A stretch of 43,734 nucleotides of DNA. It comes from Chitinophaga pinensis (lineage in GTDB: Bacteria > Bacteroidota > Bacteroidia > NS11-12g > UBA955). The notes beneath the pieces were generated by a model, which searched no databases, was not told where the DNA came from, and saw only the letters and a list, made by a program, of their open reading frames with translations. A program made the translations under genes and the position numbers. The stretch lies in contig CAMBBZ010000003.1 in the NCBI GenBank assembly GCA_945863965.1, positions 1-43,734 of the forward strand, in the 5' to 3' direction. Of this stretch, positions 1-43,734 are shown piece after piece. Within the stretch, counting starts at the first letter, position 1. Each line of letters starts with the position of its first letter.

Positions 1-99
1 TGGATTGGTGATTTTAATCCTAAGATGATCAGCATGTTAAATGCCTTGGGTGCACAGCTAATTAAAACGCATCACACCTACTTAAAGATTTTTTCCTGA
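1..99 (+). CDS. C-terminal fragment of a GNAT-like/hypothetical protein (5' end outside window)
   Basis: Frame 1 is open from the window edge to TGA at 97-99: WIGDFNPKMISMLNALGAQLIKTHHTYLKIFS*; the 'DFNPKM...LGA..IKTH.TY' tail resembles a GNAT-superfamily C-terminus. Confidence 0.5.
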   Translation, partial: WIGDFNPKMISMLNALGAQLIKTHHTYLKIFS

Positions 100-105
100 A
101 GGAAG

Positions 106-136
106 TTGCTTTTTACAATTATCAGTTCTATTTTTG
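106..136 (+). promoter_or_regulatory. Bacteroidota-type promoter for tRNA-Lys (TTG-N20-TATTTTTG)
   Basis: TTG at 106-108 and TATTTTTG at 129-136, about 40 nt upstream of the tRNA. Confidence 0.5.
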
Positions 137-175
137 CACCCTGTTAAAACGATAACATTTTGTTAAAACAGAAAT

Positions 176-248
176 GATTCTGTAGCTCAGCCGGTAGAGC
201 AATACACTTTTAATGTATGGGTCCTGGGTTCGAATCCCAGCGGAATCA
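176..248 (+). tRNA. tRNA-Lys (anticodon TTT)
   Basis: 73-nt cloverleaf: acceptor GATTCTG/CGGAATC, D-arm AGCTCAGCCGGTAGAGC, anticodon loop CTTTTAA, T-arm GGTTCGAATCC. Confidence 0.95.
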
Positions 249-279
249 CAAAGGCCACTTTCTAGTGGCCTTTTTTTTG
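249..279 (+). terminator. Rho-independent terminator after tRNA-Lys
   Basis: AAAGGCCACT-TTCT-AGTGGCCTTTTTTTT. Confidence 0.85.
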
Positions 280-425
280 CTTATAAGTCCCGATTTTCTA
301 TTGTATAAATCAATGCGTTTTGTAGCGTAAAACAAGAGGCGAGTACCAAAAATAGAGGTGCAAATTTGCATATACGATTGCAAGACATCCAAAATAATTA
401 AACAAGAATTTCTTATCTTTCGACA

Positions 426-1826
426 ATGAAGCGTAAACAGTTCATTCAGTCCTTGGGAGCCACAGCGGTCGGCACTGCTTTATTGCCACAATCGTTGGTT
501 GGCCACCCCGATTCTAGAAAACCACCCAAAGGTAAAAAAACACCTGAATTCATTGTTCCTCAAGGCGTAGATGTTTCCAATTCCCCCCACAATGAAAAAT
601 ATTGGGGCCCAGTTGCTTCCAATTTTATCAAACCAGAAGGGTTTATTAATCTAGAAAATGGGTATTTCAGCCACCAACCGCAAGGTACACTGGCCTATCA
701 CATCGATGCTGAAACCAGTATCAATACCCAGACCAGCCATTTCATGCGAACGGCACAAACCCAAGCCATTGAAGCCGCCCGAAATGCGTTTGCAGGTTTT
801 CAAGGTTTAAATCCAGAAGAAGTCGCTTTCACGCGCAATACCACGGAGAGTCTCAACATCATCATCATGGGCACCCAATGGCAAGCGGGCGACGAGGTTG
901 TAATTGGCGACCAAGACTATGGTTCCATGGTAGAATCGTTTCAACAAGCCGTTTCCCGTTGGATGATTCGCCTCAAAGTGGCAGAAGTCCCGGTAAACCC
1001 GAACAGCGATGTTGAAATTATCCGTGCCTACACCTCATTAATTACGCCGCGCACAAAAATGCTGCACCTCACGCATATGATCAATCTTACAGGGCAGCTT
1101 ATTCCTGTGATGGCCATTACTCAGGAGGCGAAGAAAATAAACCCCAATATATTTGTTGTGGTAGACGCCGCTCATAGCTTGGCTCACACCCCCTTGGATA
1201 TGTGGGAATTGCGAAACGCAGGCATTGATGCCATCGGGGGAAGTCTACATAAATGGCTCTGCAACCCTATAGGCGCGGGGTTTTTAGTCTTAAAAAAGCA
1301 AAACATTCGCGAAATTTGGCCCCTTATGGGCGATGTTAGTGCCGATCGTACCGATATCCGGAAATTTGAACATCAAGGAACTCGCCCTATCCAATCCTTA
1401 CAGACCATTGCTAAAGCTATAGAATTTCACCGATTGTTGGGAAGTGCCAGCAAATACAATCGCCTTACCTATCTAAAATTGTTGTGGATTGGCAATAAGC
1501 AAGCTCTGGAGAATTTCGGGAAAGGTTTGGGCATTCTGAACGATCCCATCTATCAAGCCAACATGAATGCCGTAACGGACTTGATGGAGAGTGGCTCATT
1601 CAAATTGCAATCGCCGTTAGTGCCATTTAGCAGAGGCGGCGCTATAGCGACAGCGGCGTTCACCGGATACACGCCCACTGAACTCGCCAATACATTGATG
1701 AACAAATTTGGTATTTTTACCGTGGGCATCGACCACCCGGTCATTCAGGGCGTTCGGGTTACACCGCATTTGAGCAACAGCACCAGCGATTGTATTGCCC
1801 TAAATAAGGCATTTACGGCGCTTTGA
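426..1826 (+). CDS. Aminotransferase class V-fold (isopenicillin N epimerase-like) PLP enzyme with N-terminal signal
   Basis: N-terminal MKRKQFIQSLGATAVGTALLP signal-like region; VVDAAHSLAHTPLD...GGSLHKWLCNPIGAGFL PLP-lysine region typical of class V aminotransferases. Confidence 0.85.
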   Translation: MKRKQFIQSLGATAVGTALLPQSLVGHPDSRKPPKGKKTPEFIVPQGVDVSNSPHNEKYWGPVASNFIKPEGFINLENGYFSHQPQGTLAYHIDAETSINTQTSHFMRTAQTQAIEAARNAFAGFQGLNPEEVAFTRNTTESLNIIIMGTQWQAGDEVVIGDQDYGSMVESFQQAVSRWMIRLKVAEVPVNPNSDVEIIRAYTSLITPRTKMLHLTHMINLTGQLIPVMAITQEAKKINPNIFVVVDAAHSLAHTPLDMWELRNAGIDAIGGSLHKWLCNPIGAGFLVLKKQNIREIWPLMGDVSADRTDIRKFEHQGTRPIQSLQTIAKAIEFHRLLGSASKYNRLTYLKLLWIGNKQALENFGKGLGILNDPIYQANMNAVTDLMESGSFKLQSPLVPFSRGGAIATAAFTGYTPTELANTLMNKFGIFTVGIDHPVIQGVRVTPHLSNSTSDCIALNKAFTAL

Positions 1827-1854
1827 GTGGATTTGATTCCTATCTAGAAATGGT

Positions 1855-1881
1855 AAAAAACGCCTATTTCAGCGTTTTTTG
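1855..1881 (+). terminator. Putative terminator
   Basis: AAAAAACGC-CTATTTCA-GCGTTTTTT hairpin with T-run, 28 nt after the stop codon. Confidence 0.65.
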
Positions 1882-2063
1882 GTAAAATAAACAATTTGTA
1901 TACGTCTTAAATTGACAATTTTGTACTGATTAGGTTTATTTATGCTAAATATATATACTATTTCTACACGTAAAATAATCGAATAATCACCGTTTTTGTA
2001 AAATTCGATATTGCCGTTATAGGGAATGGGATGTAGAATTAAACAAAATTAAAGGCTAAAAAA

Positions 2064-2126
2064 GCTTATTTGTACATTTTTGTACTAAATAAGCATAGTG
2101 TATATTGCTTATTTAAGTTATTTTTG
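2064..2126 (+). promoter_or_regulatory. Candidate promoter/operator: three alternating GCTTATTT half-sites plus TATTTTTG -7 box
   Basis: GCTTATTT at 2064-2071, AAATAAGC at 2087-2094, GCTTATTT at 2107-2114; TATTTTTG at 2119-2126; next ORF starts at 2144. Confidence 0.45.
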
Positions 2127-2143
2127 TTGTAATAAGAAGAAAT

Positions 2144-3607
2144 ATGAACCAATTAACGCTTATTCCTGCACATAAAATAACCGAACGTTTGCGGTTTGAA
2201 AATACGTGGTGGCTTACCAAGCACATTGCCTCTTTTTATTGGAGTATGCGTAGGCGATTGTATTTCGATTTGTTTTTTCCTTACGTGGAAGAAACCCAAG
2301 TACGTCGAGCCGTGGTTTTAATGGGTCCTAGGCGCGTAGGTAAAACCGTGATGTTGTTTCATAGTATCGAGCGTTTATTGGAGTTAGGTGTTGAGCCTCA
2401 AAAGATATTCTTTATTGGTATGGATAACCCCGTTTATGTGAATTTAGGGTTGGAAGATCTTTTAGATTTGTGTAAGTTGTCATTGGGGTTGGAATCCTTA
2501 TCGGGTTGCTATGTGTTTTTTGATGAAATCCAATACCTCAAAGATTGGGAACGGCATTTGAAGGTATTGGTCGATACGTATCCTGGAACTAAATTTGTAG
2601 CTTCGGGTTCTGCCGCGGCCGCGTTGAAGTGGCACAGTACGGAAAGTGGAGCGGGTAGGTTTACCGATTTTATGTTACCTCCTTTAACGTTCCAGGAGTT
2701 TATTCACTTGAAGGAAATGAACCATTTGATTAAAGATCCTCAGGCGAGCTACGGGGGAATTCCCCCAGCATATAAATTTACGCACGACATCAAGTCTTTA
2801 AACCAGGAATTTCAGCAATATTTAAACTTTGGGGGATATCCCGAGGTGGTGTTGTCGGAAAAAATCCGAAATGACATGGGTCGCTACATCAAAAGTGATA
2901 TTGTAGATAAGGTGTTGCTGCGCGATTTACCCAGTTTGTATGGAATTCGAGATGTGCAAGAACTAAATCGCTTTTTTACGTATATCGCTTATAATACTGC
3001 CAATGAATTTTCCTACGAAACCATGTCCAAGCAAAGCGGCATCCAAAAGGAAACGTTAAAACGGTACTTGGAATATTTAGAGGCGGCTTTTTTGATAAAA
3101 GTGTTGAATAAGGTCGATTTAAATGCGAAGCGCCTGAAGCGGGTCACGAGTTTCAAGGTATATTTAACGAATCCTTCGCTCAGAACGGCCTTGTTTTCGC
3201 CCGTTGGTGAAGCCGACGAAGAAATGGGAAATATGGTAGAAACGGCTTTGGTTTCGCAGTGGATGCACCGGGAGAAGCTGAATTTGGCCTATGCTCATTG
3301 GAAAGAGGGCAGGAGCGAGGGCGAGGTAGATATGGTGGTGGTTGATGATGCACGCTTTAAGCCTCTATGGGCGGCGGAGATCAAATGGAGCAACCGCTAC
3401 ACGGTTCACACGAAGGAACTGAAGAGTTTGCTACAATTTTGCACCCAGCACCAACTTTCAAGGGCCTTGGTCACTACTGTCGACCAAACCCTCACCAAAT
3501 CGATCGATGGCGTAAGCATTTCATTCATGCCTGCGGCGGTGTACGCATATAATATTGGCAATGCTACGTTGCGCATGAAGTACGATAAAGATAGTGAGGT
3601 GTTATAG
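2144..3607 (+). CDS. AAA-family ATP-binding protein (AAA_14 / DUF4143)
   Basis: Walker A GPRRVGKT, Walker B CYVFFDEIQY, DUF4143-like C-terminus with GEVDMVVVDD...AAEIKWS. Confidence 0.9.
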   Translation: MNQLTLIPAHKITERLRFENTWWLTKHIASFYWSMRRRLYFDLFFPYVEETQVRRAVVLMGPRRVGKTVMLFHSIERLLELGVEPQKIFFIGMDNPVYVNLGLEDLLDLCKLSLGLESLSGCYVFFDEIQYLKDWERHLKVLVDTYPGTKFVASGSAAAALKWHSTESGAGRFTDFMLPPLTFQEFIHLKEMNHLIKDPQASYGGIPPAYKFTHDIKSLNQEFQQYLNFGGYPEVVLSEKIRNDMGRYIKSDIVDKVLLRDLPSLYGIRDVQELNRFFTYIAYNTANEFSYETMSKQSGIQKETLKRYLEYLEAAFLIKVLNKVDLNAKRLKRVTSFKVYLTNPSLRTALFSPVGEADEEMGNMVETALVSQWMHREKLNLAYAHWKEGRSEGEVDMVVVDDARFKPLWAAEIKWSNRYTVHTKELKSLLQFCTQHQLSRALVTTVDQTLTKSIDGVSISFMPAAVYAYNIGNATLRMKYDKDSEVL

Positions 3608-3763
3608 AGCGCATTCCACCAAGAACTGCCATTACGTTTTAAAATTAAATGAGTAACTTAGCCAATAAAATGGGTTGAAGTTATTAAAAATCAAGGTATG
3701 TCTTTCTTAAACATGCCTTGGTAATTATACTAATTTGACCCTTAGGATAAATAGATATTAAAT

Positions 3764-5062
3764 ATGAACGAAATAATTTGCCCCAATTGTCAGAAAGCGT
3801 TTAAAGTAGACGAGTCCGGATTTGCCGATATCCTCAAACAGGTGCGCGACCATCAGTTCGAGGAAGAAATTTCCAATCGCTTGGCACTTGCTGATAAAGA
3901 AAAAGAGAGCGCGGTTAAACTTGCAGAAGCCAAAATTCAAAATAATTGGCAGGAACAACTTTCTAAGAAAGAACAGGAACTGAGTAATCTCAAAGCGGAA
4001 AAAGCACTAGAACTTCAGCAGAAACTAGCCGAAAAAGAAAATTTGCTGTCTGAACTGAAAGCAAAAATTGACAATGCGGAATTGGTGAAAACATTAGCGG
4101 TAAATCAGGCAACCAAGCAAATCGAAAAGGAACGGGATGAGCTGGCCAATTCGATTCAGATGAAAGAGACCGAAAAAGAATTGCTCAAAATAGCCTTATC
4201 CGAGAAATTTGCGGCCGAACTTAAAGAAAAAGATGCCATCATTAAGCATAAAGACGAAGAGATTGCCCTCAGAAAAGAAATGAAGCTGAAGCTGTCCACA
4301 AAAATGGTAGGGGAAACACTAGAGCAGCATTGCGAAAACGAATTTAATACACTTAGGGCGACTGCTTTTCAAAATGCGTATTTCGAAAAGGATAACGATG
4401 CAAAGTCTGGCAGTAAAGGAGATTTCATTTTCCGGGAGCTCGACGATGCCGGTAATGAAATCATTTCGATTATGTTCGAAATGAAAAACGAAGGCGATGC
4501 TACAGCCAGCAAAAAAAGGAATGAAGACTTTTTTAAAGAACTAGATAAAGATCGCACAGAAAAAAAATGCGAATATGCCGTGTTGGTATCGTTGCTCGAA
4601 GCGGATAATGAGCTGTACAATACAGGTATTTTAGACGTAGGGTATAGGTTCCCCAAAATGTATGTGGTGCGACCTCAATTTTTCATTCCTATAATTACCT
4701 TATTGCGCAATGCGGCTATGAATTCACTTAAGTACAAAGCCGAACTCGCCCTCATGCGCAATCAAAATATTGATATCACCAATTTTGAAGACAATGTGAA
4801 TGCTTTTAAAGAGGGTTTCGCGCGTAATTATGAATTGGCCAGTAAAAAGTTCAAAACGGCCATTGACGAAATTGATAAAACCATTGACCATCTTCAGAAA
4901 ACCAAAGAGGCTCTATTGTCATCAGAAAACAACCTTCGTTTGGCGAATAACAAAGCCGATGATTTAAGCATCAAGAAGTTAACCCGTGGCAATGCCACCA
5001 TGATAGCGAAGTTTAATGAATTGGAAAAAGGGATGGATCTAGATTCGGATGGTTTGGATTAA
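3764..5062 (+). CDS. DUF2130 domain-containing protein (zinc-ribbon start, coiled coil, predicted nuclease-like core)
   Basis: [19 protein letters not shown] start, long Lys/Glu-rich coiled coil, [47 protein letters not shown] block typical of DUF2130. Confidence 0.85.
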
Positions 5063-5089
5063 GTCGGTATTTATTCTATTGTCTACCAA

Positions 5090-5124
5090 AACAAACGGCT
5101 CCCTAAAGGAGCCGTTTGTTTTTA
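5090..5124. terminator. Bidirectional terminator between convergent genes
   Basis: AACAAACGGCTCC-CTAAA-GGAGCCGTTTGTT. Confidence 0.85.
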
Positions 5125-5138
5125 GGTCACATTGAGCC

Positions 5139-6236
5139 TTATGGACTTACTAAATTTACGCTTATGCTTACATAAAACGGATTCGTTAACGTAGACTCCA
5201 TGGCATACGGCGCATCGCTTAGCAACCCAAAGGCCCGTAAGGTTTCCTTACCACCGTCTAAACGGTCAGAATGATACCTGTAATTGATGCGATATCCTGC
5301 CTGCGCTGATACCCATAAAAAGTCTTTTACCGAAAATTGGTATTCCATGCGCAAACGGATTTCTCCGCGACGTATTTCTAAATCTTCTGGTCTTAACGTT
5401 TCATCTTTGTACAACCGATAACTCTGTCCCTGCAACTCAAATCCCGCAAAAACCATATTTCTCGGATTGATCGTCCGCCTAACGGCCGCACGCGCCGGAA
5501 ATAAGATTTCTGTTCCCCATTTATTGGCTGCATCCGTCCAATTATACATAAAAACAGGAATGTAGTTAAGTTCTCCAACGCGATAGGTGCGGGCCAAACC
5601 TACGCCCCATTGCTTTTTCTCATTCGGGCGTTTTCCCCAAATTACGGCTCCTGAATATTTTAGGTAATTCAAAGGCATGATATTAGACAAGGTATAATCG
5701 CCGTTTAAATCCGCCGATCCTTGAAATAACAAAAACTGCTTGTCATTCAATGGCTTAAATACGGTTGTATTCAATCCCATCGTGCGGAAGGCATTGCTAT
5801 GTTGGTCGATAACCCTATTACGTCCACCCACAGGTATTGACTGTTCCATACCTTCAAAGTTGGTTTGCCAATAATTGAAGCCCATCTGCCAAACCAAACT
5901 GGTTGTGGAAATCACGGGTATGTTACAACCCAAACGCAATCCGTGCGTTGCCGATATATTCATTTCATCTGCACCCGATAGCTCATTTCCAGCTCTATCA
6001 GTCAGGGACTCGGCGCGCATTTTATACGGACCCTGAACGTCATAACCCACGTAAATGAGTTGCGCTGGACTTAATCCTTCGATTTTTGGAGAACAATACC
6101 TTTTGGCACCTTCATCTACAAAATCGACATCATTGTACATGCTAAAGTCATCTTCGGTGCCGGTGGTATCGCTTTGCGACCGCAATTGTCCAATTGCTAT
6201 TACAGACAATCCGAGTATTATGTGGAGCTTACGCAT
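5139..6236 (-). CDS. Hypothetical secreted/outer-membrane beta-barrel protein (DUF6268-like)
   Basis: Signal peptide MRKLHIILGLSVIAIGQLRSQS; alternating aromatic beta-strand pattern to the C-terminus (FYVSISVNLVSP). Confidence 0.6.
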   Translation of the reverse strand: MRKLHIILGLSVIAIGQLRSQSDTTGTEDDFSMYNDVDFVDEGAKRYCSPKIEGLSPAQLIYVGYDVQGPYKMRAESLTDRAGNELSGADEMNISATHGLRLGCNIPVISTTSLVWQMGFNYWQTNFEGMEQSIPVGGRNRVIDQHSNAFRTMGLNTTVFKPLNDKQFLLFQGSADLNGDYTLSNIMPLNYLKYSGAVIWGKRPNEKKQWGVGLARTYRVGELNYIPVFMYNWTDAANKWGTEILFPARAAVRRTINPRNMVFAGFELQGQSYRLYKDETLRPEDLEIRRGEIRLRMEYQFSVKDFLWVSAQAGYRINYRYHSDRLDGGKETLRAFGLLSDAPYAMESTLTNPFYVSISVNLVSP

Positions 6237-6238
6237 TT

Positions 6239-6736
6239 TTATTTCTTAGTGGCTTTCTTGGGTTTGATTTCTAGGCGTTTCCAAATATCGGTACGACCTA
6301 GGGCAGAAACGCCAATATATCCGCGGATATCGAGGGTGTTTTTATCGGTCATTTTTATCGTACAGCTATATGTATTGCCATTCAAGGGATCGTAAATCGT
6401 TCCCTCATCCCAAATGTCGCCGCCCTTATAAACGAAATCTTTTAGATTACGGTATCCCTTAAGAGGAACATTCCGAAGCGATGCATCGGGGTTATTTTTG
6501 TCGGTTTTGTTCTCGCCTGTTGCAGGATCTACCGGTTCCTTGAGCCAAACAATGCGACCGAAGTACTTGTCTCCAATTTTTTCAACTTTTACCCGGGCGC
6601 GACCGTTACTAGGTTCCCAAACTCCCAACAAGCGGTCACCGTCGGTGTTCTGACTTACAAAAGCAGTCATGCTCAAAAGCAAGAGGCTAAATAGGGCAAT
6701 TAAACTTATTTTTTTCATGGTTTTTATATTAATCAA
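6239..6736 (-). CDS. DUF2147 domain-containing secreted protein
   Basis: LLGVWEPSNGRARVKVEKIGDKYFGRIVWLKEP...DIRGYIGVSALGRTDIWKRL is the DUF2147 pattern. Confidence 0.9.
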   Translation of the reverse strand: MINIKTMKKISLIALFSLLLLSMTAFVSQNTDGDRLLGVWEPSNGRARVKVEKIGDKYFGRIVWLKEPVDPATGENKTDKNNPDASLRNVPLKGYRNLKDFVYKGGDIWDEGTIYDPLNGNTYSCTIKMTDKNTLDIRGYIGVSALGRTDIWKRLEIKPKKATKK

Positions 6737-7253
6737 ATGACAATTCTAAAGTAATGGTAGCCTTGAGTGTTAAATTGGCTTCGATGTCTTGTTTTAAATC
6801 GGAATCTAAAATGATATACACTTCGCTTTCATTAAGGTAATCTGTGAGGTCGGCTTCCCCAGAAATATTGAGTGCTTGAACCTTTTTATCAGAGGCAATT
6901 GGATTTAACAAAGCCACAGCTTGCATCGGTACGTCTTTATTATTGGTAGCAAAACTTAGTACGAAACTCTTTATGTCATCAAAACCATAGCAATCTTCAC
7001 ATTCTTCATCGCGGATTTCAGCGGTCAAAAGTTTGGCCCCTTTAATTTTCATTCCGTCTTGGTATTGGTCCTTTAATAATGATTTCAAATCCACTTTCCA
7101 TGCGTATTGTGCCGGATTAGGTCCTTCGTATAAAGGGCCTTCGTAGCTGAATTCAACGTCGGAGAGGGTAATGATTTGACGCTTAGACCCGTTTCCACAA
7201 GAGTTTAGCAACAAGAGTGGGAGCGCCAAAGCGCAGAATATAAGTTTTCTCAT
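6729..7253 (-). CDS. Hypothetical lipoprotein
   Basis: Lipobox-like LPLLLLNSC near the N-terminus; overlaps the downstream DUF2147 start by 8 nt. Confidence 0.6.
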   Translation of the reverse strand: MRKLIFCALALPLLLLNSCGNGSKRQIITLSDVEFSYEGPLYEGPNPAQYAWKVDLKSLLKDQYQDGMKIKGAKLLTAEIRDEECEDCYGFDDIKSFVLSFATNNKDVPMQAVALLNPIASDKKVQALNISGEADLTDYLNESEVYIILDSDLKQDIEANLTLKATITLELSFD

Positions 7254-7296
7254 ACTAGCAAATAAACAACATTATAATGTAATTACATAGAGCGTG

Positions 7297-7304
7297 TATC
7301 TTTG
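7297..7304 (+). promoter_or_regulatory. -7 promoter box TATCTTTG
   Basis: Exact TAnnTTTG 19 nt before the YdcF ATG. Confidence 0.4.
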
Positions 7305-7323
7305 ACTATTATTCGTAGAAACT

Positions 7324-8121
7324 ATGTTTTTCGTTTTAAGTAAGTTCTTGGGTTTTGCCATAAAGCCCCATATTTGGGTTTTAGCTGCGTTTTTAATCGG
7401 TCTTTTATATCTTTTTCGGGGGAAATCAGATACGGTGTCGCTAATCAAAGCCAAGCGTTGGCTATTGGCGTCGGGTATAATCGCATTCATTACGGGCAAC
7501 CATGCCATCGTGAACGAGCTGTACATGGCATGGGAGGTTCCACCTAGTAAAGAACGCCTTCACACGTCTGATAGCATGCCCAGAACGGCCGTAATTCTAA
7601 GCGGATATTCGCATTACGACGCGGTAAACGATATTTTTAGTATGAATGAGGCGGGTGATCGCTTGGTGGTGGGTATGCAGGGATTATTATTGCATAAATT
7701 TGACCGAATAATTTTAACTGGCGGAAGTTCTTCGGTACTCAAAAAAGTGTACTATGAAGCCGAAGAAGCAGGTAAATTCCTGCAACAAATGGGCTTTGAT
7801 TCATCTACTTTTATTTTGGATAGTGATTCTCGAAACACCTATGAAAACGCAGTCATAACTAAGCGTATTTTAGACAGCTTGGGCATTACAGAGCCCATTT
7901 TGTTAGTCACATCAGCCTCGCACATGTACCGGGCTAAAAAATGCTTTGAGAAAGCCAATGTGAAGTTTCGCGCATATCCGGCGCATCACACCGTAACTCC
8001 TTTACGAAATTACAATTTGGAAGCATGGCTAATTCCCAATCCGGGTTCGATGAACCGCTTGCATGCATTGTTACACGAGTGGGTGGGTATTCTAACTTAT
8101 AAACTTACAGGGAAAATTTAA
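7324..8121 (+). CDS. YdcF family protein (DUF218 / ElyC-SanA-YdcF)
   Basis: AVILSGYSHYDAVN...RIILTGGSS...DSDSRNTYENAVITKRIL...ILLVTSASHMYRAKKCFEK. Confidence 0.92.
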   Translation: MFFVLSKFLGFAIKPHIWVLAAFLIGLLYLFRGKSDTVSLIKAKRWLLASGIIAFITGNHAIVNELYMAWEVPPSKERLHTSDSMPRTAVILSGYSHYDAVNDIFSMNEAGDRLVVGMQGLLLHKFDRIILTGGSSSVLKKVYYEAEEAGKFLQQMGFDSSTFILDSDSRNTYENAVITKRILDSLGITEPILLVTSASHMYRAKKCFEKANVKFRAYPAHHTVTPLRNYNLEAWLIPNPGSMNRLHALLHEWVGILTYKLTGKI

Positions 8122-8220
8122 AGTCGATTTAAGTCTGTGGCTAAATAAAGGACACTCGTCGTTTCACGAGTGGGTATGCCATAACTAGTATTAAACCTAC
8201 GGTTAAAAAAGGCCTCGAAA

Positions 8221-9648
8221 TTAAAACTGCAAATAGTAAAAAGGCAAACTACCCAAACGATTAAATTGGTAAGCGAGTAGTATCGTAATTACCAGTAAAA
8301 AGGCGCTGAACCAATAAGAGCGGGAGGTAAACCAGGCGTGAATGCGCGGGTAAAAATGAGCCAAGCTAAAGTGACCTACAATCCCAATTATGGACATCCA
8401 AAATACACCAATATACAAATCATACCAATCTGGAAATAATGTCCAATCAAAGCCCTCACTCATTTTTTGGACCATAGAATTGGCTTCTTCTATACTTCTT
8501 GATTTAAAATAGATACCACTAAACACTAGGAATCCAAAGGTTAGTAAAATGGAAATAGGCCGGTATATAAAAGCAGGGATGGTATTTCTCCAAGTATTTC
8601 TCCAAGTGCTTGTATAAACATCCCAAATCATACACACGGCATGCATAAGGCCCCAAAGCCAATAATTAGGTGCTGTACCATGCCAAAAACCGCTTAGGGC
8701 AAACACCACAAATACGCTGATACTCGTACCCAAGCGTTTCCAACTGCGTAAGGAATAACTCAAAGGGAAATACACATACGAATTGAACCACTGAGAGAGC
8801 GTGATATGCCAACGCTTCCAATATTCTGTTACGTTTTGTGCAAAAAATGGGAAGTTGAAGTTTTGCGGAATTTGAAAACCTAACCACAATGCCAACCCAA
8901 TCGCAATATCGGTATACCCGCTGAAATCAAAATACAAGGCAAACGTTTGTAATACGCTCGCGATGAAAACCTCCATCGAGGTGAAAAACTCAGCACTTTC
9001 AAAAACACGGTCTACAAAATTGATGGATAAATAATTGCCTATTATGAACTTTTTAATGATTCCAGAGGCAATTAAGAAAGCACCCGCATTAAGTGCGGCA
9101 GAATCGGTGTACCACGTTTTACTTCGTAATTTTTGCAGAAAATCCGAAGCCCCGGCAATAGGCCCTGAAAGCATTAAAGGAAAAAAACTCGCATACGTCC
9201 AATAATGAAAAAGATTGGTTTCGGGCTCTTCGATGGTTTCGTAATAAACATCAAAAACATAGCTCATAGAGCGAAATGCATAAAATGAAACACCAATAAA
9301 ATAGAGGGGAATAGGAAAGTGTATGTCCGATTCCATATCGTTTAAATGCAGCCAATCGCTAAGATGTCGGAAGCCCAATATTAAGCCAACATTGAGGAGT
9401 ACGCTCATCCACATTAAGGCTTTTTTTCGCAAATCCTTGCTTTGGGCATGTATGCCTTTTGCTAGGGCAAAGTCTAAAGTTGAAGCCGCTAACAATAAAA
9501 TTACGGCATACTGTGTGAGCATCGTGAAAAATACCAAATTCCCAATAAGGAGAACTCCTATTTTCCACGAATTAAAGCGGGCAACACTTAGAAATACCAG
9601 ATATAAGGCAAACCAAAAGACGAAAAAAGCGGGAGTGTTGAACGCCAT
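8221..9648 (-). CDS. MBOAT family O-acyltransferase (DltB/PatA/AlgI-like)
   Basis: Polytopic protein with PLMLSGPIAGASDFLQKL, DFSGYTDIAIGLALWLGFQIPQNFNFPFFAQNVTEYWKRWHITLSQW, and SGFWHGTAPNYWLWGLMHAV with the conserved His. Confidence 0.95.
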   Translation of the reverse strand: MAFNTPAFFVFWFALYLVFLSVARFNSWKIGVLLIGNLVFFTMLTQYAVILLLAASTLDFALAKGIHAQSKDLRKKALMWMSVLLNVGLILGFRHLSDWLHLNDMESDIHFPIPLYFIGVSFYAFRSMSYVFDVYYETIEEPETNLFHYWTYASFFPLMLSGPIAGASDFLQKLRSKTWYTDSAALNAGAFLIASGIIKKFIIGNYLSINFVDRVFESAEFFTSMEVFIASVLQTFALYFDFSGYTDIAIGLALWLGFQIPQNFNFPFFAQNVTEYWKRWHITLSQWFNSYVYFPLSYSLRSWKRLGTSISVFVVFALSGFWHGTAPNYWLWGLMHAVCMIWDVYTSTWRNTWRNTIPAFIYRPISILLTFGFLVFSGIYFKSRSIEEANSMVQKMSEGFDWTLFPDWYDLYIGVFWMSIIGIVGHFSLAHFYPRIHAWFTSRSYWFSAFLLVITILLAYQFNRLGSLPFYYLQF

Positions 9649-9651
9649 GTA

Positions 9652-11361
9652 TTATTTAACTTTTAAACGCTTACCTGCACGTATATCACTGCTGCGCATA
9701 TTATTGAGTTGCTTTATTTCAGATACCGACATTCGGTACTTTCGAGCAATACTATATAGAGTTTCTCCCCGTTGAATCGTATGATACTGTGTGGCACTTT
9801 GGTTGCGGGGCGTTCTTTTATTTTTCTTAGGAACGTTTACGTCTACACTATTTACGCTTCTTCTAGCAGGCAATGCTTGAATTTCAAACTCTGTAAATAC
9901 ACGCAGTAATTGTCCTTCACGCAAGGCATACCCTCCGAGGCGATTCCATTCTTTTAATTGAATTACGCTAACGTTATACATTTGAGCGATACCCCAAGCG
10001 GTTTCACCTTTCTTAACTTCGTGTTCGAGCCATTTCTTTTCCTTTCCGAGAAGCTCTTTTGATAATTCTACAGAGTCAAGTTGACTTGGGTCTAAACAAG
10101 GAATAATTATCGACGTTTCTTTATTGGGAGAATTAAAGAAGCGGCGGTACGTGCGGCCGAAGGATTGGTAAATTAAGCTTCCCTTTAATTCATAGCCATC
10201 GCGTGTAAGATGCACGCCATCGCGGTTTGCCAGTTGTACAGACTTCCAAATCTTCATTGATTGATTGCCCCCAGCCACTCGATACCAATCGTAAAAGGCA
10301 ACGTTTTCTGACTTGGCAACATCGGAAATCATCGTTGAAAAAATCGAACAAGCCCGAACGCTGTATCCCCCGCGGTGAATGTCTTGGCTATTGCTTAAAA
10401 TCACCACCGCATCGGGTGCATAGGTTTTGAACATTTCAATTATCGAAACTAAATTGTCTTTGAAACGCTGTTGTTCCATGCCTTTTTGATAGAAATCATT
10501 CGCTCCCACATCTAAAATAATAGCATCGGGCTTTAAGTCTTGTAAATGCTGGGGAAGCTTGTTTTCTCGCATTACGGAATAATGTCCAGCCCCATTAATT
10601 CCTACACTGCTATATAGCAATCCACGGTCTTCAGGCGATTCTATACTAAGTCCATAAATTTCAAATTGCGATTGACCGGAATCCGTTTTTCTCAATTCAA
10701 ACAAATATTCTGAATTACCACGGGGCATATCGACAAACAATTGATCGCTCAATGAATCTATATCCGAATTGAACACGTCAACTTTCACCGTATCTCTTCC
10801 CGAAATTATCCGCAAATCGAAGGAACGGGGACTGCGATCCATCAGAATCCGTAATCGGGTAAATTCTGGACGAATAGCCCCCTCTATAAAGTTTAATTTA
10901 AATGCAGATTGTGGATCATAGGTGCGCGAGGTAATACCGGTTACGCCTAAAGGAAGTTCGGGCAATCGTTCTACGTTTCTAGCATAATACCATTTTCCGG
11001 TATGTCGGGAGCGATAATCGGCGGCTGTGTGCGTTCTAGCTGTGGTGTAGGGGAAAATCATACCCCGACCGGCATGACCAAAGGTACTGCCCAATAATGT
11101 GCGGGTTTCATGGGTGAAAATATCCGCTTGAACGTGAGAGTCGCCAATATGCAATATGTGAACGCGCTTTTTATTGGTTTTTTTGAGCTTGTTCATTAAA
11201 GGGGCAATTACCGATTTTCGATGTGTTTGTATCACATTCACATTAGAATCTATCCAGGGATATTTTCCGTATTCGAATGCCTTCCAGTTCAAGGTTTGAG
11301 CCTTAATTTGGACGGTCAAAACCCCTAAAACCAATGCGATAATCATTCGGATTTCCTTCAT
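9652..11361 (-). CDS. Exported SGNH/GDSL-type hydrolase with two C-terminal LysM domains
   Basis: Signal peptide; block I HILHIGDSHVQAD; block III DAIILDVGANDFY; block V DGVHLTRDGYEL; LysM repeats HEVKKGETAWGIAQMYNVSVIQLKEWN and HTIQRGETLYSIARKYRMSVSEIKQLN. Confidence 0.93.
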   Translation of the reverse strand: MKEIRMIIALVLGVLTVQIKAQTLNWKAFEYGKYPWIDSNVNVIQTHRKSVIAPLMNKLKKTNKKRVHILHIGDSHVQADIFTHETRTLLGSTFGHAGRGMIFPYTTARTHTAADYRSRHTGKWYYARNVERLPELPLGVTGITSRTYDPQSAFKLNFIEGAIRPEFTRLRILMDRSPRSFDLRIISGRDTVKVDVFNSDIDSLSDQLFVDMPRGNSEYLFELRKTDSGQSQFEIYGLSIESPEDRGLLYSSVGINGAGHYSVMRENKLPQHLQDLKPDAIILDVGANDFYQKGMEQQRFKDNLVSIIEMFKTYAPDAVVILSNSQDIHRGGYSVRACSIFSTMISDVAKSENVAFYDWYRVAGGNQSMKIWKSVQLANRDGVHLTRDGYELKGSLIYQSFGRTYRRFFNSPNKETSIIIPCLDPSQLDSVELSKELLGKEKKWLEHEVKKGETAWGIAQMYNVSVIQLKEWNRLGGYALREGQLLRVFTEFEIQALPARRSVNSVDVNVPKKNKRTPRNQSATQYHTIQRGETLYSIARKYRMSVSEIKQLNNMRSSDIRAGKRLKVK

Positions 11362-11363
11362 GC

Positions 11364-12824
11364 TTATTCTCCTGTTCTTAGTCTAAATGCCTCGTAGGCG
11401 TGTAGTAATTCTTTGCTTAACTCACGGGCAAATATCTTTTGGCCCCGCGGACCTAAATGTCCGTCTAAACTCGCTATATGAGATGATCGCCAAGATAAAA
11501 TGCCTCCTTTATCTTTAATCATTTGATAGAAATCAAAATAAGCCATGCCCTGTTCCATCGCCACCTCGCGCAGCCAACGATTTAATATGGGGCAGGAAGC
11601 ATAGCAGGCCAGATCATCTCCTTTTTGATAGCCCATATCACCCGGTCCAATTACTAAAAATGACATATTTGGACAACATGTTCGGTATTTCTTAAAAAGA
11701 GTCCGAAATATATCTTTAACCCATTTTTCGCTTTTCGGGTCTGATTTTAAATACGGTATCATATTGTTTCCGAAATGAAAAATCGCTAATCCTGTTCCTT
11801 GAGCTTTTGCCGTTTGCTGCAATAAGGAACTTGAAATAGCCCGTAAGCCATCACCAGAGTGACCTCTAATGCCAAAATTGTCTAAGTAAACGCCCTTGGA
11901 GGGACCTTCGAAATTCAATCCAAAAATCTTCAATCCGTTGCCTCTACAGCGCAGCTCCACATTGCCGTATAAAGCCGTATCTCCAATTTGATAGGCGTTA
12001 ACACTCCCTTGCCTGAAAACTCTATTAGCGGATTTCCAAAAACTATCCTTCGATTTCCGCCATTCAATAGTGTAGCCCGAATCTGTGGCACATTGGAGGC
12101 TTAGTTGACGATACTTTAATGATTTTAATACCTTAAAACGAATGGTATTCCACTTTCTTGGATTATTATCCTTGGGCATAAACACCAATCCAGAAGGACC
12201 AAAATGCGTTGTTTTTTTGCGGTGTTGGAAGCAGTTGTATTTATTCCAATCCGATTGACTTCCCAATTCTAGTTGGGTATAACTCGCTGGGTTGCTAATA
12301 GGTATATAACCCAAACCATATCCCCCAAAATTTTGTTGCAATTCAGCCCGTAATTCTTTGGTTATGCGATCTCCTTCTACTTGGGAATCCCCATAGTACC
12401 AAATACGGACCGATTGTTTAGCGGCTGCGTTCAATCGCACAAAAAAGGATTCTAGTATGTCTGATTCTGGAGAAAAATACAAATATTTGAGAGACGCATT
12501 CAAACTATCGTACGCGATCTTGGCCGAGTCTCCCAGAGGTATAAGCGATGGCCTCTTTAAAACCGCGTTGGGCTCTAAGGTTACTATTTCATTAACACTT
12601 TCGTTGGTATTTGAATAACCTCGCTGAACTGCCCCCACCGTGTCGATACCCGCAGACTCTTCTTCCAGCAACGCAACATCTAATCCATTTTCCAAGGAAA
12701 AGAAATAGATTCCTTGGTTTTCGAGCCATTTTTTGCTGACCGGTTGGGAAAATGCAAAAACCGAAAGGCCTAATAAAAGGCCTATAATCAGGGTGAAAAC
12801 TATTGGGTGTTTACTATGGGGCAC
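11364..12824 (-). CDS. Exported SGNH-like protein (degenerate DltD/PatB-type companion)
   Basis: N-terminal signal/anchor; RIWYYGDSQVEGDRI block I; LAIFHFGNNMIPYL block III-like; SLDGHLGPRGQKIFA block V-like. Confidence 0.8.
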   Translation of the reverse strand: MPHSKHPIVFTLIIGLLLGLSVFAFSQPVSKKWLENQGIYFFSLENGLDVALLEEESAGIDTVGAVQRGYSNTNESVNEIVTLEPNAVLKRPSLIPLGDSAKIAYDSLNASLKYLYFSPESDILESFFVRLNAAAKQSVRIWYYGDSQVEGDRITKELRAELQQNFGGYGLGYIPISNPASYTQLELGSQSDWNKYNCFQHRKKTTHFGPSGLVFMPKDNNPRKWNTIRFKVLKSLKYRQLSLQCATDSGYTIEWRKSKDSFWKSANRVFRQGSVNAYQIGDTALYGNVELRCRGNGLKIFGLNFEGPSKGVYLDNFGIRGHSGDGLRAISSSLLQQTAKAQGTGLAIFHFGNNMIPYLKSDPKSEKWVKDIFRTLFKKYRTCCPNMSFLVIGPGDMGYQKGDDLACYASCPILNRWLREVAMEQGMAYFDFYQMIKDKGGILSWRSSHIASLDGHLGPRGQKIFARELSKELLHAYEAFRLRTGE

Positions 12825-13062
12825 CTTTTTTAGCCAATATCAAATCCATCATATCCCCAACATTTTTCATTCCGATGAGCTCTTTTAGTTTGAATTTTAC
12901 GTCAAAATGAGCTTCTACATCCGCAATCATGCTGAGATGCGTCAGGGAGTCCCAACCCGAAACCTGTTCGGCATTAAGCGTATCAGAAATTTGAATTTCA
13001 GGATTGCGAAAAACCTTCGCGAAAATGGGGTGCAATTCTTGAGTTATTTGTTCTCTATTCAT
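12814..13062 (-). CDS. Acyl/peptidyl carrier protein (DltC-like)
   Basis: 82 aa with GWDSLTHLSMI phosphopantetheine site and VEAHFDVKFKLKELIGMKNVGDM helix 3/4 pattern. Confidence 0.93.
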   Translation of the reverse strand: MNREQITQELHPIFAKVFRNPEIQISDTLNAEQVSGWDSLTHLSMIADVEAHFDVKFKLKELIGMKNVGDMMDLILAKKGAP

Positions 13063-13690
13063 GATTTTTTAATAATTGTAATTTACAACTGCCACTCAAC
13101 AAAGATAAACGTACAAGTGAGTCGTTGCATTGCCTTTGATTCACAGAAAAACCAATGTATTCATATAACGACACCGCGTTTGTATTGATTTCTAAAACTT
13201 GAATTTCGGCAGGATAACCTTGAAAGGTTGTCAGGGTTTTTTGAATCAATGCTTTCATATACCCCTTTCCTCGGTGTAAGGGATGCGTGAATAGGTGTTC
13301 TAATTGCACATATTGAGATTTGCGTTCGATGGTTACCGATGCTAAAACCTGCAATTTGTCTTTGGCAGTTTCCCATTCTTTTTTGAGGAAAAAATTTAAA
13401 ATCTGCGCTTTTAATAGGTCTGAAGACAAACCCTCAGCGCCTTCAATCCATGCCGATAGTCCCGCCACCGCAACTCCTTCCGCCGCTTCCACCACATACC
13501 AATGATCCAAACACCAAGGTTGACCGGAGATCTCTTCGTCGAAAATCCCTTTTATTATTTGGGAAAATTGCAAAACAGAAACCCCGAAAGTTTCAGAATA
13601 TGGGAAAATCGCACCTCCCGATTTCTCGCTTTCTACGATACAATCTACAATGAAATCTAAATCTTTCGGTTCGGCTTTGCGCAGTATCAT
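13055..13690 (-). CDS. GNAT family N-acyltransferase
   Basis: VQLEHLFTHPLHRGKGYMKALIQ acyl-CoA binding motif and NTNAVSLYEYIGF motif. Confidence 0.85.
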   Translation of the reverse strand: MILRKAEPKDLDFIVDCIVESEKSGGAIFPYSETFGVSVLQFSQIIKGIFDEEISGQPWCLDHWYVVEAAEGVAVAGLSAWIEGAEGLSSDLLKAQILNFFLKKEWETAKDKLQVLASVTIERKSQYVQLEHLFTHPLHRGKGYMKALIQKTLTTFQGYPAEIQVLEINTNAVSLYEYIGFSVNQRQCNDSLVRLSLLSGSCKLQLLKNHE

Positions 13691-13721
13691 AGGGGCTAAT
13701 TGTAATGGATGAAGCGATTTT

Positions 13722-15152
13722 TTAAAAATTTGCGTCGATAATTCCCTTTAAGGCTTTCTTATCCACCTTGCCATTGGCATTCAAGGGAAATGGGTGAACG
13801 GCATGAACCTCCTTGATATGCATGTAATCAGGAAGGTGTTCGTTTACCTGTGAAATGTCAAATGGGATTTTTTCGGTATCAAATACCAAATGAAGTTCCC
13901 AACTATTCATTGTCTCCACAGCTAAACAGCGGTTTAGTATTTCGGGAAGTATTTTGGTACCTGCGAATTCTATTTCGGATAATTCAATGCGGTACCCTTG
14001 GATTTTGATTTGGTCGTCGCTGCGGCCGTGGCAGAAATAATCGGGCTTATCAAAACTTCCAATATCGCCGCTCTTATAAAACCAAATTCCGTCTTTTTCA
14101 AAGAATTTGGAACGCTGTTCTTCATTGGCGTGTAAATACCCTTTGGTTGTTTGGTCGCCGCCCAAACACAATTCTTGGGTATCGTCTAATAAGAGAGAAA
14201 CCGTTTTCATAGGCTTCCCAATACAAACAATACCATTTTTATGTAAGCAATCTGTTAAATCGCGAGGCACCGTGTAACGGGTGCAGTAGATGGTGGCTTC
14301 GGTAGGACCGTATACGTTATCGATTTGCGTTTGAGGACATGCCTTAGCCCAAACGGCAACTTGGGAGATTTTCAAGGCTTCCCCACAAAATTGACTCACT
14401 TTTAAATGTGGCAATTCCAATTCATCTGCATAAGGTGCTAGCATTTCCACGGCCGAGGGTACCATCAAAGCGAAGCTAATATTTTCACTCTCCAAGGTGT
14501 CGTAAAGAGCCAAAGGCTTAACCAATTTTTGACTTGGAACGTAAAAAGAGGCTCCTAATAGTGTCGGAACTCCAAAACTCATTACCGATAGATCGAAGGT
14601 AAGTTCGAACATTTGCAGAAATTTGTCTTGGTCCGTTAAGTCGTATCCCAATTCCCAAAAGCCGTCAAAAAAGGCCTGTAAATTTCCAAAGGTAATCGGC
14701 ACCCCTTTGGGCTTACCCGTGGTTCCGGATGTGAACAAGATGTACGCATTATCCCTGTTTTCTGCCGTGATTAATTTCCACCGAAAGGAATTTACGGATT
14801 GCTTTGTAAGCAGTTCAATTTTTTTTATTTGGGGAAGCCCGATATTTTGGGAATCTAAAACCCTTTTTAGTCCGCTCGCATCTATGATATCCTGCAAGCG
14901 TTGGGTGGGATAATCGGGATTTAAGGGAACGTACGCTTTACCGCACATCCAACAAGCGATTAGGGCCGCATAGGTTTCGAAATCATTTCTTAAAACCACC
15001 CCAATTGAATCCTCACTGTGAGAAATAGAAAGTTGGTAGTCTTGAATATAATTGGAAAGGTCGCCGTAGGTAAAGGTTTTTTGCTCAATTACGCACCAGG
15101 TTTTCTCCGGATACGTGTGTATTTGATTGGCTATTAATTCGGGAAAACGCAT
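13722..15152 (-). CDS. Amino acid adenylation enzyme, DltA-like (AMP-binding)
   Basis: ILFTSGTTGKPKGVPIT, FELTFDLSVMS, FCGEALK, DNVYGPTEATIYCT, FYKSGDIG and NGKVDKKAL (A10 Lys). Confidence 0.92.
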   Translation of the reverse strand: MRFPELIANQIHTYPEKTWCVIEQKTFTYGDLSNYIQDYQLSISHSEDSIGVVLRNDFETYAALIACWMCGKAYVPLNPDYPTQRLQDIIDASGLKRVLDSQNIGLPQIKKIELLTKQSVNSFRWKLITAENRDNAYILFTSGTTGKPKGVPITFGNLQAFFDGFWELGYDLTDQDKFLQMFELTFDLSVMSFGVPTLLGASFYVPSQKLVKPLALYDTLESENISFALMVPSAVEMLAPYADELELPHLKVSQFCGEALKISQVAVWAKACPQTQIDNVYGPTEATIYCTRYTVPRDLTDCLHKNGIVCIGKPMKTVSLLLDDTQELCLGGDQTTKGYLHANEEQRSKFFEKDGIWFYKSGDIGSFDKPDYFCHGRSDDQIKIQGYRIELSEIEFAGTKILPEILNRCLAVETMNSWELHLVFDTEKIPFDISQVNEHLPDYMHIKEVHAVHPFPLNANGKVDKKALKGIIDANF

Positions 15153-15155
15153 CGT

Positions 15156-16598
15156 TTAATTCTTGAGCATTTTATTGACCCATTCGCTAGTGGTTTTTGG
15201 ATCGGCTTTCCCTTTAGAACGTTTCATTACCTCGCCAACAAACATGCCGAGAAGTCCCGTTTTTCCGCTTTTAAATTCGGCTACTTTTTCGGGGAATTCG
15301 CCCAACACTTGTTGTACTAATTCTTCGATAAAGCCGGTATCGCTGCTAGTGGCTAAGTTCAAGCGTTCTACAATTTCTTGGGCCGAAGATTCGGGTGAAT
15401 TGATAAACGCAGGAAATAATTTTTGGCTGGCAATACTGTGATTAATGCTGCCAGATTGAATGAGTTGTATGATTTCGGCAATCTGCGACGCTTTTAAGGG
15501 GAAATCAGCGAGATGCAAGGCGCGTTCGTTTAGAAAACCTCGTATGGTAACGGTTACCCAATTAGACGCGGTTTTATGCGGCACACCCAATTTAACCAAC
15601 TCTTCAAAATAGAAAGCCGATTCTTTATCGTCGATTAAAACAGAGGCATCGTAATCGTTCAATCCGTATTGCTCGGTAAATCGTTGGTATAAGGATTCGG
15701 GTAACTCAGGCATGTTTTCACGCACGCGTTGAATATCAGCATCGGTTACTAGGGTAGGAGGTAAGTCGGGCTCAGGGAAATAACGGTAATCGTTGATGGC
15801 TTCTTTTTTTCTCATCGAAAAGGTAGAACCGTTCAAACCGTTAAAGCCGCGGGTTTCACCCTCCACTTGCCCGCCGTTTTCGATTAAGGCAATTTGGCGT
15901 GTAATTTCAAAGTCTATCGCCCGTTTTACGTTAGAAATAGAATTCATGTTTTTGACTTCTACTTTGGTGCCAAAAACTTTAGAACCAATGGGCATTACAG
16001 AAATATTGGCATCACACCTAAGGCTGCCTTCTTCCATGTTTCCATCACAGATTTCGAGGTAACGAACCAACCGGCGGATTTCAGAAACGAAGGCGTACGC
16101 CTCATCGCCATCCTTGATGTCTGGTTCGCTAACGACTTCAATTAGGGGGGTTCCCGCCCGATTATAATCTACAAGGGTGTCATACAAATCTTGATCGTGC
16201 ATACTTTTGCCCGTATCTTCTTCCATATGAATACGCGTTAAACGTATGGATTTTCGAATACCTTCTTTCGTTTTTATAGGCACTCGGCCACCTACACACA
16301 AAGGGGTATCGAATTGGGTTATTTGGTATCCTTTGGGTAAATCGGCGTAATAATAGTTTTTTCGAGAGTACCGGTTAATTCGAGTTATGTCGCATTGCAG
16401 GGCCAATCCCATTTTTATCGCTTTTTCTATGGCTTGTGCGTTGTGCATGGGCAAGGTACCGGGATGTCCTAAACTAATGGGACTAACGTGGGTATTGGGC
16501 AAGGCACCGTATTCCGTAGAATCGGAAGAAAACGCTTTACTTTGGGTAAGGAGTTGAATATGAATTTCTAATCCAATAACGGCTTCGTAGCTTAACAT
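15156..16598 (-). CDS. gatB: Asp-tRNA(Asn)/Glu-tRNA(Gln) amidotransferase subunit B
   Basis: YEAVIGLEIHIQLLTQSKAFSSDS, HPGTLPMHNAQAIEKAIKMGLAL, RKNYYYADLPKGYQITQ, EEGSLRCDANISV. Confidence 0.98.
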   Translation of the reverse strand: MLSYEAVIGLEIHIQLLTQSKAFSSDSTEYGALPNTHVSPISLGHPGTLPMHNAQAIEKAIKMGLALQCDITRINRYSRKNYYYADLPKGYQITQFDTPLCVGGRVPIKTKEGIRKSIRLTRIHMEEDTGKSMHDQDLYDTLVDYNRAGTPLIEVVSEPDIKDGDEAYAFVSEIRRLVRYLEICDGNMEEGSLRCDANISVMPIGSKVFGTKVEVKNMNSISNVKRAIDFEITRQIALIENGGQVEGETRGFNGLNGSTFSMRKKEAINDYRYFPEPDLPPTLVTDADIQRVRENMPELPESLYQRFTEQYGLNDYDASVLIDDKESAFYFEELVKLGVPHKTASNWVTVTIRGFLNERALHLADFPLKASQIAEIIQLIQSGSINHSIASQKLFPAFINSPESSAQEIVERLNLATSSDTGFIEELVQQVLGEFPEKVAEFKSGKTGLLGMFVGEVMKRSKGKADPKTTSEWVNKMLKN

Positions 16599-16608
16599 AA
16601 TGCGATTA

Positions 16609-16616
16609 CAAAGATA
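16609..16616 (-). promoter_or_regulatory. -7 box TATCTTTG for gatB and, by packing, the downstream cluster
   Basis: CAAAGATA on + = TATCTTTG on -, 10 nt upstream of the gatB ATG. Confidence 0.45.
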
Positions 16617-16652
16617 ACGTAGGATAATGTGTTTTACTACCTGAAAAAGGGC

Positions 16653-16660
16653 TATTTTTG
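16653..16660 (+). promoter_or_regulatory. -7 box TATTTTTG for rnpB
   Basis: Exact TAnnTTTG ending about 5 nt before the rnpB 5' stem. Confidence 0.5.
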
Positions 16661-16664
16661 CAGT

Positions 16665-17030
16665 AGGCAGTTCGTTCTATCGACTCGTGCAAACGAGTAG
16701 GAAAGTCCGGGCAACACAGGGCATCGCACTTCCTAACTGGAAGGGGGCTGAAAGGTTCACAGAAAGTGTCGCAGAAAATTACCGCCCCGACGTGTTTGGG
16801 GTAAGGGTGAAAAAGTGAGGTAAGAGCTCACTCGTTCCGGTGTGAATCGGGATTGGGATAAACCTTGCGGGTTGAAAGACCAAATAAATCTGGATTAAAG
16901 GGCGGCCCGCCCAATCGCTTGCGAGCCAGAAGGGTAGGTCGATTGAGGTATTTCGTGAGGAATACCCTAGATGAATGATAGAAGCCACGGCAACAACCGT
17001 GCGCACAGAACCCGGCTTACAGAACTGCCT
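16665..17030 (+). ncRNA. rnpB: RNase P RNA (bacterial class A)
   Basis: AGGCAGTTC...GAACTGCCT terminal pairing, GAGTAGGAAAGTCCGGGC and internal conserved ACAGAAA, AACCCGGCTTACAG signatures. Confidence 0.95.
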
Positions 17031-17053
17031 TTTTTAAAAATATTAAAAAACAC

Positions 17054-17085
17054 TTGCAAAGTACCTTAGCAATGTTGTACATTTG
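17054..17085 (+). promoter_or_regulatory. Promoter for tRNA-Gly (TTG-N21-TACATTTG)
   Basis: TTG at 17054-17056, TACATTTG at 17078-17085, upstream of tRNA-Gly. Confidence 0.55.
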
Positions 17086-17107
17086 CACCACTCTTCGAAA
17101 GAAGCAT

Positions 17108-17180
17108 GCGAGAGTAGCTCAGCTGGTAGAGCACAACCTTGCCAAGGTTGGGGTCGCGAGTTCGAATCTCGTCTCTCGCT
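17108..17180 (+). tRNA. tRNA-Gly (anticodon GCC)
   Basis: GCGAGAG acceptor / CTCTCGC, D-arm AGCTCAGCTGGTAGAGC, anticodon loop TTGCCAA, T-loop GTTCGAATC. Confidence 0.95.
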
Positions 17181-17218
17181 CAACAAAAAAGCCCTGATTT
17201 CTCAGGGCTTTTTTGTTG
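17181..17218 (+). terminator. Terminator after tRNA-Gly
   Basis: Perfect 17-bp stem CAACAAAAAAGCCCTGA-TTTC-TCAGGGCTTTTTTGTTG. Confidence 0.9.
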
Positions 17219-17287
17219 CCATTTCTGAATTTTCTTTTTATTACTATAGCCTTATTAGCATACATAAGGAAAATTGCACCTACTCAG

Positions 17288-17455
17288 ACAAGAGACCCAA
17301 ATGGACGTGTAAGAAAGCCTACCAATAGCCTATCATGCCACTTTAAAGCATAGACCATAATCCAAACAAAAAGACTCGAATCGACTTATTGGAAAGCGTA
17401 CCAATAGGGTATGCGGCAATGTTAAAGCAATGACACCCCATCCAAAACGAAAAGA
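17288..17455. repeat. Two imperfect tandem copies (~79-80 bp period)
   Basis: GAAAGCcTACCAATAGccTAT...TTAAAGCA...ATCCAAA...AAAAGA at 17313 recurs as GAAAGCgTACCAATAGggTAT...TTAAAGCA...ATCCAAA...AAAAGA at 17392. Confidence 0.75.
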
Positions 17456-17460
17456 ATATA

Positions 17461-17488
17461 AAAAAAGCCCCGTTTCCGGGGCTTTTTC
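17461..17488 (-). terminator. Terminator downstream of gldJ
   Basis: AAAAAGCCCCG-TTTC-CGGGGCTTTTT, just past the gldJ stop on the minus strand. Confidence 0.8.
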
Positions 17489-17508
17489 AAAAGGTGTTAT
17501 GGTTATTA

Positions 17509-19194
17509 CTAACGTCGCTTTGTTTTTGCGTCGATACCGCTAACCGGTAATTTATTATATTTTTTCTTTGAGTTTCCTACAGGAGAACCTACGCGAATCA
17601 TCGCACAACGGAATCCTAAATAGGAGGCTGACTGATCTTGATCAAGGAAGCGTCTTGAACCGGCAGTGGCTTGATAAACACGGTCTGTCCAGTTACCTCC
17701 TTTAATTACACGAGCCTTGTCATTAATAAGCGTGGTAATACCATAGTCGTAAGCCAAATCAGGCTCTTCCATACCGGCTTGCATATCCTTGTAACCAATG
17801 TTGTCAGATTGACTGTAGTTGCGGCGACCACCTTCTTTGATAGAGGTTTTAACCACATCTTGGAATTTGATACGACCTAAATCGTCTTTATCGCTCAAAC
17901 CACCGGGTCCGTTAGGATCCATTACTACCTGTTGGAACTTGTTACCACGGAATGGCATAAAGGCATCCATATCTTCTAGAGACAAAGGACGGTATACATC
18001 CATTACCCACTCCGATACGTTACCTTCCATGTTATACAGGCCATATGAATTCGGCCAAAAAGAATGCACATGGGTAGTAATCATACCACCATCGTTCAAA
18101 GGACCACTAGCGATACCTGCGTAATCGCCTTTACCACGCATAACGTTCAAGCGGATTTTACCTCTATCTGCTTCTTTACCATCCTTAATACGAATTGTGT
18201 AATCAGACCATGTATAGATTTTGTTTTGATCGATATTGTCAAATTGGGTTTCTCCAATTGCTGCTTTGCAGGCATACTCCCATTCAGCTTCGGTTGGTAA
18301 ACGGTAGTCAGGTAATAATATACCATCTTCCATTTTAACTTTGAAACGCTTTTGGTCTTTTTTCTTTGCTTTAGTGTAGTTGCGTAAAGGCTTAGTGCCT
18401 AACATATTTCCAGCACCTCTTTTGGTACTAACGGCTCCAGAAATATCGACACCGCTAAAAATACCGTTGTCTTGACCTGATAAATAAGAACGGGTATTAA
18501 AATTATTGAATGGATCGCTGTTAATGGTTTGATTGCCCGCATCGAAATTAATTAAACGCTCACGGTCCAAAATCATTTCGTTTACGCGATCGGTACGCCA
18601 TTTTGCGTATTCATTAGCTTGATGCCAATTTACGCCTACTACAGGATAATCCTGATAAGCAGGGTGGCGGAAGTAGTATTCAACGAAAGGTTCGTTGTAT
18701 CCCAATTTACTTCTCCAGCAATTTGTATCGGGTAATATTTTAGTGTAAAGACCCCCTTCAGATGCGGGATCATTAGGGTCGATTTGAACACCTGCGAATT
18801 GGTGGGTACTTTGCAATCCACTATTATTGGGATTGAAAACACGCTGATACCAATAAACGAAATCACCATATTCATGATTGGTTATTTCGCATTCGTCCAT
18901 ATAAAAGGAATGAATGGTTACCGTACGTTCCACGTTATCGTGGTCATATTTCAAATCGGTTTCGGTATTACCCATGGTAAAAGCACCACCTTCGATTAAT
19001 ACCAAACCAGGACCCGTTTCTTGTCCTTTGTAATTTAGTTTGGCATAACCGCCCCATTTAGGGTCGTTGTGCATTTGTCCGGTGTTTTTGCTTTTGATCC
19101 TTGGACCACGTGGGTCACAAGAGGTGAAAACAACCCCTAAAAGGGCTGCAATCATCAGTGCTTTTGTTGTTTTCATTTTGAAATTCTTCAACAT
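17509..19194 (-). CDS. gldJ: Gliding motility / type IX secretion lipoprotein GldJ (FGE-sulfatase fold)
   Basis: Lipoprotein signal ALLGVVFTSC; GGYAKLNYKGQETGPGLVLIEGGAFTMG; DYRLPTEAEWEYAC; GNVSEWVMDV; RVIKGGNWTDR...YLGFRCAMI; next to PorP-like, porU and porV. Confidence 0.85.
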   Translation of the reverse strand: MLKNFKMKTTKALMIAALLGVVFTSCDPRGPRIKSKNTGQMHNDPKWGGYAKLNYKGQETGPGLVLIEGGAFTMGNTETDLKYDHDNVERTVTIHSFYMDECEITNHEYGDFVYWYQRVFNPNNSGLQSTHQFAGVQIDPNDPASEGGLYTKILPDTNCWRSKLGYNEPFVEYYFRHPAYQDYPVVGVNWHQANEYAKWRTDRVNEMILDRERLINFDAGNQTINSDPFNNFNTRSYLSGQDNGIFSGVDISGAVSTKRGAGNMLGTKPLRNYTKAKKKDQKRFKVKMEDGILLPDYRLPTEAEWEYACKAAIGETQFDNIDQNKIYTWSDYTIRIKDGKEADRGKIRLNVMRGKGDYAGIASGPLNDGGMITTHVHSFWPNSYGLYNMEGNVSEWVMDVYRPLSLEDMDAFMPFRGNKFQQVVMDPNGPGGLSDKDDLGRIKFQDVVKTSIKEGGRRNYSQSDNIGYKDMQAGMEEPDLAYDYGITTLINDKARVIKGGNWTDRVYQATAGSRRFLDQDQSASYLGFRCAMIRVGSPVGNSKKKYNKLPVSGIDAKTKRR

Positions 19195-19229
19195 GGATTA
19201 ATATAACGTGCGTAAAGGTGATTTTATTG

Positions 19230-19237
19230 CAAACTTA
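19230..19237 (-). promoter_or_regulatory. -7 box TAAGTTTG upstream of gldJ
   Basis: Exact TAnnTTTG on the minus strand between the PorP-like stop and gldJ start. Confidence 0.4.
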
Positions 19238-19277
19238 CGTTTTTATTCTCTTTTTTATGTTAAGTTAATAGGAGTGA

Positions 19278-20285
19278 TTAGAACTCTGGACACTTTAACG
19301 GACGGAACGGTTTTGAGCCGGGAGGAACACACCAATCGATTGTAGCACTAATCTCATGACTTGAAGGTATGGCACTGCGACCGTCGCTCACCGTGAAATC
19401 ATAGCTATAACCGAATTTGAATCGGTCTTTTCTGAATCCAACAAGCAGTATAATGGCATCTGAGGTGTTGTAATTTCCAAAAGTTTGGCGAAACCACATA
19501 CCCGTAACCAAAGGACCTTTATTTACATAAAATCCCAAGTTAAGTTGTGTGAAATTTCTTTGCACCATAAAGAGTGCGTTTGGAGAAATATTGTCTTCGC
19601 TGTAACGACCTCCACCGTATTTGATTACACCACCAAGATGGGCTGTATATCTAATAGGTAATATTTCATCAGGGTTTTCATAAAAACTCCAATTGGGTTG
19701 CGTAATGTTATGAGCCGCAAATCCACCGTAAAACTTTGAATTGTAAATTACCCAACCGGCGTTGAAGTTAGGATAGGTAACGCGTTCTGCTGCCTTTTGC
19801 TCTCCTGTAGGATTAACAAAACCTTGGGTGGGTAGAATTTGATCTCCGAATCTCAATCTATTCCAATCTAGACTTTTAATGGCCAAAGATCCTTGTAACC
19901 CGAAGCGCATCACCGCAGCGTTTCTGCCTCTTCCCAATGGAAGATAATAGCTGTATACGCCACTTATCGTTGTGGATTGTAACAAACCTGAACCTGCAAC
20001 GTCATGAAAAACCATAGCGCCAAGGCCACCCCCGATGCTCGGGATGTGTTGGTCCCAAGAAAGACCATAAGAACGGAAGGTGCCCGGTAGACTGGGCCAC
20101 TGATTGCGATAGTTCATGGAAACACGACCAGCTGCACCTGTTTGACATACTGCAGAACCCGCCAATGCTGGGTTTGTGTATACCGGTGCTGCGTAGAATT
20201 GTGTTAATTCTGGGTCCTGCGCTTTTAAACTGCCGCAAGCCAAAACGAACATACCCATCAATGCAAAGCGTAGTGATTTATTCAT
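19278..20285 (-). CDS. PorP/SprF family type IX secretion membrane protein
   Basis: QDPELTQFYAAPVYTNPALAGS...NYRNQWPSLPGTFRSYGLSWDQ motif. ORF track starts at 20309, but MNKSLRFALMGMFVLACGSLKAQ at 20285 fits a signal peptide and a TACATTTG box lies at 20307-20314. Confidence 0.92.
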   Translation of the reverse strand: MNKSLRFALMGMFVLACGSLKAQDPELTQFYAAPVYTNPALAGSAVCQTGAAGRVSMNYRNQWPSLPGTFRSYGLSWDQHIPSIGGGLGAMVFHDVAGSGLLQSTTISGVYSYYLPLGRGRNAAVMRFGLQGSLAIKSLDWNRLRFGDQILPTQGFVNPTGEQKAAERVTYPNFNAGWVIYNSKFYGGFAAHNITQPNWSFYENPDEILPIRYTAHLGGVIKYGGGRYSEDNISPNALFMVQRNFTQLNLGFYVNKGPLVTGMWFRQTFGNYNTSDAIILLVGFRKDRFKFGYSYDFTVSDGRSAIPSSHEISATIDWCVPPGSKPFRPLKCPEF

Positions 20286-20521
20286 AGTGGTTCTATACTT
20301 GGGTAACAAATGTAAAGATAAAACGAATCAAATAAAAAAATATTTTGTTCCCACTAAGAAGAAAAAAGGGCCTTTATCGCAAACATGACACTACACAGAA
20401 TTTTGATGGGGAATTGCTTATTCCTTTAATAGGTGACTTCGTTCCGTCAGATTTATATCATCAACACCCTTTTAAAACATCCAAGACAAATTTTCGTTAC
20501 CTTTACATATCAATTATATCT

Positions 20522-23500
20522 ATGATGTTGCCTTTTGTTTTTCGTTTGATTATCGCGACTTTGCTTTTGTTTTCGGGACTAATGCCGGTGCAGCTCTCCG
20601 CGCAATTTACAGGGGAAAAGCAACCTTTTGAAACCGGTAAATGGATTCAATTACAAGTGAATCAAGGCGGATTTTTTAAGGTCGGATATCAGGATTTGCT
20701 GAATTACGGTTTTAATCCGGCCCAAATTAACCCGAAAACCATCCGGCTTTTTGTATCACAAGGTGCGGGCTATCCCGATTTGAATGGTTCGGTTACTTCT
20801 AGCACTCCTGAAGTGGCTATTTATATACACGGCGAAACCGATGCCAAATTTGATGTCAATGACTATATTGTATTTTATGTAGAACCCCTTGTTTCCTTTG
20901 AAGCCGATAATGTGCGTTTCAAACGAAATCGACACCAATACGCTAAAAAGATAACCGCTTTTTTAGGAAGTAACAATCAAACCCTAGGAAAACGTATTGC
21001 ATTGGCAAGCGAAGCGGCTGTAAACGATCTACCTATTATATATGGTGGCTGTGTAATGAATCTCCTAGAAAGTGACCTGCTAAATCCGTTGGGAATGGGT
21101 CGGGTATGGCTTGGAGAAAAACTAGGAAACGAAACACTTTCTCGAAATTACGCCACTCAAATCCCCAATGGGGTTGATTCAACGTGGTTGCAATTCCGAA
21201 TTGGCGCTTCAATGATTGATGAAACGGGTTGGCTGTATATTCGCTACGGATTGCAACAATTTAATTTATACTTAAGGCGCAATACTTCAGGCGATGAACC
21301 GGTTTATACTCAAGAATTCCAGCTTCGAACAGCAGAATTTGGATCATTTCCTTTAGAATTGAGTCTCAATCGAAAAAACAGTCAATCAGCGGCCTATTTA
21401 GATTATCTGCAGTTTCAGTCTTTTGGAAAACACGAAAAAGTGAATTCTACTGATTGGTATTATCCGCAACTTAACAAAGAGGAAATTAAAAAAGGCGCAC
21501 AATTTGAATTTTCGGGGGAAGTCGCCGAACGCCTCGTCTGGGATGTCAGCAATCCGTATGCACCTGTGCAATTGTTCGCTGCCCTTAAGGGAGCCAATCA
21601 ACAGTATCACCATCCAAATCCGCGTGTGTCGGCACACCTTGCCGTTCAGACGATTTCCCAAATGAAAAGCCCTGTTTTCTTAGGCGGTATTTTGCCCTCT
21701 TTGGTCAACGATTTAATTGCCCCTACCTTATATATAGTAAATACGCCTTTCGCTAACGTCTTGAAATCACAAGATTGGGACAATATTAATCCCGATAGTA
21801 AAATTGTTTTGATTCAAGATATTTATAATCAATACAGTGGGGGAGAACCGGACTTGGGTGCTATCCGGGCGTATTTGAGATTTTTACATGCTTTTTATAA
21901 GGATGCCAACGGAAATCCAATCCTTAAGTATGTAACGCTTGTAGGAGCCGCATCGTATGATTTCTTTGACAGACTTCCTGGGAATACCAATTTTATACCT
22001 ATCTATCAATCCTTGGGCGAGCAAAAAACATCCAATTATAGTTTAGACGATTATGTCGGTTATTTAACGGAGGGTCAGGGCGACTTAAAACTTGGACAAA
22101 GCAAATTAGATGTGGTAATCGGACGAATTCCCGCTAGAACGGAAAGTGAGGTCGCGCAATTTTTCGAAAAACGGAAAAATTATGCGTCTACAAAAACGTT
22201 AGGTGCTTGGAGAAGCCGCATTACGTTTGTAACCGATGATATTGATGAAGCTTGGGAAAAGGAATTTACCTACGAATCTGAAGATTATGCCCAATATATA
22301 GCTGAAAATCACCCTTATTTAAGGGTAAACCGGATCTTTGCAGATGCATTTGTTCAGAAAACAAACGGCAATAACGAAGCCTATCCAGATGTAAACACGG
22401 CAATTAAAAAAAGTTTTGAAGAAGGAAGTCTATTTGTCAATTATCAAGGTCACGGAGGTGAAACAGGTTGGGGGCAAGAAGCGTTCTTTGATATCCCTAC
22501 GATTAATAGCTTAAATAACCCCTATAAAATACCCGTTTTATTTACAGCCACTTGCGAGTTTTCTCGTTTTGATAATCCCGCCTTGCAATCCGCAGGCGAG
22601 AAAACATTGTTCAGAAAAAACGGAGGTGCCATCGCATTAATGACGACCACCCGAACCGTTTGGGTATCGGGAAACACGATAATTAATAATGCATTTTGGA
22701 AAAATTATGGATTTCCCAAACCAAATGAGGCGGTTCCTACTTTAGGCGATTTATACGGCCGTTTGAAAAACAGACCGCGTTTGAATTCTGAGGATAATAA
22801 ATTTGCACTTTTGGGTGACCCTTCAATGAAGTTGGCATTTCCAGAGCATGTAGTAGTTTTAGACACAATAAACGGAGTCTCATTTGAGCAATTTTCTGAT
22901 ACGTTGAAAGCATTTTCAGTAATTCGAGTTAGTGGTCATGTAAACGAGCGTTTAAAAGGATTGTTAGATGATTTTAATGGGGAATTGGAAGTTGAGATAT
23001 TTGACAAGCCTGTTCAGCAATTTACCTTAGACAATGATAAGGAGGGTGTGAATGTACCCTTCGAATCAGAGAGTAGTGTCATATTTAAAGGGAAAGTGAG
23101 TGTGATTAAAGGACGTTTCGAATTCGCATTTGCCATACCTAAAGATATATCCTATCAAATTGGTAATGGCCGTTGTATTTTTTATGCCCAAGACGGTAAA
23201 AGGGATGCTGCTGGGTTTTGGGAATTTAAGATTGGGGGATCGAGCCCGATACAAGAATTAGATACAATTGGACCAAAGATAAGGGCCTTTATGGGCGATA
23301 CTCTGTTTGTAAACGGAGGACAAGTACAATCAGAATCAAATTTTGTAGCCTTGGTATACGATAAAAATGGATTGAACGCTACGGGTGCGGGTATTGGCAG
23401 AGATATGGTGTTGACGATAGATCCAGGAACCGAGTCCGAAGCAAGTTATGTCGTTAATGAGTTTTTTAATTACGATGCCAATTCCTATCAGCAAGGATAT

Positions 23501-23932
23501 ATAAATTTTCCTTTGAAAGATTTAAGTCCTGGTCACCATACCGCGCATTTGAAAGTATGGGATATCTATAATAATTCAGGTAATGGGATCGTAGACTTTG
23601 AGGTGGGACCTGCACGGGAACTCATCATTTCTGGGTCTTCGGTATTCCCAAATCCGACAAATAGCCTTGAAAATTTGCGATTTTCGCTAAATCACAATAT
23701 GCCCAATGAAGATTTAAATGCGTCTATTTCGATCTATAACATTGGTGGTGTGCGGGTTTTCGAGTCTGAGACCTTCATTTGGTCGGCTCCAAGTAAACTA
23801 ATTTTACCCGAAGGCCAAGATAATTGGTTTGGGGGTATTGATTTACCTGCGGGTCTTTATGTATATCACCTTAAACTGAGTACCCAAGACGGACTGTCTG
23901 ATCGGGTAGCAGGGAAGCTGATTAAACAATAG
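20522..23932 (+). CDS. porU: Type IX secretion system sortase PorU (C25 peptidase fold)
   Basis: VNYQGHGGETGWGQEAFFD (His) and FTATCEFSRFDNPALQSAGE (Cys) motifs; C-terminal VFPNPTNSLENL...YVYHL domain. ORF track starts at 20345; signal peptide starts at 20522/20525. Confidence 0.92.
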   Translation: MMLPFVFRLIIATLLLFSGLMPVQLSAQFTGEKQPFETGKWIQLQVNQGGFFKVGYQDLLNYGFNPAQINPKTIRLFVSQGAGYPDLNGSVTSSTPEVAIYIHGETDAKFDVNDYIVFYVEPLVSFEADNVRFKRNRHQYAKKITAFLGSNNQTLGKRIALASEAAVNDLPIIYGGCVMNLLESDLLNPLGMGRVWLGEKLGNETLSRNYATQIPNGVDSTWLQFRIGASMIDETGWLYIRYGLQQFNLYLRRNTSGDEPVYTQEFQLRTAEFGSFPLELSLNRKNSQSAAYLDYLQFQSFGKHEKVNSTDWYYPQLNKEEIKKGAQFEFSGEVAERLVWDVSNPYAPVQLFAALKGANQQYHHPNPRVSAHLAVQTISQMKSPVFLGGILPSLVNDLIAPTLYIVNTPFANVLKSQDWDNINPDSKIVLIQDIYNQYSGGEPDLGAIRAYLRFLHAFYKDANGNPILKYVTLVGAASYDFFDRLPGNTNFIPIYQSLGEQKTSNYSLDDYVGYLTEGQGDLKLGQSKLDVVIGRIPARTESEVAQFFEKRKNYASTKTLGAWRSRITFVTDDIDEAWEKEFTYESEDYAQYIAENHPYLRVNRIFADAFVQKTNGNNEAYPDVNTAIKKSFEEGSLFVNYQGHGGETGWGQEAFFDIPTINSLNNPYKIPVLFTATCEFSRFDNPALQSAGEKTLFRKNGGAIALMTTTRTVWVSGNTIINNAFWKNYGFPKPNEAVPTLGDLYGRLKNRPRLNSEDNKFALLGDPSMKLAFPEHVVVLDTINGVSFEQFSDTLKAFSVIRVSGHVNERLKGLLDDFNGELEVEIFDKPVQQFTLDNDKEGVNVPFESESSVIFKGKVSVIKGRFEFAFAIPKDISYQIGNGRCIFYAQDGKRDAAGFWEFKIGGSSPIQELDTIGPKIRAFMGDTLFVNGGQVQSESNFVALVYDKNGLNATGAGIGRDMVLTIDPGTESEASYVVNEFFNYDANSYQQGYINFPLKDLSPGHHTAHLKVWDIYNNSGNGIVDFEVGPARELIISGSSVFPNPTNSLENLRFSLNHNMPNEDLNASISIYNIGGVRVFESETFIWSAPSKLILPEGQDNWFGGIDLPAGLYVYHLKLSTQDGLSDRVAGKLIKQ

Positions 23933-23936
23933 ACAA

Positions 23937-25244
23937 ATGAAACAAAAAGCCAAAAAGATGAATCATCCAAAAAAAAATTACCAATCTCAAAAACGAACCC
24001 CTATTTTTGTTGGGTTACCTATGTCGAGGAAATTAGTTTTAGCCACGCTTGGCTGTGTCGTACTTTCATGTACGTCGATTCAAGCCCAAATTAATACGGG
24101 ACAGATTACCGGTGCTGATTTATCATCGGAAATTAATGCCGTGAGTACCATGGTACCCTTTTTAACCATCTCTCCCGATAGTCGCTCTGCGTCTATGGGT
24201 GATGTAGGTGTCGCCTTATTTAATCCCGATGCTAATAGTGCCGCTTGGAATAACGCCAATTTAACATTTGCCGAAAACAAAACCGGATTTTCGCTTTCAT
24301 ATGCGCCATGGTTACGCCAATTGGTAAATGATGTGGGCTTTTCGTATTTGTCGGGGTACTCAAAAATTAGCAAAAATTCGGCCGTTTCGGGTTCATTTAG
24401 GTACTTCTCTTTAGGGAATATCAATTTTACGGATTTTGATGGCAATCCAACTGGAAGCTTCAATCCCAATGAGTTTGCGCTCGATATTGGTTACGCAACT
24501 AAGTTCTCTGAAAAATTTGCAATGGGTGTAAACCTGCGTTATATCTATTCCAACTTAGTTGGTTCGGGTGTTCGTACTGGTATTGATTATACAGCAGGAA
24601 CTTCAGTGGCTGGTGATATTAGTTTGATTTACCGCGATGAAATTAGAGCAGGTGGTAAACGCCACCGTTTTAATGTGGGATTAAACCTTCAGAATATAGG
24701 GTCCAAAATGACGTATTCCTCTGAAGAAAAAAGAGATTTTATCCCTACTAACCTGAAATTTGGAGTTGGATATAAATACGAAGTTGACGATCATAACGAA
24801 TTTTTTATCTATGCCGATGTGAACAAACTATTGGTACCCACTCCGCCCTTTGTACTTAAGAAATACAATTCCTCTGCCGATTCAATAGATCCCAATACCA
24901 ATCAAGTGGCGCTCATCGGAATGAATAAAAATGTAAATCCCGTTCAGGGCATGGTTCAGTCCTTTTACGATGCACCAGGTGGTGCTTCGGAAGAAATTAG
25001 AGAATGGACCCCTTCAGTAGGGTTTGAATACGTGTATGAAAAAATATTTGCCTTGCGTGGAGGTGCTTTTTACGAGGCACGTACCAAAGGGGCACGTCAA
25101 TATCTAACATTGGGAATGGGACTTAAATTTGAGTCGCTCACCCTTGATGCGGCATATTTAGTGCCCTTCTCTAACCGCCATCCGTTGCAAAATCAAATGC
25201 GTTTTTCGCTTTTGTTTGATATGTCTTCACTCTCTGATAAGTAA
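23937..25244 (+). CDS. porV: Type IX secretion outer membrane protein PorV (LptO)
   Basis: VSTMVPFLTISPDSRSASMGDVGVALFNPDANSAAWNNANLTFAENKTGFSLSYAPWLR; directly follows porU. Confidence 0.93.
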   Translation: MKQKAKKMNHPKKNYQSQKRTPIFVGLPMSRKLVLATLGCVVLSCTSIQAQINTGQITGADLSSEINAVSTMVPFLTISPDSRSASMGDVGVALFNPDANSAAWNNANLTFAENKTGFSLSYAPWLRQLVNDVGFSYLSGYSKISKNSAVSGSFRYFSLGNINFTDFDGNPTGSFNPNEFALDIGYATKFSEKFAMGVNLRYIYSNLVGSGVRTGIDYTAGTSVAGDISLIYRDEIRAGGKRHRFNVGLNLQNIGSKMTYSSEEKRDFIPTNLKFGVGYKYEVDDHNEFFIYADVNKLLVPTPPFVLKKYNSSADSIDPNTNQVALIGMNKNVNPVQGMVQSFYDAPGGASEEIREWTPSVGFEYVYEKIFALRGGAFYEARTKGARQYLTLGMGLKFESLTLDAAYLVPFSNRHPLQNQMRFSLLFDMSSLSDK

Positions 25245-25266
25245 TAGGATACGCCGTTTTAATTAA

Positions 25267-25298
25267 CAAAAAAGCCGACCCGAAAAGGTCGGCTTTTT
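25267..25298 (+). terminator. Terminator after porUV
   Basis: AAAAAGCCGACC-CGAAAA-GGTCGGCTTTTT. Confidence 0.9.
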
Positions 25299-25421
25299 AA
25301 GTTATTGAATTGGTTTTACGGAAAATTTTCAACGATACCCTCAAATATGCAGCGGTCGTCGGATTTTTAAGCTTGGTTCTTTTTTGGTTAAATATTACGC
25401 ATACTTATGTAACTTTGCTGC

Positions 25422-26963
25422 ATGTCTGATCCGAGAGAAAAATTGGCTCAAAAGCGGGCTGAAACCTTATTAGGTGGAGGCTTAAAACGAATTGATGCCC
25501 AGCATGCCAAAGGAAAGTTAACGGCACGCGAGCGTATCGATTTGCTTTTAGACGAAGCAAGCTTTCAGGAAATTGGAAATATGGTGGTTCACCGTAGCCA
25601 TGATTTTGGCATGGATCAGCAACTATTATTAGGAGATGGCGTGGTTACCGGTTACGGTAAAATCCATGGCCGTTTGGTTTATGTTTTCTCACAGGACTTT
25701 ACTGTTTTTGGGGGAAGTTTATCGGAGACTCACGCGGAAAAGATTTGTAAAATCATGGATCTTGCCTTGGAAAACGGTGCCCCATTAATTGGATTGAACG
25801 ATTCAGGTGGTGCACGGATTCAAGAAGGCGTTGTTTCGTTAGGTGGGTATGCCGATATCTTTTACCGCAATACTAGAAGTAGTGGTGTTATTCCTCAAAT
25901 TTCAGCGATAATGGGACCTTGTGCAGGTGGAGCTGTTTATTCACCGGCATTGACCGATTTTATTTTCATGGTTGAAAAGACCAGTTATATGTTTGTCACT
26001 GGGCCTAACGTGGTTAAAACAGTAACAAATGAAGAGGTAAGCGCAGAAGACTTAGGTGGGGCATCTGTTCATGGTTCTAAAAGTGGGGTGGCGCATTTTA
26101 CCGTTCCCAATGAAGTAATGTGCTTGAATCAAATTCGTGATTTGATGCAATACGTGCCTCAAAACTGTGAAGAAAAAGGTCCGAAAAACACCTATTTGAT
26201 TCAGAATGAAATTCGTGAAAAACTGAAAGATATTATACCCGCTAATCCCAATCAACCTTACGACATAAAAGATGTTATTCACGAAATAGTGGATACAGAT
26301 TCATTTATGGAAGTGCATAAAGACTTTGCTGAAAACATGGTTGTTGGATTTGCGTTTTTAGCCGGTAGAAGTATCGGAATAGTCGCCAATCAACCTAGTT
26401 TCCTGGCAGGGGTTTTAGACGTTCGAAGCAGTCAAAAAGGGGCACGTTTTGTTCGTTTTTGTGATTCATTTAATATTCCCTTGTTAGTTTTAGAAGATGT
26501 TCCGGGATTTTTACCAGGAACAGATCAAGAGTGGAATGCGATTATTACTAATGGCGCCAAGTTGCTATACGCCTTTTGTGAGGCCACAGTACCACGTATC
26601 ACTGTAATTACGCGTAAAGCTTACGGAGGTGCTTATGATGTAATGAATTCAAAGCACATCGGTGCCGATTTGAACTTTGCTTGGCCCTCGGCTGAAATTG
26701 CCGTGATGGGGGCAAAAGGGGCGGCAGAAATTATTTTCAAGAAAGAAATAGACGCGGCTGAAAACAGAGATGAGGCATGGAAGGATAAAGAAAAACAATA
26801 TTCTGATATTTTTGCAAATCCGTATCGCGCAGCAGAAAGGGGTTTTGTAGATGAGGTTATTTTCCCAGAGGAAACCCGAGAAAAACTCATTCGGGCCTTT
26901 GATATGTTGAAAAACAAAGTGGCGGTGAACCCACGTAAAAAACACGGTAATATGCCGCTTTAA
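25422..26963 (+). CDS. pccB: Acyl-CoA carboxylase carboxyltransferase subunit (propionyl-CoA carboxylase beta-type)
   Basis: [87 protein letters not shown]. Confidence 0.93.
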
Positions 26964-27005
26964 TTTTTTTTTATTTTATTTGCACCTAACACAAACCATT
27001 AAAAC

Positions 27006-27473
27006 ATGGAACTAAAAGACATCCAAACACTTATCAAGTTTGTATCACAAAATGCCGTTGATGAAGTAGAAATCAACGACAAGGATTTTAAACTGTTAAT
27101 TAAAAAGAATCCCCAACAGTTTTACACAGCGCCTACCCAATCTTATGTGGCCCCAATCAACATAGCCTCACCTGAAGTGCAGGTTATGACGTCGGCCCCT
27201 GCTGTTACTGCTGAGGCTCCTATCGCCAGCAATTTGATTGAAATAAAATCGCCAATGGTCGGAACATTCTACCGCGCTGCCAATCCGAATTCGCCTATAT
27301 TTGCTAATGTCGGTGATGAAGTGATGCCAGGAAAAGTAGTTTGTATCATCGAAGCTATGAAGTTATTCAACGAGATTGAATGCGAGATAAAAGGTAAAAT
27401 TGTAAAGGTATTGGTCGATAATGCCAGTCCTGTTGAATACGACCAACCCCTATTTCTTGTTGAACCCGCCTAA
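27006..27473 (+). CDS. accB: Biotin carboxyl carrier protein
   Basis: C-terminal biotinyl motif [19 protein letters not shown]-terminal [13 protein letters not shown]. Confidence 0.96.
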
Positions 27474-27484
27474 ACATCTACTGT

Positions 27485-28822
27485 ATGTTTAAGAAAATAC
27501 TCATCGCCAATCGCGGTGAAATAGCCTTGCGTATTATTCGCACCTGTAAAGAAATGGGTATACGCACTGTGGCTGTCTATTCCACTGCCGATAAAGAAAG
27601 TTTACATGTCCGTTTTGCTGACGAAGCCGTATGTATCGGTCCGCCTCCAAGTCGCGATAGTTATTTGAATATCCCAAGGATACTCGCCGCTGCTGAAGTT
27701 ACCAATGCCGATGCCATTCATCCAGGTTATGGATTTTTGTCTGAAAATAGCAAATTCAGTGCGTTGTGTAGAGATCATGGGGTAAAGTTTATTGGTGCTA
27801 CTCCTGAACAAATTGATGGGATGGGAGATAAGAGCAATGCCAAAGAAACGATGAAGCGTGCAGGTGTTCCAACCATTCCTGGTTCTGAAGGATTGCTAGA
27901 AAATACAGTAGATGCAAAAAAAATAGCCTCTACCATTGGGTATCCAGTAATCATGAAGGCCACCGCAGGTGGAGGAGGAAAGGGTATGCGAATCGTCTGG
28001 AACGAGGATGAAATAGAAAATGCTTGGGATAGCGCCAGGCAGGAAGCCAGCGCCTCTTTCGGGAACGATGGATTGTACATGGAAAAGTACATTGAAGAAC
28101 CCCGCCATATCGAGATTCAAATTGCCGGTGATCAATACGGGAAGGTTTGTCATTTGAGTGAAAGAGATTGTTCCATTCAGCGCAGACATCAAAAATTGGT
28201 TGAAGAAACGCCATCTCCCTTTATGACAGATGAATTGCGTCATAAAATGGGGGAAGCCGCTAAAGCTGCCGCTCAAATCATTAATTATGAAGGGGTAGGT
28301 ACGGTTGAGTTTTTGGTTGATAAACACCGCAATTTCTATTTCATGGAAATGAACACCCGTATCCAAGTAGAACATCCCGTTACGGAGGAAGTAATTAATT
28401 ACGACTTGGTCAAAGAACAAATTTTAATCGCCGCTGGGGTGCCTATTTCAGGTAAAGATTATTTCCCCACAAAAGCAGCTATTGAAGTGCGAATCAATGC
28501 CGAAGATGTATACAAAGACTTTAGACCAAGTCCTGGGAAAATTAAAGTACTTCACAAACCGGGTGGACATGGTGTTCGGGTAGATACACATATCTATGCA
28601 GGTTACACCATTCCTCCGTATTACGACTCTATGATCGCTAAGTTGATTGTTTCAGCACAAACACGTGAAGAAGCCATTGTTAAAATGGAACGTGCTTTAA
28701 GTGAATTCGTAATTGAAGGAATAGAAACAACCATCCCATTGCACCAGCAATTAATGAAAAATGAAGATTTTCGAAATGGCAATTTTACAACGGCCTTTAT
28801 GAATACTTTCCAAATCAAATAA
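27485..28822 (+). CDS. accC: Biotin carboxylase
   Basis: [66 protein letters not shown]. Confidence 0.97.
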
Positions 28823-28830
28823 TTGCTTTT

Positions 28831-28838
28831 TAACTTTG
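28831..28838 (+). promoter_or_regulatory. -7 box TAACTTTG
   Basis: Exact TAnnTTTG in the gap before the 28886 ORF. Confidence 0.4.
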
Positions 28839-28885
28839 GCACGATAATTGAACTCTAAATACCAAAACAAACTAAATAAACCAAT

Positions 28886-29338
28886 ATGAAAAAGTTAACC
28901 GTATTATTAGTAGTTGCATTTGCAATCGTAGGTTCTACCATGGCTCAAATGGCAATTCCTGGTGAAGTATTTGCAAGCAATCCTGCCCGTTACAACAACC
29001 GTAAAGTTACTCTCAAAAATCTTGAGATTGTGAAAACAGACGGAACAACTGGTGCAACCATTGGAGGTTCTGCCGGAACATTTACCCAAGGAGCCCCAGG
29101 TGCCGCAGGTACTCCTAGCGCTCCTGTTGCGACACCTTGCCGCCCACCCCGCGGTTTTACAGAAGTATCTGTATTCTTCAAAGGTGAGCCTAATTATAAA
29201 GGATGTTTCTTTATGGCAGATAACATGAAGCAACAGTTAGATCGCGAATGTGGTCATGATACAACCCCAGCAGAATTAACATTCCGTGGCGATAGCCGTG
29301 CGGGTTACCTAATCACCTTCTACCGTTTGGGTATGTAA
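28886..29338 (+). CDS. Hypothetical small secreted protein with Gly/Ala/Pro-rich insert
   Basis: Signal peptide MKKLTVLLVVAFAIVGSTMAQ, three Cys after the GAPGAAGTPSAPVATP segment; ATG preceded by a -7 box and followed by a terminator. Confidence 0.7.
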   Translation: MKKLTVLLVVAFAIVGSTMAQMAIPGEVFASNPARYNNRKVTLKNLEIVKTDGTTGATIGGSAGTFTQGAPGAAGTPSAPVATPCRPPRGFTEVSVFFKGEPNYKGCFFMADNMKQQLDRECGHDTTPAELTFRGDSRAGYLITFYRLGM

Positions 29339-29350
29339 TATTCCCGATTC

Positions 29351-29396
29351 AAAACAAAAATAGCGGCAAGACTAGTCTTGCCGCTATTTTTGTTTT
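29351..29396. terminator. Bidirectional terminator: 46-bp perfect palindrome
   Basis: AAAACAAAAATAGCGGCAAGACTAGTCTTGCCGCTATTTTTGTTTT equals its own reverse complement. Confidence 0.85.
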
Positions 29397-29796
29397 ATTT
29401 AAATTGGACGCCTTGAGCTAAAAATTTGGTTTCCAATGAAAAAGAAGCCTGACCGCTGTCTTTCATATTGTCGTTCCACAGGGTATCCTTATAAAAGCGA
29501 CCTACTGCATACAAATCCTTTTTCGCAATTTGAGTAGGAACGGTGAATTTATCATTGAAGTCCACTACTAAGTTGCTATCCTTTAAATCATAGCTGAACC
29601 AACAACCTTCTGCCTGACAAACCTCTTTAACCCTTCCGAAAACGGTGAAATCAGATTTTCCCGTATTGTGGTATTCTTTTAGCGCTTCTTTTACAGAAAT
29701 TGCACTTTGGGTATTCACCTTGTCTCCGAGCTGGTTAGAATTGCTGCATGAAGCGGCGCTTATCATTAAGGTTAAGCCAATTATTGAATTTTTCAT
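29395..29796 (-). CDS. DUF4920 domain-containing lipoprotein
   Basis: Lipoprotein signal LMISAASC; FTVFGRVKEVCQAEGCWFSYDL...VDFNDKFTVPTQIAKKDLYAVGRFYKDT. Confidence 0.85.
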   Translation of the reverse strand: MKNSIIGLTLMISAASCSNSNQLGDKVNTQSAISVKEALKEYHNTGKSDFTVFGRVKEVCQAEGCWFSYDLKDSNLVVDFNDKFTVPTQIAKKDLYAVGRFYKDTLWNDNMKDSGQASFSLETKFLAQGVQFK

Positions 29797-29805
29797 GTCG
29801 CAAAA

Positions 29806-31065
29806 TTAGGGCTTTTTTAATGTTTTAGTTGGATATTGATTGCCTCTAGCTTCATCATGGGCGTATAATAAATAGCCCCGTCTTTTGGACTTGAAAATGC
29901 TTAAATCAGCTTGCCACGAAGCTCTAATTTCTTCTTCTGTTTGCCCGGCTATTATGGCCGTTCGAAGTGCGGGTGTGCCCGCAAGTTTATCAAAAAAGGA
30001 ATTAAAAAAATCGGCCTTTTTACCATAAATAACATAAGAATCAATTAACCATGTCAAATAAATTTGCTGATAGTCACGCAAATAATCTAACCCAAAATCA
30101 GTCAGTTTTAAACCTTTGCAGATTTGGCCTAAGTAAGGCGGATTTAGCGCTTTGCCCGGGATATTTATTGGGGTAAATTCAAAACTGCCTCGGGTAAACC
30201 AAGGGGCCCCTAAAACTTCAAAGGGCCAGTCAGTTCCTCGACCCATACTCATGAGGGTGCCTTCAAATAGCCCCAAGCTGGGATACAGAATTACAGACGC
30301 TTCAGACGGTAAATTGGGTGAGGGGGCAATAGGTAAAACATAAGGCGTATTATGGTCGTAGTGAGCTACAGAAACCACGAATAAAGCTAATTCTGACGCA
30401 TTGGAGATCCAAGACTCTCCTTTAATCATTATAGCGAGTTCTCCTAAGGTCATTCCGTGAACCAATGGTATTGGATGAAGCCCTACCATTGATTGGGTGA
30501 ATTCGGGATCTAAAACGGGCCCGTCTACATAATGTCCATTGGGATTTGGTCTGTCAAGTACCCAAAGTGCAATGTGATTTTCAGCGCAAGCCTCCATTAC
30601 ATAGTGTAAAGTGCTCAAATACGTGTAATATCGCACCCCCACGTCTTGCATATCGAAAATAACCACGTCGATACCTTTTAAATCTTTGATTTTAGGTTTT
30701 TTACTCTTTCCATATAAACTAACAATTGGCAATCCGCTTTTGGCATCGACAGCATCGGCAATAGCGGCTCCGTTAGCGGCATCTCCTCTAAAACCGTGTT
30801 CTGGGGCGAAGATTTTATCAATTCTAAGTCCTAGCGATATAAGCGTATCTAATAAATGCACAGAACCAACATGCGAGGTATGATTGGCCACTAAGGCGAT
30901 TTTTTTGCCTTTAAGTTGAGGTACATATTCGTTAAAGCGAGCGGCACCTGGAATAATATCGGCTCTTACAGATTGGCTTCCCAAGAGAAAAATAAGAAAG
31001 TAAATGATGCAAAACGAATTCGCAGTGGTATTTTTGACTCTAATCTTGAATTGGTCGTATTTCAT
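29806..31065 (-). CDS. DUF1343 protein, exo-beta-N-acetylmuramidase NamZ-like
   Basis: LVANHTSHVG, KIFAPEHGFRGDAANGAAI, FDMQDVGVRYYTYLSTLHYVMEAC, RPNPNGHYVDGPVL. ORF track starts at 31113; MKYDQF at 31065 is the better start. Confidence 0.9.
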   Translation of the reverse strand: MKYDQFKIRVKNTTANSFCIIYFLIFLLGSQSVRADIIPGAARFNEYVPQLKGKKIALVANHTSHVGSVHLLDTLISLGLRIDKIFAPEHGFRGDAANGAAIADAVDAKSGLPIVSLYGKSKKPKIKDLKGIDVVIFDMQDVGVRYYTYLSTLHYVMEACAENHIALWVLDRPNPNGHYVDGPVLDPEFTQSMVGLHPIPLVHGMTLGELAIMIKGESWISNASELALFVVSVAHYDHNTPYVLPIAPSPNLPSEASVILYPSLGLFEGTLMSMGRGTDWPFEVLGAPWFTRGSFEFTPINIPGKALNPPYLGQICKGLKLTDFGLDYLRDYQQIYLTWLIDSYVIYGKKADFFNSFFDKLAGTPALRTAIIAGQTEEEIRASWQADLSIFKSKRRGYLLYAHDEARGNQYPTKTLKKP

Positions 31066-32272
31066 AGCGCAAAAATTTATTACAAAGGAAGGTAAAACTG
31101 CTTCACGACGCATCTTTTATTTGGCCATTTTTTCAGTGGCGTTGAGTGTCTTGATTATGCTATTGTCCATTGCCACGCTCAGTGGGTTTAAGTATGAAAT
31201 TGAACAAAAAATTTCAGATGTTCAGGGACATTTTATCATCGATTCAGGTAAAAATATCGAATCAGGTGAACCTTTCCCAATTTCAGATACCGATGTAAAG
31301 ACCCTAAATGAAATTGCAAATGTACCCGGTGTTACGCGCGTAATTCCGTCTGCTTCTAAGGCCTGTATCATTAAGTCTAATGAGGAATTAGAGGGGCTTT
31401 TAGCCAAAGGGATTGAATCTTCTTCACATGCGTATTTCCAAAAGTCGTATCGGGTAAAACGACTATCTAAGACTCGTAACAGCGAATGGTGTTGGGTATC
31501 GCAAACAACGGCGAAGCGATTGCACATCGATACAGGGGATCTTTTAACCGTTGTTTTCTTTGTGAACGATGAAAATGGAACGAATAGGCCTAGGGCTCGG
31601 CGTCTTCTGGTTTCGGGTGTCTATGCCACAGGAATTGATAAAGTTGATGCCCAAATGGTTATCGTAGATCACCAAATGTTGACCACATTCATGCCCATTG
31701 GCAATACGTATACCCAAGTGGAAATTTGGAAAGATTCCAAGGTCGATATTCAAGTATTAAGAAGGAAAATTTTGCAATTATTACCTTCTGCCTATGTTCG
31801 GTTGAACACCCTACAAGAGTACAATCGCCTTATATTTGATTGGTTGGCCATCCTTAATACAAACGTAGTTATTATTTTGGTTTTGATGGCGCTGGTGGCC
31901 ATTACGGGTATGTGTACAACCTTGCTCATTCTAATTATTGAACGTACTGGTAATATCGGACTTTTGATGGCTTTAGGGGCTCGGTCGAAAGATATCTCAC
32001 GTTTATTCGTGGTACAATCCTTGATTATCACGTTTGGGGGGGTTATCGCGGGAAATATCCTAACGGCAGTGGGCGTGTGGGGACAAAACACGTTCCGATG
32101 GATGACACTGAATCAAGAAGTTTATTTCATTCCCTATGTAACGTTAAAGTTAGGATTTTGGGATTGGGTTTGGGTAGATGCGGTGGCCGTTACGGTTATT
32201 GCTATTAGTCTTTGGTTGCCGGCCCGATATATCAGGAAGATTGATTTAATTAAGGCAATTTCATTTAAATAA
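31046..32272 (+). CDS. FtsX-like/LolE-type ABC transporter permease
   Basis: NWSYFIAQKFI start typical of LolC/E, SVALSVLIMLLSIATLSGFKYEIEQKI, C-terminal FtsX domain with MALGARSKDISRLFVVQSLIITFGG. Start placed at TTG 31046 because a TATTTTTG box lies at 31029-31036; ORF track gives 31004. Confidence 0.88.
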   Translation: MNWSYFIAQKFITKEGKTASRRIFYLAIFSVALSVLIMLLSIATLSGFKYEIEQKISDVQGHFIIDSGKNIESGEPFPISDTDVKTLNEIANVPGVTRVIPSASKACIIKSNEELEGLLAKGIESSSHAYFQKSYRVKRLSKTRNSEWCWVSQTTAKRLHIDTGDLLTVVFFVNDENGTNRPRARRLLVSGVYATGIDKVDAQMVIVDHQMLTTFMPIGNTYTQVEIWKDSKVDIQVLRRKILQLLPSAYVRLNTLQEYNRLIFDWLAILNTNVVIILVLMALVAITGMCTTLLILIIERTGNIGLLMALGARSKDISRLFVVQSLIITFGGVIAGNILTAVGVWGQNTFRWMTLNQEVYFIPYVTLKLGFWDWVWVDAVAVTVIAISLWLPARYIRKIDLIKAISFK

Positions 32273-32277
32273 AACAA

Positions 32278-32303
32278 AAAAGCCGATCGTGAGACCGGCT
32301 TTT
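32278..32303. terminator. Bidirectional terminator between the FtsX-like gene and gyrB
   Basis: AAAAGCCGATC-GTGA-GACCGGCTTTT (one wobble). Confidence 0.8.
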
Positions 32304-32321
32304 GCATTAAAGGCAAAACTT

Positions 32322-34310
<1,989 letters not shown>

Positions 34311-34374
34311 TTAACGTAAAGCCAACGCAATAAGACATTTCGCTTCGGGTACTTTTCCACAAAAAGCAGTCGAT

Positions 34375-35898
34375 TTATAGACCGTCGGGCCCAAAGAAAC
34401 TTTGGGAAATTTTCCCTGTTTCTCTCAGGTAATCAACAAGCGTGTGGATGTATTTCGATTTTTGCTCAATCGTTTTGATGCGAGAGTCCAAATAACGATT
34501 TTCCCTGGTATTTAGTAGGAAAATAGTACCATCACCAGAATCGAATTTTTCTCGTTCTAACTCGAATAGTTTCAAATACCCATTTTCAACATTTTTTAAA
34601 TGTTCATAAACATCGCGATATACAAATCCTTGTTGGCGAAGAGCCCTTATTTTTAGATCTGTTTCGTTTAATTTAAATTGGAATAATTGTGTTTTTTGTT
34701 CTAAGGTGTATTTCGATACTAAATAAGCGCCTCGTTCTTTGCGCAGAAAAAGCGGTGCTGAAATATTGAACCCGAATCGACGATCGCCGTTAAAGTTATA
34801 ATCTCCGTAAATACCTTGAAATAACTGTTGGTATTCAAGGTCGAATTTTGGCAATAAATTGAACCGCTGCAACCGCAAGTCCAATTGCTTTTGGTGCAAA
34901 TCCCAATCTATATTTTTGATGTCGGGTAACAAGCCCAATGCAATTGACTCCACAGTGGTTTGAACAAATAAGGAATCTAAAAAGTCTAATCCTGCCGAAG
35001 TAGGTAAAATGTTCTCAGCAATAACAACACCCTTCCAAGAACCTTCTTCCCCAGAGATTTCCCACAAATGTCTGCTGAGCTGTAAACGTTGTTTATACGT
35101 ATTGGCGTTCCATTCTTTGGCCCGAGTTCGGAATAGTTCAAGTTGAATGTAATTTTCGAGCGTATCCATGCCGTTGCATCCCCCGGCTTCGAAAAGCTGT
35201 CGAAGGGCAAGCTGTCGGTCTAAAGAAAGCATCATTCCCAACCGATAGGCCTTTTCCTGTTCGTGGGCAATGAACCAATCAACATAATCTCCCCAAATAG
35301 TTTGACTCAAATCTTGGAGTTGAATCTTTTGTATTTCAAGCGATTGGGTTCTTAAAATCTTAGCTTTGGCTAAGGCAGTTCGGCGTTCATCTGTAAGCAG
35401 TCCCTTGAGTAAAGGAATACTGACACCGGCATAACTCAGACCTGCTGCAGGGGTAAAAGCCTCCGGGTTTATAAATGCGCCCCGCCCTGATTCAAATCCG
35501 GTTTTAAATTGCAAGGGACTTGCTGTAGGCAATTCCAAACCCATTGATTCACGGCGGTAGTAGGGGAGTGTGCCCGCTTCTTTTTCTGTTTTATCGAACG
35601 TAAATCTTGGGTCAAAGGCACCTCTTTTTTCACGTAACGATGCTTTTCCTAACAACGATTCATACCGGTAGGCACGCACTAGCGGGTGCGAATATTGCAC
35701 AAATTCAATAAGTTCTAAAATGCTTAAATCCAAAGAATCGCTACGTTCAATTTCTAAGGAAGTTTCCTCAACCCCTTTTGGTTTCCTTTCCTTAGGATTT
35801 TGACCTAAAGCGAAAGGTGAGGCCAAGCATAGTATTGAAACCAAACATCCCAAAATGATGCTACTGCAATTTTTCATATGACTCAAAAAATGTTTCAT
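34375..35898 (-). CDS. TolC family outer membrane efflux protein
   Basis: Signal peptide; long alpha-helical repeats; GVSIPLLKGLLTDERRTALAKAKILRTQSLEIQK. Confidence 0.85.
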   Translation of the reverse strand: MKHFLSHMKNCSSIILGCLVSILCLASPFALGQNPKERKPKGVEETSLEIERSDSLDLSILELIEFVQYSHPLVRAYRYESLLGKASLREKRGAFDPRFTFDKTEKEAGTLPYYRRESMGLELPTASPLQFKTGFESGRGAFINPEAFTPAAGLSYAGVSIPLLKGLLTDERRTALAKAKILRTQSLEIQKIQLQDLSQTIWGDYVDWFIAHEQEKAYRLGMMLSLDRQLALRQLFEAGGCNGMDTLENYIQLELFRTRAKEWNANTYKQRLQLSRHLWEISGEEGSWKGVVIAENILPTSAGLDFLDSLFVQTTVESIALGLLPDIKNIDWDLHQKQLDLRLQRFNLLPKFDLEYQQLFQGIYGDYNFNGDRRFGFNISAPLFLRKERGAYLVSKYTLEQKTQLFQFKLNETDLKIRALRQQGFVYRDVYEHLKNVENGYLKLFELEREKFDSGDGTIFLLNTRENRYLDSRIKTIEQKSKYIHTLVDYLRETGKISQSFFGPDGL

Positions 35899-37236
35899 TT
35901 ATTTCTTTGAGAAATCTTTCTTTTTGTCTTCAGTTTTAGGCGCATTACTCGCTCTTGTGCGGTTGTTATGATAAAAATCAGGAGGGAAACCACTTAATTG
36001 ACGCCAAATTTCATACCATACAGGAACGGTTTTTAACAACATATAGGCACGTGCACCCACACCGATTTTTAATTGCTCGGGCCATTGTTTTTTATCTACT
36101 GCCATTTTTACCAGAACCCGATAATTTCCGCTGGGTTGCAGCGCATTATCTACGGCATAAATCTCACCGGGGAAAGTTCCATAGGAAAGGTCGGGCCATC
36201 CCGAAAATACCATAGTTGGCCATCCATCAAAAACAAATTGGGCAGGTGCACCAATTTCGATAAGAGGCATATCAATTGGTTTTACAAATAATTCTACGGC
36301 TAAATTAATTTCTGATGGCACGATAGTACACAGGGCTTGTCCCTCACTAACTGCAATCCCAACACCATTAGAAAGTGTTTGAGATACGAGGCCCTTTTGC
36401 GGGGCCTTTACTACATAAAATCCATTTCGTATTTGGTAGTTCGAATGCAGATTCCGCAATTTTGAGACTTCTGTTTCGGTATCCATTTGGGCTGAAATGG
36501 CACTGTACCGTTCGCTTTCTGCTTTTGCAAGTTTTTCGCCGTATTCGGTATCAATGTTTTTAAGTTCAATCCGCGCATTTTCGATGGCATTGGTGGCCAT
36601 GTTCAATTTGGCTTCTTGAATTAATTTTTTGGCTAAAGCTTCTTGGTATTTGACCCTGCGATTTTCAACATCTAAAGGACTTTTAATTTGTTTTAGGCTA
36701 AGAAGACTGTCTCGAATTAATTGTTGTTGGGCAATTTTTAAATTGATATTGGCTGCTTGCGTTTCAGCAAATTCCGAGCTGTATTGAAGTTTTTCCTGTT
36801 GAAGCTTCACGCGTGCTTTTTGGATCGCAAAATCCCGGTTGGCTTCTAGTTGTGTAATTTGTTGATTGATGGCGTTGACTTTAGCAGAATAGCTGAGAAT
36901 TGAGTTTTCTTTAGCTTTTATTTGCGTCGACGTTTGATCAATTAAATCAGGATCTAAATATTCACTTTTTGTTTCTGTTAATACGGCAATGGTGTCGCCC
37001 TCATTCACTTGGTCGCCATCTTTTACATACCATTTTAATATTTGACCGGAAATAACCGTTTGTATCGATTGGGGTCTTTCGCTAGGCCTAAGCGTTGTTA
37101 CCACACCTGTAGTCTGTACATTTTGGGTCCAAGGGAGAAACATGAAAACAATAGTAAAAATGGTCCCAACAATAATCAGACGCCTCGTATAAAAAGCGAC
37201 CCAAGGGCTGTCTTGAAAATGTATTTTATTGATCAT
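35899..37236 (-). CDS. HlyD family membrane fusion protein
   Basis: Single N-terminal TM, biotinyl-lipoyl-like VVTTLRPSERPQSIQTVISGQILKWYVKDGDQVNEGDTIAVL, coiled coil, beta-barrel VKAPQKGLVSQTLSNGVGIAVSEGQALCTIVP. Confidence 0.93.
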   Translation of the reverse strand: MINKIHFQDSPWVAFYTRRLIIVGTIFTIVFMFLPWTQNVQTTGVVTTLRPSERPQSIQTVISGQILKWYVKDGDQVNEGDTIAVLTETKSEYLDPDLIDQTSTQIKAKENSILSYSAKVNAINQQITQLEANRDFAIQKARVKLQQEKLQYSSEFAETQAANINLKIAQQQLIRDSLLSLKQIKSPLDVENRRVKYQEALAKKLIQEAKLNMATNAIENARIELKNIDTEYGEKLAKAESERYSAISAQMDTETEVSKLRNLHSNYQIRNGFYVVKAPQKGLVSQTLSNGVGIAVSEGQALCTIVPSEINLAVELFVKPIDMPLIEIGAPAQFVFDGWPTMVFSGWPDLSYGTFPGEIYAVDNALQPSGNYRVLVKMAVDKKQWPEQLKIGVGARAYMLLKTVPVWYEIWRQLSGFPPDFYHNNRTRASNAPKTEDKKKDFSKK

Positions 37237-38191
37237 CGGGTTCGGATTGAATCACGTTAAGTTTTTCTATTGATATTCCACAGTCGTAGAGGTTTTCAAC
37301 GGTAAGAATCAGTTTTTCTACGGCATCTAATAGGGTAATGATTAATATTTCCGCCGCTAAAAATTGTCCTAAACTGATACTCTGTTCTACAAGCAGGTAA
37401 CTTCCAATCACTAGTAAAAACGCGGTAAATACCACCTTCGTAATTACACCAAGCCACGCTTGCCTATAAACCACACCGAAGTGAATAGTACGGCCCTCTG
37501 AGTATTCATTCAAACGGAAATCTAACAAGGGTAACTCATCTTCGTTTTTATTGAGCCACAAGTTTCGCAAAGACAAAGCGGCTTTAAATTTGAAATTTGA
37601 TTCATATCGGGCGGTATCAAATCCGCGCTTCCAAGTCAAACGTAAAACCCAATATATAACGATTACCATAATGAATCCAAAGGCAATGAATAAGGGGTGG
37701 TAAACAGCCAATAGCAATAAACCAAATACAGCTTGAAGTAATTTACTCGTAAAATCCACAAGTAATTTGGAGAGACTCTTTTGAAGGGTTACGATGTCTA
37801 AGAAGTAGGTTGTTCTGGTTTCCCATTGTTCAGTCATTTTAACCCCTTTTTCCTTCAATTCAATAATCCGATCCCTGAATTTAATACTGAAAAACAAAAA
37901 AAGTTTGCGCTGAATAGATTCGGTAATACTTATCTGTGCCATTCGTGTCAAACCCGCTAGTAATACGGCCATAGTTATTAATACCGATAAAAAGAACCAG
38001 CTGGTATTTAATCGACCTGCCATAACGTATCCGATGATGGTTTGGATTCCGAGTGGTAGCGCCAAACTTATAACACCAGAAAAAATAGCATAGATATACA
38101 AGTATTTTATGTTTCGACTCTCAAATTTTATCACATCGAAAATAAGTGATAAGGGAGTACGGTTGCGAATTTGGTTTTGTTTGAAAGGCAT
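37226..38191 (-). CDS. ABC exporter transmembrane-domain protein lacking a nucleotide-binding domain
   Basis: 321 aa type-1 exporter TMD-like helices; no Walker A, signature or Walker B; stop overlaps the HlyD gene start by 11 nt. Confidence 0.8.
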   Translation of the reverse strand: MPFKQNQIRNRTPLSLIFDVIKFESRNIKYLYIYAIFSGVISLALPLGIQTIIGYVMAGRLNTSWFFLSVLITMAVLLAGLTRMAQISITESIQRKLFLFFSIKFRDRIIELKEKGVKMTEQWETRTTYFLDIVTLQKSLSKLLVDFTSKLLQAVFGLLLLAVYHPLFIAFGFIMVIVIYWVLRLTWKRGFDTARYESNFKFKAALSLRNLWLNKNEDELPLLDFRLNEYSEGRTIHFGVVYRQAWLGVITKVVFTAFLLVIGSYLLVEQSISLGQFLAAEILIITLLDAVEKLILTVENLYDCGISIEKLNVIQSEPDDQ

Positions 38192-38213
38192 ACTCTCATA
38201 ATTATGATTTCTG

Positions 38214-38221
38214 CAAAAATA
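38214..38221 (-). promoter_or_regulatory. -7 box TATTTTTG for the ABC-TMD/HlyD/TolC operon
   Basis: Exact TAnnTTTG on minus strand, 22 nt before the ABC-TMD ATG. Confidence 0.45.
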
Positions 38222-38232
38222 GCGAATTGGGT

Positions 38233-39642
38233 TTACTTTCCTCTGCCCTGTATCATAGTTAAGGCCGTGTTGAACATGATTTTGATATCAAGACCTAAGG
38301 ACATATTCTCCAAATAGAATACGTCATACTTCATTCGCTCTATCATTTCGGCAACGCTTTCCGCATAACCGTATTTGATTTGTCCCCAGCTAGTAATTCC
38401 TGGCTTTACACGATGTAAACGCTTGTAAAGTGGTGCTTTATCAATGATTTGGTCTATGAAGAACTGTCTTTCCGGTCTTGGGCCTACCAAACTCATTTGG
38501 CCTAAAAGGACATTGAAAAACTGTGGTAATTCGTCTAATCTTGATTTACGCAAAAAGATTCCGATGCGTGTGCGTCGGTCATCAGATTCGCTGCTGAGTC
38601 GCGGACCCAACGATTCAGCATCGACGAACATACTCCTAAATTTGATGATTTTAAAGGGGATTCCCTTATAACCGATTCGTTCTTGGGTAAAAAATATAGG
38701 TCCTTTGGAATCAAAACGGATTAAAGTGGCGATAATCATAAATAGGGGGATGCAAAAAATCAGAGCCAGTAAAGACAATACAATATCCATTCCGCGTTTA
38801 ACGAATTTTTGCCAATAAGGCATTACTTCAAAGTCAACCTCTGCTAATTTAGCGCCTAAAATATTGTTCATTTTCACCATTCCCATGACCATGTTATACT
38901 CGCTTGGTAGCATTTTAACGTGGACTTCTTGGTTTTGAATGGTATCAATAATTTTGGGCACAACGTGTGATTCAGAATCTTCGTTGGCAATAATTACATC
39001 CTCGATTTTATAATCGTTAATTAATGAAACCAGTTGGTCCCACGAACCGAGTATAGATAAGTTGTTTTTGGTATCTTGCTCTGTAATCTTTACAAGACCT
39101 ACAATTTGAAAGCCCTCATAAACATTTGGATTCTTTAATTCTTCTAGCAGTTGTTCGGCGGTTTCCCCCGTGCCAATTACTAATGTTCGGTAGCCCCAAA
39201 TACGCTTTCGAAATTTACTAATTGTATAAGTAGCGTTGAGCAATCGAAGTATTAAAGTAGTAAAGAAGTGGAATATGAATAGGATGCCGAGTGAGGTATA
39301 ATAATCTTGATAATTCGAAACGCTATCATCCAAGATAAATAAGAAAAACAAGATCAAAACACCAAAGATGGAGCTGAACAAGGTGTTCTCAAGTTCTTTA
39401 AGGCGCGAACGTCGCAAAATGTATTGATAATAGCCCGTCATGGCATAAATAAAAATCCAGAACAAAGGAATAAAGAGTAAACCGAGAAAAAGCTTGATAT
39501 CTTGATTTATAGGAATTTGATATCCGTGCTTTACCGCTTCAATTACATTTTTGCGATATAAGAATAAGGCAAGCCAACTTATCACGGCAGCTAAGAAATC
39601 TGCGGCAATATGCCAAAACAATCTAACGGTAGCCGTACGCAT
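38233..39642 (-). CDS. Polyprenyl-phosphate sugar phosphotransferase (WcaJ-like, undecaprenyl-phosphate glucose phosphotransferase)
   Basis: Five N-terminal TM segments, CoA_binding_3-like middle, KRGMDIVLSLLALIF...GPIFFTQERIGYKGIPFKIIKFRSM...RKSRLDELPQFFNVLLGQMSLVGPRPE. Confidence 0.95.
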   Translation of the reverse strand: MRTATVRLFWHIAADFLAAVISWLALFLYRKNVIEAVKHGYQIPINQDIKLFLGLLFIPLFWIFIYAMTGYYQYILRRSRLKELENTLFSSIFGVLILFFLFILDDSVSNYQDYYTSLGILFIFHFFTTLILRLLNATYTISKFRKRIWGYRTLVIGTGETAEQLLEELKNPNVYEGFQIVGLVKITEQDTKNNLSILGSWDQLVSLINDYKIEDVIIANEDSESHVVPKIIDTIQNQEVHVKMLPSEYNMVMGMVKMNNILGAKLAEVDFEVMPYWQKFVKRGMDIVLSLLALIFCIPLFMIIATLIRFDSKGPIFFTQERIGYKGIPFKIIKFRSMFVDAESLGPRLSSESDDRRTRIGIFLRKSRLDELPQFFNVLLGQMSLVGPRPERQFFIDQIIDKAPLYKRLHRVKPGITSWGQIKYGYAESVAEMIERMKYDVFYLENMSLGLDIKIMFNTALTMIQGRGK

Positions 39643-40538
39643 TATTTTAAATAGCTTAAACGCAGGTTGTCAATGAAAAATTCTCTAGAACCTGCATAAT
39701 TCAGCGGTTTGTCGGCACTAAAGAATATTTCGTACTGGGTATTTGCGGGTTGACCTTGAACTTCATAGATTAAATTGAGGTAAAAGCGTTTCCACGTATT
39801 ATTGGTCGGATTAACGGTAACATAGGGGATGTATTCAATTTTGGAGGATCCAAACCGCCTAATAGCAACCAATACCGGCAGAGCTGTGTTGATATCAAAT
39901 TCCAATACCACGTCGCGCCCGTCGGCAGGGAGATTTGAAATTCTCTGGAAATACGCCAAATCCATACTCCGGAAACTGTCAATATTGGTAAATTCGGAAA
40001 CAAAAACCAATGAGGGTTTGGAAAAGCGCATATTTAAATCAAAAGGTCGAAGCTCAATTTGAGTTCGGTCTAACGCGTCTTTTCTAATAGGCACTAACGT
40101 TGAACTGCTATCTTCAAAATCTTCTTGCCATACAATTTCCACGTTGGAACGATAACGAAATACTGGAGACCAGCTGGTTGTTTTTTCTCGTGTAACTTGC
40201 AACGTATCTGTAAGGATTTCTAAACTCTTATAGGGTACAAGGGTTTGCGAATTTCCATTGTTTTTCACAAAGGGAACTATTTGAATCCGCACCAAACCTT
40301 CCGCATCAATAGGGAATTTACAAGGAATTTCAAACGTTCCCACCGTTTGACTGTTAACGTAAACCTGAACGGCTTTAATATCGTGAATAGAATTTCCTTT
40401 AATCGAGGAGGCCTGTACGTGCACGTCTTTTATTTCTATATAGGAAGGAATAAAGGTGGGTTCAACTTTGCACGAAAGGGCCGTAAGCACTAAGTAAAAA
40501 AACGGTATGAATAGGCGTGTGTGACCCAAAGTGGACAT
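39642..40538 (-). CDS. Hypothetical lipoprotein
   Basis: Lipobox FFYLVLTALSC; ends TAATG-coupled to the downstream sugar transferase. Confidence 0.7.
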   Translation of the reverse strand: MSTLGHTRLFIPFFYLVLTALSCKVEPTFIPSYIEIKDVHVQASSIKGNSIHDIKAVQVYVNSQTVGTFEIPCKFPIDAEGLVRIQIVPFVKNNGNSQTLVPYKSLEILTDTLQVTREKTTSWSPVFRYRSNVEIVWQEDFEDSSSTLVPIRKDALDRTQIELRPFDLNMRFSKPSLVFVSEFTNIDSFRSMDLAYFQRISNLPADGRDVVLEFDINTALPVLVAIRRFGSSKIEYIPYVTVNPTNNTWKRFYLNLIYEVQGQPANTQYEIFFSADKPLNYAGSREFFIDNLRLSYLK

Positions 40539-40576
40539 ACCACAAAAGTAAGGAATCTAATTGATAACCACTTTAT

Positions 40577-41545
40577 CTAGAGTGTTTGATACCTGCGCTT
40601 CACTTTTTCACATACAACTTCAACAATATCAGCTACTTCTAGCAAGTGTGTAAGACTGGTGTTGGGCGTTTGTTGCTTATCGATGTTTTCGATAAAATGT
40701 TGTAGTTCAATTTTGCGGACGTTATAGGGTGAAATATGACGTTCTGTGGTGGTTCTGTTTTGGCTAGAAAGGGTTTCCCCTGGGTAAAACTCCATTTCCA
40801 GCGAAAGTTGATCTGTAGATAAAGAAAGGCGGGATTCGTTTAACTGATTTTCAGCTAAATCAATGAGGAGCATATTTTCTTTTTGATAGACCATAATGCG
40901 ATGAACGTTTTTTTCTATGGCACGACCTACGGAAATATGACAAATAGCGTCGTTATGAAACTCAATATGAATATTCAGCAAATCGGGATCTTCTCCAAAC
41001 AGGAACATGGGTCGTGCCGAAATACTGCGAATGGGTGATTTCATTATCCGTTGTAACAAGTCAAATTCTTCGGAAATATGTTCGAAAATCCACGTATCGA
41101 ATTTGCCACGTTTTGGCACCGAACAATGCTTTTCAACCTTTACAAAACGGGGTTTGTTAATTAATTGCAATGCGGCATTGGCAATCGGCAAACCCTGTAG
41201 GGTATTCCCAAATTGAAAAACGGTCCGACTTTCAATTCGCAATTTTTCAATTTCCTCTACTTCAGCACTCGACCACTCTCTAAAACCATCAATGAAAACA
41301 TGTTTGCCAAAACGGATTAGCTGACGGATAATTTCAAAGTCGAGCTGTTGAACCTGTTTGCCGACGATGAAAATATCCCCTTTTTGAATCAATTCCATCA
41401 TGGCGAAGAAATCTTCGAACAAATCTTTGTTGTTAGAATCATCGGGATCCATAAATCCAACTACGTTAATACCCTTAAAACGTGTCAATTCTGTGGTGTA
41501 TTCTTGTATAGATTGGGAAGACCCCAAAAGGATTACCTTTTTCAT
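40577..41545 (-). CDS. Divergent Gfo/Idh/MocA-like oxidoreductase
   Basis: MKKVILLGSSQSIQEYTTELTRFKGINVVGFMD Rossmann start; GKHVFIDGF; domain organisation. ORF track starts at 41674, but the Rossmann fold begins at Met 41545. Confidence 0.7.
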   Translation of the reverse strand: MKKVILLGSSQSIQEYTTELTRFKGINVVGFMDPDDSNNKDLFEDFFAMMELIQKGDIFIVGKQVQQLDFEIIRQLIRFGKHVFIDGFREWSSAEVEEIEKLRIESRTVFQFGNTLQGLPIANAALQLINKPRFVKVEKHCSVPKRGKFDTWIFEHISEEFDLLQRIMKSPIRSISARPMFLFGEDPDLLNIHIEFHNDAICHISVGRAIEKNVHRIMVYQKENMLLIDLAENQLNESRLSLSTDQLSLEMEFYPGETLSSQNRTTTERHISPYNVRKIELQHFIENIDKQQTPNTSLTHLLEVADIVEVVCEKVKRRYQTL

Positions 41546-41559
41546 TAATGCAATTGTTC

Positions 41560-41567
41560 TAACTTTG
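41560..41567 (+). promoter_or_regulatory. -7 box TAACTTTG upstream of pcm
   Basis: Exact TAnnTTTG, 12 nt before a short ORF coupled to pcm. Confidence 0.45.
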
Positions 41568-41638
41568 TTGGTAGCAAAAATGCTTCTTTCAAATAAAACT
41601 AAGAGAAACGATTTCGCACAAATTGTGAAGAAGGTATT

Positions 41639-42286
41639 ATGATAGATACAGCCGTACATCAAGGACGTAGACACAAGCTAATTAGAGAATTAGCGGCTAA
41701 AGGCATTGATAATAGTGCGGTTTTGTCTGCCATGATCAAAGTTCCTAGGCATTGGTTCTTCCCCAAAGATTTCGAACAATATGCCTATCGCGATGCGGCT
41801 TTCCCCATAGGGCATGAACAAACTATTTCACAACCATTTACGGTCGCATATCAGTCTCAACTTATTGATATTCAAAAAGGTGAGCGTGTATTAGAAATTG
41901 GAACTGGCAGTGGGTATCAAGCTGCAGTTCTCTTGGAAATGGGAGTCGAATTGTATACTATTGAATACATTAAACCCTTACTGCAAAAAGCAGCTGTTTT
42001 ATTGAAGCCCTACAAAGATCGGGTTCGATTAATACACGGTGATGGCAGTAATGGGGTTTTAAAATACGCGCCTTATGATGCCATAATCGTTACCGCAGGT
42101 GCCCCCACCATACAAAACGAGTTATTAAAACAACTAAAAATAGGAGGGAAGTTGGTTATCCCAGTTGGAAATAGCCGTGAAACTCAGAAAATGCACCGCC
42201 TAACCCGTATGTCGGAGAATAAATTTCATCGGGAAGTTCTTGGACAATTTAAGTTTGTTCCCTTAGTGGGCGAGGGCGGATGGTAA
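41639..42286 (+). CDS. pcm: Protein-L-isoaspartate O-methyltransferase
   Basis: KVPRHWFFP, AFPIGHEQTISQPFTVAYQSQLI, RVLEIGTGSGYQAAVL, YDAIIVTAGAPTIQNELLKQLKIGGKLVIPVG. Confidence 0.96.
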   Translation: MIDTAVHQGRRHKLIRELAAKGIDNSAVLSAMIKVPRHWFFPKDFEQYAYRDAAFPIGHEQTISQPFTVAYQSQLIDIQKGERVLEIGTGSGYQAAVLLEMGVELYTIEYIKPLLQKAAVLLKPYKDRVRLIHGDGSNGVLKYAPYDAIIVTAGAPTIQNELLKQLKIGGKLVIPVGNSRETQKMHRLTRMSENKFHREVLGQFKFVPLVGEGGW

Positions 42287-42306
42287 AAAGGACCTACGAA
42301 TAGGTC
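42284..42306 (-). terminator. Terminator for pepP (minus strand)
   Basis: Minus strand GACCTA-TTCG-TAGGTC followed by a T-run; overlaps the pcm stop codon. Confidence 0.6.
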
Positions 42307-42366
42307 TTAAAGCCTTTCCTTACAAATCGTGTTACTTCCTTTGGGCGTTATTAGTGGCTCGAAGGA

Positions 42367-43644
42367 TTAACCCATTGCTGCTTCTATTTCTTCGGTTGTT
42401 ATGGGGAAGCCTTCCATCAAATCTATTACAGCGCCATCGTGGAGCCAAAAATCGTTTTCGATTCGAATGCCAATTCCTTCTGCGGGGATGTAGATTCCTG
42501 GTTCTATGGTTAAAACAGAATCTACCGGTATGGGCTCAAATCGGTGCATTACATCGTGCACATCAAGTCCTAAATGGTGGCTGGTTCCGTGCATGAAGTA
42601 TTTTAAATAACTCTTAGGATTGTTCTTAATATCTTCCGATGTAAACAATCCAAGTTGTACTAATTTTTCATTGGTGAATGCGCCTACTTCAGTGTGATAT
42701 TCAGGAAGCAATAACTCAGGTTTTAATATTGATTTCGCAAATTCATGTACCTCTAAAACGGCATCGTAAACTTCTTTTTGACGTTTAGAAAACCGACCAT
42801 TTACCGGAATACACCGGGTACAATCGCCGTTATAATTAGCGTATTCAGCACCAAAATCAAGCAGTAATAAATCACCTTCGTTACAAATTTTATTATTTTC
42901 AATGTAATGCAATACACAAGCGGAACTGCCGCTTGCAATGATTGGATCGAAAGCAAATCCTAAGCTTCGGTTACGAACAAATTCGTGTATGATTTCGGCC
43001 TCAATTTCATACTCCATAACACCGGGTTTTATGAATTTTAATGCACGATAAAGACCTTTTTGTGTAATTTTAATGGCTTCCTTTAATAAATTAATTTCTA
43101 ATGCGGATTTTGACATTCGCAAACGCGATAGAATAGGCGCAATACGGTTAATACCGTGCGCGGGATATCGCTGCTTTAGTTCTTGGGCCATCCAAAGATT
43201 GGCATAGGGCACTTGACTGGTAAATCGATCGTTTTCGTTTAAATTTACGTATAAGTTTTCCGCCATTAAAATTATCGCATGCAGTGTTTGCCACATTTCA
43301 TGGTACCAAAAAACGGATTGTATGCCTGAATTTTCATACACTTGGGAAGGACTTAATCGGGCACCGTCCCAAACAGCTATTTTCTCATTGGTTTCTTTTA
43401 CAAAAATGAATTCTCTGAATTGGGGATCGGGACAATCTGGAAATAAAACCAACAGGGTATCTTCTTGGTCTACGCCACTCAGATAAAACAAATCACTCTG
43501 CTGTCTAAAACTGAAAAATGCATCACCATTTCTCGGGGTTTCCCAATTGCTATGAAAGAAAGCCATGCTGCCGCTGGGTATTTTTTCGGCAAGTTTTTTA
43601 CGATTTTCGACAAATAATTCCTGTGGAATGCGATTGTATTTCAT
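42367..43644 (-). CDS. pepP: Aminopeptidase P family / Xaa-Pro aminopeptidase
   Basis: LLLLDFGAEYANYNGDCTRCIPVNGRF, FMHGTSHHLGLDVHD, VLTIEPGIYIP, GIGIRIENDF metal-ligand motifs. Confidence 0.94.
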   Translation of the reverse strand: MKYNRIPQELFVENRKKLAEKIPSGSMAFFHSNWETPRNGDAFFSFRQQSDLFYLSGVDQEDTLLVLFPDCPDPQFREFIFVKETNEKIAVWDGARLSPSQVYENSGIQSVFWYHEMWQTLHAIILMAENLYVNLNENDRFTSQVPYANLWMAQELKQRYPAHGINRIAPILSRLRMSKSALEINLLKEAIKITQKGLYRALKFIKPGVMEYEIEAEIIHEFVRNRSLGFAFDPIIASGSSACVLHYIENNKICNEGDLLLLDFGAEYANYNGDCTRCIPVNGRFSKRQKEVYDAVLEVHEFAKSILKPELLLPEYHTEVGAFTNEKLVQLGLFTSEDIKNNPKSYLKYFMHGTSHHLGLDVHDVMHRFEPIPVDSVLTIEPGIYIPAEGIGIRIENDFWLHDGAVIDLMEGFPITTEEIEAAMG

Positions 43645-43666
43645 GGTTGTGTCAGTTTTTCTTATA

Positions 43667-43674
43667 CAAAAATA
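43667..43674 (-). promoter_or_regulatory. -7 box TATTTTTG upstream of pepP
   Basis: CAAAAATA on + strand, 22 nt before the pepP ATG. Confidence 0.4.
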
Positions 43675-43734
43675 GGTATCTCCTAATATATTATCGGGTG
43701 TGGTTTGTCATTATTTTGATGTATTCCATTAATT

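Follow-up and report, generated by a model that had tools for sequence, protein, structure and literature searches.

The systems closest to the locus described here are pathways which combine an MBOAT protein with an SGNH protein. In the Dlt system the donor is a carrier protein and the acyl-shuttle motif FXYXXF is found on a separate protein, DltX; in the other MBOAT-SGNH pathways the motif is fused to the MBOAT and no similar carrier is used (PMC12148441, 2025). One of the latter is PatA/PatB/Ape1 of Neisseria and Campylobacter. PatA acetylates the tyrosine of FXYXXF, PatB can use the acylated peptide, and Ape1 itself is a de-O-acetylase (PMC12148441). The AlmEFG system, which glycinylates lipid A in Vibrio cholerae, resembles the present locus in having a Gram-negative glycine-type adenylation enzyme and a carrier. 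AlmG, however, puts the glycine on an acyl chain of lipid A, and AlmEFG is without MBOAT and SGNH proteins; where AlmEFG has its AlmG-type acyltransferase, our cluster has an MBOAT and two SGNH proteins.

The DNA analysed (the window) is a stretch of 43,734 nucleotides from Chitinophaga pinensis (contig CAMBBZ010000003.1 of assembly GCA_945863965.1), a member of the Bacteroidota, which to our knowledge are without teichoic acids. It carries a six-gene operon uniting parts described hitherto in two separate systems, Dlt and PatA/PatB/Ape1. The operon is Dlt-like in the cytoplasm and Pat-like at the membrane, and a full member of neither. We propose, with a probability of about 0.5, that it is a carrier-fed MBOAT-SGNH acyltransferase operon of the Pat type. 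It would be a hybrid because carrier use in MBOAT-SGNH pathways is limited to Dlt in PMC12148441. A literature search among open-licence papers found no paper on this gene set.

The cluster and its gene products

An earlier note on this DNA had listed six adjacent genes on the minus strand. Their order and coordinates (Table 1) were confirmed when the six open reading frames were annotated with Pfam and NCBIfam profile models. Pfam backs all of them but SGNH2, which is settled by its fold.

Table 1. Genes of the cluster and neighbouring genes in the window
Feature	Position	Strand	Remarks
AMP-binding adenylation enzyme	13722-15152	-	476 aa; Pfam AMP-binding 1.1e-51
GNAT acyltransferase	13055-13690	-	211 aa; Pfam Acetyltransf_7/_1
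Carrier protein	12814-13062	-	82 aa; GWDSL, phosphopantetheine Ser39; PP-binding 4.8e-05
SGNH2	11364-12824	-	486 aa; Ape1 fold by Foldseek; proposed transferase
SGNH-LysM	9652-11361	-	569 aa; LysM x2 2.7e-28, Lipase_GDSL_2 4e-13
MBOAT acyltransferase	8221-9648	-	475 aa; Pfam MBOAT 9.7e-19; H323
gatB, housekeeping neighbour	15156-16598	-	GatB equivalogs above cut-off
GldJ-like lipoprotein gene	17509-19194	-	373 bits, below cut-off 458
ElyC/DUF218-like envelope gene	7324-8121	+	45.8 bits, below cut-off 205; convergent with the cluster

From the adenylation gene to the MBOAT gene the spacings are 31 nt, an 8-nt overlap, an 11-nt overlap, 2 nt and 3 nt. It had been assumed that the unit starts at the adenylation gene. 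The start of the transcription unit probably lies further upstream, with gatB as conserved first gene, because just 3 nt separate the end of gatB from the adenylation gene and relatives, too, have a gatB-like gene ahead of the cluster. As a component of the pathway gatB was rejected, being a housekeeping neighbour. Terminator-like stems are found at 17488-17461 and 8172-8153, in a weak scan (13 sites against 11.5 in shuffles), and the promoter scan is uninformative because its 13 sites are fewer than the 21.7 expected from shuffles. A reading as a defence system was rejected, none of the six genes having a PADLOC match. The ElyC/DUF218-like gene is kept beside the cluster across genera, and in relatives PorP/SprF is found beyond the GldJ-like gene, which is a type IX secretion context.

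The adenylation enzyme matches the amino acid adenylation model (TIGR01733 AA-adenyl-dom, 6.7e-75) and scores far below the cut-offs of the DltA equivalogs, with 237.8 against 476 for PRK04813 and 221 against 559.85 for TIGR01734. LgrA, whose module 2 we take to be a glycine module, is the best of its PDB relatives, and DltA and AlmE (4oxi) come lower in the list. The pocket consists of D187, L188, M191, M230, Q254, C256, V280, I288, Y289 and K462. D187 and K462 occupy the positions of the aspartate and lysine which hold the amino and carboxyl groups in such enzymes. Both are invariant in the homologues, which also keep the ten pocket residues DL(M/V/I)MQCVIYK with little change. The code DLMMQCVIYK has no exact match among the characterised reference codes. 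Judged from the sequence the substrate would be a small alpha-amino acid, with glycine and alanine as the likeliest candidates, and we find it quite probable that the acyl group is an amino acid. In the genome just two PP-binding proteins were found, the carrier of the cluster and one on contig C24 which is presumably the fatty-acid carrier, and therefore the former is probably dedicated to this pathway.

The GNAT has an intact CoA loop (RGKG, R140) with residues invariant in the homologues, and Tyr176 is a likely general acid. Inferring its substrate from the fold was given up, as the predicted model (pLDDT 93.6) matches generic N-acetyltransferases in Foldseek and the profile search gave weak matches.

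The MBOAT protein ends in FYYLQF (F470-F475, with Tyr472), that is, the FXYXXF hexapeptide is fused to its C-terminus as in Pat/Alg-type proteins, and with the conserved His (H323) it has the features of the MBOAT of Pat/Ape1 O-acetylation. When 30 MBOATs were compared, 29 of them complete, the motif tyrosine was present in all 29 and 27 ended in FXYXXF. No separate DltX microprotein with FXYXXF is found within the cluster, and there is no room for one because the intergenic gaps are at most 31 nt. The MBOAT matches DltB structures (3e-20) and scores 164.3 bits against the cut-off of 375 of the DltB equivalog TIGR04091, the carrier-less MBOATs of relatives scoring 141-145. In a tree rooted with AlgI-like proteins the carrier-linked MBOATs of two families, discussed below, form one group with moderate support (90/87), and the carrier-less MBOATs form another (98/95). 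An unrooted grouping was discarded, since three separate groups give high support to any pairing. The second MBOAT of the genome, on contig C116 (L001:778-3328), is part of an AlgI-type set and like ours has a fused motif (FVYFQF); it is followed by a protein without a Pfam match, possibly DltD/AlgJ-like. Unlike the cluster, this set lacks both carrier and adenylation genes on the stretch that was read, and its MBOAT is a separate lineage in the tree.

SGNH2 scores 26.6 bits against the curated Lipase_GDSL_2 cut-off of 32.9, and its family assignment is settled because the predicted fold (pLDDT 82.7) matches Ape1. The Foldseek matches are headed by C. jejuni Ape1 (8gld/8gkd, 1e-22) and Ape1 4k3u (5e-20), and the next fold follows at 3e-5, about 15 orders of magnitude away. 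The catalytic residues S147, N353/N354 and D454-H456 are found in invariant blocks, and the Asp-x-His aligns with Asp-Val-His of C. jejuni Ape1. With its hydrophobic helix at 6-26 SGNH2 is best read as a membrane-anchored periplasmic protein. PatB is also membrane-anchored but is absent from the best 50 fold matches of SGNH2. The SGNH-LysM protein has a profile match to Ape1 4k3u (4.7e-30; residues S75, N288, D381, H384), is exported and carries two C-terminal LysM domains; we propose that it is a peptidoglycan-bound second transferase or an esterase. The earlier note had listed both SGNH proteins as exported; SGNH2 appears to be anchored in the membrane rather than freely exported. The serine, the oxyanion Asn and the Asp-His are kept by both proteins in all six-gene homologues.

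With PatA/PatB/Ape1 the cluster has in common one MBOAT with a fused FXYXXF, two SGNH proteins of which one is membrane-anchored, and an SGNH protein of the Ape1 kind. It differs in that the Pat system is fed by acetyl-CoA and is without adenylation enzyme, carrier and GNAT, and in the LysM domains which the cluster adds.

Occurrence of the gene set in relatives

A search of genome contigs with SGNH2 as query found 11 other contigs. In ten of these all six genes are present in identical order, with the ligase cut by the contig end in two (L003, L010); the eleventh (L004) begins within SGNH2 so that the last three genes alone are visible. None of the 11 contradicts the order. Since the whole gene order recurs in ten other contigs a chance arrangement is excluded, and the check for conserved synteny which the earlier note called for has held. 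Sequence identities lie between about 32% and 88%. The shared context, in most relatives read by sequence resemblance, is porP/sprF, a gldJ-like gene, gatB, the six genes and the convergent ElyC-like gene. One contig (L008) is labelled Sphingomonadales, yet its locus and context are of the Bacteroidota type and the label is probably wrong.

The GNAT is found in 17 of 70 genomes of the family, and 15 of these also have a strong SGNH2 match. In about 17 other genomes the SGNH2 match is weaker and there is no GNAT; none of the 70 scores both types. The three loci of the GNAT-less type which were read (L034, L035, L083) contain SGNH2-SGNH-MBOAT without ligase, GNAT, carrier and LysM.

Elsewhere in the phylum the GNAT is rare, being found in 3 of 396 genomes. 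Two of the three belong to one distant family, in which 12 of 61 genomes have it. The parts are rearranged there: SGNH, carrier and MBOAT genes lie together, with the carrier gene directly between the other two, and ligase and GNAT adjoin, often in several copies, the GNAT in up to four. Ligase and GNAT thus travel together. This is at variance with the GNAT as an incidental extra, since it is paired with the adenylation enzyme in two families far apart. Among the six-gene loci, all those that extend far enough have the GNAT between ligase and carrier, and all those that reach the carrier position have the carrier. By gene context, carrier and adenylation genes are integral to the pathway, which would separate the cluster from the carrier-less acyl-CoA route of Pat/Ape1. 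The earlier view can be maintained in so far as the adenylation enzyme (of amino-acid type), the dedicated carrier, the MBOAT and the SGNH proteins belong to a single unit, and this in bacteria which have no teichoic acids.

Some other loci deviate further. In the distant family four (L055, L075, L077, L078) have an additional second carrier and SDR, LuxE- and LuxC-like genes. A second type of ligase, whose pocket is DF(V/I)MLC(A/T)VFK, occurs in several loci of this family; such clusters may make a different acyl group. In L054 (9216-10934) an FkbH (HAD-IIIC) gene is found amid four GNAT copies, a ligase and a carrier. L080 (5158-10344, genome G005) has an AlgI-like MBOAT, a 430-aa gene, SGNH-LysM and a convergent carrier-GNAT pair, and no ligase gene on the stretch read. 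It is a rearranged or partly dismantled form, and its GNAT-carrier pair beside an AlgI-like MBOAT set shows that the parts are separable.

A proposed pathway and its alternatives

The enzyme type of each part is supported by sequence and predicted structure, and from there we infer every chemical step of the following model, including the amino acid, the N-acylation and the peptidoglycan acceptor. The adenylation enzyme would activate a small alpha-amino acid and load it onto the dedicated carrier. The GNAT would then N-acylate, probably N-acetylate, the carrier-bound aminoacyl group with an acyl-CoA as donor. At the inner membrane the MBOAT would receive the group from the carrier on Tyr472 of its own C-terminal FXYXXF, from which it would pass to the catalytic serine of SGNH2, itself anchored in the membrane. 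Finally SGNH2, either assisted or counteracted by SGNH-LysM, would place O-ester groups on the glycan strands of peptidoglycan, for which the C6-OH of MurNAc is the precedent site. The parts of the model are not equally firm. Carrier-fed acyl transfer through the MBOAT of the cluster we hold to be very likely. The GNAT is most simply read as N-acylating the amino acid on the carrier, with even chances of this being right. Peptidoglycan, one of the acceptors named in the earlier note, is somewhat favoured.

The alternative which survives best retains the transfer chemistry and has LPS, capsule or exopolysaccharide as acceptor; the LysM domains would then just hold the SGNH protein at the wall. 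It has a precedent in AlgI/AlgJ/AlgX acting on alginate, and in a sister family MBOAT-SGNH pairs, judged by eye, adjoin a mannose-1-phosphate guanylyltransferase-like gene. The LysM domains and the Ape1 fold could be signs of an anchor or a de-acylase, with LPS or another polymer as the true acceptor. We nevertheless consider this unlikely: both SGNH proteins are Ape1-like, SGNH2 being far from any other fold in its matches, and a lytic transglycosylase gene adjoins the SGNH2 homologue of the sister family. In one of these loci (L036) the order is gatA, the SLT-LysM lytic transglycosylase and the SGNH2 homologue; L037 and L038 look alike when judged by eye, and L041 is without the middle gene. 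In the distant family L073 and L074 adjoin enolase-type genes nearest to DgcA / Ala-Glu epimerase models, L074 also adjoins an NlpC/P60 gene, and L054 resembles these loci by sequence; such peptidoglycan-turnover genes may be chance neighbours. A recurrent link to GatA/GatB was also observed, gatA preceding the SGNH2 genes of the sister family and gatB the six-gene unit.

The second alternative is a system of the Dlt type, which would put an unmodified, cationic amino acid ester on the envelope while the GNAT has some other task, for instance the acetylation of another amine or of a free amino acid. The earlier note had called the whole cluster Dlt-like. For the adenylation enzyme and the carrier this is correct, and the known products of Dlt and AlmEFG are aminoacyl esters (PMC12930378). 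The amino-acid adenylation enzyme, dedicated carrier, MBOAT and SGNH partner are all shared with Dlt. The export half does not conform: the motif is fused to the MBOAT instead of residing on DltX and Ape1-type SGNH proteins replace DltD. Moreover a GNAT is added, the host lineage is without teichoic acid, and the curated DltA and DltB models remain far below their cut-offs. The position of the GNAT between ligase and carrier, and its travelling with the ligase while otherwise rare, also speak against a separate role for it, and we regard this alternative as rather improbable.

It might also be imagined that two modules are mere neighbours, SGNH-SGNH-MBOAT performing acetyl-CoA-fed O-acetylation of peptidoglycan and the ligase, GNAT and carrier making a separate small metabolite. 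The three-gene set does occur without the activation module, and AMP/GNAT/ACP relatives in the distant family are also found beside LuxE/LuxC/SDR genes. Against this the six genes overlap or nearly do so and are unseparated in ten loci, the carrier gene of the distant family is inserted between SGNH and MBOAT, and the carrier-linked MBOATs group together in the tree, which leaves little room for this explanation.

One of the SGNH proteins could still be an esterase; that both are Ape1-like esterases which remove groups, with transfer by the MBOAT or an unknown partner, is suggested by the de-O-acetylase activity of Ape1 (their closest fold) and is the least credible of these explanations, as known MBOAT pathways of this kind pass the shuttle acyl group to an SGNH protein and the two GDSL_2 SGNH proteins found in the genome are both in the cluster.

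If the preferred model of a carrier-fed Pat-type operon is true, the type of donor (carrier or CoA) would be independent of the type of shuttle (a DltX protein or a motif fused to the MBOAT), and the operon breaks the two-way split in which Dlt has a carrier and DltX and the remaining pathways all use acyl-CoA and have the motif fused (PMC12148441). The MBOAT would then be a carrier-dependent one with a fused shuttle tyrosine, and its product, only tentatively proposed here, would be N-acyl-amino-acid esters, O-linked to the glycan strands of peptidoglycan in Gram-negative Bacteroidota and so far undescribed. The operon would thereby predict a new decoration of the cell envelope in Gram-negatives, and GNAT enzymes would gain a place in envelope acylation.
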